DNA from: a virus
Direction: 5' to 3' (one strand)
Length of the DNA stretch: 60,885 nt
IMG/VR virus record: IMGVR_UViG_3300048591_000686
Location: 1-60,885 of that record
Position numbers and translations under genes: made by a program. The number at the start of each line of letters is the position of its first letter. Position 1 is the stretch's first letter. Under the pieces are notes generated by a model. The model was given only the letters and a program-made list of their open reading frames with translations, ran no database searches and was not told where the DNA came from. Positions 1 through 60,885 of the stretch are shown here, piece after piece.

Positions 1-678
1 GCCGGCGTCGTCGAGCAGCTCCGCGGCGGCCTCCTGGCGACTTTTGGTCCACCCCGCCGCCTGCGCCCTGGGACGGCTCCACCACTCCCCGCGGCGCTGG
101 CCCGCGGCGTCCGGCTCGCCCAGCGTGGCAAACCAGTGCTCCAGGATTTTGCCCGCGTCGCCCACCACCCCCGCCGCCACGTTGCTGCGCGTGGTGTAGT
201 TGGGGCTGCGCTGCGCCTCCTGGTAGCGGTTGTTCTCGGCGCGCAGCGTTTTATTGTCGTTGCGCAGCTCCTGGTTGGCGTGCTGCCACTGGGTAATCTC
301 CGCTGCGTGCGCCGCCTCCAGGCGCTCGATCGCCCGGTACGCCTCTTCCTTGCGCGCCCGCTCCGCCCTGATGGTCGCATCCCAGCGCCGGCGCTCCTGC
401 CACGCCCGCCGCTTGTCGCCGGGGATGATGCGCAGCGCGCCCGCGATGCCGGCGAAGATCATGCCGGAGGTCAGCGCAATTTGCATGACGACTTCGCCCG
501 GCGCCTGCAACAGCGTCATCACGCCGCCAAAACCCAGCGCCGCAAAGCCGCCCACCATCAGCGCCTGCGCCATCTGCGCGCCGACATCGCCCACCGTCGT
601 ACGCTCGGGTTGGCGGGTCTCGCGCTCAGACTGGCGCAGAATGGCGCTGATTTCGTTGGCGTCCAGCGGGCGGGGCAT
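1..678 (-). CDS. Membrane/coiled-coil protein, 5' part (gene crosses the window ends)
   Basis: This frame starts at ATG 678 after a TAGGAG ribosome site and is open for exactly 226 codons to base 1. Reading on from base 60885 continues in frame for 21 codons to a stop at 60820, giving a 247-aa protein. Two hydrophobic segments (about residues 36-58 and 63-85) suggest a membrane hairpin. A charged Arg/Glu-rich stretch follows (about 90-150) that should form a coiled coil. It lies in the leftward operon directly after two tiny membrane peptides, so a role in the host envelope (lysis or exclusion) is possible, but I do not recognise the family. Confidence 0.75.
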   Translation of the reverse strand, partial: MPRPLDANEISAILRQSERETRQPERTTVGDVGAQMAQALMVGGFAALGFGGVMTLLQAPGEVVMQIALTSGMIFAGIAGALRIIPGDKRRAWQERRRWDATIRAERARKEEAYRAIERLEAAHAAEITQWQHANQELRNDNKTLRAENNRYQEAQRSPNYTTRSNVAAGVVGDAGKILEHWFATLGEPDAAGQRRGEWWSRPRAQAAGWTKSRQEAAAELLDDAG

Positions 679-687
679 GGGTGGCTC

Positions 688-810
688 CTAGCGGCGCGCC
701 CGCACGTAGACGGCGGCCGCCGCCGCGCCGCTCAGCGCGCCCAACACGGCGCACAGGGTCGCCGCGTGCAGCAGGATGATGATGATGGGGGTGTGCAGCA
801 CGTAGTCCAC
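688..810 (-). CDS. Small membrane protein (40 aa)
   Basis: A GTG-started 40-aa frame whose start overlaps the stop of the preceding tiny gene (TAGTG). The first 35 residues form one hydrophobic segment (HTPIIIILLHAATLCAVLGA) and the end is basic (VYVRARR), giving a single-pass topology. It ends 10 bases before the next start. Size and context fit a small holin-like or accessory membrane peptide, but no family can be assigned. Confidence 0.6.
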   Translation of the reverse strand: MDYVLHTPIIIILLHAATLCAVLGALSGAAAAAVYVRARR

Positions 811-896
811 TATGCGCCCCCTAGCAGTGCCAGCGCGGCCATCAGCACGCCCAGCCCGCCGAATCCCACGGCCAACGCTTGAAGAATTTTCAGCAT
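810..896 (-). CDS. Tiny membrane peptide (28 aa)
   Basis: ATG 896 is preceded by a strong GGGGGAG site. The 28-aa product is almost entirely hydrophobic (MLKILQALAVGFGGLGVLMA followed by an Ala/Leu/Gly tail). Its stop overlaps the next GTG start, suggesting translational coupling. Function unknown; a one-pass membrane peptide in a cluster of three membrane genes. Confidence 0.55.
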   Translation of the reverse strand: MLKILQALAVGFGGLGVLMAALALLGGA

Positions 897-910
897 CGTC
901 ACGCTCCCCC

Positions 911-1111
911 TTACCGCATAATCTGCGACACTTCGAGCAGGGCGTTGTAGTCCGCCATGCTCTCCACAGCGTGCACGAGCCCATCTTCCAGCTTAACGAT
1001 CTTGCACGCCCATTTCTTCGCACCGTCCTCCAGTGCCTCGGTGTGCTTCCGGTAAACCTTGTGCTTACCCTTCCACTGCAACTTAATCTCCGGTTTCCGT
1101 TGAGATGCCAT
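911..1111 (-). CDS. Small basic hypothetical protein (66 aa)
   Basis: A 66-aa, Lys-rich N-terminal protein (start MASQRKPEIKLQWKGKHKVY) ending in a more acidic helix. ATG 1111 is preceded by GGGGAGGGTG in the leader. It is the first gene after an intrinsic terminator at 1144-1175, so its transcription may depend on read-through or on a promoter I did not detect. No family recognised. Confidence 0.6.
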   Translation of the reverse strand: MASQRKPEIKLQWKGKHKVYRKHTEALEDGAKKWACKIVKLEDGLVHAVESMADYNALLEVSQIMR

Positions 1112-1143
1112 GTGTCACCCTCCCCGCCCATGTGGGCACTAAA

Positions 1144-1175
1144 CAAAAAACACCCCGCCGACTGTGGCGAGGTGT
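1144..1175 (-). terminator. Intrinsic terminator, leftward
   Basis: On the minus strand ACACCTCGCC pairs with GGCGGGGTGT (10 bp with one G-U, six-base loop), followed by six Ts. It lies between a sigma70-like promoter (1283-1311) and the gene starting at 1111. Confidence 0.8.
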
Positions 1176-1276
1176 GCGCGTAGGCTATGCTATCATTAGC
1201 AAAGGCACGCGGCGCGTTCTCGCCGATGTTGCTCAGGGGCGGCCTAGGTCGTCATACCGAAGCCGCCCCGCTTATA
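1144..1276 (-). ncRNA. Putative ~130-nt small RNA or attenuated leader
   Basis: A promoter at 1283-1311 would start a transcript near 1276 that ends at the terminator 1144-1175. The interval holds no open frame longer than a few codons. It contains a perfect 8-bp hairpin (GGGGCGGC at 1236-1243 with GCCGCCCC at 1262-1269). This may be a stand-alone phage RNA or a leader controlled by antitermination; the sequence alone cannot separate these. Confidence 0.4.
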
Positions 1277-1282
1277 TCGTCC

Positions 1283-1311
1283 AGGATACCACATACCGGT
1301 CACAGTTTCAA
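1283..1311 (-). promoter_or_regulatory. Sigma70-type promoter, leftward
   Basis: Minus strand TTGAAA, a 17-base spacer, then TATCCT. It would transcribe the putative small RNA and possibly the 1111-leftward genes. Confidence 0.45.
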
Positions 1312-1320
1312 TCCCCCTGT

Positions 1321-2079
1321 TTATCGCACCAGATGCGCGACGCGGCCATCCGGCAGCGTTCGCTCCCCGCACACCGTCAGGCCGTAACCGCCGTAACGCT
1401 CGTGCTCCAGCGTCCGCGCCTCCCAGCGCCGGATGGCCGCCTCATCCACAACGGCCTGCGCTGCGCTGTCCAGCGGGTCTGCGGGGCGAGACGTGCGACC
1501 AGTCGTAGTGCGCCGCACGGTGCGCCGCGCTGGGGTGAGGCCGAACCGCGCCAGCACGTCGCCCCACCGTTCGCTGCCGGCGTAGCCCAACAAGATGTCG
1601 GCGTTGGGCAGCGTCGGCTCCTGGTGCTCCCGGTAATCGCGGTAGATGCTGAATCCGACGCCCTCGCCCGGCGCGCACCCCGCCGTCAGCGCGGCCAGCA
1701 CCGCCGCGTGCACCGTTGGGTTGTGGGGGCAGACTGCGACGTGCGAGGACAGGCGATTGACGGTCATCTGCGTAGCGCAGTGGGGGCACGCCGGCAGCGC
1801 ATTGCCGGGCGATATCAGCCCGTAGTGCTCGCAGACCGCGGCCCATGTGCCCCCGTAGTGGCGATAGAGCGTAATCGCGGTGGGCAGGTGGCGCTGGCCC
1901 GCGGCGATGCGGGCGACGTCGTAGGTGCGGACGTCAAGCCCTACGCCGGGATAGTCGGGATCGGGGAGGATGCGCCCGATAGCGTCGTGGGTCGTTGGCT
2001 CGGCAGGGCAGTTGGTGGCGAAATGGCGGTTGCCCACCATGCGCCCACAGTGCGGGCAGGGGCGGCGGGTGTGGGTCAC
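1321..2079 (-). CDS. Zn-finger protein with HNH-associated-repeat-like motifs
   Basis: A GTG-started (GTGA overlap with the preceding stop) 252-aa protein. Two zinc-binding segments are visible, CPHCGRMVGNRHFATNC near residues 7-23 and a second CPHC...H...C about 80 residues later. Two stretches of the type RHYGGTWAAVCEHYGL and ERWGDVLARFGLTP resemble the homing-endonuclease-associated repeat found beside HNH domains, which is probably DNA binding. No HNH catalytic core is visible here. Role inferred as DNA binding. Confidence 0.6.
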   Translation of the reverse strand: MTHTRRPCPHCGRMVGNRHFATNCPAEPTTHDAIGRILPDPDYPGVGLDVRTYDVARIAAGQRHLPTAITLYRHYGGTWAAVCEHYGLISPGNALPACPHCATQMTVNRLSSHVAVCPHNPTVHAAVLAALTAGCAPGEGVGFSIYRDYREHQEPTLPNADILLGYAGSERWGDVLARFGLTPARRTVRRTTTGRTSRPADPLDSAAQAVVDEAAIRRWEARTLEHERYGGYGLTVCGERTLPDGRVAHLVR

Positions 2080-2180
2080 TGCCCCACCTCCAGGAACACC
2101 GGACCACGCCACGCCAGGCGCATGGCGACGGCGGCCGGCAGCGCGACGATGGCGGCGCAGAGGATGATGAGGCGGGTCAT
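2076..2180 (-). CDS. Small membrane peptide (34 aa)
   Basis: ATG 2180 overlaps the stop of the upstream gene (ATGA) and its own stop overlaps the next GTG. The 34-aa product is a single hydrophobic segment (MTRLIILCAAIVALPAAVAM) with a short polar tail. It is one of several one-pass microproteins in this operon; function unknown. Confidence 0.5.
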   Translation of the reverse strand: MTRLIILCAAIVALPAAVAMRLAWRGPVFLEVGQ

Positions 2181-2545
2181 GGTTGGGCCGCCCGTACTGC
2201 GTCGGAAAGCGTGTCGCCAATGCCGCCGCCGTTTTTTACGCCGACACTCCATTCCCCGTGCGAATGGAGTGCAATACCCAGCACGCCGGCGCTCACCATT
2301 GCTTGCTGCACCTGTTCCCACGTGGGACCGGTCGCGTACAATGCCGCAATGTCCCTGCGCGCGTCGGCCAGATCGTCGCGCAACGCATCACGCTCTTTCA
2401 GCAGCGCATCACGCTCCCCTGACACCACCGCCAGCGATTCGCGCGACGCGTGCGCATCGGCCAGCGCCGCCCCGATCTGCGCCGTCAGTGCCGCCACCCG
2501 GCCCGCCAGCACATCCACCGCCACCGCCAAATCGTCCATCATCAT
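2177..2545 (-). CDS. Coiled-coil hypothetical protein (122 aa)
   Basis: The start is the first of three consecutive ATGs at 2545, overlapping the upstream stop and preceded by GGAAGG. Residues about 5-75 are a heptad-like Ala/Leu/Asp/Arg coiled coil. A compact C-terminal domain follows with an HSHGEW motif. No family recognised. Confidence 0.6.
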   Translation of the reverse strand: MMMDDLAVAVDVLAGRVAALTAQIGAALADAHASRESLAVVSGERDALLKERDALRDDLADARRDIAALYATGPTWEQVQQAMVSAGVLGIALHSHGEWSVGVKNGGGIGDTLSDAVRAAQP

Positions 2546-3021
2546 TTTTGCACCGCCTTCCATTTTGCTTGCAGCCGCGCGTGCTCGTCGCGCAGCAGAT
2601 CCATCGGATGGCCGAAATGAGCCGCGTATTGCACCCAGTAGCCCAGCGCCTTGCGCAGCGGCTGCTCCCCGTTGCGCCCGTCGGCGAGGGCCTCGATTGC
2701 ATAGCCCAACTCGCGCATCACGCAGCCGAGCAGCCGCGTCTCCAGGTCGCGCACTTGCGCCGGGTCGGTGTCGAGCAGCGCGGTGCAAATCATCATGCCC
2801 AACTGCGCCGCCTCGCGCGTGGGTTCCGGCGTGCGTGCGTTGTTGCGCAGCCACGTCTCACTGCTGCGCAGGTCCGCATCGCAGCACTCGCCCGCCTCGC
2901 TGCCGGCAAACTTGGCGGCATCCAGGCGCAGGGGCGTCGGCCACACGCCGCGCATGGCCGCACGGAACGCCGCCTCCTCGCGCAGCAGTGCGTTCTGAAA
3001 TGCGATGTCGGTGTCAGTCAT
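2542..3021 (-). CDS. Hypothetical protein (159 aa)
   Basis: A 159-aa mostly helical protein (start MTDTDIAFQNALLREEAAFR) containing a Cys pair (GECCDADL). Its start overlaps the end of the upstream gene by eight bases and its stop overlaps the next start. The later part has helices around ALGYWVQYAAHFGHPMDLL. No family recognised. Confidence 0.65.
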   Translation of the reverse strand: MTDTDIAFQNALLREEAAFRAAMRGVWPTPLRLDAAKFAGSEAGECCDADLRSSETWLRNNARTPEPTREAAQLGMMICTALLDTDPAQVRDLETRLLGCVMRELGYAIEALADGRNGEQPLRKALGYWVQYAAHFGHPMDLLRDEHARLQAKWKAVQK

Positions 3022-3592
3022 TGCGGTGCTCGCTTTCCAGGGCGCACAGCCCTTTTTCGATGATGTCAGACCATTTCACACCCAACGCCTCGCGGCGCTT
3101 ATTCTGGGCCTCAGACGCTGTGGGGCGTGTGCGGTGCCTTTGCGGCGGTCTCGCTGCGCCTTGCCCGTTGTAACCGTTGTTACGGGGCATTTGCGCAGCG
3201 TCGTCAACGACACTCACTGCGCCGTTAACGTGCAGCGTGATGGCTTGCGCTGCCTGCGGCGTTGTCACCATGATTACATGCTCTGCCGGACCGTCGCCCA
3301 CTTGCCATACCGCCGCGTCGGGCGATGCGCTGGCGGTGGCTTCGGCGACGGTGGGCGGTAGTTCGGGCATACCGTAGTAGCGGCGCAATTCGTTACGCTG
3401 GTTACGGTTGGGCGGCGCCTCGCCTTTCTCGACCTTCGCCCACAGCGGCTTGCTGTACTGGCTGCCCAGCACCTGGATCAATTTGTCGAGCGACAATGTG
3501 GTGCGCAGGTCCTGTACCATGTCCTGGTAGTCGGACAGGCTCAGGTTGTCGAGGGTGGCGTCTTTCGTAATCATTGTTACGGGTTGTGTCAT
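3014..3592 (-). CDS. XRE-like helix-turn-helix protein
   Basis: A 192-aa protein. Residues about 15-75 (LSDYQDMVQDLRTTLSLDKL onward to RRYYGMPELPP) look like a phage XRE-type DNA-binding domain: a helix, then SQYSKPLWAKVEKGEAPPN as turn plus recognition helix. The C-terminal half is low complexity and basic. It may be an early regulator or a replication accessory factor. It overlaps both neighbours by a few bases. Confidence 0.6.
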   Translation of the reverse strand: MTQPVTMITKDATLDNLSLSDYQDMVQDLRTTLSLDKLIQVLGSQYSKPLWAKVEKGEAPPNRNQRNELRRYYGMPELPPTVAEATASASPDAAVWQVGDGPAEHVIMVTTPQAAQAITLHVNGAVSVVDDAAQMPRNNGYNGQGAARPPQRHRTRPTASEAQNKRREALGVKWSDIIEKGLCALESEHRND

Positions 3593-4116
3593 GCGTCACC
3601 GCCTTCCTCATTCGTACCGCTGCCCGCATCGCGCCCCGCCAGTACATCGTCGATCGTTTCGCCGGTCGGCGTATGATCGGGGTCATCACTGCGCGCCGGC
3701 CGGCGGTCGATAGGCCCCACCGGCAATGCATACCGCACCATACTGCGCCACTCCTCCGCGAGCTCGATTGCCCAGCGCACCAATTGCGCCGACGTGCCAC
3801 CATAGCGGGTGGTGACGCGGCGATCCGAGGCCAGCACGCGCAACGGCTCGCCTTTCGGCAGGTACTGGTTGCCACCGTCGGCGAAGATGACCGACTGCAC
3901 GCACAGGCTGAAACCGTACCGTTCACAGTAAAGCGCCGTGGTTTCGGCGATCACTGGGTAGCGGATGGTTTCGCCCGTCTGCGCCTCCTGGTCGAATGCG
4001 AGCTGCGCCGGGGAAGGTGGGTGGATCACAGTGAACTTGCCCACCGTGGCGTCTTGGTTGGTGTCATGGAAGAAGCGGAGGAGGTCCGCTTTGTCGAAGG
4101 TCTTTTCCTGTGCCAT
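3589..4116 (-). CDS. Hypothetical protein (175 aa)
   Basis: ATG 4116 follows the ribosome site AAAGGACAGGGAG. The mixed alpha/beta sequence has the segments GKFTVIHPPSPAQLAFDQEA and LVRWAIELAEEWRSMVRYAL, and an acidic C-terminal tail. No motif I can assign; it is placed between the HTH protein and a membrane protein in the replication-side operon. Confidence 0.6.
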   Translation of the reverse strand: MAQEKTFDKADLLRFFHDTNQDATVGKFTVIHPPSPAQLAFDQEAQTGETIRYPVIAETTALYCERYGFSLCVQSVIFADGGNQYLPKGEPLRVLASDRRVTTRYGGTSAQLVRWAIELAEEWRSMVRYALPVGPIDRRPARSDDPDHTPTGETIDDVLAGRDAGSGTNEEGGDA

Positions 4117-4158
4117 TCTCCCTGTCCTTTCGTTGGCTGAATTGATTGATGGTGTTGC

Positions 4159-4461
4159 CTAGTTGCGAGAAAACCGGTCGCGCAGGTCGCCACCTAAATG
4201 CAGCGCCGGTGCGTGCCCATGCACCTGCTGCGTGGCGGATTGCGTGGTCGCGGCGAGGGCTTGCAGGTGGAGCGCCGCCGCGTCGCGCTCGCGCTGCAAT
4301 GCCAGCAGGCGGCACTGGGTGCGGTCGTGGCGCTTGCACTCGGCATAGTAGTTGCGCTCCCAGTCGTCGGCGCGGCGCTGGTAGTCGCGCAGCACGACGG
4401 CGACAATGGCGAGTGTGGCGAGCATCCCAGCGGCGAAAGTGATCAGCGCGGGCATGGTCAC
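4159..4461 (-). CDS. Membrane-anchored coiled-coil protein (100 aa)
   Basis: A GTG start at 4461 overlaps the upstream stop (GTGA); an in-frame ATG at 4455 is an alternative. One N-terminal transmembrane segment (ALITFAAGMLATLAIVAVVL) is followed by a basic/acidic coiled coil with CKRHDRTQCR. The layout resembles Rz-type spanins, but no lysis genes are adjacent, so that is only a possibility. Confidence 0.5.
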   Translation of the reverse strand: MTMPALITFAAGMLATLAIVAVVLRDYQRRADDWERNYYAECKRHDRTQCRLLALQRERDAAALHLQALAATTQSATQQVHGHAPALHLGGDLRDRFSRN

Positions 4462-4925
4462 TGCCCTGCCTTGCGCCGCACGTAGTCGGCAATCTCGCCC
4501 ACGTGGGCGTCGTCAACCTGCCCCGTCGCCAGGCGCAGCACGGTATAGCCCAGCATCGCCGCCGCGTTGTACTTTTCGCAGTCGCCCCGAAAGCCCGCGG
4601 CCTGCGTGTGGCGCCCCCCGTTGTAAATTCCCCCCTCCAACTCAATGATGGTCTTGGTGGGCAGGTGGCAGTAGTCGGCGCGCCATTTGCGGGCGGGGTG
4701 GAACCGGTACTCCCGACGCAGGTCGGGGCCGCCCCACGTCTGCCACAGCGCCTCGAAGCGCTGCGCCAGTGCGTTGACGGGCGTAACCGCCGTTACGGGC
4801 GTGGCGCCGCCCCTGGCCAGCATCTGTTCCAGTTGCGCCGCCGTCGCCGCGCCGGGGTCGTCGGCCACCACCAGTTCGGGGTTGCCGGCCAACATCGCTT
4901 TGTACTCGCGCTCGCTGATGCCCAT
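4458..4925 (-). CDS. PDDEXK-superfamily nuclease
   Basis: A 155-aa protein. Its second half carries the phage nuclease pattern: a basic patch HPARKWRADYCH, then IIELEGGIYNGGRHTQAAGF, DCEKYNAAAMLGYTVLRL and a C-terminal helix. The D (ADY) and E-x-E (ELEGG) are the likely metal ligands, as in small VSR/restriction-like nucleases of phage replication modules. It probably cleaves branched or nicked replication intermediates. Three bases separate it from the upstream gene. Confidence 0.75.
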   Translation of the reverse strand: MGISEREYKAMLAGNPELVVADDPGAATAAQLEQMLARGGATPVTAVTPVNALAQRFEALWQTWGGPDLRREYRFHPARKWRADYCHLPTKTIIELEGGIYNGGRHTQAAGFRGDCEKYNAAAMLGYTVLRLATGQVDDAHVGEIADYVRRKAGQ

Positions 4926-4928
4926 GCC

Positions 4929-5561
4929 CTATTCCTCCCCGGGATACAATGCGGCGCGCCAGTTGGGGGGCACGTCCGCCGCCTTGCACGCGGCTTCGTA
5001 GGCGCGGCCGGCGCTGTAGATGGTGCGCAGCGCTGCCCACATCTTGTCCCGCCCCGTCTCCGTGTCGCAGGCGGCGATGATGTCCAGCAGCGGGCAGTCG
5101 CCCGACGTGGGGGCCAGCAGCCGGTAGAGCGCATCGCTGTAGCGCCCGCGTGCCTCGTTGTGGTCGTGGTGGGCCGCGGCTGCCTTGCACCCCACGCACG
5201 TGCAAGCGCCGGGGTAGACGCTCTGCGGGTCCGCCGCGCTGCCGGCCGCCGCTGCCATCGCCGCCCAGTCGGACGCCGCGCGTTCCGCCGTCGCCAGTGC
5301 GTCGTTGGCCTGCGCTTCCAGCCCCCGGATGGCGGCGGTGATCGTGGCGACGGCCGCCGCGTCCTTCGCCCTGCGCGCCGCGGCGAGCCGTTCGTAACCG
5401 CGGGCGATGCGCCCATGCCAGCACAGGTGCAGCGTCGAGCCGTCCGGCTGGGCGATGGGCTGCGGTGCGTAGGCTGCGTTGAGCGCCGCCACCGCCGCGC
5501 CGCGTGCGGCCTCGATCTTGCTGGGTGTCACTGTTTCGCGTTGCTTTGTGAGTACTGCCAT
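4929..5561 (-). CDS. Hypothetical protein with Cys cluster (210 aa)
   Basis: I chose ATG 5561 (MAVLTKQRETVTPSKIEAAR) because it follows GAGGGAATT; the frame runs open further upstream without coding character. It is an Ala-rich helical protein with a CTCVGC motif followed by an HHDHNE segment, possibly a metal site. It overlaps the upstream gene by 34 bases. Family unknown. Confidence 0.6.
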   Translation of the reverse strand: MAVLTKQRETVTPSKIEAARGAAVAALNAAYAPQPIAQPDGSTLHLCWHGRIARGYERLAAARRAKDAAAVATITAAIRGLEAQANDALATAERAASDWAAMAAAAGSAADPQSVYPGACTCVGCKAAAAHHDHNEARGRYSDALYRLLAPTSGDCPLLDIIAACDTETGRDKMWAALRTIYSAGRAYEAACKAADVPPNWRAALYPGEE

Positions 5562-5980
5562 AATTCCCTCGCTTTCGGCAAATCGCCTACCATCATCGCC
5601 TTGAACCGTCCGCCCCACTGCCCCCCGAGCGCCGCCAGTACCTGCCAGTGCGCCGCATCGCCTCCGTAGCCCACATCCACCCATTCGCCGCGGCTGTAGA
5701 AGATGCGCTGCGTCTGCGCCGGCGGCGGGGGCGCAAACGGCGGACTCAGCGCCCGCACCAGGTCGCCGGCGTTGGTGAGGATGACCACCGCCTCCGCCCC
5801 CATCAGCGCCGCCTGCGCCAAAGCCTGTGCAAGGATTGTCCAGGGTTGGCCGGTAAGCGCCAGCGCGTCGGCGATGGCCTCCCCCTGCCAGTCGCGGAGG
5901 GTCGCGGTAAGCGCCGCGTGGCCGTCCGCGGCCCATAGGCCAAGGGTCAGGGTGCCGGCGTCGGTGGGCAGGGGGGTCAC
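5528..5980 (-). CDS. Hypothetical protein, weak RNase H-like character
   Basis: A 150-aa GTG-started protein. A beta-hairpin start (GTLTLGLWAADGHAALTATL), an Ala-rich helix (WTILAQALAQAALMGAEAVV) and a strand ending TNAGDLV recall the order of RNase H elements, but the acidic catalytic set is not clearly present. The assignment is tentative. It is the first gene downstream of the iteron block in the leftward direction. Confidence 0.5.
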   Translation of the reverse strand: MTPLPTDAGTLTLGLWAADGHAALTATLRDWQGEAIADALALTGQPWTILAQALAQAALMGAEAVVILTNAGDLVRALSPPFAPPPPAQTQRIFYSRGEWVDVGYGGDAAHWQVLAALGGQWGGRFKAMMVGDLPKARELWQYSQSNAKQ

Positions 5981-6287
5981 GCGACACCCCCAAAAACGGC
6001 CAAAGAGGGCGCGGTAACTGAAGTAACTGCCTTTTTCCGCGATAGAGAGATTTTTAGAAAGACAAAAACATATACATATATTTGAAGGGTCACACGCGAT
6101 GGTTCTCTATCATGTAAAAAGTCAGTTACTTCAGTTACTATAGTTACTACATATACTTGTTTTGTCGTCCTCCAGTGTACGAAGCGACTTGGCCTGCTTG
6201 CATGGGCGGCAAAATGGCCGTTTTGCGGTAACTGAAGTTCAGTTACCGCGCCGCAAAAGTCAGTTACCGCGAGGTGATTTTCAGTTA
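5981..6287. other. Candidate replication origin with CAGTTAC iterons
   Basis: A 307-bp gap without a convincing gene. It holds nine copies of CAGTTAC or its complement, at 6014, 6023, 6123, 6132, 6141 (as TAGTTAC), 6228, 6240, 6261 and 6282. Three are a 9-bp tandem array (6123-6149). Copies at 6228 and 6240 lie within a perfect 25-bp palindrome at 6225-6249, with 12-bp arms. Between the first two groups is an AT-rich stretch (about 6041-6085), a plausible unwinding element. It sits immediately downstream of the primase-helicase gene. An alternative is a multi-site operator. Confidence 0.5.
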
Positions 6288-9086
6288 CTATAGGCCAGTT
6301 GCTGCGCATGCCGCCTCGCTTTCGTCCATCGTGTCGATGCCGTCCGCGTTCGCGTCCAGGATGGCCGGCGTCAAATGCAGCACACGCTGCTTTTCGCCGC
6401 CAATGGATACCAGCCGCGTCGTTTGATCCCCGCCTGTCGTGGCAAGCCAACCCAACTGCTGCATCTGCCCGTACAACGTTTGTGGGGAGATTAGCAACTG
6501 GGTAGGCCCTAGCAGGCGCTTGACCGCGGCGAGGGCAATGGCCGGCAGCAAATACACCCCGCTGCCATCCACCCAGCCCAACACGCGGTCGCGCTCGAAA
6601 TTGTCCGGCTTGCCGAGGCTGCGGTCGATCAACTTATACTGCCCGCTGCCGATCAACTCACGCAGTGCATTGCGGTACTGGAGCGCCTCCATCGCCTCCA
6701 CCGTCGATTTCGCCATGGTGCGGGCAATGGCACGCAGCCCTATGGCGTGCTCCTGGCTATACGAAAGCAGCGCAGGTCCGATGGTGGGATGTTCGCAGGC
6801 GAGGCGCCAGGCCAGTTCATTGACAGCGAGATTCGACGCGACGCGGGCAATGTTGGCGCTGTCCTTTTCGATGCGGCTCAGGCGCGCCGCCCACTCAGAG
6901 CGCAGGCGGGGGAATGTGCGTCCGGCAGCCTTGGCGGCGCTGCGCCCATCATCGGATTGCAGCCACGTGATCCAGGCCCAGCCGACGGCGCATAGATGTT
7001 CGCTCAGGTCCTGCGCACTGGTCAGCAGGTCGTTGGGTTCGCCGCGCTGCCAGTCGAACGTCACGAGCAGGATGCGGGCGATGCTGGCCGCGTCGTCGCG
7101 CGGCAGGTCCTCGCCCGTTACGACGGGGATGCAGCGCACCAGCTTTGTCTCGCGCAGCTCCCCGTCGCGGCTGCTGCGCTTGCGGTCGCCGCCTTCGAGT
7201 ATGTTGTGAATCAGGTTGACGAAATCGTGTTTGCCGTTGCCGGTGTTGGGCTTGTAATTGTCAATCAGCAGCGGTAGATCGTGAGCGTGCGCTGCAAATG
7301 CCATGATGGCGTTACGGGTCGCACCCTCGCCCAGTTTGAGCAGGTTGTCATTCGACGCAAACCCCGGCCCGTAGAGGCACATGGCCGCCTGCGTCCACGA
7401 CGTCTTGAGGCTGCCGGTCCGGCCGGCGATGAAGATGGCTACCCGCTCATTGCCCAGCCCTGCCGGACGCAGCATGGGCGGCATCAGCAGCGAGGCGATA
7501 ATGGGCGTCGTCAATCTCGGCTGCATTGCATCGATGAGGTTTGTCAAGGCTAGCAGCCCCGTCTCCAACTCGTGGCCCGGCTTCGGTGCGGCATAGGCGA
7601 TCTGGCGCGGCACGCTGATGAGCGTCGAATCGTCCATGCCGGGCATCAGAAACGACGTATAGCTATCGTCCTCCCAGCCGGTGCGGTAGTAGCGCACGCG
7701 TTGGGGCCGGTCGGCCTCCGTCGTCAGCTTGCCGATAGCGGGACGCAGGTGGGCTGACATGCCGTTGTATACCACGTCAATCCCACCGGTGGCGGCGGTC
7801 AGGCACGCCAGCAGCCGCACGTCCGATCCAAAATCCTGCCCGCTGATTTCGCAGCGAAACGCCCCGCGCCGCAATCCTCGCCCTGCCAGCACCAGGTGGC
7901 TGTTACCATTTTCATCTACGATTTCTTCGGCGATGGTCACGCAGAAATCGGCGATGGGCTTCGACTCCACCCCGTCGCGTGTCTCATACAGCAGCACCAT
8001 TTTCCCGCCCTTGACTGCGTAGGGCCACGTCTGGTGCTTGACGGCCGCCGCCTCCGCACTGTCCGGCAGCGCCTCCAAATCGAGCGGGTCCGGCAGCACC
8101 GCCGCGAACCCATACTCATACGGCGCGAATCCGTTTTCCCCGCTGCCGTTCAGCGCCACCACGCGCGGCTTGGCAATGCCGCTGCGCAGCCCACTGCGAA
8201 TCGTGGCGATGGCCTCGCCTTCGCCCTGCCCGACGTCTAGCGCCGCACTCAGCAGCGCCTGCTCGACCTCGCCTTCAGTGAGCAGCCCCGCACCCACCAG
8301 TTGCCCCAACGAGTGCGCCGCCTTGTTCACGGCGTTATTGTGCGTATGGGGAGCGGACGTGCGAATGAGTTGCAATTCCTCATCCAGGGCTTTCTGCGCG
8401 TACCCCTGCGGCGGCACATGGGGCGCGCTGCCGTTGGTGCCGTTGCGGTGCGTAACCGGCGTTACGGACTTAACCTCGGGCTCTTTTGTTACCGCAGCGT
8501 AGGCCAGCAGCAGCGCGTCACGGTCGACGGGCGCCGGCGCTCCCACCGGCTCGCCGTGCGCCCAGGCGTACACGCCGCCCGATGGGTGCACGGACCCCGG
8601 CAGCGCGGCATAGTGCCCCGTCCATCGCAATTCGATGTGCCCGCCGCCGTCACGCGCGGGGCGATCTTCCTTCCCCTTCTCAATCTCCAACCCCTCGCAG
8701 CGCAGCCACACATGCGCGCCGCCGCCGGGCGTTTTGACCGTCCAGTGATAGTTGACGGGCAATCCTGCAGCGCCGAGAAACTCGCTAACCATGGCCGGCG
8801 CGGTCGCATCGAAATCGATGCACACCACATCGCCGCTGACCGGGCCGCACACGCCGCCCAACCCACCGACGCTCACCCACCATTCATGTTTTTTTATCTG
8901 CGCCCAATGCGCGTCCGTTTGTTTTGTCTGCTGCCAGTCGTCCCAGCGGAACCGCATAATGCTGCCTGATGGGGAGACGCCCGTCTCGACCGGCCGTTTG
9001 TCGGCCCCGAGCGGCACGAGGTTGAAACCCAGTGCCCGATATTTCGCCGCCAGTTGGCGGTATTCTTTCGCCGTTTCAACCGTCAT
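6288..9086 (-). CDS. PrimPol-type primase / DUF927-like helicase
   Basis: A 932-aa replication protein. ATG 9086 overlaps the upstream stop (ATGA). The N-terminal PrimPol-like domain has GFNLVPLGADKRP, then VVCIDFDA (Asp91 and Asp93 as metal ligands), PGGGAHVWL (His125) and GGGHIELR (His150). The C-terminal ATPase domain has a Walker A GRTGSLKTS near residues 555-563 and a Walker B-like LLIDNY about 60 residues later, as in DUF927-type helicases fused to primases. It should prime and unwind DNA for phage replication, very likely acting at the adjacent iteron block. Confidence 0.85.
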   Translation of the reverse strand: MTVETAKEYRQLAAKYRALGFNLVPLGADKRPVETGVSPSGSIMRFRWDDWQQTKQTDAHWAQIKKHEWWVSVGGLGGVCGPVSGDVVCIDFDATAPAMVSEFLGAAGLPVNYHWTVKTPGGGAHVWLRCEGLEIEKGKEDRPARDGGGHIELRWTGHYAALPGSVHPSGGVYAWAHGEPVGAPAPVDRDALLLAYAAVTKEPEVKSVTPVTHRNGTNGSAPHVPPQGYAQKALDEELQLIRTSAPHTHNNAVNKAAHSLGQLVGAGLLTEGEVEQALLSAALDVGQGEGEAIATIRSGLRSGIAKPRVVALNGSGENGFAPYEYGFAAVLPDPLDLEALPDSAEAAAVKHQTWPYAVKGGKMVLLYETRDGVESKPIADFCVTIAEEIVDENGNSHLVLAGRGLRRGAFRCEISGQDFGSDVRLLACLTAATGGIDVVYNGMSAHLRPAIGKLTTEADRPQRVRYYRTGWEDDSYTSFLMPGMDDSTLISVPRQIAYAAPKPGHELETGLLALTNLIDAMQPRLTTPIIASLLMPPMLRPAGLGNERVAIFIAGRTGSLKTSWTQAAMCLYGPGFASNDNLLKLGEGATRNAIMAFAAHAHDLPLLIDNYKPNTGNGKHDFVNLIHNILEGGDRKRSSRDGELRETKLVRCIPVVTGEDLPRDDAASIARILLVTFDWQRGEPNDLLTSAQDLSEHLCAVGWAWITWLQSDDGRSAAKAAGRTFPRLRSEWAARLSRIEKDSANIARVASNLAVNELAWRLACEHPTIGPALLSYSQEHAIGLRAIARTMAKSTVEAMEALQYRNALRELIGSGQYKLIDRSLGKPDNFERDRVLGWVDGSGVYLLPAIALAAVKRLLGPTQLLISPQTLYGQMQQLGWLATTGGDQTTRLVSIGGEKQRVLHLTPAILDANADGIDTMDESEAACAATGL

Positions 9087-9325
9087 TCGAGATACTCCCC
9101 ACGCAGCGCGGCCCCGAGTTGCTCCGACGTTTGCAGCGACAGCTCGCGCACATCGCCCAACAGAATCATCGCTACGCCCATGTTGCCGCCCACCAGCGCC
9201 TGCTGCGCCTCGCGCGCCTTGGCGCGAATTGTGACCTCGCGCGCCAATACATCCTCCGCCACATGGCGCGCCTTCGTGGGCCATTCCCGCGGCTGGCGAG
9301 CGTTGCCGCGTGCGCTATTCACCAC
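9083..9325 (-). CDS. Small helical hypothetical protein (80 aa)
   Basis: Tandem GTG codons at 9325 and 9322 give two possible starts overlapping the upstream stop. The longer open frame upstream lacks coding character. The product is helical (KARHVAEDVLAREVTIRAKA, then ALVGGNMGVAMILLGDVREL). Its position directly upstream of, and overlapping, the primase suggests a replication accessory protein. Confidence 0.55.
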   Translation of the reverse strand: MVNSARGNARQPREWPTKARHVAEDVLAREVTIRAKAREAQQALVGGNMGVAMILLGDVRELSLQTSEQLGAALRGEYLE

Positions 9326-9614
9326 GCTTCGGCTCCATTTGCCGGCGCTGCGCTTCACGGTGCGCCTTCCACATGCGCCATAGCGATTCCAGCACAATCG
9401 GCAGTCCCGTCGCCCCAAAAAACAACGCGGCCATCCGCGCCGCGTGCTGGTCAACAATAGCTATGCAGACAATGGTCAGCCCTACGCCGACCACTACCGT
9501 CAGCCACGTCAACTCCTGGCGCAGCCACAGGCCAAAGTCGGTCATGGCAAGAAATGCCGCGTACAGACCGGAAAGTAACAATGCCAGGACTAAAGCCAGG
9601 TTAAGCGTTATCAT
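9315..9614 (-). CDS. Membrane protein (99 aa, 2-3 TM segments)
   Basis: ATG 9614 begins MITLNLALVLALLLSGLYAA. At least two further hydrophobic stretches (LTWLTVVVGVGLTIVCIAIV; ALFFGATGLPIVLESLW) are followed by a basic tail. It is an integral membrane protein of unknown role at the head of the primase transcription segment. Confidence 0.6.
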   Translation of the reverse strand: MITLNLALVLALLLSGLYAAFLAMTDFGLWLRQELTWLTVVVGVGLTIVCIAIVDQHAARMAALFFGATGLPIVLESLWRMWKAHREAQRRQMEPKRGE

Positions 9615-9617
9615 AGG

Positions 9618-9653
9618 CAGATTTTTTGCAGATTTTGCGCCATCGGGCGCAAG
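9618..9653. promoter_or_regulatory. Operator-like repeats upstream of 9614
   Basis: The direct repeat GCAGATTTT occurs twice in 20 bases, followed by the perfect inverted repeat TTGCGCC-ATCG-GGCGCAA (9636-9653). It lies just before the start of the leftward membrane-protein gene. It may bind a regulator; no convincing -35 was seen. Confidence 0.3.
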
Positions 9654-9742
9654 GTGGTTTACAATGGGGCCATGACACCTACCGCGCCGATGACGCCGCC
9701 GCAGATGTCGCCGCCTCACCAATCGCCGCAGGTCCGTTCCGA

Positions 9743-9770
9743 GCGCCGGAGGATTCGCCCCCTCCGGCGC
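9743..9770. terminator. Hairpin between 9774 and 9614 genes
   Basis: A 10-bp perfect stem, GCGCCGGAGG with CCTCCGGCGC. It lacks a T-tract leftward; rightward it is followed by a T-rich stretch. It may act as a transcription boundary or processing hairpin. Confidence 0.35.
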
Positions 9771-9773
9771 ACT

Positions 9774-10043
9774 CTATTTTCCCGTCAACCCAGGAGCCAC
9801 AGCATGAGCCAACGCAGCCGCCGCATCCTGCCCTGCCGCCACACTGCTCCGCACCGCCAGTCCCGCGCCCTGCCGCGCCAGCAGCCGGTCCGCCGCCGGC
9901 AGCGCACGACACGCGAACGCGCTCAAATCGCCGCGCACCGTCACCCGCACCGGCACTACCTGGCCCGGCACGTCGTGCACCGCCACCAGACGCAGCCCAT
10001 CGGCGTGCCCGGCGTGGTCATCATCTGGGCGTGAACCGGTCAC
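9774..10043 (-). CDS. Hypothetical protein (89 aa)
   Basis: A GTG start at 10043 overlaps the stop of the ribbon-helix-helix gene (GTGA), a junction style used throughout this operon. The sequence includes DGLRLVAVHDVPGQVVPVRV, a likely beta strand region, and an Ala-rich C-terminus. No family recognised. Confidence 0.5.
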   Translation of the reverse strand: MTGSRPDDDHAGHADGLRLVAVHDVPGQVVPVRVTVRGDLSAFACRALPAADRLLARQGAGLAVRSSVAAGQDAAAALAHAVAPGLTGK

Positions 10044-10240
10044 GGCTGCACCGCCGTGCGCTCTTTGCCCGCTTGACCATTACGCCCGGCGCCGCCCGGC
10101 TGTGTGGCAGAGTTCTTAACCAACGCATCCCGCAGCGATGTTTCAGCCTCAGCGGCGATACTGGTGCGCTTCAAAAATGCTAATTCGCGTAGCATTTCGT
10201 GTAAATCTTCGGGAATCCAAATCAACTTTTTGGTTGCCAT
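10040..10240 (-). CDS. Ribbon-helix-helix (Arc/MetJ-type) DNA-binding protein
   Basis: A 66-aa protein. ATG 10240 follows GGGGGAGATTAC. The start MATKKLIWIPEDLHEMLREL, then AFLKRTSIAAEAETSLRDAL, is a classic ribbon-helix-helix: one strand that dimerises to bind the major groove, and two helices. It is the first gene of the leftward operon and faces the XRE repressor across the consensus promoter, so it is probably a Cro- or Arc-like early regulator. Confidence 0.75.
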   Translation of the reverse strand: MATKKLIWIPEDLHEMLRELAFLKRTSIAAEAETSLRDALVKNSATQPGGAGRNGQAGKERTAVQP

Positions 10241-10290
10241 GTAATCTCCCCCTCTCAACCCTCAGAGTGCTTTGTAAATCGCTAGATTCA

Positions 10291-10320
10291 ATTATAGCCC
10301 TAAATAGCTATAGATGTCAA
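10291..10320 (-). promoter_or_regulatory. Consensus early promoter with internal inverted repeat
   Basis: Minus strand TTGACA, 18-base spacer, TATAAT: both boxes perfect. The spacer contains an inverted repeat (TATAGC, 8 bases, GCTATA on the plus strand), a likely repressor site. It drives the leftward operon beginning at 10240. A weak divergent plus-strand promoter (TTCAAT-16-TATAGA, 10287-10314) overlaps it, a typical immunity-region layout. Confidence 0.85.
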
Positions 10321-10335
10321 CAGGATAATTAATCA

Positions 10336-10893
10336 ATGGATATACATTGCGATCAGGTGGTTAAATGGCGCGGGGGAGAGATTTACACTGAGGGTATGCC
10401 AGAGCTGAAGACGTTTGGGGAACGCGTCGCGTTTCTTTTGAAGCGCCGCCGTATGGCGGATCAGGATATGTCCTCGCAAAAGGAACTCGCCGCCGCGATG
10501 GGGGTATCGCCGCAGTTCCTGAACGCGCTGCTGAATGGCCGCCGCAGACCCAACGTAGAGCACTTGATCAGCGCTGCGGCGGCACTGGAAACATCGGTGT
10601 CGTTTTTAGCGCTGACCAGCAACGATCCATCGCCGGAGGCCGTGGCATCCGATCCGAATAGCTACATGTCCGATGAGGCTGATGAGGCAGCGCAACTGGT
10701 GGACAGCATGTCGGCGGAACTGCGAGGCATTGCGCTGGATGTGCTGCGCGTGCTGGCCATGCACGACACCGAGGGCGAGGGCGAAGGCGCCCCGGCCCCC
10801 GGCACCGGCGGACGATTAATTCTTGGAAAACTCGTCTCTAACCTGAAAAAGAGTACTGAACGAGGTAGGGTCCCAGGTTCGCCGCTCAAATGA
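10336..10893 (+). CDS. XRE-family phage repressor
   Basis: The HTH region is KTFGERVAFLLKRRRMADQD...SSQKELAAAMGVSPQFLNALLN, an XRE (Cro/CI-like) domain, followed by RRPNVEHLISAAAALE and an acidic linker. ATG 10336 has an AGGA ten bases upstream; ATG 10396 (MPELKTFGERVAF) is an alternative that fits the domain start better. Divergent from the early operon across a promoter with an inverted repeat, it is the likely lysogeny repressor. The C-terminus overlaps a convergent minus-strand gene by 78 bases. No LexA-like autoprotease motif is seen. Confidence 0.75.
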   Translation: MDIHCDQVVKWRGGEIYTEGMPELKTFGERVAFLLKRRRMADQDMSSQKELAAAMGVSPQFLNALLNGRRRPNVEHLISAAAALETSVSFLALTSNDPSPEAVASDPNSYMSDEADEAAQLVDSMSAELRGIALDVLRVLAMHDTEGEGEGAPAPGTGGRLILGKLVSNLKKSTERGRVPGSPLK

Positions 10894-11064
10894 TTGTGCG
10901 TACTGGATGGTGAGATAGACGACGTTTGCCATTACCATATCGAGCGCATGGCCTTCAGCGCGGGCGCGTTCGTCGTCATTATTCGGTTGTTGCTGATGCG
11001 GCGTAGGTCGCATGGCGGGGCGAAACCTTTCTATAAACGGGGTCGGGGGGAATGGGAAGCTCAC
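10816..11064 (-). CDS. Possible small gene convergent with repressor (82 aa)
   Basis: The frame begins at ATG 11064, with an in-frame Met 17 codons later that may be the real start (MRPTPHQQQPNNDDERARAE). The segment GHALDMVMANVVYLTIQYAQ and a mixed C-terminus read like a real protein rather than an antisense artefact. It overlaps the repressor's 3' end by 78 bases tail to tail. Function unknown. Confidence 0.4.
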   Translation of the reverse strand: MSFPFPPTPFIERFRPAMRPTPHQQQPNNDDERARAEGHALDMVMANVVYLTIQYAQSFERRTWDPTSFSTLFQVRDEFSKN

Positions 11065-11076
11065 TATCGTGCCACT

Positions 11077-11106
11077 TTAACAGAACCTGAACACGGTTGT
11101 TATGAT
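11077..11106 (+). promoter_or_regulatory. Promoter for the integrase
   Basis: TTAACA, 18-base spacer, TATGAT, about 95 bases upstream of the integrase start. Confidence 0.5.
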
Positions 11107-11201
11107 ACATACGATTTGCCTACGCTGTCACCATCCCTATGACCAGGATACAGGACGCGCCATCCTGACAATTACCTTGCAGCCCCGCAGGAACTCCCAT
11201 C

Positions 11202-12698
11202 GTGCCCGGTAAAACTTTTCTCATCTGGCGCGCCGTCTCCAGCAAAGAGCAGGCAGAGAAAGTCAGCCCTGAACTCCAGGAGCAGATGGCGCGCGACCAC
11301 GTCGCCAAATGGGGTGGCACGGTGCTGGACGTGCTGGACGTGGCTGAGAGCCGCGACATCGTATTGCTCAGTGACGCTGAGGCGACGATCCCCGCCTACG
11401 CCAGGCTGCACGACTATATCCAGCGTCGCGCGTTTGACGTGCTCATCTGCTACGACCTGGGCCGCCTGGGCCGCGCCTACCCCCTCGCCACCGCCATCGT
11501 CGAACTGTGCCGGCGCGCGTCCATCCTCATTTACGAACTGGACAACCCGCCCGCCGACCTGGAGCCGCGCGGCACCTATGACGAAATTCTGATTCGCGGC
11601 ATCAAAGCCATGGGCTACCAGCACGAGACGATGAAAACGCGCGAGCGGATGCGCTACGGGCGCGAGGGCCGCGCCAAGGGCGGCAGCCTGCCCGCGACGC
11701 CCCCTTACGGCTACCGCTGGCAGTACCACGCCGGCGGCGAACGCACGGTGGAGATCGACCCCGAGGCGGCGGCCGTCGTCCGCGACATCGCCGCCCGCTA
11801 CCTCGCAGGCAGCGGCGTGGCAGGCATCGCGATGGACCTCACCGCCCGCGGCATACCCACCCCCAGCGGCGGCGCCACATGGCTAAAAAACTCCGTCGCG
11901 CGCATCCTGGAACGCGCGTGGACCTATGCCGGGTACGCGGAGTTCTATCGCCAGCGGCGCACCGGCTACATCCGCGCCCGCGGGGTGTGGGAGCCACTGT
12001 GGGATGAGGCCACCGCGGAACGCATCGAAGCCGAGCGCGCCGCCCGCGCCGCCAACCGCCGCATCAGCAACACGCCCAGCCGCCTCACCGGCATCGTGCG
12101 CTGCGTCGATTGCGGCCGGAGCATGTGGCAGGTGCTCAACGAGGGCGGCCAAATCCGCGACCGCCGCGGCGAGCACGCCACCGTGCCCCGCCGCGCCAAA
12201 TTCTACTGTCAGCCCTACCACGCGGGCGGCAGCGTATCCACCCGGCGCGTGCTGGCGGCGCTGGCGGCGGCGCTTGACGATTTGGCCCACGCCGACCTGA
12301 GCAGCATCCCCGACGACGATGCCGACCGCGCCGCCCAGCTCGCCGCGCAGCTCGCCGCCCATGATGCCGCCATCGCCCGCCACGCCGCCGCACTGCGCCG
12401 CGCCGACGATGCCTATGTGGGCGGTGTGATGGACATCGACCGCTACAAAGCGCAGGTGGAACGGCTGCGCGCCGCCATCGAAGCGGAGCAAAGCGCCCGC
12501 ACCGCAGCCGAGGCCGCCGCCGCCGCCAACGCCCAGCGCGGCAGCCGGGCAGACATGTTGCGCCGCATCGCCGCGCAAGGCCCGGCTATGCTCATCACCG
12601 AGAACACCGCCGCGGCCAACGTGTGGCTGCGCCAACACGTGCGCGCCTACGTCCAGGGGAACGCCGTGGTCGAGGTCCGCTTCGACTACTATACATAG
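11202..12698 (+). CDS. Large serine integrase
   Basis: A 498-aa serine recombinase. GTG start after AGGA. The resolvase catalytic domain contains VSSKEQ with Ser13 as likely nucleophile, YDLGRLGRA, then a Recombinase domain (PPYGYRW onward). A zinc ribbon starts CVDCGRSMW (Cys301, Cys304) and a long Ala-rich coiled coil precedes the C-terminus. It should integrate the phage by attP x attB recombination. Oddity: the residue two before Ser13 is Ala while Arg is at -3 (WRAVSS), whereas most family members have Arg at -2. It sits next to the repressor and a candidate attP. Confidence 0.9.
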   Translation: MPGKTFLIWRAVSSKEQAEKVSPELQEQMARDHVAKWGGTVLDVLDVAESRDIVLLSDAEATIPAYARLHDYIQRRAFDVLICYDLGRLGRAYPLATAIVELCRRASILIYELDNPPADLEPRGTYDEILIRGIKAMGYQHETMKTRERMRYGREGRAKGGSLPATPPYGYRWQYHAGGERTVEIDPEAAAVVRDIAARYLAGSGVAGIAMDLTARGIPTPSGGATWLKNSVARILERAWTYAGYAEFYRQRRTGYIRARGVWEPLWDEATAERIEAERAARAANRRISNTPSRLTGIVRCVDCGRSMWQVLNEGGQIRDRRGEHATVPRRAKFYCQPYHAGGSVSTRRVLAALAAALDDLAHADLSSIPDDDADRAAQLAAQLAAHDAAIARHAAALRRADDAYVGGVMDIDRYKAQVERLRAAIEAEQSARTAAEAAAAANAQRGSRADMLRRIAAQGPAMLITENTAAANVWLRQHVRAYVQGNAVVEVRFDYYT

Positions 12699-12735
12699 TG
12701 GTAATGGTCTAACTACAGCATCTGACCACTGTAGG
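12691..12735. other. Candidate attP core
   Basis: Immediately at and after the integrase stop lies an imperfect inverted repeat: AGTGGT (12697-12702) and ACCACT (12725-12730), centred on the asymmetric dinucleotide CT (12713-12714). Serine-integrase attP sites usually lie next to the integrase gene and have this form. Inference from position and symmetry only. Confidence 0.4.
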
Positions 12736-12765
12736 CGCAACATAATCGCATAGCCCACCCCACCC

Positions 12766-12796
12766 GCCCCGCCCTGCTGACACGGCGGGGCTTTTT
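12766..12796 (+). terminator. Intrinsic terminator after integrase
   Basis: GCCCCGCC pairs with GGCGGGGC (8 bp), followed by five Ts. Confidence 0.85.
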
Positions 12797-12842
12797 GTTG
12801 CCCATCTTTGTAAATCTATTGATGCATTTTCTAAATTGATGC

Positions 12843-12872
12843 TTGACATTTTTATATCTATAGGTTTATAAT
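12843..12872 (+). promoter_or_regulatory. Consensus rightward promoter
   Basis: TTGACA, 18-base spacer, TATAAT, both boxes perfect. The CTATAG-containing spacer resembles that of the leftward promoter at 10291-10320, so both may share a regulator. A direct repeat of ATTGATGC lies just upstream (about 12820-12845). It drives the 12966-24285 operon. Confidence 0.85.
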
Positions 12873-12904
12873 GTGGATGTAGGTTGATTTGCCAACACGC
12901 AAAC

Positions 12905-12933
12905 GCCCCGCAGGTGTCTCACCACCTCGGGGC
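12905..12933 (+). promoter_or_regulatory. Leader hairpin before 12966
   Basis: GCCCCG plus AGGTG pairs with CACCT plus CGGGGC, with one bulged C. It lies in the 5' leader and lacks a T-tract, so it is more likely an RNA-stability or antitermination element than a terminator. Confidence 0.45.
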
Positions 12934-12965
12934 ACGGTCCACAAGACAAGGACAAGGGAAACCTC

Positions 12966-13334
12966 ATGGACACCAACAGTTTACCACAAACCCGCTACGA
13001 ATTGAAGTTTTTCGCCGGCGAACCCCGCGCCCCGTGGTATGGCGTGCGGGTGGAAGGCCACACCTGCGAGCGTGTGACCTTCGGTTTCCGCGAGCCCATC
13101 GCCGCCGCCGAGGAGGTCATGGACGCGGCCCGCAGCGAGGGCCTGCCCGTCGTGATGCCCCAGCACCTCAAGGAATCGCTCATCGCCGAGTGGCAGCAGC
13201 GGGGCATCAACCTTTATCACCGGGGCATCGGGCGGGAGTGGTGCGGGAACAACTACATCGCCAACGGCTGGGACGTGGCCCACGCCGCGGATTTCGAGCC
13301 GTACCGCAGCCGGGCGATGCTGGTCGCAGCGTAA
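12966..13334 (+). CDS. Hypothetical protein (122 aa), first gene of rightward operon
   Basis: ATG 12966 follows AAGGGA. The 122-aa protein mixes strands (ELKFFAGEPRAPWYGVRVEG) with a helix (EPIAAAEEVMDAARSEGLPV) and ends with WCGNNYIANGWDVAH. As the first product from the strong promoter, it may act early, but no family is recognised. Confidence 0.6.
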   Translation: MDTNSLPQTRYELKFFAGEPRAPWYGVRVEGHTCERVTFGFREPIAAAEEVMDAARSEGLPVVMPQHLKESLIAEWQQRGINLYHRGIGREWCGNNYIANGWDVAHAADFEPYRSRAMLVAA

Positions 13335-13391
13335 CTAATCCATCGTTCGCCGGGGGCTGCGCATCCACCCAACACGCAGGAAAGGCACCAC

Positions 13392-13886
13392 ATGCAGAAA
13401 CAGTTGATCGAGACCTACACCGACCTGATGACCAAGCTGGCGCAATTGCCGGCCGCCATCGAGCAGGTGCAGATCGAACTCACCGCCGCCAAGCTCGACT
13501 TGGAGCGCGATGAGAAGTCGGCGAAGGAAATCGAAGCCACCACGCGCGGCGAGGGCAAGAACGACGATGAGCGCAAGGCGGCCAAGCTGGTAGCACTCAA
13601 GGCTGATGCGGTTTACGTTCGGTTCGCCAAGGCCGTCGAAGCGGGCCGCCGCGACGTGGCAGTGCTGGGCGACCAGGTGGAGAGCCTGACCCGGCAGTAC
13701 GGCGCCGTCACCTACCAGGCCAAGCTGCACGCGGCAATGCTGGAAATGGTCACGGGCGCGGGTCTGACCGGGCAGGACGTCAACTTTTACACCCCGGCGC
13801 AACTGGCCGCCACCGTCCCGGCCACCTACGCACACGTCAACGGCGGCACCGCAACGGCTGCCGACGCCGCAGACCTGGGCCTGTAG
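13392..13886 (+). CDS. Coiled-coil protein (164 aa)
   Basis: ATG 13392 follows AGGAAAGG. Residues 1-110 are a nearly continuous charged coiled coil (LAQLPAAIEQVQIELTAAKL onward). A short Pro/Thr-rich tail follows. Its place before a putative ssDNA-binding-type protein and the helicase suggests a recombination or replication accessory role; unproven. Confidence 0.6.
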   Translation: MQKQLIETYTDLMTKLAQLPAAIEQVQIELTAAKLDLERDEKSAKEIEATTRGEGKNDDERKAAKLVALKADAVYVRFAKAVEAGRRDVAVLGDQVESLTRQYGAVTYQAKLHAAMLEMVTGAGLTGQDVNFYTPAQLAATVPATYAHVNGGTATAADAADLGL

Positions 13887-13954
13887 TCGAGTACATCGGA
13901 CACCACTGTTCAACGAACATTCAACAACGTTTTAAGCCCGCAGGGAGGCATACC

Positions 13955-14905
13955 ATGAGCGAATTGCTCAATCAGGACGCAGGACAAGATTTTGACCCCG
14001 ACGCCATCGACAGCATCGACCAGTCCACGGTCGAGGGCGGCGGCCCCAGTTTCCCGCTGATCCAGTGGGTCCTGGGCGATCTCAAAGCCAAAAAGTACCC
14101 GACGTCGATGGAGTACCTGGGCGGCCTGTTCGTCAAGGCCGAGCGCGTCGACGCGGCCACGATGGAGGCGGCGGGCTGGACCCGCACCAACCGCACGTTT
14201 GAGAACGGCGGCGAGGAAGAGGGTTTTTGGAAGCGCGAGGCGGCCATCAGCATCATCGCCGAGCGCAAGCGGTGGGAGGTCAACCAGGACGGCAACCGGC
14301 AGGCGTTCCCCTGGGACAAGTTCGACGCTGCCAAGGCCGCGGGCAAGGCCACCGGCCGCACCCAGTACCTCGTGCTGGTCAAGGGTTTGGAAGCTGCCGG
14401 CCCCTTCGTTCTCACCATGAAGGGCGCAGCGGGCGCGGCGTTCGAGTCGTTCCGCGACGCGAACAGCGTCATTTCCCGCTTCGCCAACACCGTGATCGCC
14501 GCCGCCAACGCCGCGAGCGACGCGGCCGCCAAGAAGGCGGGCAAGTCCGCCGGCAAGCGCTGGGCCTACCGTGCGTTCTGGCTGCCGGTGGGCGCGGCCC
14601 GCGACGATAAGGGCAACCCGGTTTACAAGGAGGTGGGCAAGGCGCCAAACACGACCAACGTCGTGCTGCCCGTCGCCCTGGGCCTGCCCGAAAAGGCGGC
14701 ACAGGTGGAACTCAAGCGGTTCTACGTCGGCAACGATTTGCTGACCACCGTTAATGAGTTGTTTGAGCAGAGCGCAGACTGGCGCGCCGCCTGGGCCAAC
14801 ATCGCGCCGGGCAGCGCCACCGACGCCGGGAGCAACGGCGCAGCCGAAGCCGCCGCCGCCGCCAACGAAGCGGAGTCCGCCGCCCTCGCCGCGGCCGGGC
14901 TCTGA
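13955..14905 (+). CDS. Putative ssDNA-binding-like replication protein (316 aa)
   Basis: ATG 13955 follows CAGGGAGG. The acidic N-terminus leads into a domain with PSFPLIQWVLGDLK, AAGWTRTNRTFENGGEEEGF and ISIIAERKRWEV. It is reminiscent of DUF5895-type phage and cyanobacterial proteins of unknown function, but I am unsure. The Ala-rich C-terminus is low complexity. Position directly before the DinG-like helicase fits an SSB or annealing-protein role, which is inference. Confidence 0.55.
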   Translation: MSELLNQDAGQDFDPDAIDSIDQSTVEGGGPSFPLIQWVLGDLKAKKYPTSMEYLGGLFVKAERVDAATMEAAGWTRTNRTFENGGEEEGFWKREAAISIIAERKRWEVNQDGNRQAFPWDKFDAAKAAGKATGRTQYLVLVKGLEAAGPFVLTMKGAAGAAFESFRDANSVISRFANTVIAAANAASDAAAKKAGKSAGKRWAYRAFWLPVGAARDDKGNPVYKEVGKAPNTTNVVLPVALGLPEKAAQVELKRFYVGNDLLTTVNELFEQSADWRAAWANIAPGSATDAGSNGAAEAAAAANEAESAALAAAGL

Positions 14906-14924
14906 TACCAGTCAACCGAATAAC

Positions 14925-14952
14925 GGGGGCGGCGGGTGACGACGCCGCCCCC
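14925..14952 (+). terminator. Intergenic hairpin before helicase
   Basis: GGGGGCGGC pairs with GCCGCCCCC (9 bp), with a weak T-rich tail. It may reduce read-through between the abundant upstream protein and the helicase. Confidence 0.4.
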
Positions 14953-14973
14953 AGCTTTCACAAGGGCCCAACT

Positions 14974-17900
14974 ATGCCTGACTACAAAACCCTGATGATC
15001 GACCTCTGGCAGAGCGCCTGCCAGGACAAGCCCAAGCGACCCAGCGCGCAGGTGCTGGATGGTTATTTCGTGCTGACCATCAACGGCAACCGCGGCGCAT
15101 GGGCCGACATTGTGCAGGCGGCGGGGGTGCCGGCGCACGCCACGCAGGTTATCGAGGGCGACACGCTGACCGCCCGCTGGCCCAGCGTCGGCGATGCAAT
15201 CTTTGGGCCGGGCGGCGACATCGCCCAGCGGCTGCCGGGCTACGAGTGCCGCGCGCCGCAATTGCACATGGCGCGCCTGATTCAGCGCAGCATCGAAATG
15301 GGCACGCCGGCAGTGGTCGAGGCGGGCACTGGAACCGGCAAGTGCCTGCACCCCGACACTTTGATTTCTATGTCTGACGGTACGCTGCGGCGCATTGCAG
15401 ATCTGGTAGGGCAGCATCCAAATGTCGTGAGTCTTGGGTCTGGCTTGCTTCTTTCTCATGGTAGCGTGGCCCGCTGCTGGGCAAGTGGTGAGAAGCAAAC
15501 TTACCGCATGGTCACGCGACTTGGTCGCGAAATCAAGGCGAGTCAAGATCATCGCTTTCTGACGGTTACTGGATGGAAGCGATTGGAAGAATTAGTGCCA
15601 GGGGATCGCATTGCGTCACCGCGTCGACTACCAGCGCCGGTACAGTCATGCTCTATGCCCGAACATGAGATTGTGTTTTTGGCACACATGATTACTGACG
15701 GCACATGCAGTGCCGCTGGCTATAGGGGAGCCGTAACCTATACCAAAAGCGATTCTGCATTAGTGGAAGATGTGCGAATAGCTGCAAATGCGATGGGATG
15801 CACCCTCGTTCGTCGCGGCAAGTACGGTTACGGAATTTGTCGCCAAAAGCAGGGCAGAAGCGGGCGCAACGTCGCCATCCTTTTGCTGGAACAGCACGGA
15901 TTAACAGCAAAGGATTCCTACGGAAAATTCGTGCCGGACGCCATCTTCCGATTGCCTGACCGCGAACTGGCATTGTTTTTGGGACGGCTATTCAGTGGTG
16001 ACGGCAGCGTAGATGCAGATCGCAGTGTTGTCGAGTACAGCACTGTGTCGCGGCGCTTGGCAGAGCAAGTGCAGCACCTACTGTTGCGCTTTGGCATAGT
16101 AGCATCGCTTTCGCTAAAAAACGGCCGTTACCTGGGGCAACGGCATGTATCGTGGCGGTTGACGGTTTCCGGCAAGCAAAACGTCGAAGCATTCAACGAG
16201 CATTTGGGGCCGTTCGTTGTTGGCGACAAGGCCAAGCGCTTGATGGCTGCTACGCGCCGACTGATGCGCACCAAGAGCAATCCGAATTACGACGTCATTC
16301 CGCGCGAGATCATGCCCGCAGTTATGGATGCACTGACTGCTACAGGTCTCAATGATGCCGCTTTGCGCCGGGAAGGAATTCGGATTCGGCTTGGGCACAA
16401 AGGTATTTCGCGGCGCAACATGCGAACTATCGGGACTATCACCAACAGTCCGCTCTTGGCTTGCTTGTCGCGTTCGGACATCTACTGGGACGAAATCATC
16501 GCTATAGAGCCTGCGGAGTTTACTCAGACGTATGACATTGAAATGGTAGGCGAACCGAACTTTGTAGCAGATGATTTCATCGTTCACAACAGTTACAGTT
16601 ACGCCGCAGTGTGCATGGCGATGAATAAGAAAGTCATCATCAGCACGTCCAACAAGGCGTTGCAGATGCAGCTCATCGACAAGGACCTGCCATTTCTCCA
16701 ACGCATCTGGCCGGACAAGCGCGTCGCGGTGTCAGTGGGTAAGGGCAACTATGCGTGCCGCCTCAAATGCGACCACATGGGGGAGAGCGGCGCCAACATC
16801 GCCGACCCCGACCTATACGACTGGTACGCCAACACCGCGACGGGCAACACCGAAGAAATCCTGTTTGCGGTCGATTTCAAGGCGTTGAAACCCATCACCG
16901 TTGACGATGATTGCGCCGGCCGCCACTGCCCGCTGTACGCGGATTGTTTTTATTACCGGGCCCGCGCCGCGCTGCAAGGCGCTGACGTGGTAGTCACCAA
17001 CCATGCGCTGCTCTGTCTCGACCAGGTGGCGGAGGGCAACATACTACCGCCTGCCGACGTGGTGGTGGTGGACGAAGCGCACAAGCTGGCCGACTACATG
17101 CGCAGCGCCAGGGGGTGCGAGATCAGCGTGCCGCAGGTGCTGCGGGCCATCGGTCTGGCGGAGGGGTACGCTGACCCGGACAAAGTATCCGACGCGGAGG
17201 ATGCGCTGCTGCTCCTGGAACGGGGCATCGCCGTCCACACCAACAACACCGACGATGCGCAGGTGTCCATCGGCAAGGACGAGCCGCTGCAAGGCGCGGA
17301 CACCCTGGCGCTGCAACTGCTGGCGCTAGCGGAGGATGTGCGGCCAGAGGATGAACTGCCTGCCGACGCTGACGAGAAGAAGCTCGCGCGCAAGGCGCAG
17401 CGTATCTGCACCATGGCCGGCAAACTGGCGATGATGTCCGGTCCCACGCGCGACGGCTACGTGCGCTGGATCGACCAGGGGCGCGGCGGCGAACCCGCCA
17501 AGCTGTGCTCGCAGCCGTTCGACGTAAGCCACTGGATCGCCCAGCTCGCCGGCGTCAATGCGCAGCCTGCGGCAGTGCAGCCCGATTACACCCGCTGCGA
17601 ACGCTGCCGCCGCACCCTGACCGCAGAGAAGGTCGCCATCCTGGACCGCAAACCCTACGGCCCCGATTGCATTCACCATGTGGACGTTTTCGGCGATGCG
17701 GAGACGGTCAATCTTGCAGAGTGGCTGGCCCTGGACCGCAGCGAAACGCCGCTGCTGACCTACAGCGCCAAGGCCACCATCTTCTGCTCCGCCACTCTCG
17801 CCGCGCCCGACATGGCCCATTTCCTGCGCACTGCGGGCCTGCCGCAGGCGCTGCAAATGCAGGCGGCAAGCCCCTTCGACTACGCCGCCAACGCGCTGCT

Positions 17901-18675
17901 CTACCTGCCCAGCGGCGCGGCCCCCGCCCCCAACGCGCAGGGGTGGCTGGCCTGGGCAGTGGATGAGATGCGCCAGTTGGTGCTGGCTGCGAACGGCGGC
18001 GCGTTCCTCCTGTTCACGTCCTACAGCGCCATGAACACCGCGGTGCAGACGCTGGCCCGCACCTTCACCGCCCGCGGCCTCACCGTGCTGGTGCAGGGCG
18101 AGATGCCCAAAGCCGAAATCGCCAAGCGCTTCAAGGCCGACGGGTCCGCGGTGCTCTTTGCGACCAAGAGCTTTTTCGAGGGCGTCTCAATCGACGGCGC
18201 GGCGCTGCGGTTGGTGGTGGTGGACAAGATGCCGTTCGAGGCGCCAACCCCGCTCACTCAGGCAATGGAGGCCGACCTGCTCGACAAGGCGCGGGCGGCG
18301 GGCCTGACCGGTAAGACGCTGGAGATGTACCCGTTCAACGCGCTGCGGGTGCCGCGCATGATTATCGAGTTGAAGCAGGGGCTGGGCCGCCTCATCAGGA
18401 CGCAGACGGACCAGGGCGTCATGGCAGTGCTCGACAGCCGCATCCGCAGCGCACAGTACGGGCGCAGCGCCGTGATCCCCAGTTTGCCGCCCGCGGCCCT
18501 GTGCAGCCGCATCGAACTGGTACAGGCGTTCTACGGCACACTGCCGCCGCTGCCCGCCAAGCTCCTGGCCCCGCCCGCCGAAGTGCGCGAGGAAAAGGCC
18601 GCGACCAAGGCAAAGCGCGCCGCGGCGGTAATGCCCAACTACATTGCCCTCAGCGGCGAAGAAATTCCGTTCTAA
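14974..18675 (+). CDS. DinG/XPD-like Fe-S helicase containing an intein
   Basis: A 1233-aa precursor. The host helicase has Walker A EAGTGTGK (ending Lys123), then the intein (124-539), then SYSYA. Candidate Fe-S cysteines lie at 595, 599, 647, 652 and 658, DEAH at about 700-703, a zinc-ribbon-like insertion CERC (875, 878) with a later DC, and motif VI QGLGRLIR around 1135-1141. After splicing it would be an 817-aa 5'-3' SF2 helicase for replication or repair. The insertion exactly at the P-loop means helicase activity requires splicing. Start ATG 14974 follows AAGGG. Confidence 0.85.
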   Translation: MPDYKTLMIDLWQSACQDKPKRPSAQVLDGYFVLTINGNRGAWADIVQAAGVPAHATQVIEGDTLTARWPSVGDAIFGPGGDIAQRLPGYECRAPQLHMARLIQRSIEMGTPAVVEAGTGTGKCLHPDTLISMSDGTLRRIADLVGQHPNVVSLGSGLLLSHGSVARCWASGEKQTYRMVTRLGREIKASQDHRFLTVTGWKRLEELVPGDRIASPRRLPAPVQSCSMPEHEIVFLAHMITDGTCSAAGYRGAVTYTKSDSALVEDVRIAANAMGCTLVRRGKYGYGICRQKQGRSGRNVAILLLEQHGLTAKDSYGKFVPDAIFRLPDRELALFLGRLFSGDGSVDADRSVVEYSTVSRRLAEQVQHLLLRFGIVASLSLKNGRYLGQRHVSWRLTVSGKQNVEAFNEHLGPFVVGDKAKRLMAATRRLMRTKSNPNYDVIPREIMPAVMDALTATGLNDAALRREGIRIRLGHKGISRRNMRTIGTITNSPLLACLSRSDIYWDEIIAIEPAEFTQTYDIEMVGEPNFVADDFIVHNSYSYAAVCMAMNKKVIISTSNKALQMQLIDKDLPFLQRIWPDKRVAVSVGKGNYACRLKCDHMGESGANIADPDLYDWYANTATGNTEEILFAVDFKALKPITVDDDCAGRHCPLYADCFYYRARAALQGADVVVTNHALLCLDQVAEGNILPPADVVVVDEAHKLADYMRSARGCEISVPQVLRAIGLAEGYADPDKVSDAEDALLLLERGIAVHTNNTDDAQVSIGKDEPLQGADTLALQLLALAEDVRPEDELPADADEKKLARKAQRICTMAGKLAMMSGPTRDGYVRWIDQGRGGEPAKLCSQPFDVSHWIAQLAGVNAQPAAVQPDYTRCERCRRTLTAEKVAILDRKPYGPDCIHHVDVFGDAETVNLAEWLALDRSETPLLTYSAKATIFCSATLAAPDMAHFLRTAGLPQALQMQAASPFDYAANALLYLPSGAAPAPNAQGWLAWAVDEMRQLVLAANGGAFLLFTSYSAMNTAVQTLARTFTARGLTVLVQGEMPKAEIAKRFKADGSAVLFATKSFFEGVSIDGAALRLVVVDKMPFEAPTPLTQAMEADLLDKARAAGLTGKTLEMYPFNALRVPRMIIELKQGLGRLIRTQTDQGVMAVLDSRIRSAQYGRSAVIPSLPPAALCSRIELVQAFYGTLPPLPAKLLAPPAEVREEKAATKAKRAAAVMPNYIALSGEEIPF
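15343..16590 (+). mobile_element. LAGLIDADG intein in the helicase P-loop
   Basis: A 416-aa intein. The first residue is Cys (CLHPDTLISMSDG), a block-B-like region has KASQDHRFLTVTGW, and two LAGLIDADG motifs are at FLAHMITDG (235-243) and FLGRLFSGDG (335-344). The C-terminus is FVADDFIVHN followed by Ser+1. All splice-junction residues are intact. It is visibly richer in A/T than the flanking helicase, suggesting recent acquisition. Confidence 0.92.
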
Positions 18676-18692
18676 CGAAAGGACAAACAACC

Positions 18693-19157
18693 ATGACATA
18701 CGCAACAATCAGTCGTATCGCACAGATGCTCATCGACAGCCCCGACGTGCCCGTGGCAGAGCGCGATGCGCAGGACTTCCCCAACCCCGACGCCGTGGCG
18801 GATGGCGTTGGCTTTGCGCTGGATTTGCTGACGAACGCGCGCAATGACCAGCGGTCAGCGATCACGGCTCTGTGCGCCGCCAACGAGTGTAACGACAAGC
18901 TGACCGAAGAGGTGGCGAACCTGGAACACCGCTTGTCCTTGCTCAACACCGCCTGGACGGCGGACTGCGACGAGTTCAGGCGGGTGCGGGCAGAGTTGAA
19001 CGAGGCGAGCCAGCGGATTACCCAGTTGGAGAGCGATGTGCGGGCGGCGAAGCGCAAAGAGGCCGAGTGGTACGACGTGTCGCAGCGCTGGCAGGCACGC
19101 TACGAGGGGATGCGTGAGGCGTTGGGCATCGTGTTGGCAGCGAAAGGCGGGGCGTGA
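18693..19157 (+). CDS. Coiled-coil hypothetical protein (154 aa)
   Basis: ATG 18693 follows GAAAGGAC. The N-terminal helix pair is followed by heptad repeats (about residues 65-120: ECNDKLTEEVANLEHRLSLL and later QRITQLESDVRAAKRKEAEW). No enzyme motif. Its stop overlaps the next start (TGATG). Confidence 0.6.
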   Translation: MTYATISRIAQMLIDSPDVPVAERDAQDFPNPDAVADGVGFALDLLTNARNDQRSAITALCAANECNDKLTEEVANLEHRLSLLNTAWTADCDEFRRVRAELNEASQRITQLESDVRAAKRKEAEWYDVSQRWQARYEGMREALGIVLAAKGGA

Positions 19158-19264
19158 TGGAACTTATCTTAGGTGGCTTCATTCTGTTCCTGGTGCTGTT
19201 CCTTTCCGGCGCACTGCGCGTGTCTGGTGACACCGACGACCGGAACGGGCATGGTGAGGGATGA
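19157..19264 (+). CDS. Membrane microprotein (35 aa)
   Basis: MELILGGFILFLVLFLSGAL is one hydrophobic segment, followed by a polar tail. The start overlaps the upstream stop and its stop overlaps the next start (ATGA). Function unknown. Confidence 0.45.
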   Translation: MELILGGFILFLVLFLSGALRVSGDTDDRNGHGEG

Positions 19265-19332
19265 CATGGAATCACGTCGGCGGCTTACTGTGCGTCGCCC
19301 TGCTCATCATTGCCGCATGGTTCGGTGGGTGA
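19261..19332 (+). CDS. Membrane microprotein (23 aa)
   Basis: The 23-aa frame MTWNHVGGLLCVALLIIAAW plus FGG is a single hydrophobic segment. Both ends use stop/start overlaps (ATGA, GTGA). It may be a real microprotein or a coupling element. An overlapping 50-aa frame from ATG 19266 would instead extend the next gene's N-terminus. Confidence 0.35.
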   Translation: MTWNHVGGLLCVALLIIAAWFGG

Positions 19333-19418
19333 GCAACACGGCCCCGCAATTCTACTGCGGGGAGTGCGGGTGGTCTGGTCAGTGGTGGGGCACGCGCTGC
19401 CCCAGGTGCGGCATGTAG
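19329..19418 (+). CDS. 29-aa zinc-ribbon microprotein
   Basis: The GTG start overlaps the upstream stop. The product consists of little more than a treble-clef/zinc-ribbon unit: CGECGWSGQWWGTRCPRCGM. Four cysteines in a CxxC...CxxC arrangement should bind one zinc. It may bind nucleic acid or partner with the neighbouring helicase; a longer version from ATG 19266 in the same frame (50 aa) is possible. Confidence 0.5.
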   Translation: MSNTAPQFYCGECGWSGQWWGTRCPRCGM

Positions 19419-19458
19419 CAGCCTAGCGCCGGGCGGATCGGCGTAACGCGTAGATGCG

Positions 19459-19499
19459 GGTGGGGTGACGGGCAACGGGCTGCACCGTGTCACCCCACC
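19459..19499 (+). promoter_or_regulatory. Strong leader hairpin before helicase-methyltransferase
   Basis: GGTGGGGTGAC pairs with GTCACCCCACC (11 bp, 19-base loop), with no T-tract. It ends 28 bases before the ATG at 19527 and may influence its translation or mRNA stability. Confidence 0.45.
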
Positions 19500-19526
19500 T
19501 GATGATGAGGGGGAGGGGAAATTACA

Positions 19527-22154
19527 ATGGACTTCAACGAATTTGCACGGACCTACGCCGAATGGTTGGCGACCAACAAGATCGACATCCAGAGCGCGTC
19601 GGGACTCAACGTTCAGCGGCGGGATCTGCACCCGCGCCTTTTTGAGTACCAGAAAGACGCGGTGCTGTGGGCGCTGCGCCGGGGGCATGGCCTTTTGGCC
19701 GAACGTTTCGGCATGGGCAAGACGACGCAGCAGATCGAAATTTTGCGCCAGGTGCACGCGGCCACCGGCGGCGGTCAACTGGTCATTTGCCCGTTGGGCG
19801 TGCGCACCCAGTTTGTGCACGAAGATGGCCCGGCGATGGGCGTCGAATTTGTCTACGTGCGCACCGACGCTGAAGCGGCGCAGGCCCTGGAACGCACGCC
19901 GTACCTCATCACGAACTATGAGAGGGTGCGCGATGGCGACATCAGCGCCGAATGGCTGACCGCCAACGTGACCGGCGTCTGTCTCGATGAGGCCGCCATC
20001 CTGGGCAACCTGGGCACAAAAACGCAGGACCAGTTTCGCCTGATTTTCGACAGCATCGAATACAAATGGGCGGCCACTGCGACGCCGGCGCCGAACGACT
20101 ACCGGCAGCTCATCTACTTCGGCGATTTCTTTGACGAGCTGGATGCTGGCCAGGCGCTGACCCGTTGGTTTGGCCGCAACCCCGACAAAGCAGGCGATCT
20201 GCAGCTATTGCCCCACATGGAACATGAGTTCTGGATGTGGGTGGCGTCGTGGGCGCTCTTTGTCGAAAAGCCAAGCGACCTCGGCGCAAACTACAGCGAT
20301 GCCGGTTTCGAGATGCCCGAGATCAACATCGTCTGGCACCGGTTGACCTCCGACCACACGAAGATTTGGGACGCCACCGACAACCACGGGCAGCATTTTC
20401 TACTCAAAGACACGACGGCCGGCGTCACCCAGGCGGCGCGGGAGAAGCGCGACAGCCTCGACATTCGCATCGCCGAAGCCGCCCGCATCATCGAAGGCGC
20501 ACCGGACAAGCACTGGATCGTGTGGCACCATCTGGAGGACGAACGCCGGGCCATCAGCCGCCTGATTCCGAACGTTTCAGCGGTATGGGGCGCGCAGGAC
20601 CTGGAAGAGCGCGAGCAGACGATTCTCGACTTCTCGCATGGCAAGCTCCCGATCCTGGCCACCAAGCCCGAATTAAGTGGCAGTGGCTGCAATTTCCAGT
20701 ATCACTGCGCCGACGCCATCTACGTGGGCCTGAGCTTCAAATTCCGTGACTTCATCCAGTCGGTGCACCGCATCCACCGCTACGGGCAGACGCAGCCGGT
20801 GACGATCCACATCATCCACACCGACGCAGAGGATGCCGTGCGCGATGCCCTGATGCGCAAGTGGCGACAACACGACGAACTGATGGAGCGGATGCGGGCC
20901 ATCGTCAAAGAGCATGGCCTTACCCGCGAAAGCCTGGTCACGGGCCTGCGCAGATCCATCGGCGTCACCCGGCAGGAGGCCAGCGGCGAAGCGTGGCAGG
21001 TGGCGCTCAATGACACAGTGCTGGAGTGCTACGGCCTGCCCGACAATTCGATCGACGCCATCGTAACGTCGATCCCGTTCGGAAATCATTACGAATACAG
21101 CGCCAACCGCAACGACTTCGGCTTTAACGACACCGACGCCAGCTTTTGGAATCAGATGGATTTCTTGATTCCGAGTCTCTACCGGGCGCTTAAGCCGGGG
21201 CGCATGGCGTGCATCCACGTCAAGGATCGGCTGCTCTACGGGCACCAGACGCCCCACGGCATGATGGAAGTGGACTACTTCTCTGACGACTGCAACCGGG
21301 CGTTTCGCAAACACGGTTTCGTCAGCTACGGCCGGATCACAATCCCGACCGACGTCGTGCGTGAGAACGGGTCAACCAACCGCCTCGGCTGGACGGAGAA
21401 TAGCAAAGACTCTACGAAGATGGGTGTGGGGATGCCCGAATACGTGCTGCTGTTCCGCAAACCGCAGACGGACAAGTCGCGCAGCTACGCCGACGAACCG
21501 GTGCGGAAAGACAAGGCGACCTACACCCGTGGCCGCTGGCAGACCGACGCGCACCAACTCTGGCGCACCAACGGGCACGCCATCAGCGAACATGCACCGC
21601 TGCTAACGCAAGACGAGATCAATGGCATGGACGGCGCGCAGCTTTACCGCTGGTGGCGCGAGCGGATGCGCAGCGGGGCACCCTACGATCACGAAGAGCA
21701 CGTCAAGCTGTGCGAGATGGTAGGCGACCGCCTGCCGGCCAAATTTATGCTGTTCCCGACGATGGTCAGCGCAGACAGTGACGAATACGTCTGGACGGAT
21801 GTGCTGTTCATGCGCACCTTGAACATGCAAAACGCCCGCCGCCGCCTCGCCAAGCACGTCTGCCCGTTCCCGTTGGACATCCCGCGCCGCCTCGTGGTGC
21901 GCTACACCAACCCCGGTGACCTGGTGTTGGACCCGTTTAGCGGCCTAGGCACGGTGGGCTACGTGGCCTTGCAGGAGGGGCGGCGCTACCTGGGCGCGGA
22001 ACTCAACCGCGACTACTGGCAGATTTCGATCAACTATCTCACCGAACTGGAGATCACGGCGCACGCCCCAACGCTGTTTGACATGCCGGATGCGACCCAG
22101 GCAGACGACGATGCGGTGGATATGCCCGAGCTTGAACTAATGGCGGCGGACTGA
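19527..22154 (+). CDS. SNF2-type helicase / DNA methyltransferase fusion
   Basis: An 875-aa protein. The N-terminal SF2 helicase has GMGKT (62-66), LDEAA (Walker B, 153-157), a motif III-like ATATPAPN and a motif VI-like VHRIHRYGQT. The C-terminal DNA methyltransferase is of the permuted type: catalytic motif TSIPFG (514-519) in place of the usual S/D-P-P-Y/F, and the SAM-binding LDPFSGLGTVG near 801-811. It probably modifies adenine or cytosine amino groups, with a motor for tracking along DNA. Strong ribosome site GGGGGAGGGG. Possible roles are anti-restriction or replication-linked modification. Confidence 0.85.
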   Translation: MDFNEFARTYAEWLATNKIDIQSASGLNVQRRDLHPRLFEYQKDAVLWALRRGHGLLAERFGMGKTTQQIEILRQVHAATGGGQLVICPLGVRTQFVHEDGPAMGVEFVYVRTDAEAAQALERTPYLITNYERVRDGDISAEWLTANVTGVCLDEAAILGNLGTKTQDQFRLIFDSIEYKWAATATPAPNDYRQLIYFGDFFDELDAGQALTRWFGRNPDKAGDLQLLPHMEHEFWMWVASWALFVEKPSDLGANYSDAGFEMPEINIVWHRLTSDHTKIWDATDNHGQHFLLKDTTAGVTQAAREKRDSLDIRIAEAARIIEGAPDKHWIVWHHLEDERRAISRLIPNVSAVWGAQDLEEREQTILDFSHGKLPILATKPELSGSGCNFQYHCADAIYVGLSFKFRDFIQSVHRIHRYGQTQPVTIHIIHTDAEDAVRDALMRKWRQHDELMERMRAIVKEHGLTRESLVTGLRRSIGVTRQEASGEAWQVALNDTVLECYGLPDNSIDAIVTSIPFGNHYEYSANRNDFGFNDTDASFWNQMDFLIPSLYRALKPGRMACIHVKDRLLYGHQTPHGMMEVDYFSDDCNRAFRKHGFVSYGRITIPTDVVRENGSTNRLGWTENSKDSTKMGVGMPEYVLLFRKPQTDKSRSYADEPVRKDKATYTRGRWQTDAHQLWRTNGHAISEHAPLLTQDEINGMDGAQLYRWWRERMRSGAPYDHEEHVKLCEMVGDRLPAKFMLFPTMVSADSDEYVWTDVLFMRTLNMQNARRRLAKHVCPFPLDIPRRLVVRYTNPGDLVLDPFSGLGTVGYVALQEGRRYLGAELNRDYWQISINYLTELEITAHAPTLFDMPDATQADDDAVDMPELELMAAD

Positions 22155-22363
22155 TGGATACGCCCCGCCTGCGCGACATCCCCGACGATGCGCCTTGCAC
22201 GGCCTTTGCCCCGTGCCCCGTGAGCGCGTACAACCGGGGGCTGGAGGATAGGCGTTACGACGGCTGCTATTTCAACCCGTACCGGCGCGGCAGTGCGGAG
22301 TGGTGGGAGTACGAGGCGGGACAGAGAGATGCCGCGCGCGAGGCGATGGGGAGGGCATTGTGA
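22154..22363 (+). CDS. Small hypothetical protein with Cys motif (69 aa)
   Basis: The ATG overlaps the upstream stop. CTAFAPCPVSAYNRGLEDRR and the following YDGCYFNPYRRGSAEWWEYE contain three Cys and conserved-looking aromatic residues, like small phage proteins of unknown function often found near methyltransferases. The stop overlaps the next GTG. Confidence 0.5.
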   Translation: MDTPRLRDIPDDAPCTAFAPCPVSAYNRGLEDRRYDGCYFNPYRRGSAEWWEYEAGQRDAAREAMGRAL

Positions 22364-22650
22364 CCACCGCCACCCTCATCGCCCAACTGCGCGACCATCT
22401 GGCCGCCACCGCCCGCCCCGGCCTCGCCGGTGTGCAGGCACGCGACGCCGCCCACGCCACCCTCGACCAACTGGCCGACGCGGTGCGGCTCATGGAGCAG
22501 CGGTGGGCCGACCGGGAGGCGCAGCGGTTCGGGGCGATGCTGCGGCACATGGGCACGCCGGAGGACATCTATGCGGCAGAACGCGCGGCAAGGCAGAGCA
22601 ACCCGGAGTTGTGGGAGGGGAGACTACCCTCCCCATCATCAACGAACTGA
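22360..22650 (+). CDS. Hypothetical helical protein (96 aa)
   Basis: The GTG at 22360 overlaps the upstream stop. It is Ala- and Arg-rich helical (ATLDQLADAVRLMEQRWADR), with no motif. Part of the small-gene string after the methyltransferase. Confidence 0.5.
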   Translation: MTTATLIAQLRDHLAATARPGLAGVQARDAAHATLDQLADAVRLMEQRWADREAQRFGAMLRHMGTPEDIYAAERAARQSNPELWEGRLPSPSSTN

Positions 22651-22662
22651 AAGGAGCACACC

Positions 22663-22953
22663 ATGATCCACCCAACCACGCCCGGCAAAACCACGCCCGC
22701 CGCCACACTGCTGGCCGACCTCGCCGCCCGCGCCGAGCACGATGCGCACGACGATGAACCCATGACCTACGCCCCCGTCGTCACCGCCGCGGACGTGCGC
22801 AGCGACCTCTACGCCCTCTACACCTACGCCACATGGTTGCTCACGCTGCTGCCCGCGGAGGCAGTGCAGGCCAACGAACCGTGGCTGGACAGCCGCGTGG
22901 CCGACATCCATGCCATCGCCGCCCGGCACGGATTTACGGGGGCGGGGCGATGA
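22663..22953 (+). CDS. Hypothetical protein (96 aa)
   Basis: ATG 22663 follows a good AAAGGAG. It has an acidic/histidine-rich centre (RAEHDAHDDEP) and helices SDLYALYTYATWLLTLLPAE. No family recognised. The stop overlaps the next ATG. Confidence 0.55.
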   Translation: MIHPTTPGKTTPAATLLADLAARAEHDAHDDEPMTYAPVVTAADVRSDLYALYTYATWLLTLLPAEAVQANEPWLDSRVADIHAIAARHGFTGAGR

Positions 22954-23213
22954 ACGCACAGACTGTCATTGCAGGCGCGTTCGCGGGCGCCATGGCGGGG
23001 GGTGCTGATGTGGGCCCTGTTCCTGTGGGCGCGGCGATGAAGCGGCGCGCCTGGCGCATCGTGCCGGACCTGCCACCGGTGGGGCACGTGGTGCGCATCT
23101 GGTGGTGGGGCGAGGGGGAGATCGCCGCCGCCTTCGACGGAGCACAGTGGCGCGATGAGCAGGGCCGCGTCGTGCGGGGGCCGATCACCCACTGGCGCGA
23201 GGCGACTACATGA
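22950..23213 (+). CDS. DUF551-like small protein (87 aa)
   Basis: ATG 22950 overlaps the upstream stop; ATG 23037 (MKRRAWRIVPDLPPVGHVVR) is an alternative that removes a low-complexity lead. The C-terminus WWWGEGEIAAAFDGAQWRDE...ITHWREA resembles short phage proteins ending in a THW motif (DUF551-like), of unknown function. Confidence 0.5.
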   Translation: MNAQTVIAGAFAGAMAGGADVGPVPVGAAMKRRAWRIVPDLPPVGHVVRIWWWGEGEIAAAFDGAQWRDEQGRVVRGPITHWREATT

Positions 23214-23402
23214 CAACCACGCGTGCGCGCAGCACTGCCAAGAGCCGCCGGCGGGGGAGCATAGACCCCCGAAAATCCTTTCGGTGCGCCGCCCTGGTGA
23301 GTCCGAGCGCAGACAGGGCGGCAAGCGCGGCGTGATACCTGGGGGCGGGGGCCGGTGTGGACGGTTCCCCGCCCTATTTTGTGAGGCGAGAGGCGAGACA
23401 GA
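23214..23402 (+). other. Structured intergenic region
   Basis: 189 bases without a supported gene. It has two clean hairpins in series: CCGAAA-ATCC-TTTCGG (23269-23284) and GCCGCCCTG with CAGGGCGGC (23288-23322, 17-base loop), then a G-rich run. There is no T-tract. It may be an RNA element between the small-gene string and the HTH gene. Confidence 0.35.
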
Positions 23403-23651
23403 GTGAGCATCATCCAGACTCCCGAAATTACAACCGAGCGTGTGGCGGTAATCGTTTACTTGTTGGCGCGGGGGCGGCGCTTTCGCACGTCGGAGGTTGC
23501 CGACCTATGCGGCGTGACGCAGCGCGGGGCCTACGCAATCATGGCACGCATCAGTCGCGTAGTGCCACTGACCCTGGACGGCGGCGAATGGACAGAGTAT
23601 CGCCCGCCCGCTGACGACAATGGAGAAACTGACGGTAAACCTGACGAATAG
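23403..23651 (+). CDS. Winged-helix/HTH DNA-binding protein (82 aa)
   Basis: A GTG start. TERVAVIVYLLARGRRFRTS followed by EVADLCGVTQRGAYAIMARI is a DeoR/MarR-like helix-turn-helix, and the rest (VVPLTLDGGEWTEYRPP) forms a short wing. It lies near the end of the middle operon, just before packaging genes, so it could switch on late expression; this is inferred. Confidence 0.65.
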   Translation: MSIIQTPEITTERVAVIVYLLARGRRFRTSEVADLCGVTQRGAYAIMARISRVVPLTLDGGEWTEYRPPADDNGETDGKPDE

Positions 23652-23726
23652 AGGAACACAGTGTTCCTCACCCCATGCTACGCTGTCCATATCGGGCGGC
23701 GATTTTTGCGTTTCAGGGAGGCGAGA

Positions 23727-24035
23727 GTGAGCAGAGAACCGGTAGTCAGTGCGCAGGCGATTGCAGCGGCGGTGCAGGCTGCTATCATGGCGATTGTGGC
23801 GATGGCGGCGTCTTTGGGGTGGATCGCCATTAACCCCGAACAGATGGGCGCGGTGGAACGGGCGCTCGCCGCGTTGGGCGCGCTGGCCGTGTTGGTTGTG
23901 CCGCAGATTCTAGCGGCTGTGTGGGCGCGCAATCAGGTCACGCCGGTCGCCAACCCGCGCACGGAGGACGGGCAGGCAGGCGTGATTGTGCCGGTGGCCG
24001 TGGCGCAGGCGTCCGGTATGTTGGAGTTGGAATAG
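23727..24035 (+). CDS. Two-TM membrane protein, possible holin
   Basis: I chose GTG 23727 (after GGGAGGCGAGA). Two hydrophobic segments (AIMAIVAMAASLGWIAI; ALAALGALAVLVVPQILAAV) are followed by a polar tail. Size and topology fit class II holins and many phages place such genes near the packaging genes, but no endolysin is adjacent. Confidence 0.45.
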   Translation: MSREPVVSAQAIAAAVQAAIMAIVAMAASLGWIAINPEQMGAVERALAALGALAVLVVPQILAAVWARNQVTPVANPRTEDGQAGVIVPVAVAQASGMLELE

Positions 24036-24045
24036 GCGATGCGGC

Positions 24046-24285
24046 ATGGCTAAAACCGCACAGCGCCGTCACCAACAGCAGCGACACCTGGCGCGCCGTC
24101 TGCGTTATCCCATTTGGGCGTGGGTGCAGCGCGTTGTCGATCCCACCGACCGCGCCGCATGGTGCAGCCGCGCAAGCCGCCACAGCGTGCCGTGTAGCTG
24201 CCCATGGTGCGCAACACGTCGTCAGTGGTATGGCCCAACAGTGCAGGAGCGCCGCGCAGTGCAGGAGGCGAACGCGTATGCATGA
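24046..24285 (+). CDS. Small Cys-rich basic protein (79 aa)
   Basis: MAKTAQRRHQQQRHLARRLR is strongly basic. The motif HSVPCSCPWCATRRQWYGP gives a C-x-C-x2-C cluster like the small CSC-x2-C-type basic proteins found in bacteria and phages. Function unknown; probably nucleic-acid binding. It overlaps the next gene by eight bases. Confidence 0.5.
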   Translation: MAKTAQRRHQQQRHLARRLRYPIWAWVQRVVDPTDRAAWCSRASRHSVPCSCPWCATRRQWYGPTVQERRAVQEANAYA

Positions 24286-24481
24286 CACACCCACCGCACC
24301 GAAGGCGCTGGCCCCTCACGAACTGCGCACGGTGGCGATGCCGGACCTGCGCACGCCGGACCAGCGCCACGCCGACGACATGGCCGCGCTGACGGCGCGC
24401 ATTGATTTACTGGAGGCGGCCATCGTGCGGCAAGCGGATGTGTTGCAGGTGCTGATGTTGCGCCTGGATGATAGGACGTAG
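24278..24481 (+). CDS. Hypothetical helical protein (67 aa)
   Basis: It starts MHDTPTAPKALAPHELRTVA and ends with a helix, ADDMAALTARIDLLEAAIVR, that probably oligomerises. It sits between the Cys-rich protein and the small terminase. No family recognised. Confidence 0.45.
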   Translation: MHDTPTAPKALAPHELRTVAMPDLRTPDQRHADDMAALTARIDLLEAAIVRQADVLQVLMLRLDDRT

Positions 24482-24485
24482 GGCG

Positions 24486-24857
24486 ATGGCGCGGCGGGAA
24501 TACAGCGACGAACTAAAGGCGCAGGTCATGGCGGCATTGCTGGCTGGCCAGAGCGTTTCGTCCACCGCGCAGGCGTACAAGATCCCAAAAGGCACAGTGA
24601 GCAGTTGGCGCAAGGCAGCCTTGGGCAAGGTCGCGGAGGGTGCGGTCGAATCCGACGCGACCCAAAAAAGCACAACGCTAGACGATCTGCTGCAAGGCTA
24701 CGTTGAAACAAACCTGGTAACGTTACGTGAACAGTCTCAGTTCTTCCGAGATAAAGAGTGGCTCAAACGGCAGCAGGCGTCCGAGCTTGCAGTCCTTCAC
24801 GGGGTGCTTGCCGACAAAACAGTTCGGATTCTCGAAGCATACGGCAATGCAGGATAG
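24486..24857 (+). CDS. terS: Putative terminase small subunit
   Basis: A 123-aa protein with an N-terminal helix-turn-helix (YSDELKAQVMAALLAGQSVS, then STAQAYKIPKGTVSSWRKAA) and a C-terminal helical region (DDLLQGYVETNLVTLREQSQ) suited to oligomerisation. It lies directly upstream of, and overlaps by 11 bases, the large terminase. Expected role: recognising the packaging site and loading TerL. Confidence 0.7.
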   Translation: MARREYSDELKAQVMAALLAGQSVSSTAQAYKIPKGTVSSWRKAALGKVAEGAVESDATQKSTTLDDLLQGYVETNLVTLREQSQFFRDKEWLKRQQASELAVLHGVLADKTVRILEAYGNAG

Positions 24858-27495
24858 TAGGGGCAAAGCTGAGGATGACGCCTGTTCCAGCCTCCTGGCC
24901 TTCACCCTCTACACCTACCCCACCTACCAGGTCAATTGGCACCACCGTGTTATCTGTGAACATTTAGACGATTTTGTAGCTGGCAAAATTAAGCGGCTGA
25001 TGGTTTTTGCGCCTCCCCGCAGTGGCAAGTCGGAACTCGTGTCGAGGCGGCTGCCGGCGTTCATCCTAGGGCAAAGACCCGACACAACAATTATCGCTAC
25101 CAGTTACGGTGCGGACCTGGCCAGGCGCATGAATCGCGACGTTCAGCGCATTATGGATGAAGATGCTTACCGCAAACTGTTCCCCGATACGAAGCTGTGG
25201 GGTAAGAACGTGCGTTCCGACGCGCAGGGCTCATGGCTGCGCAATTCTGATATGTTTGAGGTGGTAGGCCATCGGGGCTACTACCTGGGGACGGGCGTTG
25301 GGGGGAGCATAACGGGCAGTGGTGCGCATTGTTTAACGGGAGAAACTAGCGTAAGAACTGAAATGGGTAACATTGCTATAAGTAACCTATTCATGTTACA
25401 ATACCATCCAAGGGTGTGGGCATTCGACCACGAATCAAATGCTCCCGTCTTGCGAAGGATTGTGGCGGTCAAGGAGAGCTATAGCGATGACATCCTCGAA
25501 ATCGTTACCGTCAGTGGAAGAAGTATTAAAGCAACTGCCGAGCACCGTTTCTACGTACATGGACGCGGATACCAAGAGGCGGCGCTTCTCTGTCCAGGGG
25601 ACCAAATCCAAGCTGTCGAGATCGAACAAGACGTGTGGGATTTGCGGAAAGACCAAGGGAACGGAAAGCCGCGGCACGATGTGCAAAGATTGCTACATGC
25701 GAATCAGGGCCATCAAGGTATCATTGGCCTGCGCATGGTGCGGCAAGGAGTTCGAGCGCCCTTTGTACGTACACGAAAAGTCCTTAAAGCACGGAAGGCA
25801 AGAGGCTTTCTGCTCCAAGGCTTGTCTGTGCGCCAACAACAATTACAAGAAGGCCGTTGCGGCAAATCGCACCTGCCTTCATTGCGGTACTCTCTTGGTT
25901 GCTACGCGCGGCCGATACTGTTCAGCAGCCTGCAAGGCGGCCTCAGCAAAGAAGAGGAAAGAGTTAGAGGATCGTACTTGCCCTTGGTGCGGAGCAACGT
26001 TTTCGCCGGCAACAAGTCGCAGGCAGTATTGTTCCAGGGCGTGCGCGAATGCCGCTCATTCAGTACGGATGCGCGGCAGGGGAAACTCGCACTTCAAAAC
26101 GGGGACCAGCTACGCGAAATGGTTTGCGGAAATGCGCCCGTTGATTATGGAGCGCGACGAGCATCGTTGCGTGGTGTGCCAGACGTCGGAACGGATGAAC
26201 GTCGTTACGTGGAAGGACCAAGAAGTAGATCGCTCGAACCTAATTATTCATCACATCAACGAAGACCCCACCGACAATACCCCCCAGAATCTGGTCACGC
26301 TGTGCAAGACTTGCCATGCCGTGCACCACAAGTCGGCACAGACACCGTGGCCGTGGTTAGGCGTCTATGCACAGGTAAAATCCCAGTCTATGACATCCAA
26401 GTGGAAGGGACTCACAACTTCTTTGCGGAAGGTGTACTCACCCACAACTGCGTAATCATCGACGATCCTGTTAAGAACCGCAAAGAGGCCAATTCACCCA
26501 CCTACCGGCAATCCGTCTTTGAGTGGTATACCTCTACCCTATACACCCGCCTGACTCCTGACGGGCAAATCCTGCTGACCGTGACCAGATGGTCAGAAGA
26601 TGACCTGGCAGGCCGCCTACTGGCGCTCTCTAAATCCGACCCCGAAGCTGACCAGTGGACCACGCTGATATTGCCGGCGGTTTCCGAAGAACCTATCGCC
26701 CCCTACGATGAACGCAAAGAGGCCGGCAAGCCGTTGTGGGCAGACCGTTGGGGTATCGACAAGCTGCGCACCATCGAACGCACCGTCGGCTCCCGCGACT
26801 GGGCCAGCCTCTACCAACAGCGCCCCGCACCGGACGAGGGCGAGATCTTCAAACGCCACCACTGGCGCTACTGGCAGCCGCGTGGGGCCAACCTGCCGCC
26901 GGTCACGGTGACGATGGGGGACGGGTCCGTCATCGAAGTGGAGCCGGTGGAGCTGCCGGCCCGTTTTGACGAGCTGCTGCAATCCTGGGACATGGCGTTC
27001 AAGGACACGGCCGGCTCCGACTTTGTGGCCGGCATGGTGCTGGGGCGTTTGGGTGCGGATAAATTCATACTCGACTACGCCAACGACCGCATGGACATCG
27101 TGGCATCTATGGACGCCGTGACGCACTGGGCGATCAAGTGGCCCAAAGCCATCGCCAAGCTGATCGAGGACAAAGCCAACGGGCCGGCGGTCATCCAGAT
27201 GTTGCGAAAGAAGATGGCGGGATTGATCCCGCGCGAACCCCAGGGCGGCAAAGTCAGCCGCGCCTACGCTGCACAGCCCGAGGTGCAAAGCGGTAACGTG
27301 TACCTACCCCACCCCCACATCGCCCCCTGGACGGCGCAATTCATCGCCAACGCCGCCGCCTTTCCCAACGCGGCCCACGACGACGACGTAGACGCATTTA
27401 CGCAGGCGATCATCTACTGGCAGGAGGCCGGGTCAGTCGCCACGGCCCCGGCGCAGGTCACGAGTCAGGCGACGATACAGGAGATGTTTGGATGA
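24847..27495 (+). CDS. terL: Terminase large subunit with intein
   Basis: An 882-aa precursor. The ATPase has Walker A APPRSGKS (55-62), then ATSYGADLARR. The intein covers residues 162-534. The host sequence resumes CVIIDDP (Walker B). The C-terminal RuvC-like nuclease has LLQSWDMAF, ADKFILDYANDRMD and HDDDVDAFTQAI. After splicing, about 509 aa, the usual TerL size. The intein lies immediately before Walker B, so packaging needs splicing. ATG 24847 is chosen; the frame is open upstream inside the small terminase. Confidence 0.92.
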   Translation: MQDSRGKAEDDACSSLLAFTLYTYPTYQVNWHHRVICEHLDDFVAGKIKRLMVFAPPRSGKSELVSRRLPAFILGQRPDTTIIATSYGADLARRMNRDVQRIMDEDAYRKLFPDTKLWGKNVRSDAQGSWLRNSDMFEVVGHRGYYLGTGVGGSITGSGAHCLTGETSVRTEMGNIAISNLFMLQYHPRVWAFDHESNAPVLRRIVAVKESYSDDILEIVTVSGRSIKATAEHRFYVHGRGYQEAALLCPGDQIQAVEIEQDVWDLRKDQGNGKPRHDVQRLLHANQGHQGIIGLRMVRQGVRAPFVRTRKVLKARKARGFLLQGLSVRQQQLQEGRCGKSHLPSLRYSLGCYARPILFSSLQGGLSKEEERVRGSYLPLVRSNVFAGNKSQAVLFQGVRECRSFSTDARQGKLALQNGDQLREMVCGNAPVDYGARRASLRGVPDVGTDERRYVEGPRSRSLEPNYSSHQRRPHRQYPPESGHAVQDLPCRAPQVGTDTVAVVRRLCTGKIPVYDIQVEGTHNFFAEGVLTHNCVIIDDPVKNRKEANSPTYRQSVFEWYTSTLYTRLTPDGQILLTVTRWSEDDLAGRLLALSKSDPEADQWTTLILPAVSEEPIAPYDERKEAGKPLWADRWGIDKLRTIERTVGSRDWASLYQQRPAPDEGEIFKRHHWRYWQPRGANLPPVTVTMGDGSVIEVEPVELPARFDELLQSWDMAFKDTAGSDFVAGMVLGRLGADKFILDYANDRMDIVASMDAVTHWAIKWPKAIAKLIEDKANGPAVIQMLRKKMAGLIPREPQGGKVSRAYAAQPEVQSGNVYLPHPHIAPWTAQFIANAAAFPNAAHDDDVDAFTQAIIYWQEAGSVATAPAQVTSQATIQEMFG
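25330..26448 (+). mobile_element. Terminase intein carrying a nested out-of-frame gene
   Basis: A 373-aa intein in the terminase frame. It starts CLTGETSVRTEMGN, has block B KATAEHRFYVHGRG and CPGDQI, and ends IPVYDIQVEGTHNF...VLTHN followed by Cys+1: all splice residues are present. The roughly 245 codons between block B and the C-terminal block are open in the terminase frame but look like non-natural, Arg/Gln/Ser-rich sequence. In another frame the same DNA encodes a complete HNH endonuclease (25487-26455). A/T content is higher than in the surrounding gene. Confidence 0.9.
25487..26455 (+). CDS. HNH homing endonuclease nested out of frame in the intein
   Basis: A 322-aa protein in a frame shifted +1 relative to the terminase. 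ATG 25487 has AAGGAG ten bases upstream. It carries four Cys-rich zinc units (CGICGK...CKDC; CAWCGKEFERP...FCSKAC; CLHC...YCSAAC; CPWCGATFSPA...YCSRAC). These are followed by an HNH core: CVVC (228-231), IIHHINED (His255, His256), QNLV, and CKTCHAVHH (273-281). The stop TAA at 26453 is seven bases past the intein's last codon. It should nick or cut intein-free terminase genes to spread the element. ATG 25559 is a shorter alternative without a ribosome site. Confidence 0.8.
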   Translation: MTSSKSLPSVEEVLKQLPSTVSTYMDADTKRRRFSVQGTKSKLSRSNKTCGICGKTKGTESRGTMCKDCYMRIRAIKVSLACAWCGKEFERPLYVHEKSLKHGRQEAFCSKACLCANNNYKKAVAANRTCLHCGTLLVATRGRYCSAACKAASAKKRKELEDRTCPWCGATFSPATSRRQYCSRACANAAHSVRMRGRGNSHFKTGTSYAKWFAEMRPLIMERDEHRCVVCQTSERMNVVTWKDQEVDRSNLIIHHINEDPTDNTPQNLVTLCKTCHAVHHKSAQTPWPWLGVYAQVKSQSMTSKWKGLTTSLRKVYSPTTA

Positions 27496-27713
27496 TACTC
27501 AGACCGCCCAGGATGGGAACAGAAGAAAATGAAGTAGCGACAGCGATTGTCTCCGCAATTCGCACGGCCAAGGCGTACAAGCCCAGCAACCGCACCGAAC
27601 TGGACCGTGTTTATGCCGTGACAATAACCGAACTGGAAAAGACTTACGCCTACTTCGCGACCTTCGCTCCTCCTCTTACAGAGCCGTTTATGGCGTCGCC
27701 GGAACCGGAGTAA
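27492..27713 (+). CDS. Hypothetical protein (73 aa) between terminase and portal
   Basis: The ATG overlaps the terminase stop. Helical middle (VATAIVSAIRTAKAYKPSNR; ELEKTYAYFATF). No family recognised; its position suggests a packaging or portal accessory. Confidence 0.55.
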   Translation: MILRPPRMGTEENEVATAIVSAIRTAKAYKPSNRTELDRVYAVTITELEKTYAYFATFAPPLTEPFMASPEPE

Positions 27714-27718
27714 CCAAC

Positions 27719-29095
27719 ATGCCCACCATCCTAGACCGCATCACATCCCTCTGGCAGCGCCGCGCCACGCCGCCCACCGTCACCGCACCACCCGCAGCCG
27801 CGCCCACCGCACAGGCGACGTTCAGCGCCGCCGCCTTCACCACCCAGCGCGACCGGCGCAGCAAGATCGCCGACTGCCGGCAGATGGTGGAAGACGACCC
27901 GCGGCCCAAGCAGATCCTGGCGACGCTGGCCCGCGACGCCACCAAGGGCGGCTTCACGCTGCAACTGACCGGCCCGCGCGCCGCCGCCGCCCAAGTCATC
28001 GCCGATGCGCTGTTTGCCCGCATCAAGCTCAACACGCGCCTGGATGACTGGGCGCGGCTGACCTTCCGCGACGGCGACACGTTCCTGGAGCTAGGCGTTG
28101 CGGCCAACGGGGAGATTGTCGAGATCACCCGCAAGCCCAGCTTAGAAATGTATCGCTGGTCGGACGACTTTGACCGCTTTTTCGACCCCGCCGCCGCCTT
28201 CTACTGGACGGACCAACCCACGGCCGCCAACACGCCCCCGCCCGGTGCGACGCTGTTCCCCGAGTGGCAGATCGTGCACGCCCGCTGGGACCGCGACGAG
28301 GGCTCACGCTACGGCACACCGCTACTGGCCAGCGCACGCCGTGCGTACAAGAGGATGACGCAGGGGGAGTTGGACATCGCCATCCGGCGCAAAACGCGGG
28401 CCGGCCTGCGCTACCTGCACATCCTGGAGGGCGCGAGCCCCGCAGAGATAGAGGCATACAGGGCGATGAACGCGCCTGCGCTGGGCGACAACTTCGCCGC
28501 GGTCAGTGACTTCTTCAGCAACAAGGCCGGCGGCATCCAACTGCTGCAGGGCGACGCCAACCTCAGCCAAATTGACGACGTGCTGCACCACGTGGACACG
28601 TTCGGCGTGGCGTCGCTGGTGCCGCTGGAACTCATCGGTTACGGGCGCAACCTGAACAGGGATGTGCTCGAACAGAAAAAGGAGCAATACGACGAAGCGG
28701 TAGGCAGCGTGCGCGGCTGGCTGGTGGCTGAATTTATCCTGCCTATCCTGGAGCGCCAGTGGCTGATGCTTGGTATCTGGCCCGACGCGCTAGAGGTCGA
28801 TGTCCAGTGGAAGGCTAAGAAGGAAGCGACGCCGCTGGAACTCAAGGACATGGCAGCGTTCGCCACGGCGGTCAAGGCTGCCAGCATCCTCACCGACCCG
28901 ACACTGCTGCGCATCCTGGCGACGCGGCTGCCGGACTTCGACGTCGACGCGGAGATTGCTGCGCTGGAAGGCGAGGCCGCAGAGCGCGAGGCGGCGGACC
29001 GGCTGGAAATGCAGCGCATGGCAGTCAACGCGCAGGCGGCCGCGCAGGATGGGGGTGACGGTGACGATGATGCCGACCAGGAGGCGCAGCCATAA
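27719..29095 (+). CDS. Portal protein
   Basis: A 458-aa protein with portal hallmarks: an early SKIADCRQMVEDDPRPKQIL, DDWARLTFRDGDTFLELGV, LFPEWQIVHARWDRDEGSRY and GTPLLASARRAYKRM, then ISQ-type membrane of the clip and LEQKKEQYDEAVGSVRGWLV. It forms the dodecameric DNA gate in the capsid vertex. It lies between terminase and MuF-like protein, the standard order; its stop overlaps the next start (TAATG). Confidence 0.88.
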   Translation: MPTILDRITSLWQRRATPPTVTAPPAAAPTAQATFSAAAFTTQRDRRSKIADCRQMVEDDPRPKQILATLARDATKGGFTLQLTGPRAAAAQVIADALFARIKLNTRLDDWARLTFRDGDTFLELGVAANGEIVEITRKPSLEMYRWSDDFDRFFDPAAAFYWTDQPTAANTPPPGATLFPEWQIVHARWDRDEGSRYGTPLLASARRAYKRMTQGELDIAIRRKTRAGLRYLHILEGASPAEIEAYRAMNAPALGDNFAAVSDFFSNKAGGIQLLQGDANLSQIDDVLHHVDTFGVASLVPLELIGYGRNLNRDVLEQKKEQYDEAVGSVRGWLVAEFILPILERQWLMLGIWPDALEVDVQWKAKKEATPLELKDMAAFATAVKAASILTDPTLLRILATRLPDFDVDAEIAALEGEAAEREAADRLEMQRMAVNAQAAAQDGGDGDDDADQEAQP

Positions 29096-30267
29096 TGCCC
29101 CCCTTCGTCACCCTGCGCAATGCCGACCGCATCCAACACGTCGCAGTGTCCCGCCTGCAGATTTACGTCGCCGGCCGCGTCCATGCGCTTATCTACCCGT
29201 TCCAAGCGTGGCTCTTGCGCGAGGTGGCCGCCGCCGCCGACGGTGAGGGTATGACCGACGCGGGCCAACTGGCAGGCGTGGTGCGCGCCGCGGAACCGCG
29301 CTGGCGGGCGGTGGTCGAGGACTACACCGCGCTGCTGGCCAGGGCGCGGCAGCAGGCGGGTGACATCGCCTATACGCCGTGGCGACTCAAGCACAACCAC
29401 CTCATCCGGCAGCCCATCGAGCGCATCCAGGAGACGTTTACCCCGTCACTCGACGACTACGCCAAGCTGGTCGAGATGTGGGTCAAGCGCCGCAACTACG
29501 CCCTCCAGGCGGCACAGTCGCGCGTCTACAGCGACGGCCTGAACCTCTCGCAGCGCATCTGGCGGCTGGAACAGGGCGGGATGCAGACCATCCGCAACAC
29601 CATCGCCACCGGCATGGCCGAGCGCACCAACGCCTGGGACCTCGCCGAACGGTTGGAGGGGCAGCTCGCAGCCGGGCAGGACTGGCCCAAATGGAGCGAA
29701 ACGCGGCTGAGCAGGATGGACGCCCGGCAGCGGCTGGCGAGCAAAGAGGGTCTGTGGCGCAACGCCGACGAAATGCGCCGCGGCAATCCCGACGTGACCG
29801 GGCTGCTGACACCGCCGGCCGGCATCAGTTACAACGCACTGCGGCTGGCACGCAACGAGATTCAGGCGGCCAACCATGCGGTGACGAGCGACATTGCGCA
29901 GAATTTCCCCGGCATCGTGGGGCGCAAGGTGGTGCTGAGTCCGGCGCATCCGAAGTCGGACATCTGCGACGATGTGGCGGCGGGCGGGCCGTATGACAAG
30001 AGCTACAACGCACTTCCTTTACATAGCCAATGCCTTTGCCGCTACGAAGAAGTCCTCATGTCGCGCGCTGACTTCACCAAACAGGCGAGCGCATGGGCGC
30101 GGGGGGAAGGCGACTTCCTGGACGGCTATTCGTCCTGGCTGGGCGTGCGCTCCCTGTTCCCGGTCGGCGCGGACGCGGCAGGGCTTTTGGAACTGGCGGC
30201 CACGTTGGATCTGTGGCTTGGTAATGACGTAGACGGCATGGCGACGGTGTTGGATTTGGGGCGGTGA
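29095..30267 (+). CDS. MuF-like minor head protein
   Basis: A 390-aa protein. The C-terminal part has LRLARNEIQAANHAVTSDIA, then SPAHPKSDICD, and NALPLHSQCLCRYEEVL: the His/Cys/Asp pattern of the Mu gpF/SPP1 gp7 head-morphogenesis domain. The N-terminal region is helical. It is expected inside or at the portal vertex of the prohead. Confidence 0.82.
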   Translation: MPPFVTLRNADRIQHVAVSRLQIYVAGRVHALIYPFQAWLLREVAAAADGEGMTDAGQLAGVVRAAEPRWRAVVEDYTALLARARQQAGDIAYTPWRLKHNHLIRQPIERIQETFTPSLDDYAKLVEMWVKRRNYALQAAQSRVYSDGLNLSQRIWRLEQGGMQTIRNTIATGMAERTNAWDLAERLEGQLAAGQDWPKWSETRLSRMDARQRLASKEGLWRNADEMRRGNPDVTGLLTPPAGISYNALRLARNEIQAANHAVTSDIAQNFPGIVGRKVVLSPAHPKSDICDDVAAGGPYDKSYNALPLHSQCLCRYEEVLMSRADFTKQASAWARGEGDFLDGYSSWLGVRSLFPVGADAAGLLELAATLDLWLGNDVDGMATVLDLGR

Positions 30268-30350
30268 TGGGCGGTCATTTTGAGGCGGCGCATTATACCA
30301 CTGTTTTTGTGCCGCATTGTTCCTCATTGCGGGGCGACGTTAGGGGATAA

Positions 30351-30551
30351 ATGGAAACTGGCGGGACAGTACAGGGGGCAAGGCGGCGCGTGAAGTGCCG
30401 GTACGTTCCAGTCGTGGTGAACGGGCGGCTCGCCTTCCGTTACGATCCGCTGCGCCAGATTGTCGAATGGCAGTATCGTGGCGAGAAGCACTACATAGAT
30501 CTGGCATCTATCGAGGTAGACGAGCAAGGTATAGACAAGTCAGTAAGTTAG
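30351..30551 (+). CDS. Small hypothetical protein (66 aa)
   Basis: ATG 30351 follows AGGGGATAA. A compact beta-rich sequence (VKCRYVPVVVNGRLAFRYDP; IVEWQYRGEKHYIDLASIEV). Unknown function; it lies just before an internal promoter and terminator. Confidence 0.55.
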   Translation: METGGTVQGARRRVKCRYVPVVVNGRLAFRYDPLRQIVEWQYRGEKHYIDLASIEVDEQGIDKSVS

Positions 30552-30560
30552 TGCTACACT
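30532..30560 (+). promoter_or_regulatory. Internal late-region promoter
   Basis: TAGACA, 17-base spacer, TACACT. It overlaps the end of the 66-aa gene and is followed within about 30 bases by a strong terminator. Confidence 0.45.
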
Positions 30561-30566
30561 ACTTCT

Positions 30567-30643
30567 AGCACTTAATCAAAAATGTAAGCGCAAGAGGCGC
30601 ATTCTGTAAGCGGCAAGACCGCCGCCAGAGTGCGCCTCTTTTT
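30567..30643 (+). ncRNA. Possible ~77-nt terminated leader or small RNA
   Basis: A transcript from the promoter at 30532-30560 would run straight into the terminator hairpin. It carries no open frame. It could be a small RNA or an antitermination-controlled leader of the capsid gene. Confidence 0.35.
30592..30643 (+). terminator. Strong intrinsic terminator before the capsid gene
   Basis: AGAGGCGCATTCTG (30593-30606) pairs with CAGAGTGCGCCTCT (30626-30639) over 14 bp with one G-T. A nested small hairpin sits in the loop, and five Ts follow. Confidence 0.85.
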
Positions 30644-30671
30644 GTTGCCCTGAACCGGCGAGGCGTGACCC

Positions 30672-33260
30672 ATGCAACTGACAGAACAACAATTCGTAGC
30701 GGCAGTGCTCAGACACTTCGGGCTGACTGAGTCGCTGACCGAGGCGCTGCGCAGCGATGCGAGCATGGAGGCGCAGAAAGCCGAGCTAGCGCAGGCCCTG
30801 CGCACCTGGGCGGGCCGTCCAGCGAACGACGTACACGTCGTTTTCACCTTTGCCGACCGCCTGATCGCCTACTCCTGGGCAGAGAGCGACGCCTACAGCG
30901 GGCAGGCGGCATGGGAGATTCCCTGGCAGCGCAACGAGGCCGGCGTGATTGTTTTCGGGCTGCCGGTCCAGGTGAAGGTGATCGAGACATTTGAACCCGT
31001 CACCGAAAGCGTCACCGAATCCGCCGCCCCCGGCAAGCCCCCACGCGGCCAGCGGCTGCAAGAGACGGTCGAACAGACGCTCACCGTCACCGAATCCAAG
31101 AGTGACGGTGGCCCGCGCAAAATCAAGGCCATCGGCATCACCGCCGACGTGGTCAACGGCAACGGGCGGCGCTACCCGCGTCGCGTCCTGGCAGAAGCGG
31201 TGGCCCGGCTCAACGGCCATCTGCATGAGAGCAATGGGCAGGGTCAATTCATCGCGACGGGCGAGGCGGAACATCCGTCCGACAAGGGCCAGCGCGCCAA
31301 CATCCTGGAAACGGTAGTCAAGTGGCAGACGGCATCCCTGGACGCACCTGGACGGGTGCTGCTGGAAGGCGTCATTCTGCCCACCGCTAAGGGGCGCGAC
31401 GTGCAGGTGCTGGTCGAGGCCGGCGTTCCTATCGGCGTTTCGATGCGTGGATATGGGTCATCCCGCGCCATCCAGTTGGACGGAGAGAGCGTGCAGGAAG
31501 TGACCGAGTTAACGATCAAGGGCTTCGACCTGGTGGCGCAACCCAGTGACCCCAACGGGGCCATCACGGAAACGGCGCAACCGGTCGAGGCGAACAAACT
31601 ACAGGAGGCACAACGAATGACCGAGGAAGAGCGCAAGGCACTGGAGGAAGCGAACCGCAAGCTCCAGGCAGATTTAGAGGAATCGCGCAAGCTCCAGGCC
31701 GACCAGGCTAAGAGCTTGGAGGAGGCGCAGAAGGCGCAGACCGAACTGGCAGAGCGCAAGGCGCGCGAGGCGGTGGAAGCGGCAATCACCGAGGCGACTA
31801 AGGATCTCAAGTACGGCGATGCGCTGAACCTGAGCTTTGCCGAGTCGCTGCGGGCCGCCAAGCCTGCCGACGCTGCGGCTGTCAAGGCGCTGGTGGAAGC
31901 CAAGCGCGCCGAGTACGACAGCATCGTCGCCGCCATTCGCCTGGGTGGCATGGGCAAGGATGTCAGGGTCGTGGGACCGACGTTTGAGCGCGAAACTGGA
32001 CGGCCGGAGTTCACCCGCGCCGCCTACGAACTGAGCGAGTCGCTGGTCAAGTCCGGCGAGGGGCAGCGCCGCGACTTCGGGCGCAACGACGCCAGCCGCG
32101 GCGAACTGTTCACTGCTCAGGTGCTGGAGCGCTTTGACCGCATCAATCAGCGCCACTTGCTGGCAGAGGCGCGGGCGTTCGAGGAAGCCGAAACCACGTC
32201 GGATCTGTCGCTGCCCTACAGTGTGTCCCGTATGATTATCGAGCAGGCTTACCCTGAGTTGGTGGCGGCCAACGTCTACGACTTCGGCGTGACCGACGTC
32301 AGTCCGGCTAAGATTTTCTACGAAGCCTACGCGGGCGAGTCCGGCGCGAGCGCGACCGTCACCGACGAAGTGGTCGCGGCGTCGCTAGCAGGCTGGGTGC
32401 AACTCGCCAACAAGCGCATCCGTCCCGGCACGGTGGTGCTGACCCACACGTCCGGCTCCCCGACCTATGTCGAGGGCACGGATTACGTGATGGATTACGA
32501 AGAAGGCAAAGTACTCGCCATCGCCACGATCACCGAAGCGCAGTCGCTGAAAATCGACTACGTGGCCGACCTGTTCCGCCGCGGTGAGAATGTCGCCATC
32601 CAGCGGGCCAAGAACACGCTGTCCGATGCGCTGGTCACAATGGCTGCCGACCGGCTTGCCACCCAGATCACCAAGGAGGCCATCGTTTTCAGCCGCTCGC
32701 AGTTGGGCTACGACGCGGTGACGCGCACCCTGGGCAACCTGGCGCGGCTGCTGCGGCGCAAGATTGACAAGGACATCCTGTGGAAGGGCTTGACCTATGC
32801 CCTCAAGCAGGCCAACAACAGCGGCGGCACTTGGACGGCGAGCAGCGATGCAATCAGCATCCTGGCGACCTACATCGGTATCGCCAAGACGAAGATTTAC
32901 AACCGCTACTACATGCCTACGGCCATCGTGATGAGCGCGACCAACGCCGACCGCCTGAGCAACTGGACGGACGGCTTCAAGCGCGACGGCTTCCCCAATG
33001 CGACGCTCAACGCGGCCGGGTTTGCGGGCGGTGTCAAGGGCCTGCCGATCTTCACCTCGACGGAGTTCCCGGACGGCTACATTCAGATCGTCAACCGCGA
33101 GCTGGTGGCGCACCGGGTCATGCAGCCGATGACCATCTTCGGGCCGTTCCCGTCCTACGAAAACGGGCTGCTGGTCGCGGCTGACCAGTACTACATGGAG
33201 GAGTTCAACGGCTCCTACGTGCCGGTCGAGCAGAAGACGTCCTACGTCAAGGTGGCGTAA
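30672..33260 (+). CDS. Prohead protease-scaffold-major capsid fusion
   Basis: An 862-aa protein in three parts. Residues about 150-305 form an S80-family (T4 gp21-like) prohead protease: GITADVVNGNGRRYPRRVL, AEHPS (His201), GVSMRGYGS (Ser257), GFDLVAQPSDPNG. Residues about 315-430 are a charged scaffold-like coiled coil. From about 440 to the end is the major capsid domain (GELFTAQVLERFDRINQRHL; SLPYSVSRMIIEQAYPELVA; MPTAIVMSATNADRL). Self-cleavage should release the scaffold and mature capsid protein. It has its own leader with a terminator upstream. Confidence 0.85.
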   Translation: MQLTEQQFVAAVLRHFGLTESLTEALRSDASMEAQKAELAQALRTWAGRPANDVHVVFTFADRLIAYSWAESDAYSGQAAWEIPWQRNEAGVIVFGLPVQVKVIETFEPVTESVTESAAPGKPPRGQRLQETVEQTLTVTESKSDGGPRKIKAIGITADVVNGNGRRYPRRVLAEAVARLNGHLHESNGQGQFIATGEAEHPSDKGQRANILETVVKWQTASLDAPGRVLLEGVILPTAKGRDVQVLVEAGVPIGVSMRGYGSSRAIQLDGESVQEVTELTIKGFDLVAQPSDPNGAITETAQPVEANKLQEAQRMTEEERKALEEANRKLQADLEESRKLQADQAKSLEEAQKAQTELAERKAREAVEAAITEATKDLKYGDALNLSFAESLRAAKPADAAAVKALVEAKRAEYDSIVAAIRLGGMGKDVRVVGPTFERETGRPEFTRAAYELSESLVKSGEGQRRDFGRNDASRGELFTAQVLERFDRINQRHLLAEARAFEEAETTSDLSLPYSVSRMIIEQAYPELVAANVYDFGVTDVSPAKIFYEAYAGESGASATVTDEVVAASLAGWVQLANKRIRPGTVVLTHTSGSPTYVEGTDYVMDYEEGKVLAIATITEAQSLKIDYVADLFRRGENVAIQRAKNTLSDALVTMAADRLATQITKEAIVFSRSQLGYDAVTRTLGNLARLLRRKIDKDILWKGLTYALKQANNSGGTWTASSDAISILATYIGIAKTKIYNRYYMPTAIVMSATNADRLSNWTDGFKRDGFPNATLNAAGFAGGVKGLPIFTSTEFPDGYIQIVNRELVAHRVMQPMTIFGPFPSYENGLLVAADQYYMEEFNGSYVPVEQKTSYVKVA

Positions 33261-33290
33261 CCCTAGTTACGCAGAGCAACAGCACAGCAG

Positions 33291-33316
33291 GGGAGGCGAT
33301 AAACCTCCCCTTTCCC
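33291..33316 (+). terminator. Weak terminator after the capsid gene
   Basis: GGGGAGG pairs with CCTCCCC, followed by TTTCCCTT. Confidence 0.45.
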
Positions 33317-33327
33317 TTGGAGGAAAC

Positions 33328-33822
33328 GTGAACGCAAAACAAGTTTCAATGATGGCTGCGGGTCTGATGCTGGCGTTGGCGTTGTTCGTCGTGGCCCAAC
33401 CCGCTCCCGCGCCCGCCGCTGCGCAGGATGCGCCGTCCAGCCAGTTGACGGTGGATGTGTTGAACGCCACCTACATCGCGACCAGCACCGTCAACACCGC
33501 CGCCCCCAACGTAGACGTGCAGGGGCGCGACGTGAGCAAGACCGCCGGCTGGAAGTCGGTTGACATCTTCGTGACCGGCGATGTGTCCGGCACGGCCTGG
33601 CTGACCGCTACGGCCCAGGTGAGCGCCGACGGGGTGAACTGGACCAACGCCGATTACGAATACTGGACCGGCAGCGCCATCGCATCGAAAACGCACGCGC
33701 GCTCGCTAAACGCCGACGGCTCCGAGTACATGACACTGCCCCTCGCGGGCGAGTTCTGGCGCCTGAGCGTGCAGACCACGGGCGGCGTTACGACCACAGT
33801 CAAGGCGACACTGCGCCGCTAG
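33328..33822 (+). CDS. Secreted beta-sandwich (decoration-like) protein
   Basis: A 164-aa GTG-started protein after TTGGAGGAAAC. The N-terminus is a textbook signal peptide: basic start, hydrophobic core AAGLMLALALFVVAQ, and an Ala-Pro cleavage region ending near AAAQDA. The mature part is Thr-rich beta (STVNTAAPNVDV; GEFWRLSVQTTGGVTTTVKA). Its place directly after the capsid suggests a decoration protein, but the signal peptide would export it from the host. Role unresolved. Confidence 0.65.
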   Translation: MNAKQVSMMAAGLMLALALFVVAQPAPAPAAAQDAPSSQLTVDVLNATYIATSTVNTAAPNVDVQGRDVSKTAGWKSVDIFVTGDVSGTAWLTATAQVSADGVNWTNADYEYWTGSAIASKTHARSLNADGSEYMTLPLAGEFWRLSVQTTGGVTTTVKATLRR

Positions 33823-33830
33823 GAGGCACG

Positions 33831-34112
33831 ATGCTGACAGTCCAGTATATCGGCAAAGGCGAACGCACCATCGGCACGCAGGTGGCCTATCCTGGCGAGA
33901 TGCTGACCACGACGCCCAACATGCTTGCGGCATGGCGGGCGCAGTATGGCGACGTGTTCGCCGTGCCGGGTGAAGCCGCACCGGAACAGGCACCGGAACA
34001 GGCACCGGCAGACGAAGCCGCGCCGGGTGAAGCCGCACCGGAACAGGCACCGGAACAGGCACCGGCAGACGAAGCCGCGCCCAAGGCTCCCCGGAGCAAG
34101 GCCGCCAAATGA
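33831..34112 (+). CDS. Hypothetical protein with duplicated Pro/Glu/Ala tail
   Basis: A 93-aa protein. The folded N-terminus (MLTVQYIGKGERTIGTQVAY) is followed by two exact 19-residue copies of GEAAPEQAPEQAPADEAAP and a basic end. It resembles small head proteins in this gene position whose tails are low complexity. The ATG overlaps nothing; its stop overlaps the next ATG. Confidence 0.6.
   Translation: MLTVQYIGKGERTIGTQVAYPGEMLTTTPNMLAAWRAQYGDVFAVPGEAAPEQAPEQAPADEAAPGEAAPEQAPEQAPADEAAPKAPRSKAAK
33965..34078 (+). repeat. 57-bp perfect tandem duplication
   Basis: Two identical adjacent 57-bp units, encoding the duplicated 19-aa segment, with each unit itself containing repeated GAACAGGCACCG. 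In-frame, recent-looking expansion. Confidence 0.9.
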
Positions 34113-34765
34113 CCATCTCCCTCGCCACCCTTGCCGACCGGCTGCAACGCAGCGCGCCACAGCGTAACGGCGTACCCAGCGACTACGAACAATTGTGCCG
34201 CGATGCCGTGGCGCAGTTGTCGCAGGACCTGCCCGTCATCACGACCGCTACCATCCAGGTAACTGCGGGCGTGGCGAGCTATGCGCTGCCGGCGGATTTC
34301 CTCAGTGTCATCGAACTGGGAGGCGTGGGGTGGGGCGGCGGCGTGATCGTAGGCGACAACGGGCTGATTCCGGTCGGCAACGGCTGGCAGGAGGCGCACT
34401 ACATCGAAGGCGACAGTATCCGCCTTGACCCCGTGCCGGCCTACACTGCCGCTCGCACGCTGCGCTACGCGGCGCGGCATGTGGCCGCGGCAGGCATCTA
34501 CGGGCGGCTCAGTGAGAACGGGGCGCGTGTGGCGCTGCTGTATGCACAGTACCTGGCGCTGATGGAACAGGCGAACGCGGTGGCCGGCGACGGTTGGAGC
34601 TACAAGATCGGCGACGAATCGGTGGACAAGCGCGGCGTGGGCGCGGCCATCCAGGCGCAGGCAGCGCAGGCGCTCACCGGCTATCACAACGCCGTGCGCC
34701 CGCTGCAAGGCTATGGGTCGCGCTACCGGGCAAATCCGTTCAGCGCCGCGGCAATGGAGGTCTGA
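34109..34765 (+). CDS. Head-tail connector (gp6-like adaptor)
   Basis: A 218-aa protein beginning MTISLATLADRLQRSAPQRN, with YEQLCRDAVAQLSQDLPVIT and SYALPADFLSVIELGG, a pattern of phage head-tail connector/adaptor proteins that dock under the portal. It lies between head genes and the stopper-like protein. Assignment by pattern and position. Confidence 0.65.
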   Translation: MTISLATLADRLQRSAPQRNGVPSDYEQLCRDAVAQLSQDLPVITTATIQVTAGVASYALPADFLSVIELGGVGWGGGVIVGDNGLIPVGNGWQEAHYIEGDSIRLDPVPAYTAARTLRYAARHVAAAGIYGRLSENGARVALLYAQYLALMEQANAVAGDGWSYKIGDESVDKRGVGAAIQAQAAQALTGYHNAVRPLQGYGSRYRANPFSAAAMEV

Positions 34766-35091
34766 TGCTTACCGAAGCTGACCGCAACCAAATCACCGCC
34801 GACCTGCTGGCCATCCGCAACGAACGGCCCCAGAGCATCGCCATCCGGCGCGGCAACCAGACGCTCGTCGCGCAGACGGTGCGCATCGCCCGCGGGGGCA
34901 ACATCCAGGCCGGCACGTCGGACCTGGAGGCCATCCAGGCGGCAGTGGGCGCGGCCATCGTGGTGGGTGACGCGGCGCTCAATATTCAGCCCGGCGATCG
35001 CTTCACGGTGGGGGCAATGCTCTACGAGGTGACGGCCATCCACCCCAACCGCGACCACGGCACGCAGGCGCAGGCGAGGCAGGTGCACTAA
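34765..35091 (+). CDS. Head-closure/stopper-like protein (108 aa)
   Basis: The ATG overlaps the upstream stop. The beta-rich sequence includes NIQPGDRFTVGAMLYEVTAI near the C-terminus, typical of small head-completion proteins. Position between the adaptor and the tail-completion protein supports this. Confidence 0.6.
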   Translation: MLTEADRNQITADLLAIRNERPQSIAIRRGNQTLVAQTVRIARGGNIQAGTSDLEAIQAAVGAAIVVGDAALNIQPGDRFTVGAMLYEVTAIHPNRDHGTQAQARQVH

Positions 35092-35465
35092 TGCCTACGC
35101 AGACCTCCGGTATCCGCTGGCAGCGCCCACCGAGCGAGCTGGCGACGGCCATCGAACGCTACGGCGACCGCGTGCTGCGGACCGTGGCGGCCATCGCGCA
35201 GTACACCGCTACGCAGATGCAGAACGACGCCAAGAATAACGCGCCCTGGACGGACAGGACCGGCAATGCGCGGACAGGCCTGTTCGGGACGAGCGAGGCC
35301 GACTTTGCGGCGAAGGTGGTGACGATCTACCTGAGTCACGGGGCGACTATAAATTATGGTGTTTGGCTCGAACTCGCGAATTCGTCCAGGTATGCGTGCA
35401 TCATGCCTGCAATGCAATCCCACTACGAGCCCCTGATGCAGATGCTGCGGGAGGCGTTCGCGTGA
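35091..35465 (+). CDS. HK97 gp10-like tail-completion protein
   Basis: 124 aa. The motif NAPWTDRTGNARTGL followed by SHGATINYGVWLELANS and a final MPAMQSHYEPLMQML helix is characteristic of HK97 gp10/neck-type proteins. The start overlaps the upstream stop (TAATG). Confidence 0.8.
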   Translation: MPTQTSGIRWQRPPSELATAIERYGDRVLRTVAAIAQYTATQMQNDAKNNAPWTDRTGNARTGLFGTSEADFAAKVVTIYLSHGATINYGVWLELANSSRYACIMPAMQSHYEPLMQMLREAFA

Positions 35466-35887
35466 GTGCCTACGCCGCCATCCTCGCAGCCCTCCAAGGC
35501 GACGCGCAGCTTGCGGCCATCCTCACCGGCGGTCTGTACGACGGTTTGACCGTGACCGACATCAGCCGGCAGGCGACGCCGCTAGCCTATGACGCCTACC
35601 AGGAGCTCAAGCCCTGCGGCCTGCTCAAGATGGAGACACAGGCGCCCACCGGCCCCCACCCCGACGGGTCGCGGCTGTTCGTAGTGCTGTGGCTGTATCA
35701 GCAGCATGGCAGTGCAGCGATCGACGCCGCGCGGGCGCGGGCCTACCACGTGCTGCACCGGCAGACGTTGGCGGGTGCGTGGGACGTCAGGCACGCTGAC
35801 GACATTCTGGGCATCGAGATTCAGGCGCTAGGCGTGCCGGCCATTATGTCGAGATACGTGGCGACGGTGAACAGGAGCGCGGGCTAA
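35462..35887 (+). CDS. Tail-terminator-like protein (141 aa)
   Basis: A GTG start overlapping the upstream stop. SAYAAILAALQGDAQLAAIL, LLKMETQAPTGPHPDGSRLF and LYQQHGSAAIDAARARAYHV fit the minor tail/terminator proteins of DUF3168 style that cap the tail tube. Position supports it. Confidence 0.65.
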   Translation: MSAYAAILAALQGDAQLAAILTGGLYDGLTVTDISRQATPLAYDAYQELKPCGLLKMETQAPTGPHPDGSRLFVVLWLYQQHGSAAIDAARARAYHVLHRQTLAGAWDVRHADDILGIEIQALGVPAIMSRYVATVNRSAG

Positions 35888-36396
35888 TGGCAGGCTACGG
35901 CAATTACCCCTTTGGGCTGCGGCAGATTGCGCTCTACAGCAGCGACGGCACCGGCAAGGTGCTCCTGCCCGTGGCGCTGATGCTGCACGTCACCCCGCTG
36001 CTGGAGTCGGCGCGCTTCGAAGCGGATGGGCACCTCGTGGGCGCGGCGTCGTTCGTGGCGGGTGCGGAGTGGGAGTTGGAGGCGGGCGGCATCTCTTTGG
36101 AGGCGCTCGCCAAGTTGACCGGCGGCGCGGCCAACCAGGTGGGGAGCACGCCCAACCGCACGTTGACGCTCAGCCAGGACGCTGGGGCCCACATGCCCTA
36201 CCTGCGCATCGCGGGGCGGGCCGTGGCGGCCGACGGCGGGGACATCATCGCCCGGCTCTACCGCTGCAAGGTGGAGGCGCTGGAGGGCACGTTCCGCGAT
36301 GGGGAGTTTTGGGTGAGTTACGCCAAGGGGGTCGCGGTGACAAACGGCTCCCTCGTGTATGAGTTTGTGCAACAAGAGACAGTGGCCGCGCTCTAG
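35887..36396 (+). CDS. Tail-tube protein paralogue 1
   Basis: 169 aa. It shares with the next gene the pattern PFGLRQI near the start, WE(L/F)EAGGIS(L/F)(E/D)A(L/I) in the middle, and a C-terminal RCKVEALEGTFRDGEFWVSY matching KCKLTGGLKGEFADGEFYIQ. Phages of this kind build the tail from a tube protein at this locus. One copy may be the tube and the other a specialised or end protein. Confidence 0.7.
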   Translation: MAGYGNYPFGLRQIALYSSDGTGKVLLPVALMLHVTPLLESARFEADGHLVGAASFVAGAEWELEAGGISLEALAKLTGGAANQVGSTPNRTLTLSQDAGAHMPYLRIAGRAVAADGGDIIARLYRCKVEALEGTFRDGEFWVSYAKGVAVTNGSLVYEFVQQETVAAL

Positions 36397-36413
36397 CGGC
36401 AAGGAGATACATC

Positions 36414-36938
36414 ATGCCATTGACAAGCAACACCAAGCCGTTTGGTCTGCGCCAGATCACGCTGGTGCCGCTGCCCTCGGGCACCGCCGTAGTGCTGCCG
36501 GCTGCGCAGACGTTGAGCTTTAATGAATCGCTGATTTCGGGCGAGTTGCGCGGCGATGACGCGGTACAGGCCATCGCCAGCATCACAGACAAGATCGAGT
36601 GGGAGTTTGAGGCGGGCGGCATCAGCTTCGACGCTATCAAGGTGATGACGGGCCGCACCATTGCCGCGACCGGCACGACGCCCGCCCAGAAAAACACCTT
36701 GACCATCGCTGCCGGCGACACATCGCCGTACTTCAAAATCTACGGGAAGATCATCAATGACGACGGCAGCGACATCCATGTGCTGCTCTACAAGTGCAAG
36801 CTGACCGGCGGCCTAAAGGGCGAATTTGCGGACGGGGAGTTTTACATTCAGTCCTGCGAAGGCATCGCCATCACCAACGGCACGAAGATCGCAGAGATCG
36901 TCCACAACGAGACGGCGACCACGGTGCCTGCCAGCTAA
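36414..36938 (+). CDS. Tail-tube protein paralogue 2 (probable major tail protein)
   Basis: 174 aa; strong ribosome site AAGGAG. Same fold pattern as the preceding gene (see PFGLRQI, EFEAGGISFDAI, GEFADGEFYIQSCEG). The better ribosome site suggests it is the abundant major tail protein. The pair arose by tandem duplication with substantial divergence. Confidence 0.7.
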   Translation: MPLTSNTKPFGLRQITLVPLPSGTAVVLPAAQTLSFNESLISGELRGDDAVQAIASITDKIEWEFEAGGISFDAIKVMTGRTIAATGTTPAQKNTLTIAAGDTSPYFKIYGKIINDDGSDIHVLLYKCKLTGGLKGEFADGEFYIQSCEGIAITNGTKIAEIVHNETATTVPAS

Positions 36939-36958
36939 GGCAGTCAGGAGCGCGACAC

Positions 36959-37366
36959 ATGAACCTTGCAGAATGGCGCGCACGGCAAAGCCAGGGGGAG
37001 GCGTTCACCCTCCCCTCCGGCCTGGACGTGCGGCTTAAGAAAGTGACGCTAATCGACCTCGCGCACGGCGGGCAGATCCCGACGACGCTGCGGGCACCGG
37101 TGGCCGAGATGCTCAAGCGCAAGCCGGACCAACCGGTGGACCTGGGCGACGTCGAGAAATTCGGGCAGGTGCTCGACGTGGTGGCGCGGGCCTGCATTGT
37201 CGAGCCTGCGGAGTTGGACCCGGCAGAACTGCCCAGCGCCGACAAGCAGGTGATCTTCAACTGGGCGAACGCGGCGGCGGGACGCCTGGAGCCTTTTCGT
37301 GGCGAACAAGGCGCAGGCGTGGAATCTACATTCGTTGTCGGCGACGTACCACCGGCTGCCCAGTGA
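36959..37366 (+). CDS. Tail assembly chaperone, first protein
   Basis: 135 aa, between the tail-tube genes and tape measure, overlapping the next frame by 68 bases: the gpG/gpGT arrangement. LAEWRARQSQGEAFTLPSGL, LIDLAHGGQIPTTLRAPVAE. The likely +1 slip site is TTTC at 37295-37298, just before the GTG of the next frame. Confidence 0.75.
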   Translation: MNLAEWRARQSQGEAFTLPSGLDVRLKKVTLIDLAHGGQIPTTLRAPVAEMLKRKPDQPVDLGDVEKFGQVLDVVARACIVEPAELDPAELPSADKQVIFNWANAAAGRLEPFRGEQGAGVESTFVVGDVPPAAQ

Positions 37367-37601
37367 GATTGTCGGTGTAGACGACGCTTGGGCGGCCTAT
37401 CAGTTGGATGTGGCGGTGATGGAGTTTGGCACGTGGGTCGAAAGCAAGTTGAACGAACGCGACGCCAAAGGCAAGCCCAAGACGACGCTCGCCAAGCTGC
37501 TGGACGACGGGTCAAGGCCGCGGGAGTATGCGCCGCTGAATATCGATGCGGCGAGCCTGCGCAGAGTGCAGGTGCGCGAGGACGGGACGTGGGAGGATTA
37601 G
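37299..37601 (+). CDS. Tail assembly chaperone, frameshift partner
   Basis: The 100-aa frame from GTG 37299 overlaps the preceding gene in the +1 frame. It contains YHRLPSEIVGVDDAWAAYQL and an EFGTWVESKL helix typical of the T part of gpGT. It may be made as a +1 frameshift fusion, with slippage at CCTTTTC, rather than from its own start; no ribosome site was evident. Confidence 0.7.
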   Translation: MANKAQAWNLHSLSATYHRLPSEIVGVDDAWAAYQLDVAVMEFGTWVESKLNERDAKGKPKTTLAKLLDDGSRPREYAPLNIDAASLRRVQVREDGTWED

Positions 37602-37604
37602 GGC

Positions 37605-40600
37605 ATGGGTGAGGGCGTAAACCTCGGCAGCGCATACGGAACCATCGAGATCGGGACCGACGGCGCGCAGCAATCCATCAACTCCCTCTCCGACACCATG
37701 CGCAAGGCGGGCGCGGCCATGTCGTTGGGCGTCACGGCCCCGCTGGTAGGCATCGCCTCCGCCGCCATCAGCAGCGCCGCTGACTTCGAGCAGTCGCTCA
37801 ACATCATGGCGCAGGTCAGCGCCGCGACCGGCGACCAGATGGCCGCGCTCCAGGCGCAGGCGCTGGAGATGGGCGCGGTGACGTCGTTCAGCGCAGGCGA
37901 GGCTGCGCAGGCGCAGTTGGAACTCGCCAAGGCAGGCATGGCCCCGGCGGACGTGATGAAAGCGCTGCCGGGCGTGCTGGACGCGGCCGCGGCGGGCGGC
38001 ATGGGGCTGGCAGAGTCGGCAACGCTGGTCAGCGGCGCGCTCAATGCGTTCGGGCTGGACGCGTCCGAGAGCGCCAGCGTTGCCAACCAGTTGGCGGCGG
38101 CGGCCAACGCATCGGCGGCGGATATGTCCGACCTGGGCGCGGGCTTGCAGCAGGGCGGCTTTGCGTTCAGTGCGGCGGGCCAGCAGTTGGACGATTTGAA
38201 CGCATCGCTCGCCATCCTCAGCAACGTCGGCCTCTCCGGTTCCGACGCCGGCACCGCGCTCAAAAACGCCATGATGCGGTTGATGAATCCCACCGCAGAG
38301 GCGGCGGGGCTGATGGAAGAACTTGGCATCAACGTCTACGACACCCAGGGCCAGATGCTGCCATGGGCCGACGTGATCCAGGTGTTCGACACCGCGCTGG
38401 CAGGGCTGACCGACGAACAGCGCAACGCGGCGCTCGGCACCATCATGCTGGGCGACGGGATGAAGGCGTTTATTCCCCTGCTCGACCAGGGCAAAGAGGG
38501 CTTTTTGGAGATGAAAGCCGCGGTCAACCAGGAGGGGTCGGCGGCGGCGACCGCGGGCGCGCGCATGAAGGGAATGCGCGGCGCGGTCGAGTACCTCATG
38601 GGCTCGATTGACAGTTTCCTCATCGGCACAGCGCTGCCGTTTCTGGACACATTTAGCGGCGTCGTGCGCATCGTGGCCGACGGCATCACGGCGTTTGGTG
38701 CGCTGCCTCGCCCCGTCATCGACGCGGCGCTGGCGTTTGCGGCGGTGCTGGCCGCGGCGGGCCCGTTAATGCTGGCCATCAGCGGCATTGCAACGGCAGC
38801 GGCGTTTTTGGCGAGTCCGCTGGGCCTGTTGGTGCTGGGCGTGGGCGCGGTCGCCGCGGGCTTCGTGATGTGGCAGCAGAACCTGGGCGGCATCCAACAG
38901 CGGGTGGCGGCGCTGGCGACCTATTTCAAGGATCTGGCCGAGTCGGTAACGGGCCTGGACTTCGACGCCATCGCCGACGGGCTGCGCAGTTTCGCCAACT
39001 ATATCGGCCTCGTGGTCGAGGACGGCGATTATCTCAACGACTGGTTGACCAACCTGCCGCCCGCCGTCCAGCCCGCAGCCGAGGCGCTGGGCCGGTTCGT
39101 GGCCGCGGTGAGCAGCCTGTTTCAGACCGGCGACTTCGGGGCCCTGGCGCAGACGCTGCGCGACGCGTTCCCCGAGGCGGCGGCGGCGGTCGACGGGGCC
39201 ATCAGCACGATCTCCGAGGCGTTCGGCAAAATCGCCGAAACGATCCAGTCGTTCCGCGAGGGCTACCTGGACGTACCCGAATTGATTTGGAACATCGCCA
39301 ACGCCCTGACCGGCGGCGGCGCTGACTACTATGTCATCCGCGATGCGGTCAACGCCATCGGCGCGGCGTGGCAGTCCATCCAGGGTGCGGCGCTGGCGCT
39401 GTGGGCGTGGCTGCAAATCGCCATCCCGCTGGCAGTGACCAGCCTGCAAGGGGCATGGGCCGCGGCGTGGCCGGCGATGCTGGAGGCGTTCGGTGCGACG
39501 TGGGATGCACTGCGCACGGGGCTCGCCGCGGCGTGGACGTGGCTCTCGATCAACATCCCGGCGGCGTTGGCATGGCTGGCCGCGGCGTGGGCGATTGCAT
39601 GGCCCGCCATGCAGGCGGCGTGGGACGCAGTGTGGCCCGCAATCCAGAGCGCCTGGGGCACGGCGCAGACGTTCCTTTCCACCGACCTGCCCGCGGCGCT
39701 TGCCACCATGCAAGAAAAATGGGATACGGTGTGGCCCGCAGCGCAGGCGACGTGGAGCGCGGTGTGGACCCCGCTTAGCGCGGCGTGGACCACGGCAAAA
39801 ACATGGCTCGACACGACGCTGCCCGCGGCGTTGACCACCCTGCAGACGGCGTGGGAGGGTGCGTGGCCCGCGCTGCAAACCGCCACGACCACGGCGTGGA
39901 CCGCCATCCAGGGCACGTTTGACAGCATCAAGGCGGCGTTTGCCGCGGTGCAGACGGGGGCGGGCAACCTGCGCACGACGTTGAGCGGCTTTGCGGCGCA
40001 GGCGGCAATTGTCGGCGGTTTGCTGGCAGCCTTTTTCGCCCCGGCGCTGGAACGGCTGCAAACCGCGTTCAACGCGCTGCCAGAAAAGCTCGCGCCGCTG
40101 CTGCCCAAGCTCCAGGAGCTGGGCGGGGCCATCGGTGGGCTGATGCAGGCGCTGGCGCCGTTTGTCGCGCTCATCGGCGTGGGGCTGGCGATTGCGGTGA
40201 ATTTCGGCATTGAGCGGTTGACGACGACGTTCGAGACGCTGCCGGGCCTGTTGGGACCCATCATCGACCAGGTGACGGCGACGATCAAGCTGATTACGGT
40301 CATTCTCACCGAAGTCGTGGCGGGGGTGCGGGCGGCGATTGACGGGGACTGGACGGCGGTGTGGGGCAGCGCCAAGCGGGTGGCAAGCGAGTTCAGCACA
40401 TTTTTCCGCGGTCTGTTCTCCCGCCTGGGCACGTTCATGCGGGCGGTGGCGCGCAACATCAGCGAACCCATCATCAACACGCTGAAAAGCCTGGGCATTG
40501 ACATCACGCCGCACCTGGAGTCGGTGCGCAAAACGTTTGAGGACATCTGGACCAAGGTCAAGGGCTACATCCAGCCGGTGATCGACATCGTGGGCACGGT

Positions 40601-40997
40601 GACGGACAAGTTCAGCGAGTTCAAAGAGTTTCTGGCTGGCCTGGAATTGCCCAACCCCTTTGCCGGGCTGGCGTCGGCAGGGCAGGCGGTGATGGATGCC
40701 ATCGGCAATCTCGGCGGCGGCGGCAACGGCGGCGCGGACGGCGACCCCTCCACCCCGGAGGCGGGCGGCACATCCTACTTCCGCGGCGGGGCGGCGCAAA
40801 TCAACGAGCGCGGCTATGAGCAGGTGGTGCTCCCCGCGGGCAGCCGCGTCTACACCAACGGGCAGACCAACAACCTGCCTACGGGCGAGGCGCGTACCAT
40901 CAACATCAATATGGGCGGCATCACGGTCAAGTCGGACCGCGATGCGCACTATGTGGTCAACACGCTGCGCGACGCGCTGGCGGGGATGGGGGCGTAG
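37605..40997 (+). CDS. Tape measure protein
   Basis: A 1130-aa tail-length ruler. The N-terminus (about 45-330) is a TP901-type domain: MSLGVTAPLVGIASAAISSA, ADFEQSLNIMAQVSAATGDQ. Hydrophobic segments lie near 350-420. The Trp-rich tandem region (about 585-760: repeats like AAAWAIAWPAMQAAWDAVWP) and a coiled C-terminal half follow. The length predicts a tail of about 170 nm at 1.5 angstrom per residue. Its C-terminal region is Gly-rich with FRGGAAQINERGYEQVVLPA. Confidence 0.9.
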   Translation: MGEGVNLGSAYGTIEIGTDGAQQSINSLSDTMRKAGAAMSLGVTAPLVGIASAAISSAADFEQSLNIMAQVSAATGDQMAALQAQALEMGAVTSFSAGEAAQAQLELAKAGMAPADVMKALPGVLDAAAAGGMGLAESATLVSGALNAFGLDASESASVANQLAAAANASAADMSDLGAGLQQGGFAFSAAGQQLDDLNASLAILSNVGLSGSDAGTALKNAMMRLMNPTAEAAGLMEELGINVYDTQGQMLPWADVIQVFDTALAGLTDEQRNAALGTIMLGDGMKAFIPLLDQGKEGFLEMKAAVNQEGSAAATAGARMKGMRGAVEYLMGSIDSFLIGTALPFLDTFSGVVRIVADGITAFGALPRPVIDAALAFAAVLAAAGPLMLAISGIATAAAFLASPLGLLVLGVGAVAAGFVMWQQNLGGIQQRVAALATYFKDLAESVTGLDFDAIADGLRSFANYIGLVVEDGDYLNDWLTNLPPAVQPAAEALGRFVAAVSSLFQTGDFGALAQTLRDAFPEAAAAVDGAISTISEAFGKIAETIQSFREGYLDVPELIWNIANALTGGGADYYVIRDAVNAIGAAWQSIQGAALALWAWLQIAIPLAVTSLQGAWAAAWPAMLEAFGATWDALRTGLAAAWTWLSINIPAALAWLAAAWAIAWPAMQAAWDAVWPAIQSAWGTAQTFLSTDLPAALATMQEKWDTVWPAAQATWSAVWTPLSAAWTTAKTWLDTTLPAALTTLQTAWEGAWPALQTATTTAWTAIQGTFDSIKAAFAAVQTGAGNLRTTLSGFAAQAAIVGGLLAAFFAPALERLQTAFNALPEKLAPLLPKLQELGGAIGGLMQALAPFVALIGVGLAIAVNFGIERLTTTFETLPGLLGPIIDQVTATIKLITVILTEVVAGVRAAIDGDWTAVWGSAKRVASEFSTFFRGLFSRLGTFMRAVARNISEPIINTLKSLGIDITPHLESVRKTFEDIWTKVKGYIQPVIDIVGTVTDKFSEFKEFLAGLELPNPFAGLASAGQAVMDAIGNLGGGGNGGADGDPSTPEAGGTSYFRGGAAQINERGYEQVVLPAGSRVYTNGQTNNLPTGEARTININMGGITVKSDRDAHYVVNTLRDALAGMGA

Positions 40998-42275
40998 ATG
41001 CTGCTGCGACTGACCGACGGCACGACCACGCTCACCCTCAGCGGTGCGGGCGCGTACCTGGGCGCAACCTATTTCCCCAGCGGCCAACCAGGGGCGGCGC
41101 GGGTGACGGAATCGTTCCCCCTCATCCTGGAGGGCACAGAGAGCGCTATCCGCGCGGCCGTCCAGGATGTGCAGCAGATGTTCGCGCGGGCGCGTGAGCG
41201 GGAGAAGGCGCTGACCGCCCGCGTATTCGCCGAGTTCCGCCCGGTCGATTCGGGCGACATTTTCCGCTGCGAGATCTTCGACGGCGATGCCAACTACGCA
41301 CAGGCCCCGGCGGAGCGCAGCCTCTACAGCGCCACCAGTACCGTGCGCGTCACCGTCACCTGGGAGCGGGCGGCGGGCTGGGAGGGGCCGGAGGAAGAGA
41401 TGTGGCTATCCTCCTCGACGCAGACCGAGCGCACCGGCGGGGTGAGTCTCGCCATCAACGACAACGTATCAGTGCCCAACTGGGCAGGCATCGCCGCCGC
41501 CCGCGTCAAAGGCACGCGACCCGCACCGATCCGGCTGCGCGTCACCAACAACAGCGGCACCGGCATCCAGTGGCGCAACATGTTCATCGGCGTCAACGCC
41601 TTTAGCGCGCCCACCAGCGCGGACCTGTGGCTGTTGGGCAGCGAGGCCAACGCCGGGGCCGCGGCCTCGTGGGGGGCAGGCGTAACACACAGCAGCCTGC
41701 AATGGTTATTCCCCCTGTCAGCGACGTTGCTGGGGCAGGCGCAGGGGCGCACATTCCGCGTGATCGCCGCCTTCGACAGTGTGTCGTCAGGGGCGGCGTT
41801 GCGGGCGTCGGTGGGCGCCTATGTGTCCAGTGTCTACACGCCCAACCGCTACGGGCAGGAGCGGTCCAACCAGGGCGAGGTGGTGGACCTGGGCGAGTTT
41901 CCGATCCCCCCCGGCGGCTACAACGTCGCCAACGCTGCGGCGGCGCTGGCCATCACCGTGCGATCGACACTGAGCGGCTCCGGCACGCTCGATTTTGTGA
42001 TGCTGATGCCCACCGACAGCTACCGGCGGCTGCGGCAGATCGGCTACACGCTCGCCAACCTGGACAGCATCGAGGACGACGGGATCGAGGGCGGCGCGTA
42101 CTGGTTGTCGGGGTCAAGTCGCTACCCCACTGTGCGGGCGTCGGGCGCGCCGCTGATGGTGTTCCCCGAGCGCGACCAGCGCATCTACATCATGGCCGAC
42201 GAAAACGCCAACTGGACGGCAGGGCGCGCCATCCTGGTGCGGGCATGGTACAGGCCGGTGTACGACAATGTTTAA
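40998..42275 (+). CDS. Distal tail protein (Dit-like)
   Basis: 425 aa, immediately downstream of the tape measure. The N-terminal part with VTESFPLILEGTESAIRAAV is followed by a jelly-roll-like region with a WLSSSTQTER/GVSLAIND segment. Position and size fit a baseplate hub/distal tail protein. Overlaps the next gene by eight bases. Confidence 0.65.
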   Translation: MLLRLTDGTTTLTLSGAGAYLGATYFPSGQPGAARVTESFPLILEGTESAIRAAVQDVQQMFARAREREKALTARVFAEFRPVDSGDIFRCEIFDGDANYAQAPAERSLYSATSTVRVTVTWERAAGWEGPEEEMWLSSSTQTERTGGVSLAINDNVSVPNWAGIAAARVKGTRPAPIRLRVTNNSGTGIQWRNMFIGVNAFSAPTSADLWLLGSEANAGAAASWGAGVTHSSLQWLFPLSATLLGQAQGRTFRVIAAFDSVSSGAALRASVGAYVSSVYTPNRYGQERSNQGEVVDLGEFPIPPGGYNVANAAAALAITVRSTLSGSGTLDFVMLMPTDSYRRLRQIGYTLANLDSIEDDGIEGGAYWLSGSSRYPTVRASGAPLMVFPERDQRIYIMADENANWTAGRAILVRAWYRPVYDNV

Positions 42276-44262
42276 TTATCCGTTCGGCGCTGAGTTCACC
42301 ACCCGGCAGGGGCAGCCGATCACCGTCCAGGCTGACCTGGAGTTTCGCCCCCTGCGGTGGAAAGCCGCGGCGCACGGCGGGCCGGTCGAATGCGACATCG
42401 CCGTGACCGGCACGCGGGCGGGGCTGAAAAGCCTGCGCGAGTGGCTGCGCTACGGGGTCAATGTCGTCAACCCCACCGGCTCGACCGTGTGGTGGGGCTA
42501 CATGCACGAGGTGGCCCTGCAGTTGGATGGTTGGGTGGTGACGTGCAGCCTCGACAACCTGCGTAACCGCGTCGCCATCACCTATTCGTCGCTGGAGGGG
42601 GCCGTCGAATCGGCGCTGACCACGGCGTGGGTTGACGACGCGGGCAGCCAGGGCGAATACGGCATTCGCGAGCATTTTGAGTCCATCGGGCAGGCGACGC
42701 CCAGCATGGCCACCACCTACCGTGACCGGCTGCTGGCCCAGGGCGCGCGACCGGCCTACGGCAAGGCACAGGCGGGCGACAACACACCGCAGGCGACGCT
42801 CAAATGCCGCGGGTGGTTCGCGGCGCTTGGCTGGCGCTACTACCTGCGCACGGATGGGCGGCTGGAACACATGCCGTCTGGCACGGAGACGCAGCCCATC
42901 GGGTGGGGCATCGCCGCGTCGAATCAAATCGGGTTCGGCGGCGCGGCCATCCACGACGCGGGCGGGCGACTGGAAGCCATCCAGACGGGGATGCTGGTGA
43001 CGGTCAGCGGATCGAGCGCCAACAACAAGACGTTCACCGTCGGCGATGGCACGTCGGAGGATGTGGACACCTATACCAACACGTCGATCCGCTTTGAACC
43101 CTCCGACGACATCATCGATTCGTGGGCGGGGATGACCATGGTCAAGTCAGACCACTGGCTGCGCGTCCAGGGGTCAGCGCTCAACAGCCGCTGGCACTGG
43201 GTGGGCAATGCCGGCGGCGACCATTTGCGCACGTCGGCGGCCGTCAGCGGGGCCATCGCCAACGAAGCGGCGGGGCCATCCATCACGCTCACGCAGGCGC
43301 AGAAATTGAGCACGGTGGACGCGGCGACCTACGAAGCGCCCGGCACCGCCGCGTCAGCCAATGTCACCCTGCACGGCCATCAGGTCGCGCAGCGCTTTAC
43401 GCTCGGGGCGGCGATGAAGATCGACCGCGTGATGGTCGAGGCGGGCACGGTGGGCACACCGACCGACAGCCTGGAGGTGCGGGTGCTGACCGACAGCGGC
43501 GGCACACTGGGCAGCCTGCTCACCAGCGGCACCCTCGCGGCGGCGGCGCTGACCGACAGCATGACCGCGGTGTGGGTGCCCGTAACCACGGTTACGCTGG
43601 CCGCGGGCAACTACTGGATTCAGGTGCGGCGTTCGGGCGCGGTGCACGGCCTCAACTACTACAACGTTGGCATGACGCCCACCGCCTACGGAGCCTGCCA
43701 GATGTGGACCGGCAGCGCCTGGGTGACGCACGTCCCCGGCTGGTTCCTGCGTTTCAAACTGTGGGCGGTCGAAGACACCGGCATCATGGCGGAGACGATG
43801 CTGGCGAGCAAGGCACAGTTTATGACGCTCGCCACCGGCTACACATCGGGCGTCAACGGCTATCCAACGATGGACCAGCAGGCGGCGGTGAGCGACGAAC
43901 TGGACCGGCTGACCAAAATCGGCGCGTCGGGCGGCGCGCGGGTGTTGGCGGATGTGTCGCCCGACCTCGTGCTGCGGCTGGCCACCCAACCCGCCGCGGT
44001 GCCCGGCGAGACGCTGCGCATGTTCGCGGCGGGAGGCAAAGTGCGGCTGACCGACGCGGCGGGTTCGCCGTGGCCAGCGGGGATGCTGCCGGCGGGGATG
44101 TGGGTGGAACTGGCCGACCTGGACAGTGACCTTGCAGGCGAGGGGGGATTGTCGCCCGCGTTTGTCGAAACCGCGGAGTACGACGCCGAATCGGGCGGCT
44201 GGCGCATCGAATTTGAAGGCGAGCGCACGCTGCTCGACATGCTGAAAGTGCAGGCGGGATAG
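42268..44262 (+). CDS. Tail tip / receptor-binding region protein (664 aa)
   Basis: A large protein with PFGAEFTTRQGQPITVQADL at the start. An internal beta-sandwich, QRFTLGAAMKIDRVMVEAGT...GNYWIQVRRSG (about residues 370-455), has the look of a carbohydrate-binding module. The end is ILRAF-like, with ESGGWRIEFEGERTLLDMLK. A tail-associated baseplate protein by position; the binding module hints at contact with host sugars. The stop overlaps the next GTG. Confidence 0.65.
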   Translation: MFNYPFGAEFTTRQGQPITVQADLEFRPLRWKAAAHGGPVECDIAVTGTRAGLKSLREWLRYGVNVVNPTGSTVWWGYMHEVALQLDGWVVTCSLDNLRNRVAITYSSLEGAVESALTTAWVDDAGSQGEYGIREHFESIGQATPSMATTYRDRLLAQGARPAYGKAQAGDNTPQATLKCRGWFAALGWRYYLRTDGRLEHMPSGTETQPIGWGIAASNQIGFGGAAIHDAGGRLEAIQTGMLVTVSGSSANNKTFTVGDGTSEDVDTYTNTSIRFEPSDDIIDSWAGMTMVKSDHWLRVQGSALNSRWHWVGNAGGDHLRTSAAVSGAIANEAAGPSITLTQAQKLSTVDAATYEAPGTAASANVTLHGHQVAQRFTLGAAMKIDRVMVEAGTVGTPTDSLEVRVLTDSGGTLGSLLTSGTLAAAALTDSMTAVWVPVTTVTLAAGNYWIQVRRSGAVHGLNYYNVGMTPTAYGACQMWTGSAWVTHVPGWFLRFKLWAVEDTGIMAETMLASKAQFMTLATGYTSGVNGYPTMDQQAAVSDELDRLTKIGASGGARVLADVSPDLVLRLATQPAAVPGETLRMFAAGGKVRLTDAAGSPWPAGMLPAGMWVELADLDSDLAGEGGLSPAFVETAEYDAESGGWRIEFEGERTLLDMLKVQAG

Positions 44263-47200
44263 TGCAGAGACAGACGCAGCTCGCCAACGAACTATGGCCG
44301 ATTTTCCTGCCGCGCATCGAAGCGATGCTGGTGGGCGCGGGCGCGGGCGGGGGCGGCGGCGCAACCACGCTGGCAGTGCACGACCTGGGCGGGGCGAATC
44401 ACAAGGGCACGCTGCGCGACGACCAGGCCCCCCAGTTTCTGCTGCGCAATGGGGCGCGGTCGCTGACCGGCAATCTCACGGTGGAACCGGGCGTCACCAT
44501 TGACGGCGTAGACATCAGCGAGAGCATCCACCCGCGGCAGCACAACATCATTGACCCTGCCGATCACACGGTGGTGGGCAGCGCATTGCAGGTGGTGGGC
44601 CTATCGGCCACCAACGCGCTGGCACTGCTGACGCCATCCAGTGACGTTGCCACTACACCCGCCGCGGCAATCCTGCGCTCGACCAGCGGCGGCGGGGTGA
44701 CGGTCAAGCTGATTGACATCGGCACGGTGGACGAAACAACCGGCGTCGGCAATTTGAATTTCGCCGGCCACGCTGTGATCGACGTGCCGCGCTCGGCTTA
44801 CCTGTTTCTCGACTCCGACAACAACAGCACGGCGGCGGCATTTGTCATCGGGGCCAACGGCACGAACTCGACCGCCGCGACGGAGCTATTCCGGTTCACG
44901 GAGGGCGGGCGCTTTGGGGTGGGCAACGCTGCGCCTTCGTATGAGGCCGACGTCACCGGCACGCTGCGGGCGACGGTGGCCGTGCGCACAGCGGAGACGT
45001 ACAGCACGACGAAAACGCAGACGCCGCTCATCGACACTAACACCGGGCAGAGTCTCACGCTACAGCCGGCGGATGCGGTCATCCTCACGCCCGGCAACAA
45101 CCAGGTGCGGCTGAGTGACGGCAAGGCATTTCAGACCAGCAGCTTTGTCAGCGGGTTTGCGGGCAGCGGGTTCCGGCTCGACCAGGGCATCAGCAGCACG
45201 GCGCGCACGCACATGGAAGTGGACGACCTCACCGTGCGCGGGAGGCTGAGTGTTTACGAGCTGCTGATTCGCCAAATCCGCGCGACCAATGGCAGCGTGT
45301 TTGTATCGTCTACCGCCAAGGTCAAGACGGTCACGAGCTTGGGTGGCGACGATTACCGGCTGGCGTGCGACTCAGAGGACCGGCACGGGTTCCTGGTTGA
45401 CGACAAAATCAGGGCGCAGCGATTCGCCGGCAACGGCGTCTATCAGTGCGACCTCACCGTGACGGCGGTGCTCAATTCGTTTACGTTTGATGCTGATGTG
45501 GTAAGCGGCTCCATCGCCCCCCAGGTGGGTATGGAGTTTGTGCGGCTGGGGAACAGCAGCAACGCCAACCGGCGCGGGTCGGTCTACCTGACCGCCGACG
45601 ATACCAACGCGCCGTTTATCGACGTGGTGGATGGGATCGTCACCCATGCCGACTGGAACACCTCCGGCAAGGTCAAGGTGCGCGTCGGCAAACTCACCGG
45701 CATCACGGCGGTGTCGAACGAGTACGGCATGATGGCCGGCAATGGATTTGCGGCGACCGACCAGTGGATCAAGGCCAGCAGTTCGGGCGTGCTGCTCAAC
45801 AACACGCCCATCAAGCTCTACAGCGGCGCGACGCAGACGGTCAACATCGACGCCGCCGGCACAGACATCTGGGTGGGGTCATCCAGCAGTGATAGGCGAC
45901 TGACGTGGGATGGCGGCACGCTGGCGGTGCGGGGGCAGATTACCGCTGAGTCCGGCTACATCGGCACCGCGGCGGGCGGCTGGGCGATCAACACGACCAA
46001 CATTGCCAGCACCAACATCCGCCTCGTGGCCGCGCCCGGCAGCAGCAATGCTCGCATCGAGGTGGGCGATTACGCCGGGGCCAGCAACAACGTGGCAGGG
46101 GTGGGCGGTGGCGCAGGTGCGGCAACGAGCATTGCGTTTTGGGCCGGGGCCACCTATGTCAACCGCGCAACGGCTCCCTTCCGCGTGCAGCACGACGGTG
46201 CCATCGTTGCCACCAGCGCGACCATCAGCGGCGACATCACCGCCAACACCGGCTACATCGGCGGGGCGTCGGGGTGGACGATTGCCAGCGGCCTGCTGAG
46301 TAGCAGCAATGTTCGCCTTTACAGCGGCACCACAACCAACGCCCGGCTAGAACTGGGCACCGGCACCGACACCAACACGGCAGGCGTGCGCGGCGGCGAC
46401 GGGACGGCGGCAGCAGTGGCGTTCTGGGCCGGGGCAACACATGCCAACCGCGCAACGGCTCCCTTCCGCGCATACCTGGATGGCCGCGTGTTTGCGACTT
46501 CCGCCACAGTCAGCGGCGATTTCTCCGTCAACTCATCCACGTTCGGCACATCCGGCATCCAGATGCAGTACAACGGGGGCACGCCCAGGTTTTACGCGGG
46601 CAACGGGTCTGACAAGTATTTCAAGTACGAGGGGGGAAACATCACGCTGGCCGGCACGGTGGACGGCGCTCTCTATGTGACGGGCAGCGTCTACGCCGGC
46701 AATGGCAACATCCGCATCAGCACGGACGGACAGCGCATGTTGCTGGTAGACTCGACCAGCCCCAACATCCCCACCAACAGCAGCGCAGTACGGTGGTTTA
46801 CGTCGCTGACATCTGCCTGGGCTGACACGCAGAATTACGCCGGGTTCGTCACCTACCGCAACACCGACGTCGCCTATCAGGTGCTCGATCTCATCCTCAC
46901 CAGCTACGTCGGCAGCACAAATGCAGCCGACTATGATGCCCGTGTGATTCTACAGGCGGGGCACAACCGCAGCGGCACGTATGAGGATGCTACACTGGTG
47001 GTGGCCCGCAACCGTGGCACGACGGGCGGGGCCATCACGGCCAACTGCACAACGTTCACGGCCAGCAACAACGTATACGTGACCGCCAACATGTCGGCGC
47101 AGTCGATCACCGACCGCACCCCGCACTATGACGGCGATGCGCTCGCCGAGCTGCGTAATGTGGCGGGCAAGACCAACCAGGGCAAGCGCGAGATCGACCA

Positions 47201-47345
47201 TGGCAGCCTCCCGGCGTTCGCCCGCAAGAAGGTGCGGAAACCGGACGGTACGCTAGAGGAAGGGCGCGATATCGGTGCCATGATCAGCGTGCTGACCAGG
47301 GCAGTACAGCAATTAGACGCACGTTTGGACGCAATAGGAGCATAG
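44262..47345 (+). CDS. Tail fibre protein with internal repeats
   Basis: 1027 aa. It starts with RQTQLANELWPIFLPRIEAM and a Gly run, then the attachment-like DLGGANHKGTLRDDQAPQFL. The long beta-rich shaft contains an internal duplication (about residues 560-750) with SIAFWAGATYVNRATAPFRV repeated as AVAFWAGATHANRATAPFRA. The C-terminal segment SAQSITDRTPHYDGDALAEL ending in a helix (ISVLTRAVQQLDARLDAIG) resembles an intramolecular chaperone/trimerisation tail. It is the main host-recognition fibre. Confidence 0.75.
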   Translation: MQRQTQLANELWPIFLPRIEAMLVGAGAGGGGGATTLAVHDLGGANHKGTLRDDQAPQFLLRNGARSLTGNLTVEPGVTIDGVDISESIHPRQHNIIDPADHTVVGSALQVVGLSATNALALLTPSSDVATTPAAAILRSTSGGGVTVKLIDIGTVDETTGVGNLNFAGHAVIDVPRSAYLFLDSDNNSTAAAFVIGANGTNSTAATELFRFTEGGRFGVGNAAPSYEADVTGTLRATVAVRTAETYSTTKTQTPLIDTNTGQSLTLQPADAVILTPGNNQVRLSDGKAFQTSSFVSGFAGSGFRLDQGISSTARTHMEVDDLTVRGRLSVYELLIRQIRATNGSVFVSSTAKVKTVTSLGGDDYRLACDSEDRHGFLVDDKIRAQRFAGNGVYQCDLTVTAVLNSFTFDADVVSGSIAPQVGMEFVRLGNSSNANRRGSVYLTADDTNAPFIDVVDGIVTHADWNTSGKVKVRVGKLTGITAVSNEYGMMAGNGFAATDQWIKASSSGVLLNNTPIKLYSGATQTVNIDAAGTDIWVGSSSSDRRLTWDGGTLAVRGQITAESGYIGTAAGGWAINTTNIASTNIRLVAAPGSSNARIEVGDYAGASNNVAGVGGGAGAATSIAFWAGATYVNRATAPFRVQHDGAIVATSATISGDITANTGYIGGASGWTIASGLLSSSNVRLYSGTTTNARLELGTGTDTNTAGVRGGDGTAAAVAFWAGATHANRATAPFRAYLDGRVFATSATVSGDFSVNSSTFGTSGIQMQYNGGTPRFYAGNGSDKYFKYEGGNITLAGTVDGALYVTGSVYAGNGNIRISTDGQRMLLVDSTSPNIPTNSSAVRWFTSLTSAWADTQNYAGFVTYRNTDVAYQVLDLILTSYVGSTNAADYDARVILQAGHNRSGTYEDATLVVARNRGTTGGAITANCTTFTASNNVYVTANMSAQSITDRTPHYDGDALAELRNVAGKTNQGKREIDHGSLPAFARKKVRKPDGTLEEGRDIGAMISVLTRAVQQLDARLDAIGA

Positions 47346-47350
47346 GAGCA

Positions 47351-47767
47351 ATGGCTATCACACTACCGACCGACGACGAACTACCACTGTTCGAGGATTT
47401 GGAGCGGCACTACCGGACCATCAAGCCGGCTGTGCAGGGCATCTACGACATGCTGGCGACGGTGCGGCGCCTGTGGTTGTTTGGCGGCGCTGACCAGATT
47501 CTGGCCGCGACGCCGGCGGACCAGGTGCCGCTGGGTCAGGGCAACATCACGGCGGCGGAATGGCTGGAGATCCAGCGGCTGTTCCATGCCCTAGGAGAAT
47601 GGATCGTCACGCCCGTCAGCCTGGCCACCGACCCCGAGGGCACACCGCCGGGGCCGATCCCGCTGGCCGTCATCAGCCGCCGCAAGATGGCGCTGGGGTC
47701 GGCAGCGCAGGTAATGAACACCATCCCCGCGCCTGTGCGGGTAATCGAAAGTGAGGACACAGAATGA
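47351..47767 (+). CDS. Tail-region hypothetical protein (138 aa)
   Basis: It follows the fibre by six bases. Helical N-terminus (LFEDLERHYRTIKPAVQGIY), then a mixed region. It may be a fibre assembly or attachment protein. The stop overlaps the next ATG. Confidence 0.55.
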   Translation: MAITLPTDDELPLFEDLERHYRTIKPAVQGIYDMLATVRRLWLFGGADQILAATPADQVPLGQGNITAAEWLEIQRLFHALGEWIVTPVSLATDPEGTPPGPIPLAVISRRKMALGSAAQVMNTIPAPVRVIESEDTE

Positions 47768-47997
47768 GCAGCAACATTATCGCAGTACCCGACGCGTTCG
47801 CCAGCCGCATCACCGGTTACATGCGCCAGCAGGAGACGCTTAACGTCGCCGTCCAGACGGCGGTAGCGACGGCTGCCGAGATGCTGGGGGTGCCGGAAGG
47901 CTACCAGTACAACCCGGAGGCGAAGGCCTTCGTGCCTGCGCCCGCGGAGCCGACACCTGTGCCACCGCCGCCCGATGGAGCGCAAGGCGCGGCGTAA
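47764..47997 (+). CDS. Small hypothetical protein with Pro-rich tail (77 aa)
   Basis: The helical core NIIAVPDAFASRITGYMRQQ, VAVQTAVATAAEMLGVPEGY is followed by a Pro/Glu/Thr tail (PAEPTPVPPPPDGAQGA). Unknown; a companion of the fibre genes. Confidence 0.5.
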   Translation: MSSNIIAVPDAFASRITGYMRQQETLNVAVQTAVATAAEMLGVPEGYQYNPEAKAFVPAPAEPTPVPPPPDGAQGAA

Positions 47998-48082
47998 TGT
48001 CAGTTGCCGGTCAGTAACAATGATGATTACAGGAGTATGATAGAGATGCGACAATATCCAACCGAAGTGAAAGGCCTTTTGT

Positions 48083-48376
48083 ATGCGTCTCGTCATCGTC
48101 GTTTTGGTCTGTGCGCTGGCGCTGGCTGGCGTGGCTGCACTGCTGCCGCCTGCCGGTGTGGTGGGGCAGACCATCCCGCCCGTTACCACGCCCCCACCGG
48201 GGCCGACGCCACTTGTCACCCCGACACCGGACCCGAATTGCACGCCGCTATCATGCGTGCCGCGCCCCACGCCGCCGCCGCCGCCGGAGCCCACTGCGAC
48301 CCCGCAGACGGACACGGGCATTTTCCCGGCCAAGCCCAGGGTGCTGGTCTATCTGCCCTACGTGTATATGCGGTAA
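48083..48376 (+). CDS. Secreted Pro-rich protein with Chloroflexi-like C-terminus
   Basis: ATG 48083 after AAAGG. The signal peptide MRLVIVVLVCALALAGVAAL is followed by Thr/Pro repeats (PVTTPPPGPTPLVTPTPDPN) with two Cys and a hydrophobic end VLVYLPYVYMR. Such short secreted proteins with a YLP-type C-terminus are frequent in Anaerolineae/Caldilineae genomes. The stop lies where the next gene should start. Confidence 0.6.
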   Translation: MRLVIVVLVCALALAGVAALLPPAGVVGQTIPPVTTPPPGPTPLVTPTPDPNCTPLSCVPRPTPPPPPEPTATPQTDTGIFPAKPRVLVYLPYVYMR

Positions 48377-51117
48377 CGACGGCGAGGCGGGCAGCAATCC
48401 TCACACTGCTCGCCATCCTCATCGCCCTTGCGCTGCTTCCCGCGGCCGCGCAGGCACAGACGCACGATTGCACCATCGCCACCGACGCGGCGGGCAATGT
48501 GACGCTGAATTGCACCCCGAAGGCCACGGCTACCCCTGAGCCGCCCCCGCCGCCGCCGCCTACCGTCACCCATACGCCCACGGCAACACCGACGCTGACA
48601 CCGACAACGCAGCCGACTGACACGCCCACGGCTACCCCTGACGCGGCTCTGACGGGCAACGTCGCCAACGTGCCCCTGCTGCTAGATGCGCGCTCCGGTG
48701 ACACGCGGCTGGATGCCAACAACATGAGCATTGTGCGTTGGGGCACGGTGTCACCCGCAGGCGGCTACGGGCAACTGCGCATTATCGGGCGCGCCGAGGG
48801 CGTCATGGCCTATTTGCAGGTAGTCTCCCCCCGCACGCGCGACACGGTGACGGTAACGCTGAACGGGCGCACCTACCCCATTGCCGCGGGCAGCGATACA
48901 TGGGACGTGCGTAACCGCTGTGACGGGGCGGGCTGTAGGGGTTGGACTGCGTTTCGTGTCATACCGTGGGCTGAACTTGGCGGCGCGCCTGCTGAGGGTG
49001 ACAGGTGGGCACTCACGGCGGGCGAATGGGCCGGCGTGCTGCGTTGGGGCCTGCCTGACTACGCGGGCGCACCTGGGCAGCATGTGGTGAGTGTGCCCCT
49101 GACTGCCGACGCTATGACGGGCGGGGGAACGGACTGCGGCGCACCGGCGCACCCTGCCTATTTCCCCACCTGGGGCACGCTGACGTGGGGCGCGTCTCCA
49201 TATGCCAACGTGCAAACGCAATGGGACATTGCCGATTGGCCGTGCTACGCGGACTATTTCGCCGCGTGGGACATGCCGCCACTGCCGGAGGGCGCAACGG
49301 TGACGGGCGCAACGCTGACCATGCACCAGTTTGGCAACCCCGGTTACGGGCCGGGCTACGCCGAGGACGGCACAAAGGACACCGTAATACAGGTGTACGA
49401 CGTGGCGACGCCGCTTGACGAACTTGGGATAGGTTGGGATAACGCGCCGCGCATGGGGGAGAACATCGCCCGCACGGTGGTGCATCCCATCCCCGCCACA
49501 TGCCCCGGTGCGTTCTGCGATCCCGCCATCCCCTACGCGTTTGACGTGACGGAGGCGGTACGCAGGGCACAGGCTGACGGGCGCGGCTCGGTGACGGTGG
49601 GGCTGTACACGGCGGCGGGGCAGTACCACAGCGGTAAGTATTTTTGGAGTCGCGAGGGCAAGACGCCGCCCGTCGTGACGATTGCCTACACGCTACCGGG
49701 GGAGGACACGACGCAATGGACGCCAACACCGACGCCGCCGCCATCCACCGCGACGGCTACACCTGTGCCCGAGGCGACGTCTGGTGCGCCTATTGCCTCG
49801 CCTACGCCACAACAGACGGGCAGGACGTACTACATCTCCCCAACGGGCAACAACACCAATGCCGGCACTACTATCAATGCGCCGCTGGGCACCTTTGCAC
49901 GGGCATGGCTGCGGCTCCAGCCCGGTGACACGCTCATCCTGCTGGACGGCACCTACACCCCCACCACAACGGGCGTCATCCAACCCAACGGGCGCAACGG
50001 CGAACCGGGTAGGCCCATCACGATCAAGGCGCTGAACGACGGCGCAGCGACGATTGACGGGCAGGGGATGGCCATCCCCGCCAAACTGGGCGACAACTGG
50101 CCGGGGCCGGTGGGCGACTGGTACGTGCTGGAGGGCGTGGTGCTGCGCAACGGGCTCGACCAGGTACTCCAGATTCGCGGCAACAACAACGTGGCGCGGC
50201 GGGTGAGCGTCTATGACGGCGACGTGAACGACAACACGACGCTGATCCAGATCATGGGGCGCAACAACCTCGTCGAGGACGTGATCGCCGCCGGCGACGG
50301 ACGCTACATGGTCAACGTCTACAACACGACCGGCAACACGGTGCGGCGCGCGTTCACGATGTGGGGCCAGTGGGACGGGCGGCACTTCTGCGGGGTGACG
50401 TGGCCCAACGGCAACCACCTGGGGGTCTATAACTCCAGCAACACGACGGTCGAGAACGTGATCGCCTACGGGCGCGCGCTGACCGGCATCTTCATCCAGG
50501 CCAACCACGAAAACGCCAGCGCCAACAACAATGCCATCCTGGGCAGCATGGCCGTCAACATCGGGCGCGACTACGGCGGCGGCGACTGGACGTTCGGGGC
50601 GCCGCAGATGTGGCCAACGTCGCGGCCAGGCCCCACCAGCGATAGGTTCACCAAGGCCGTCTGCGACAACAAATTGACCAACTGGGCAGACGGCGGCCAC
50701 CGCACCGGGTTCAGCCTATGGGGGCAGGGCACGTTGCAGGACAACGTATTCCGCGACGTGCTGGCAGTGGGCAGCTACGGCCTCGGCATGAGTGTGGCGC
50801 GGCCATCGGGGCCGGGGTCGGTGCGCACTGTGCTCGACCACCTGACGCTCTTTGGCAACGGGGCGTATGTGCTGCACTGGGAAAGCAAGCTCGGCGGGCA
50901 GATATACCTCGATGGGTCCGACGTGACCGTCACCAACAGCCGCATCGAGGGCAGCCCCTGGGCGAACCAGGGCGAGGGCGCACGGCTGCAATATCGGTAT
51001 GTCGATAGGGTGCTGACTGACACTCCACTCCTGCCCTGGCCTATGGAGGGCAGGGCGCGGGCAGAGTTGGGGGTGAGTGTGGAGAAAATCATAGAGCAGT
51101 ACGGGGGTGCGCAGTGA
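48373..51117 (+). CDS. Secreted DNRLRE + parallel beta-helix protein (GTA in place of start)
   Basis: About 914 aa. A signal peptide (TTARRAAILTLLAILIALAL...AQAQ) begins right at the upstream stop, where this genome normally has a GTGA overlap; here the bases are GTAA, so no ATG/GTG is in frame at the expected position. After a TPTATPT linker comes a beta-rich region with a DNRLRE-like domain (LGIGWDNAPRMGE...FDVTEAVRRAQ). A second Thr/Pro linker follows, then a right-handed parallel beta-helix (RTYYISPTGNNTNAG, then LQPGDTLILLDGTYTP) as in tail spikes and pectate lyases. It probably acts on host surface polysaccharide. Confidence 0.6.
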   Translation, partial: VTTARRAAILTLLAILIALALLPAAAQAQTHDCTIATDAAGNVTLNCTPKATATPEPPPPPPPTVTHTPTATPTLTPTTQPTDTPTATPDAALTGNVANVPLLLDARSGDTRLDANNMSIVRWGTVSPAGGYGQLRIIGRAEGVMAYLQVVSPRTRDTVTVTLNGRTYPIAAGSDTWDVRNRCDGAGCRGWTAFRVIPWAELGGAPAEGDRWALTAGEWAGVLRWGLPDYAGAPGQHVVSVPLTADAMTGGGTDCGAPAHPAYFPTWGTLTWGASPYANVQTQWDIADWPCYADYFAAWDMPPLPEGATVTGATLTMHQFGNPGYGPGYAEDGTKDTVIQVYDVATPLDELGIGWDNAPRMGENIARTVVHPIPATCPGAFCDPAIPYAFDVTEAVRRAQADGRGSVTVGLYTAAGQYHSGKYFWSREGKTPPVVTIAYTLPGEDTTQWTPTPTPPPSTATATPVPEATSGAPIASPTPQQTGRTYYISPTGNNTNAGTTINAPLGTFARAWLRLQPGDTLILLDGTYTPTTTGVIQPNGRNGEPGRPITIKALNDGAATIDGQGMAIPAKLGDNWPGPVGDWYVLEGVVLRNGLDQVLQIRGNNNVARRVSVYDGDVNDNTTLIQIMGRNNLVEDVIAAGDGRYMVNVYNTTGNTVRRAFTMWGQWDGRHFCGVTWPNGNHLGVYNSSNTTVENVIAYGRALTGIFIQANHENASANNNAILGSMAVNIGRDYGGGDWTFGAPQMWPTSRPGPTSDRFTKAVCDNKLTNWADGGHRTGFSLWGQGTLQDNVFRDVLAVGSYGLGMSVARPSGPGSVRTVLDHLTLFGNGAYVLHWESKLGGQIYLDGSDVTVTNSRIEGSPWANQGEGARLQYRYVDRVLTDTPLLPWPMEGRARAELGVSVEKIIEQYGGAQ

Positions 51118-51566
51118 CACTACACGACGAACTGACTACCGATCCGGAGGGCCTCGGCTACGCAGACATGCTCGCGGCCGGCAGCCACAACGCGGTGGCC
51201 GCGGCGCTCAACATGGCCCGCTATCCCGCGCTGAGCAGTGTGGCAATTACGCCGCTCTTAGAGTGGATGGCGGCGCACGGCATCATGGCCCGGCTGCGGG
51301 CGGCGGCGGCGGGTGAGGATGCGCAGATCGCCAGCATTGCCGAGGTGGCGCTGCTGCTGGTGGCAAATCCCAACATCCCCGCGCTCGACCTCTCACGCGA
51401 GCGCGTGCAGACGATGCTGGGTGCGCTCACGCAGGCGGGCGTGATTCCTGAGCCTGCCTACCAGGAGCTGCTGCAACTGGCGGCGGTGCAGGTCAGCCGG
51501 GCGCAGCAGTTAGGGCTGGGCACAGTCAGCGCGGACGACGTGAGCCGCGCGGTCATGGAGGCATAG
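51114..51566 (+). CDS. Hypothetical protein (150 aa)
   Basis: A GTG start overlapping the upstream stop. All-helical, Ala/Leu-rich (HNAVAAALNMARYPALSSVA; ALTQAGVIPEPAYQELLQLA). No family recognised; it lies among tail-fibre genes. Confidence 0.55.
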   Translation: MTLHDELTTDPEGLGYADMLAAGSHNAVAAALNMARYPALSSVAITPLLEWMAAHGIMARLRAAAAGEDAQIASIAEVALLLVANPNIPALDLSRERVQTMLGALTQAGVIPEPAYQELLQLAAVQVSRAQQLGLGTVSADDVSRAVMEA

Positions 51567-51567
51567 T

Positions 51568-52023
51568 ATGGCAGACATCAAGGCGAAAGCAGGGGCCATC
51601 GTCACGGTGGCGAGCACCGAACTCAATAGCCTCGCCAACAATGCGGGGGCGCTCGGGGCGGAGTACGACAACGCTACGAATCTGTACATCTCCGCGGTGT
51701 TCGAGCTCAGCGTCACGTTCGGCAGTGCGCCGACCGCAGGCAGCACGGTGGACCTGTACATCATCCCGGCGCCGGACGGGACCAACTATGACGACGCGGT
51801 GACGGGTGCGGCGGGCAGTGCGCCTGCCACCGCCTACGCGGGCGGGTTTCCGCTGCGGGCGGTGACGACGTTGCAGCGCGTGCCGCTGGGCATTGGCCTC
51901 TCGGGGCCGGTGCCGTTGCCTGCCTGCAAGTTCAAGGCGTTTTTGCTCAACAGATCGGGGCAGGCGTTTCCGGCCAGCGGCAGCACGCTGAAAATGGTGC
52001 CGTCGATGTACCAGAGCGCATAG
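51568..52023 (+). CDS. Beta-rich virion-type protein (151 aa)
   Basis: ATG 51568 after GGAGGC. KAGAIVTVASTELNSLANNA followed by TNLYISAVFELSVTFG and a jelly-roll-like pattern. Probably a small structural protein that associates with the following LamG fibre; family uncertain. Confidence 0.55.
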   Translation: MADIKAKAGAIVTVASTELNSLANNAGALGAEYDNATNLYISAVFELSVTFGSAPTAGSTVDLYIIPAPDGTNYDDAVTGAAGSAPATAYAGGFPLRAVTTLQRVPLGIGLSGPVPLPACKFKAFLLNRSGQAFPASGSTLKMVPSMYQSA

Positions 52024-52035
52024 CGAGGCCGGGTC

Positions 52036-53895
52036 GTGGCGATCAGGATTATCTCGTACAGCAATCAGGTACTCTACTGGCCCGCGTCTGCTGGGCTGAG
52101 CATGAGCGAATTTACCGCCAGCGCGTGGATCAGATTCCATACGATGGCCGATTTTGCTTACCAGCAAGGCGGGCCTATTCGGGGCTCGACTCAGCCAGGC
52201 ATGGGCGTGTATCTGTTTCGGCCCAGCTCTACATACTACTGGTCACTGGGCGACAACACAAGCGATAACGCGGCGACGAGCGGCCCGCGTGTCGGCGTCT
52301 GGTATCACGTCGCCTGGACGCGCAGTGGAAACACCAACGACCGGCTCTGGATCGACGGCGCGCCGGTTGTCGGGCCGCTCAACCTGCTCGAATCTGGAGT
52401 AGATGCGCAGATGAGCCTGGGGTTTGACCCCTATGCCGCCCCTGCCAACTTTGATTTTACGGGCGTCAAAATCTGGAGTGCAGAACTCACCCAGCGGGAG
52501 ATCAACCAGGAGCGCACGCAGCTCGCACCGGTGCGGCGGGCCGGGCTGTTTGCCTGCACGCCTGCGCCGCATGTTGCCGATGTGCGCGACATCAGCGGCA
52601 GCAACCGCACGCCAACTACAACCGGCGCACTGACTACGGTCGACGGGCCCAACGTGCCCTGGACAACGGACTGGCAGCGGCGGCTGTGGATGGTGCCGTT
52701 CGTGGTGCCGGCGGGGGGCGGGGGCGGCAACGATGCGCTGACTGCCAACGACATCACGACGGGAGCGCCTGCACTGGGTGCACCTACGTTGGCCCAGACG
52801 CACGCACTCGCGGCGGTGGGTATCACAACGGGCGCGTCTGCACTGGGTGCGCCTACGTTGGCCCAGACGCACGCGCTCGCGGCGGTGGGTATCGCGACGG
52901 GCGCGCCTGTGTTGGGGGCGGCGACGCTGGCGCAGACGCACGCGCTCGCTACTGTAACGTTGGTGACGGGCGCACCGACGCTCGGCAGCCCCACCGCCAC
53001 CCAGGGGCACGCGCTGACGGCTGTAACGTTGGTGACGGGCGCACTGACGCTAGGCGCGGCGACGCTGGCGCAGGTGCACGCGCTGACGGCTGTAGCGTTG
53101 GTGACAGGTGCACCGACACTTGGCAGCCCCACCGCCACCCAGGTGCATGCGCTCGCGGCCATCGCAATCACAACCGCCGCGCCAACCATCGATGCCCCCA
53201 CCGTCACCCAGGTGCACGCACTGACTGCCAACGGTGTCACGGCAGGCGCGCCAACCATCGATGCCGCTACCATCGCACAGGTGCACGCACTCAGCGCGGC
53301 GGGTGTCGTGACAGGAGCACCAACGCTCGGCGCGGCGAGCATGGGCGGCGAGACGGCGCTAATTGCCGACGGCATTACGGCAAGCGCACCAACACTCGGC
53401 AGCCCCGCCGTCACCCAGGCGCACGCGCTCACCGTCGTAACACTGGTGACGACCGCGCCGACGTTGAGCAGCCCCACCATTACGCAGGTGCACGCACTCG
53501 CAGCGGTGGGCATCGTCACCAGTGCGCCGGTGTTGGGTGCGCCCTCCATGGTGGGCGAATCGGCGCTCATTGCGGTGGGCATCGATGCGGGGGCCGTGGT
53601 GCTGGGTGCGCCCGCCATCGGGCAGGTGCACGCGTTGGCGGCGGTGGGCATCGATGCGGGGGCGGTGGCGGTGGGCGCAACTACCATCAATCAGACCCAC
53701 ATCCTGACCGCAATCCTCCTGGTGGCAGCCGCGCCGACGTTGGGTACGCCCGCGCTGGACCGCAGCGGCACGGTGACGCCCGCCAGCAGGACCTATGTAG
53801 TCGAGTTTGAGGACCGGACCTATGTAGTCGAGTTTGAGGACCGGACCTATGTAGTCGAGTTTGAAAATCGGACCTACACAGTAACAGGAGAGTAG
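52036..53895 (+). CDS. LamG-domain repeat fibre/adhesin
   Basis: 619 aa, GTG start. Residues about 1-200 form a LamG/concanavalin-like domain (FTASAWIRFHTMADF; WYHVAWTRSGNTNDRLWIDG; VKIWSAELTQREINQE). Fifteen 23-residue tandem repeats of the type HALTAVTLVTGAPTLGSPTA (residues about 233-577) and three 9-residue repeats TYVVEFEDR follow. It resembles a surface-binding accessory fibre whose length can change by repeat expansion. Confidence 0.7.
   Translation: MAIRIISYSNQVLYWPASAGLSMSEFTASAWIRFHTMADFAYQQGGPIRGSTQPGMGVYLFRPSSTYYWSLGDNTSDNAATSGPRVGVWYHVAWTRSGNTNDRLWIDGAPVVGPLNLLESGVDAQMSLGFDPYAAPANFDFTGVKIWSAELTQREINQERTQLAPVRRAGLFACTPAPHVADVRDISGSNRTPTTTGALTTVDGPNVPWTTDWQRRLWMVPFVVPAGGGGGNDALTANDITTGAPALGAPTLAQTHALAAVGITTGASALGAPTLAQTHALAAVGIATGAPVLGAATLAQTHALATVTLVTGAPTLGSPTATQGHALTAVTLVTGALTLGAATLAQVHALTAVALVTGAPTLGSPTATQVHALAAIAITTAAPTIDAPTVTQVHALTANGVTAGAPTIDAATIAQVHALSAAGVVTGAPTLGAASMGGETALIADGITASAPTLGSPAVTQAHALTVVTLVTTAPTLSSPTITQVHALAAVGIVTSAPVLGAPSMVGESALIAVGIDAGAVVLGAPAIGQVHALAAVGIDAGAVAVGATTINQTHILTAILLVAAAPTLGTPALDRSGTVTPASRTYVVEFEDRTYVVEFEDRTYVVEFENRTYTVTGE
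52732..53766 (+). repeat. Fifteen 69-bp coding repeats
   Basis: Fifteen consecutive 23-codon units, each beginning near (H)ALxA and containing G/A-AP-x-LG. Some neighbouring units are nearly identical in DNA and others diverged. Confidence 0.9.
53791..53871 (+). repeat. Three 27-bp tandem repeats
   Basis: ACCTATGTAGTCGAGTTTG-containing unit repeated at 53791, 53818 and 53845 with a partial fourth at 53872. Encodes TYVVEFEDR repeats. Confidence 0.92.
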
Positions 53896-53898
53896 ACA

Positions 53899-54270
53899 AT
53901 GGCATATCTCAATGATCGTGTGCTTGACAATGGACTGACCGTGCTCGACACGGAGGCATCCCACCTCTACATCACGAGTGCGGAGGCGACCACCTACACG
54001 CAGGCGGCGACCACCTACGCACTCGGCGTCAAGGCGACGCCGACGGTGGGCGCACCGGCCGCGCGCGCACCCAGCGGGCGCAAGGTCACGGTGAGCGCCA
54101 TCACTGACGGCACGGTGAGCGCCACCGGCACCGCGTCGCATTATGCGTTGGTGGATCAGACCAACAGCCGGTTGCTGGCCGCGGGGCCGCTGGGTGCATC
54201 GCAGGCGGTCACGTCGGGCAACACGTTCACGCTGACCGCGTTCGACATCGGCATCCCCGGCCCGGCCTAA
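53899..54270 (+). CDS. Structural-type hypothetical protein (123 aa)
   Basis: Starts MAYLNDRVLDNGLTVLDTEA; an Ala/Thr-rich, beta-type sequence with RKVTVSAITDGTVSATGTAS and HYALVDQTNSRLLAAGPLGA. Similar short proteins accompany tail fibres in many phages. Family name not recalled. Confidence 0.6.
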   Translation: MAYLNDRVLDNGLTVLDTEASHLYITSAEATTYTQAATTYALGVKATPTVGAPAARAPSGRKVTVSAITDGTVSATGTASHYALVDQTNSRLLAAGPLGASQAVTSGNTFTLTAFDIGIPGPA

Positions 54271-54281
54271 CGGAGGCGCAC

Positions 54282-54563
54282 ATGCCGCGTGCATTTACGC
54301 AGGACCCGCAGGCCGTGTTGGACTACCAGTTCGACTGGGCGGGGGAGCGCCCCTGGCTGGTGGCGGGGGACACTATCAGCGACGCAACCGTCACCGTGAC
54401 GGCCGGGCTGACGATTGAGGAAACCGTAATCGCGGCCACGACGGTCACGGTTTGGCTCAAAGGCGGCACGGTGGGCGCGTCCTACAATGTGACGTGTCAC
54501 ATCGTCACCGCGGGCGGGCGGGAGGATGAGCGCACCGCCACAGTGACGATAATGGATCGGTAA
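54282..54563 (+). CDS. Ig-like phage structural protein (93 aa)
   Basis: After GGAGG. The pattern DPQAVLDYQFDWAGE...LVAGDTISDATVTVTAGLTI...TVWLKGGTVGASYNVTCHIV followed by GREDERTATV is a common small beta-sandwich protein beside tail-fibre genes in phages. Probably a virion or fibre-attachment component. Confidence 0.7.
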   Translation: MPRAFTQDPQAVLDYQFDWAGERPWLVAGDTISDATVTVTAGLTIEETVIAATTVTVWLKGGTVGASYNVTCHIVTAGGREDERTATVTIMDR

Positions 54564-54569
54564 CAAGGC

Positions 54570-54600
54570 GCGCCGCACTCACAGGCGATGGGTGCGGCGC
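54570..54600 (+). terminator. Hairpin after structural genes
   Basis: GCGCCGCAC pairs with GTGCGGCGC (9 bp, 13-base loop), followed by TCATTT. It probably marks the end of the late operon, upstream of the CHAT gene. Confidence 0.5.
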
Positions 54601-54620
54601 TCATTTCGGAACGGGGCGGT

Positions 54621-55562
54621 ATGACGAAACGGGCGGGCGCGCGGGCGAACGCGCTACAGCTAAGGACTCTGTTGATTGCGCCGCGGTCGGATTTGGCGAA
54701 CGCGGACGCAGAGATGCAGCGCATTGTGAACGCGCTGCATCCCGAATGTGTGCTGGGGACAGTCACCACGTCGGACGTGCTCGACGCGGTGCAGGCCGAC
54801 GCATACAACGTGATCTGGTTTTTGGGGCACAGCGGCGCGGATGGGCTGCAACTAGCGGATGGCACGCTCAGCGCGGCGCACCTGGCGCAGATGCTCCGGC
54901 AGGCGCCGCCGTCGCTGGTGGTGCTCAACTCCTGCAGCAGTTTCCACACGGCCATCCAACTGCATGACGACCTGCAATGCGCCATCGTGTGCACGGTGTT
55001 GGATGTGCCCGACCTCGATGCCTACATCACCGGAGCGCTGTTGGCGGGCGCGCTGGCGCAGGGCCTGGACACGGCGCAGGCGTATCAGGTGTCACGGCCC
55101 GCGGCAAACCGGCAGTATATCCTGCTCAACGGGTCGGTGCGGCTCAACGGCACGGACGAAATCGACGATACGCGGCGGCTCATCCTGCGCACAGCCGCGG
55201 AGTTGCAGCGCGGCGTCCAGGACATGCACAGCGAAATCGGCGGGGTCATTCGCACCACGTCGGAAATGCAGCGGGCGCTCGATGCCATGCGCCGCGATGT
55301 GGCGGCGGTGCGCGAGGAGCAGACGCGGGTGCGCGGGGAGTTGGCGGCGGGGCCCTCGCGCTATCAAGCCGCGCTCACCCGCCCGCGCATGTACGCGTGG
55401 CTGGTGGGCTTCGTGCTGTTTTTGGCGGGCATGGGCATCTGGGACAGCCGCGATGCCATGCACACGCCGCCCGCGGTGGCCGGTGCGTTTGCTGCGACCG
55501 TGTTTGCGCTCGCAGCGTGGGCATTTATCTACGGGATCGGGTTCCGCGTGGACAGGCGGTGA
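54621..55562 (+). CDS. Membrane-anchored CHAT (caspase-like) protease-type protein
   Basis: ATG 54621 (MTKRAGARAN) is preferred over 54588, which lies in a hairpin. 313 aa. The CHAT-like domain has LLIAPRSDLANADAEMQRI, VIWFLGHSG (His70), LQLADGTLSAAHLAQML and LVVLNSCSS (Cys105), then CTVLDVPDLDAYITGAL. These are His/Cys dyad features of caspase-fold CHAT proteins. A coiled coil (about 180-250) and two transmembrane segments (AWLVGFVLFLAGMGIW; FAATVFALAAWAFIYGIGF) follow. It lies in the accessory region after the late genes. A membrane-tethered caspase-like enzyme suggests superinfection exclusion or abortive infection, an inference. Confidence 0.75.
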   Translation: MTKRAGARANALQLRTLLIAPRSDLANADAEMQRIVNALHPECVLGTVTTSDVLDAVQADAYNVIWFLGHSGADGLQLADGTLSAAHLAQMLRQAPPSLVVLNSCSSFHTAIQLHDDLQCAIVCTVLDVPDLDAYITGALLAGALAQGLDTAQAYQVSRPAANRQYILLNGSVRLNGTDEIDDTRRLILRTAAELQRGVQDMHSEIGGVIRTTSEMQRALDAMRRDVAAVREEQTRVRGELAAGPSRYQAALTRPRMYAWLVGFVLFLAGMGIWDSRDAMHTPPAVAGAFAATVFALAAWAFIYGIGFRVDRR

Positions 55563-55574
55563 GGCGGCGCGGAA

Positions 55575-55598
55575 ACGCCCGCCATTGCTGACGGGCGT
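55575..55598 (+). terminator. Hairpin after CHAT gene
   Basis: ACGCCCG pairs with CGGGCGT (7 bp, 10-base loop), with no T-tract. It lies between the converging CHAT and RHH genes. Confidence 0.35.
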
Positions 55599-55663
55599 CG
55601 GGCCGGGGATGCTATCGCCGGGGTGGTAGGAGTATTCTAGCACGGCCCCGGCGCGTAGGCTGA

Positions 55664-55999
55664 TTATTCGCGGACGGTGGTTAGGGGGCGCTTAACCTCC
55701 ATACTAACGGGCGGCTCGTCAAACCATTCGGGCGTGCCAAGCCCAAAAGGATAAGTGTCCGGCTCCTGTTCGCTGGTGTCTCCGCACCGGTAATACCAAA
55801 CAGCCCCGCCCTCCTGCCGGGGAGCATACCAACCCGACCCAACCCACATAATGATGCTGTCCATTTTAATCTCCTGTTTGTAAACTCGGTCGATAACTAC
55901 AGTAAGTGTCTCTGTCTGTGACGTGCCCCACTGCTGCATTAATGCGTCCAACTGGCGGACGGTCAAATCGCTGGCTCGAAAATTGATTTGCTGCTTCAC
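55664..55999 (-). CDS. Ribbon-helix-helix N-terminal protein (111 aa), possible antitoxin
   Basis: The GTG start overlaps the stop of the ART-like gene. The N-terminus MKQQINFRASDLTVRQLDAL, then MQQWGTSQTETLTVVIDRVY, is a ribbon-helix-helix DNA-binding fold. The C-terminal 60 residues (WVGSGWYAPRQEGGAVWYYR) form a separate domain, perhaps partner-binding. Such pairing with an ART-like enzyme recalls toxin-antitoxin modules. The palindromic operator upstream of the pair is compatible with self-regulation. Confidence 0.6.
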   Translation of the reverse strand: MKQQINFRASDLTVRQLDALMQQWGTSQTETLTVVIDRVYKQEIKMDSIIMWVGSGWYAPRQEGGAVWYYRCGDTSEQEPDTYPFGLGTPEWFDEPPVSMEVKRPLTTVRE

Positions 56000-56328
56000 A
56001 CTTCTACCTCCACCTTTTCAACAATAACCGGCTCATCAGTCACCAAGAACATTGCTTCGCCGTCTGGGTACTCCGGGTCGATTACCACTTCGTAGCCGTC
56101 TGGTACGTCGAAAGAAAACACCGTGTTCATCTCCATACCCCGGTTATCTTCAGCAAACCAGATTGCATATTTCAGCGCCACGAAACCATACACGCCGGTA
56201 ACGTTCTGCCCCTGGAGCGTGTCACCCTCACCCGCCTTGCACGTTCCGTTATTGGTGCTGTTGGGGACCAAGCCATGCTCTAGGATTGATTCTTCATTGT
56301 CGATTGGGCTTACGTGGTACAGTTTCAT
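55996..56328 (-). CDS. ADP-ribosyltransferase-fold-like protein (110 aa)
   Basis: Starts KLYHVSPIDNEESILEHGLV, then GVYGFVALKYAIWFAEDNRG, FSFDVPDGYEVVIDPEYP and FLVTDEPVIVEKVEV. The YH.S.....IL..GL opening and later A.WFA strand are typical of small ART-fold proteins (RNA 2'-phosphotransferase/mono-ART-like families). The catalytic set is not complete enough to prove activity. It overlaps the RHH gene. Confidence 0.55.
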   Translation of the reverse strand: MKLYHVSPIDNEESILEHGLVPNSTNNGTCKAGEGDTLQGQNVTGVYGFVALKYAIWFAEDNRGMEMNTVFSFDVPDGYEVVIDPEYPDGEAMFLVTDEPVIVEKVEVEV

Positions 56329-56369
56329 GGTTCGCTCGCTTCGTTCGTTCGTGATTGCCCTATGTCGCT

Positions 56370-56398
56370 AGTATAGCACAATGCTATACAATCTGTAT
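56370..56398 (-). promoter_or_regulatory. Promoter with palindromic operator for ART/RHH pair
   Basis: Minus strand ATACAG, 17 bases, TATACT. The perfect palindrome GTATAGCA-CAA-TGCTATAC (56371-56389) overlaps the -10. A ribbon-helix-helix product downstream makes autoregulation plausible. Confidence 0.5.
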
Positions 56399-56418
56399 CC
56401 CCCCAAAATGGAGAATTT

Positions 56419-56505
56419 ACCTTAAAATTTCGCGCCGTTCTCGCGGCACAAAAACGCCCCGGCTGCGGCGGCCGGGGCGGGGTGGGGTTGGGGGGTGGGG
56501 GCTAT
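56419..56505 (-). repeat. Transcription-boundary cassette, copy 1
   Basis: About 85 bp nearly identical to 57713-57800. It contains ACCTTAAAATTTCGCGCCGT, then the leftward terminator and a G-rich tail. See copy 2. Confidence 0.85.
56450..56479 (-). terminator. Intrinsic terminator, leftward
   Basis: Minus strand CGCCCCGGC pairs with GCCGGGGCG (9 bp), followed by TTTTTG. It ends the transcript carrying 56502-56705. Confidence 0.85.
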
Positions 56506-56705
56506 TCTCCCCTGACTACCTTCGCCACGACGCGGCGGCTACCTGTGTAACTGATGTCGTCCAGATACGCTGCCGGGATTGCCCGATGGTCCCCGTCGTT
56601 ATAGGCGACAATGAGATACACGGCGGCACTGCTGCCCCACTTGCCGGAGTGTCGCTCCTTCGCTTCTGCAATGGCTTCTTCTTTGGTCGTGATGCGCTCG
56701 CTCAT
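56502..56705 (-). CDS. Small hypothetical protein (67 aa)
   Basis: MSERITTKEEAIAEAKERHS then AVYLIVAYNDGDHRAIPAAY: a short alpha-beta protein. Last gene of a three-gene cluster (56705-57303) ending at the terminator 56450-56479. No family recognised. Confidence 0.55.
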   Translation of the reverse strand: MSERITTKEEAIAEAKERHSGKWGSSAAVYLIVAYNDGDHRAIPAAYLDDISYTGSRRVVAKVVRGE

Positions 56706-56714
56706 GATTTCCCC

Positions 56715-56957
56715 TTATCTCACCAACTTAATTGTATCGCCTGTTTCAGTGCTGCGCAGCAGGATTGCCGACCTGCTGACCTCTACGACCTGCCACAAAT
56801 CCGAAGGCCAAACGGTTTGGCCTTGCGCCGTCACCGTCGTTACGAAAAATTGGTCATCAGCCTTGACAGTAACGCGCTTGGTTGGGCGACCGGCCCCGAT
56901 GCGCGGCCCGCCAAGGCCATTGCCCGTCATGCCCTTTTTGCCTGCCATGTTACTCAC
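56715..56957 (-). CDS. AT-hook-like small protein (80 aa)
   Basis: The start GPRIGAGRPTKRVTVKADDQ contains a Gly-Arg-Pro core with basic neighbours, like the AT-hook/phage GAGRP motif. The remainder is beta-rich (VVEVSRSAILLRSTETGDTI). It overlaps the upstream gene. Possibly DNA binding. Confidence 0.5.
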   Translation of the reverse strand: MSNMAGKKGMTGNGLGGPRIGAGRPTKRVTVKADDQFFVTTVTAQGQTVWPSDLWQVVEVSRSAILLRSTETGDTIKLVR

Positions 56958-57303
56958 TCATCCTATCGTAACAATCGGGGCAGCTTGTGCCCTGACTGGC
57001 ACTCATTACCAATGTGCGCTCTACACTGTGCCCGCAACTACAGCGCACCAATTGAGGCGGGGGCTGCGAGGCGCGCTTGCGACGAATGTAGCCAACGCCA
57101 TGATCGTAGTAGTAGTTGGGCGAGTCGCACCAAGCGACCTTTACCCCGTTCTGCAACATCTCGACAACCCGCGCCTCGGTGACGTTATTGCGCCGCGCCG
57201 CCGCTGCGATTGCGGCGTTCAGTGTTTCAACTGCGGCGGGCTTGTAGCTGATTCCGAAACTGCCGACATACCCATCAGTGATTTCATATTCGCTGGCGTT
57301 CAT
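56950..57303 (-). CDS. Zinc-ribbon hypothetical protein (117 aa)
   Basis: The helical N-terminus VETLNAAIAAAARRNNVTEA leads to a C-terminal zinc ribbon CSCGHSVERTLVMSASQGTS followed by CPDC. Probably nucleic-acid or protein binding. No family name recalled. Confidence 0.55.
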   Translation of the reverse strand: MNASEYEITDGYVGSFGISYKPAAVETLNAAIAAAARRNNVTEARVVEMLQNGVKVAWCDSPNYYYDHGVGYIRRKRASQPPPQLVRCSCGHSVERTLVMSASQGTSCPDCYDRMSE

Positions 57304-57306
57304 CTG

Positions 57307-57627
57307 TTATTTCCCCCATCGGCTGCGGTGGCCTGCGTTGCGGCGGTTCAAATATGCGTTGACCTGCTGAATTGCGGCGTCTACGTTGTCAAACCCGATC
57401 TTGCCCATCTGCCCGCTGAACGCTGCGCCGGTCATGCGCTGGAGTTCTGCCAGAATCGCATAGTCGCGGGCGTAGCGGTTGACCAGTTCGGGGGCGGGAG
57501 ATGCGTGCCCCATGCGCTGCAAGGTCGCGACTGCGGCGGCGGTGTCGGGTTGGGCAGCGGCAATTGCATCATTTACCAACTGCGCTATGTCGTGTTTCTC
57601 GCCTCGGATTGTTCGCTTGGTGGTCAT
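57307..57627 (-). CDS. Helical hypothetical protein (106 aa)
   Basis: First gene after the promoter at 57676-57704. MTTKRTIRGEKHDIAQLVND, then ATLQRMGHASPAPELVNRYA and NVDAAIQQVNAYLNRRN. No enzyme motif. Ribosome site AAGGGGAC upstream. Confidence 0.55.
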   Translation of the reverse strand: MTTKRTIRGEKHDIAQLVNDAIAAAQPDTAAAVATLQRMGHASPAPELVNRYARDYAILAELQRMTGAAFSGQMGKIGFDNVDAAIQQVNAYLNRRNAGHRSRWGK

Positions 57628-57675
57628 TGTTCGTCCCCTTTGCTAATGATTCGTGATTGCCTGTCTATGTTTCTG

Positions 57676-57704
57676 ATTTTAGCACAATTCAGAATAAGTT
57701 GCAA
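57676..57704 (-). promoter_or_regulatory. Sigma70-type promoter, leftward
   Basis: Minus strand TTGCAA, 17-base spacer, TAAAAT. It drives the cluster 57627 to 56502. Confidence 0.6.
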
Positions 57705-57712
57705 TAGGGCTA

Positions 57713-57800
57713 ACCTTAAATTTTCGCGCCGTTCTGCGGCAACAAAAACGCCCCGGCTGCGGCGGCCGGGGCGGGGTGGGGGGTGGGGCGGGGTGGGGGC
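57713..57800 (-). repeat. Transcription-boundary cassette, copy 2
   Basis: Near-identical to 56419-56505. Each copy sits between the end of one gene and the promoter of the next leftward cluster, pairing a terminator with a new promoter. Confidence 0.85.
57744..57773 (-). terminator. Intrinsic terminator, leftward (second copy)
   Basis: Same stem and T-tract as 56450-56479, CGCCCCGGC with GCCGGGGCG. Confidence 0.85.
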
Positions 57801-58090
57801 TAGATCAACCCTTGCGCTTCCAGTCGCTGCCGAAACCATTGCGAGTACGTAGTCCCCGGCGCTGGTTTGGGTAGCTGCGCATCCATCATCGACACCAGCA
57901 TGTCGAGCTGGCTGTACGCTAGTTCAAGTTCGTTGATGCGCGCCTCTGCCGTTTCGGCGCGCTGGCGCATCCGCTCGTACTCGTCAGCCTCGACGGGGGC
58001 CTCCGTGCTGGTGTAGTTAAACTGCGCATTGTGCGGTGGCGGGTCTTCCGTGTTTGCTGCCAGCGCGTACCAAGTTATGGGTATTCCCAT
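57800..58090 (-). CDS. Coiled-coil hypothetical protein (96 aa)
   Basis: ATG 58090 follows AAAGGAATTGCGATC. MGIPITWYALAANTEDPPPH then RQRAETAEARINELELAYSQ (coiled coil) and a final YSQWFRQRLEAQGL. Unknown; the terminator immediately follows it. Confidence 0.55.
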   Translation of the reverse strand: MGIPITWYALAANTEDPPPHNAQFNYTSTEAPVEADEYERMRQRAETAEARINELELAYSQLDMLVSMMDAQLPKPAPGTTYSQWFRQRLEAQGLI

Positions 58091-58148
58091 GATCGCAATT
58101 CCTTTCGAGTGAGTATGCCGTTTATGCGCGGAGGTGTTTTCTTTCGTA

Positions 58149-58361
58149 CTAAGAGACACTCAGACCTGCGTGAGTCATGGAGACAACAACAGTTTGGCCA
58201 AAGATCTCTGATGACAATTCGATGTAATTGATAGGGGTATCGGAAGGCAGTTCATTGTCGCGCAGGAACTGATTCACAATGTCACTCAATGCCTGCCAGG
58301 TTAACTCACCGACAACTTGGTATTCATCAGCAATGCCGTTCCGCCTTTGGTCTGTGTCCAT
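58149..58361 (-). CDS. Hypothetical protein (70 aa)
   Basis: ATG 58361 follows AGGAGG, an excellent ribosome site. NGIADEYQVVGELTWQALSD, ELSSEIFGQTVVVSMTHAGL: a compact alpha-beta fold. No family recognised. Confidence 0.55.
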   Translation of the reverse strand: MDTDQRRNGIADEYQVVGELTWQALSDIVNQFLRDNELPSDTPINYIELSSEIFGQTVVVSMTHAGLSVS

Positions 58362-58393
58362 TACACTATCCTCCTGCTGTGATATACTGCATC

Positions 58394-58464
58394 TATGAAT
58401 CCGAATACCGGCCATCCGGCGCAGTAGGATTCACCCGGCCCCGGCTAGTCCGGGGCTTTGCTTT
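58394..58464 (+). ncRNA. Putative small RNA on the plus strand
   Basis: TTACAC-16-TATACT (58361-58388) could start a transcript near 58394. It contains the stem GAATCC...GGATTC (58397-58432) enclosing CCGG-ccat-CCGG, then GCCCCGG-ctagt-CCGGGGC followed by TTTGCTTT (58438-58464). The structure suggests a small RNA transcribed against the surrounding leftward genes. It could equally be the folded 5' leader of the 58149-58361 gene. Confidence 0.35.
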
Positions 58465-58477
58465 ACAGCCTCTCCAT

Positions 58478-58816
58478 TTACGTGACTGCGCCAAGTTGCC
58501 GCCTCATGTGTTCGAGCGTAGCAAAAATTTCTTTGTCGCTCTCGGTCGGCTCGATAGGTCGGCAGTAGATGCACGTCCGCCAATCTACGCCCGTCATATC
58601 GTGAAGGTACCCGTAGGGAGTAGAGCCGCCGTCCCACCCCCAGGACTCACCATCTACAAATGGTTCCTTCTCGAAGTAGTGCCCGGCCCCGTTAGCATCG
58701 ATAGCGTACCAGTTATCGATTTGTAGATTTACGAACGAGAATAGCTGCTCAACCGTTAATACAACTTGTGGATGCGGGTAAATCTTACTCGATGGTGGAA
58801 TGGTCTTGTTTGTCAT
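58478..58816 (-). CDS. Hypothetical protein (112 aa)
   Basis: I chose ATG 58816 because GGAG lies eight bases upstream; ATGs at 58822 and 58849 are alternatives. MTNKTIPPSSKIYPHPQVVL, then WYAIDANGAGHYFEKEPFVD, GWDGGSTPYGYLHDMTGVDW and a CIYCRP pair. Mixed fold; no family recognised. Confidence 0.55.
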   Translation of the reverse strand: MTNKTIPPSSKIYPHPQVVLTVEQLFSFVNLQIDNWYAIDANGAGHYFEKEPFVDGESWGWDGGSTPYGYLHDMTGVDWRTCIYCRPIEPTESDKEIFATLEHMRRQLGAVT

Positions 58817-58849
58817 CTCCATATCTCCGCGTGTAACTGTTATTCTCAT

Positions 58850-58873
58850 TCGGGGGAGGACGGTCCTCCCCCG
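58850..58873. terminator. Hairpin between 58880 and 58816 genes
   Basis: GGGGGAGGA pairs with TCCTCCCCC (9 bp, three-base loop), with no T-tract leftward. It may be a boundary or processing signal. Confidence 0.35.
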
Positions 58874-58879
58874 CTTTCC

Positions 58880-58981
58880 CTACCGCCGCACCTGCCCATC
58901 CACCAGCGCGAGCATGACGATTAGCACCACCAGCATGGCGATCTGTTTGTGGTCCTGGGTGGCGTAAATGGTGCGTTTCAT
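58880..58981 (-). CDS. Membrane microprotein (33 aa)
   Basis: The ATG overlaps the upstream stop (ATGA). MKRTIYATQDHKQIAMLVVL followed by IVMLALVDGQVRR: one transmembrane segment with basic ends. Small membrane peptide of unknown role, adjacent to a 226-aa membrane protein. Confidence 0.5.
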   Translation of the reverse strand: MKRTIYATQDHKQIAMLVVLIVMLALVDGQVRR

Positions 58982-59658
58982 AGGTCGCCTTCCCACTCCT
59001 GCGTCTCGCCTGTGATCCGAAACACGCGCCTGGTTTCTTGTTCCTCGCCATCCCGCGGCATTGCCAGCACAATTATAGGTGGCTGATAGTAGGGCGGTGG
59101 GCCTGACGGCACGTTAATTGTCTGCGGCTCTCGCCGGGCCAGTTTCGTGGATACCGCGACCGGCAGCAGACCACGCTCGTCCAGCCACGCAGCGGCGGTG
59201 GCCTCCGGTATCCACTGGCGGCGGCTGTAGTCGGCAATGCCGCGCACGCCGTTGCGGGTCTCGATGCGGGCGGTGGCATTGTCGCCCAGCACCTGTGTTA
59301 TATAGAGTCGCAGCACGTCGCACGTTAGCTCGTGGCGGCGCGTCGTGTGCGTCTCGGTGGACGCGTGGCGCTTGCTGCGTTCCTCCTGCCAGCGCACCAC
59401 GGCCCACCCGCCGATCCCCACCACGGCCACGGCGCTGAGGCCGCCCATGCCCCACATGCCCCAGGTGCGGGCAGTCTCGCCCCACTGCGCCGCCTGCACG
59501 CGCTGCGTCTCCTGGCGCGCCTGCTCTATCGCGGTTTTGGCCTGCGTGTACGCCCTGTACTGGGCGGTCATCTCGGGCGACGTGATGGCGTTGGCAAATA
59601 TGGCATAGATCGCCACACCAAACAGGGTAACAAAGGCCATGTATGTCGCGCTTCTCAC
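58978..59658 (-). CDS. Two-TM membrane protein with C-terminal winged-helix-like domain (226 aa)
   Basis: The GTG start overlaps the upstream stop. The N-terminal TM (YMAFVTLFGVAIYAIFANAI) is followed by a coiled coil, a second TM (GGLSAVAVVGIGGWAVV), and a cytoplasmic-type domain with LTCDVLRLYITQVLGDNATA and RQWIPEATAAAWLDERGLLP that looks helix-turn-helix-like. Possibly a membrane sensor or replication-anchoring protein; unproven. Confidence 0.55.
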   Translation of the reverse strand: MRSATYMAFVTLFGVAIYAIFANAITSPEMTAQYRAYTQAKTAIEQARQETQRVQAAQWGETARTWGMWGMGGLSAVAVVGIGGWAVVRWQEERSKRHASTETHTTRRHELTCDVLRLYITQVLGDNATARIETRNGVRGIADYSRRQWIPEATAAAWLDERGLLPVAVSTKLARREPQTINVPSGPPPYYQPPIIVLAMPRDGEEQETRRVFRITGETQEWEGDL

Positions 59659-60278
59659 TTGCCTCTCCCCTTTCCCTGTACCCAAATGACAAAGGCCATC
59701 AGGGCCACACTCACGAGGACGATGCCGCCCGCGGTGACGGCGGTTTTGATGCCCTCCACCGTGTCGTCAACGCGCTGCCGCGCCGCGTCCCACGGCATTT
59801 CGGCGCCCTCGAACGACGGCCACTGCCAGCCCGTCGCCTCTACGACCGGCTCCCCAGGAGCGGACTTGGCGGCCGGCGCTTTCGGCGCATCCTCCCACGG
59901 CAGCCGCACCGCGTCGATACGGTCCCACAATGACGGCTCGCCGGCCTGCGTGGTCTGCGTCGGCTTGCCGGTCTGTGGGACGGTGACGAACAGATAGCCG
60001 ATGCTCACCACGATCACCCCCAGCATCAGCCAGGAGATAAGCCCCCGCATGTTGATGGCGGGGGGCCACGATGCGCTGCGCGGGCGGGGCCGCGGCTGCG
60101 CGGGCGGGGCGCTGCGCCAGTCGGGCGCGGGGGCCGCGTCGCCGGGCAGATTCAACACGATCACTGTGATGTTGGGCTGCGTCGGGTGCGGTCCGTAGCC
60201 TGCCACCGGCACGCCGAGGCGCGCATAGTTGCGCAGTGCCCAGTCTGTCTGCCAGCTCTCTACCTCTTCGGTTCTCAA
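59655..60278 (-). CDS. Membrane protein, TTG start (207 aa)
   Basis: The TTG at 60278 is chosen because it overlaps the upstream stop and has GGAGG seven bases before; the frame is open further upstream without coding character. RTEEVESWQTDWALRNYARL, then a basic Pro-rich linker, a TM segment (LISWLMLGVIVVSIGYLFV), a Pro/Ala region and a second TM near the C-terminus (GGIVLVSVALMAFVIWV). Function unknown; part of a run of membrane proteins. Confidence 0.6.
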   Translation of the reverse strand: MRTEEVESWQTDWALRNYARLGVPVAGYGPHPTQPNITVIVLNLPGDAAPAPDWRSAPPAQPRPRPRSASWPPAINMRGLISWLMLGVIVVSIGYLFVTVPQTGKPTQTTQAGEPSLWDRIDAVRLPWEDAPKAPAAKSAPGEPVVEATGWQWPSFEGAEMPWDAARQRVDDTVEGIKTAVTAGGIVLVSVALMAFVIWVQGKGRGK

Positions 60279-60823
60279 AATGCCACCTCCATTGCTTCGA
60301 TATTGCGCACAGTTGGCGAGGGCGACGCGTAGCCCATGCCCGCCGGCCGCCGCGTGCGCGGGGGTGCGACCTCCGTCCAGCCGTCCAGGGTGCCGCGCAT
60401 GTCGGCGCGCTCCGTGTCGGCGCGCAGCGGGCCGATCACCGGGCCGGGATTTTGCAGCGCGTGCCATGCGATGTAGGCGAGCGCCAGCCCGCCCGCGAGG
60501 ATGCCGATCCACCACAGCAGATTCGACGCGCCGAGCAGCAGCGCGGCGAGAAAACAGACGGTGGACGCGGCGAGCAGGGCGGTGGATGCCAGCATGTCCC
60601 GCATCAACCACGCCGGCGCAGTGGCGCGGTTGATGCGCCGCACGGCTGCAAACCACAGTGCCCATCCCACTACCTGCTCTATGCCTGCAATGATTGTTGC
60701 GTCGATGTTGGCCTCCCGTTTTCCCTCTACTGCCCTGCCCCGAAATGCGCCTGACTTGCCCTCTACCTCTGGACTTGCCCACTTGCCGGACAAGGGGCAA
60801 GTGTTTTTAATCATCATCTTCAT
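60275..60823 (-). CDS. Membrane protein (182 aa)
   Basis: ATG 60823 overlaps the stop of the gene crossing the window ends. Polar basic N-terminus (about 35 residues), then IIAGIEQVVGWALWFAAVRR and two to three TM segments (LASTALLAASTVCFLAALLL; LLWWIGILAGGLALAYIAW), and a C-terminal tail. The junction style places it in the same leftward operon as the genes at 1-1111. Confidence 0.6.
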   Translation of the reverse strand: MKMMIKNTCPLSGKWASPEVEGKSGAFRGRAVEGKREANIDATIIAGIEQVVGWALWFAAVRRINRATAPAWLMRDMLASTALLAASTVCFLAALLLGASNLLWWIGILAGGLALAYIAWHALQNPGPVIGPLRADTERADMRGTLDGWTEVAPPRTRRPAGMGYASPSPTVRNIEAMEVAF

Positions 60824-60885
60824 TCGACATAACCATCTGACGGCGGGGCATATCCGGTTCCGCCGCCGCCGCCGCGCAGTATTTG
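60820..60885 (-). CDS. 3' part of the gene crossing the window ends
   Basis: Reading from base 60885 downward gives 21 codons (QILRGGGGGTGYAPPSDGYV and Glu) to a TGA at 60820, in exact frame with the frame entering from base 1. It completes the 247-aa membrane/coiled-coil protein. The stop overlaps the next ATG at 60823 (ATGA), as elsewhere in this operon. Confidence 0.75.
   Translation of the reverse strand, partial: QILRGGGGGTGYAPPSDGYVE

Follow-up and report, generated by a model that had tools for sequence, protein, structure and literature searches.

The insertion in the terminase large subunit gene (terL) of the analysed viral DNA is very probably a frame-nested intein, in which a protein-splicing domain occupies the terminase frame and a zinc/HNH endonuclease gene is written over the same nucleotides in the +1 frame. 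The window, i.e., the whole stretch of DNA that was analysed, is 60,885 nucleotides long (positions 1 to 60,885 of the IMG/VR record IMGVR_UViG_3300048591_000686) and represents a single metagenomic contig. Splicing, translation of the HNH protein from its own start, cleavage, and homing were inferred without any experiment. A wider claim, held less firmly and still considered rather probable, is that frame-nested inteins, with intein and homing endonuclease overprinted, form a widespread and mostly unrecognised class that may have at least three independent origins: the terminase Walker-B site (HNH in host+1, zinc units then HNH), a terminase C-terminal site (host+2, HNH then zinc), and a DNA methylase (host+1). 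Frame nesting would also be the prevailing endonuclease-bearing form at this phage terminase site.

The terminase intein and its nested HNH gene

terL encodes an intein-interrupted terminase precursor on the plus strand (24847..27495), as are the other features of the terL region described below. Its reading frame is open from 24727 to 27495, with the ATG at 24847 as the likely start, and it matches PHROG_38 (terminase large subunit, 7.2e-107), Terminase_6C, and Terminase_6N. Upstream of it lies a gene for an HTH protein (24468..24857), a probable small terminase as judged from its position and a Pfam HTH_23 match (1.1e-5). The intein comprises 373 amino acids in the terminase frame (25330..26448) and is located directly before the conserved IIDDP motif. 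It begins with Cys1 (25330-25332), ends with His-Asn (last Asn at 26446-26448), and is followed by Cys+1 at 26449. The N-terminal splicing half, with blocks A-B (CLTGETS, TAEHR), occupies 25330..25617, and the C-terminal half, with blocks F-G (VYDIQV, FFAEGVLTHN), occupies 26320..26448, where it overlaps the C terminus of the HNH protein. An initial sequence-only reading had placed the splicing blocks in the terminase frame, and the profile matches confirm this, since TIGR01445 (intein_Nterm, 3.4e-9), TIGR01443 (intein_Cterm, 1.1e-9), and Pfam Intein_splicing (2.4e-10) were all found in that frame.

AlphaFold modelled residues 1-96 and 331-373 of the intein with confidence (pLDDT ~88-98), and the open linker of about 230 residues between them (25618..26319) was predicted to be disordered, with pLDDT mostly below 55. 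Foldseek returned the DnaB and RecA mini-inteins as the best matches of this model (E 6.5e-7 for the DnaB mini-intein). The sequence criteria for an intein (N- and C-terminal splicing motifs, Cys1, terminal Asn, and Cys+1) are satisfied, as is that of a Hint fold in the predicted structure and that of precise insertion into a conserved host motif, here with the junction before IIDDP and with intein-free alleles known. On these motifs and this model, the insert is a Hint-type intein; protein splicing itself is inferred.

The HNH gene (25487..26455) runs from the ATG at 25487 to the TAA at 26453-26455 and encodes 322 amino acids. Its best match is PHROG_1271 (HNH endonuclease, 1.2e-29), and its AlphaFold model has a mean pLDDT of 83.5, with the N-terminal 19 residues disordered. 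The four zinc units of the HNH frame are C50-C53 with C66-C69 (25634..25693), C82-C85 with C109-C113 (25730..25825), C130-C133 with C145-C149 (25874..25933), and C165-C168 with C182-C186 (25979..26044), the last of which is invariant across 37 aligned sequences. The HNH module (CVVC ... HHIN ... N268 ... CKTC ... H281) occupies 26168..26329, with an active-site-like HH at 26249. Residues C228, C231, H255, H256, N268, C273, C276, H277, and H281 are invariant in the same 37 sequences, which satisfies the criterion of HNH catalytic residues and zinc ligands. For this protein, Pfam HNH_3 stayed below its cut-off, but three host+2 members scored 2.8e-13 to 1.2e-14 with it. A search of the whole HNH model against the PDB gave no match at E<=0.001. 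The evidence for a nuclease therefore consists of PHROG_1271, the invariant residues of the HNH module, and weaker profile matches. A full HNH protein with four zinc units in the +1 frame, and a stop codon ending seven nucleotides past the intein end at 26448, had both been read from the sequence correctly. The proposed ribosomal signal was also found, as AAGGAG at 25471..25476 (dG -8.5 against the anti-Shine-Dalgarno sequence) precedes the ATG at 25487; Shine-Dalgarno (SD) support across the family was not uniform.

Frame nesting, open frames, and selection among relatives

Relatives were gathered by three routes, namely HNH similarity, the intein C-block alone, and a second HNH type, and most of the loci found are metagenomic. 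Among 100 distinct inteins with an N-block, an HNH, and a C-block, counted with stops allowed, the HNH lies in the host+1 frame in 64, in host+2 in 36, and in the host frame in none. The criterion for a canonical in-frame homing intein is thus not satisfied, and the outcome that would have overturned the initial proposal, relatives with HNH always in frame, was contradicted. The search with the C-block alone, which cannot favour any frame, recovered 80 loci, some of them near-duplicates, of which 69 carried HNH at +1, 11 were mini-inteins, and none had HNH in frame. As a control, the same HMMs detected the known in-frame HNH of the dCTP deaminase intein of cyanophage CL131 (PMC6293099), an intein whose two remaining frames are rich in stops. 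Some 80 additional HNH loci from the same searches had no second long open frame covering them. In relatives with terminase flanks on both sides, including Gordonia phage Clown, Synechococcus phage S-EIVl, and four Streptomyces plasmids, the two terminase halves share one frame and the HNH is always exactly one frame off.

The host+2 class is located near the TerL C terminus, after the RNaseH-like domain, with the domain order HNH then zinc, and includes the isolated phages TJE1 (Tetrasphaera) and Highwayman (Acinetobacter) and the deposited genome LS06-2018-MD07. A third group consists of DNA methylase inteins with a nested HNH (L024, L028, and L050). As far as sequence comparison can tell, frame nesting is a conserved class of about a hundred distinct phage genes and not a one-off. 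The occurrence at three gene sites, in two relative frames, and with differing domain orders suggests at least three separate acquisitions, an inference made without a tree.

Several individual loci deserve mention. One partial contig (L146) is among the relatives. L045 was flagged as nested and rejected, since it appears to be an ORF that arose by chance in high-GC sequence at the end of a contig, and Brevundimonas phage Poludnitsa (L255) is not nested and has a freestanding HNH adjoining terL. A further HNH protein similar to the one nested in the methylase inteins of L028, L050, and L024 was also found. In L024, a single phage methylase gene (3816-6323) contains one out-of-frame HNH gene within a plain insertion (4001-4684, host+2) and another within an intein (4930-5778, host+1). 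Two inteins occur in each of the terminases L002 (3331-6942), L003 (1383-4334), L085 (1-3417), and L065 (1377-4445). The first inteins of all four are near the Walker A site or N-terminal part, and in L002, L003, and L085 this intein is LAGLIDADG-like and in frame. The second intein has a frame-nested HNH in L002, L065, and L085 and is endonuclease-free in L003.

The double open frame of the window is not a product of chance. The terminase frame had been described as stop-free and the third frame as interrupted, and this was upheld, with 0 stops in both the terminase and HNH frames and 11 in the third frame over 25487-26452. When the HNH protein was held fixed and its synonymous codons were permuted, 9.6 terminase-frame stops were expected and none was observed, and none of 20,000 shuffles was stop-free. 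Under the synonymous null, 24 core loci were expected to have 2.5-16 intein-frame stops each and had none; for five GC-rich loci among them, the permutation test alone was weak (P 0.015-0.053) and the redraw test strong. The intein frame is free of stops in all 100 distinct inteins, and the third frame has 2-37 stops per intein.

Substitution patterns were consistent in three separate groups. The exteins and N-terminal splicing blocks vary mainly at terminase codon position 3, with block A-B nearly flat across codon positions in the S-EIVl-like group, whereas the linker/HNH part varies mainly at terminase position 1, equivalent to HNH position 3. Over the final 90 nt, which are coding in both frames, divergence in the Streptomyces group is 0.03-0.07 at all positions, compared with 0.36 at extein position 3. 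Mean amino acid identity among 67 host+1 members (pairs at 30-45% HNH identity) is 0.37 for HNH, 0.20 for the intein frame, and 0.21 for the unused frame; the corresponding values in the host+2 class are 0.36, 0.19, and 0.19. The linker is conserved no better than the unused third frame, which argues that it is kept open but not kept as a protein. The early suggestion that both frames are under selection thus holds for the HNH sequence and for stop avoidance in the intein frame, but not for the linker as a protein sequence. Because selection acts on the sequence of one frame and merely on the absence of stops in the other, these inteins offer a clean natural system for the study of overlapping-gene evolution.

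Production of the HNH protein and competing readings

According to the proposed mechanism, ribosomes starting at terL would read through the insert and produce a precursor composed of extein, Hint half, junk linker, Hint half, and extein, from which the Hint domain would excise itself and join the terminase halves. Ribosomes starting inside the intein, here probably at ATG 25487 with AAGGAG, would read the +1 frame and release a free zinc/HNH endonuclease. This enzyme would recognise the uninterrupted terL site, and repair of the cut from an intein-bearing copy would move the intein and the HNH gene together. Splicing and homing would thereby be uncoupled at translation, an unusual arrangement in which the endonuclease is freed without extra DNA and the intein's only cost is a stop-free linker of 230 residues.

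The internal start was assessed through the position of ATG codons. Of 68 host+1 members, 38 have an ATG in the HNH frame at 140-185 nt from the intein start, compared with 3-4 for the other frames; of 37 host+2 members, 31 have one at 240-295 nt, compared with 11-14. Within the same inteins, these ATGs show stronger SD pairing than ATGs in the remaining frames (p 1.5e-8 for host+1, 6.8e-7 for host+2). Part of the host+1 signal could stem from conserved intein codons (Ala-Thr-Arg, Asp-Gly), and the ATG of the conserved interval is absent in 30 of the 68 host+1 members. An earlier SD comparison (p 5e-10) was discounted because start codon numbers were unequal between frames, and under a stricter control the SD strength of HNH-frame starts did not differ significantly from that at random positions. 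Only the positional ATG test was therefore relied on for the SD.

Programmed ribosomal frameshifting could instead carry ribosomes from the terminase/intein frame into the HNH frame and yield a terminase-Hint-HNH fusion, with or without a shift back. The start of HNH-frame conservation inside or after splicing block B would fit this, as would members without a convincing SD or ATG. However, slippery heptamers for -1 shifts, the only shift motifs searched, showed no excess (16 of 66, with 18.7 expected, and 12 of 35, with 11.0 expected), shifts in opposite directions (+1 and -1) would be required for the two classes, and most members have an HNH-frame ATG with SD at a fixed position. Frameshifting is accordingly considered improbable, and internal initiation is the likelier route to HNH, although it is not proven. 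Of the two routes initially envisaged, a tolerated junk linker with a separately made nuclease is better supported than a double frameshift, which the heptamer counts and the positional ATGs with stronger SD disfavour.

The remaining readings concern the nature of the insert itself. A single metagenomic contig without reads leaves room for an ordinary in-frame HNH flanked by one erroneous insertion and one erroneous deletion; this is practically ruled out because the relatives show the same nesting in all 100 distinct inteins, including separately sequenced isolates (Clown, S-EIVl, TJE1, and Highwayman) and Streptomyces plasmids, so that the out-of-frame HNH stands against a flanking-indel artefact. 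HNH genes with a separate start are common in group I introns, and a self-splicing intron with a terminase frame open by chance might be imagined. It is hardly tenable in view of the significant intein N and C motifs, the confident Hint fold in the terminase frame, and the absence of intein-frame stops in 100 of 100. No Rfam intron match was found in the window even at permissive thresholds, or in 10 relatives at the gathering threshold. The nested HNH might also serve as a terminase-associated packaging nuclease, instead of or besides homing. Most cases were found in terminases, and HNH proteins belong to some phage packaging machines (Kala et al. 2014, cited in PMC12613952). Yet the HNH sits only inside the intein and is absent from intein-free close relatives, it is deleted in mini-inteins, and the same arrangement occurs in DNA methylases, which leaves the packaging role quite doubtful.

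Mobility, known systems, and annotation

A nested HNH enzyme that spreads its intein remains the preferred reading, and the distribution of the inteins agrees with it. They are patchy among close relatives, and a clean empty site is seen when the intein-bearing Clown (PMD|C) is compared with the intein-free Bakery (PMDF). In Streptomyces plasmids, intein-bearing and intein-free alleles interleave by identity. The nested HNH is probably the enzyme that spreads the intein; cleavage and homing are inferred from the patchy distribution and empty sites only. Mini-inteins without HNH occur at the same terminase site. L116 lacks exactly 516 nt (172 codons) of linker relative to L114 and otherwise shows no difference from it over the aligned positions of the stretch compared; the deletion removes most of HNH and keeps the intein frame. 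This difference may be a real polymorphism or an assembly variant. A nonsense codon inside HNH is found only in L144 and L175, where the intein frame stays open. HNH decay was proposed for 10 of 100 members with HNH-frame stops and was rejected, as most of these stops lie before the HNH start or after its end. Loss of HNH with the intein frame left intact, as in L116, L144, and L175, fits a homing cycle in which the element can do without HNH but needs its intein frame open.

The closest known system, the ShiLan domain, is an insertion in phage methylases that carries HNH out of frame and that its authors were unable to identify as an intein or intron (PMC11855218). That insertion has 195 amino acids, lies in the third frame without a detectable RBS, is known from methylase only, and is thought to stay in the protein (PMC11855218). 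Both systems have zinc/HNH in another frame, a host frame left open, and a mobile-like distribution. The ShiLan insertion lacks a splicing domain, whereas the host frame of the window carries what is by its motifs a bona fide Hint intein, and the window is thus not a ShiLan-type insertion; L055 and L056 do look ShiLan-type, and L024 combines both kinds in its methylase gene. Canonical inteins with in-frame LAGLIDADG or HNH share the Hint blocks, the conserved insertion site, and an endonuclease between blocks B and F. In these, the excised protein includes the endonuclease as a domain, and the other frames are full of stops, whereas the nested endonuclease would be a separate protein from another frame. 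Free-start HNH genes in group I introns likewise yield an endonuclease translated from its own start inside the element, but in the nested intein the other frame must stay readable because splicing takes place at the protein level. The papers searched yielded the ShiLan work alone and no case of a genuine intein paired with an endonuclease in another frame; an actinophage intein preprint may pre-empt part of the present findings. This preprint ('Non-Canonical Architecture'), from the ShiLan group, reportedly surveys PhagesDB inteins, may include Clown, and may describe this architecture.

Standard annotation mostly overlooks the two-frame arrangement. The records of Clown, S-EIVl, and TJE1 do not list the HNH gene. 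In the Streptomyces plasmids (L090-L093), HNH is annotated and the terminase is cut to a C-terminal fragment starting mid-gene, with the intact intein-containing terminase missed. Phage inteins classed as endonuclease-free therefore merit a recheck in all frames.

Two further genes of the window were recorded. An 875-aa ORF at 19527-22154 has a helicase-like part followed by a DNA methylase-like part, as judged by eye from its translation. The head morphogenesis protein at 29095-30264 also matches PHROG_16625 ('Bxa ADP-ribosyl transferase', 1.2e-10) in its C-terminal part, which probably reflects a shared morphogenesis domain.
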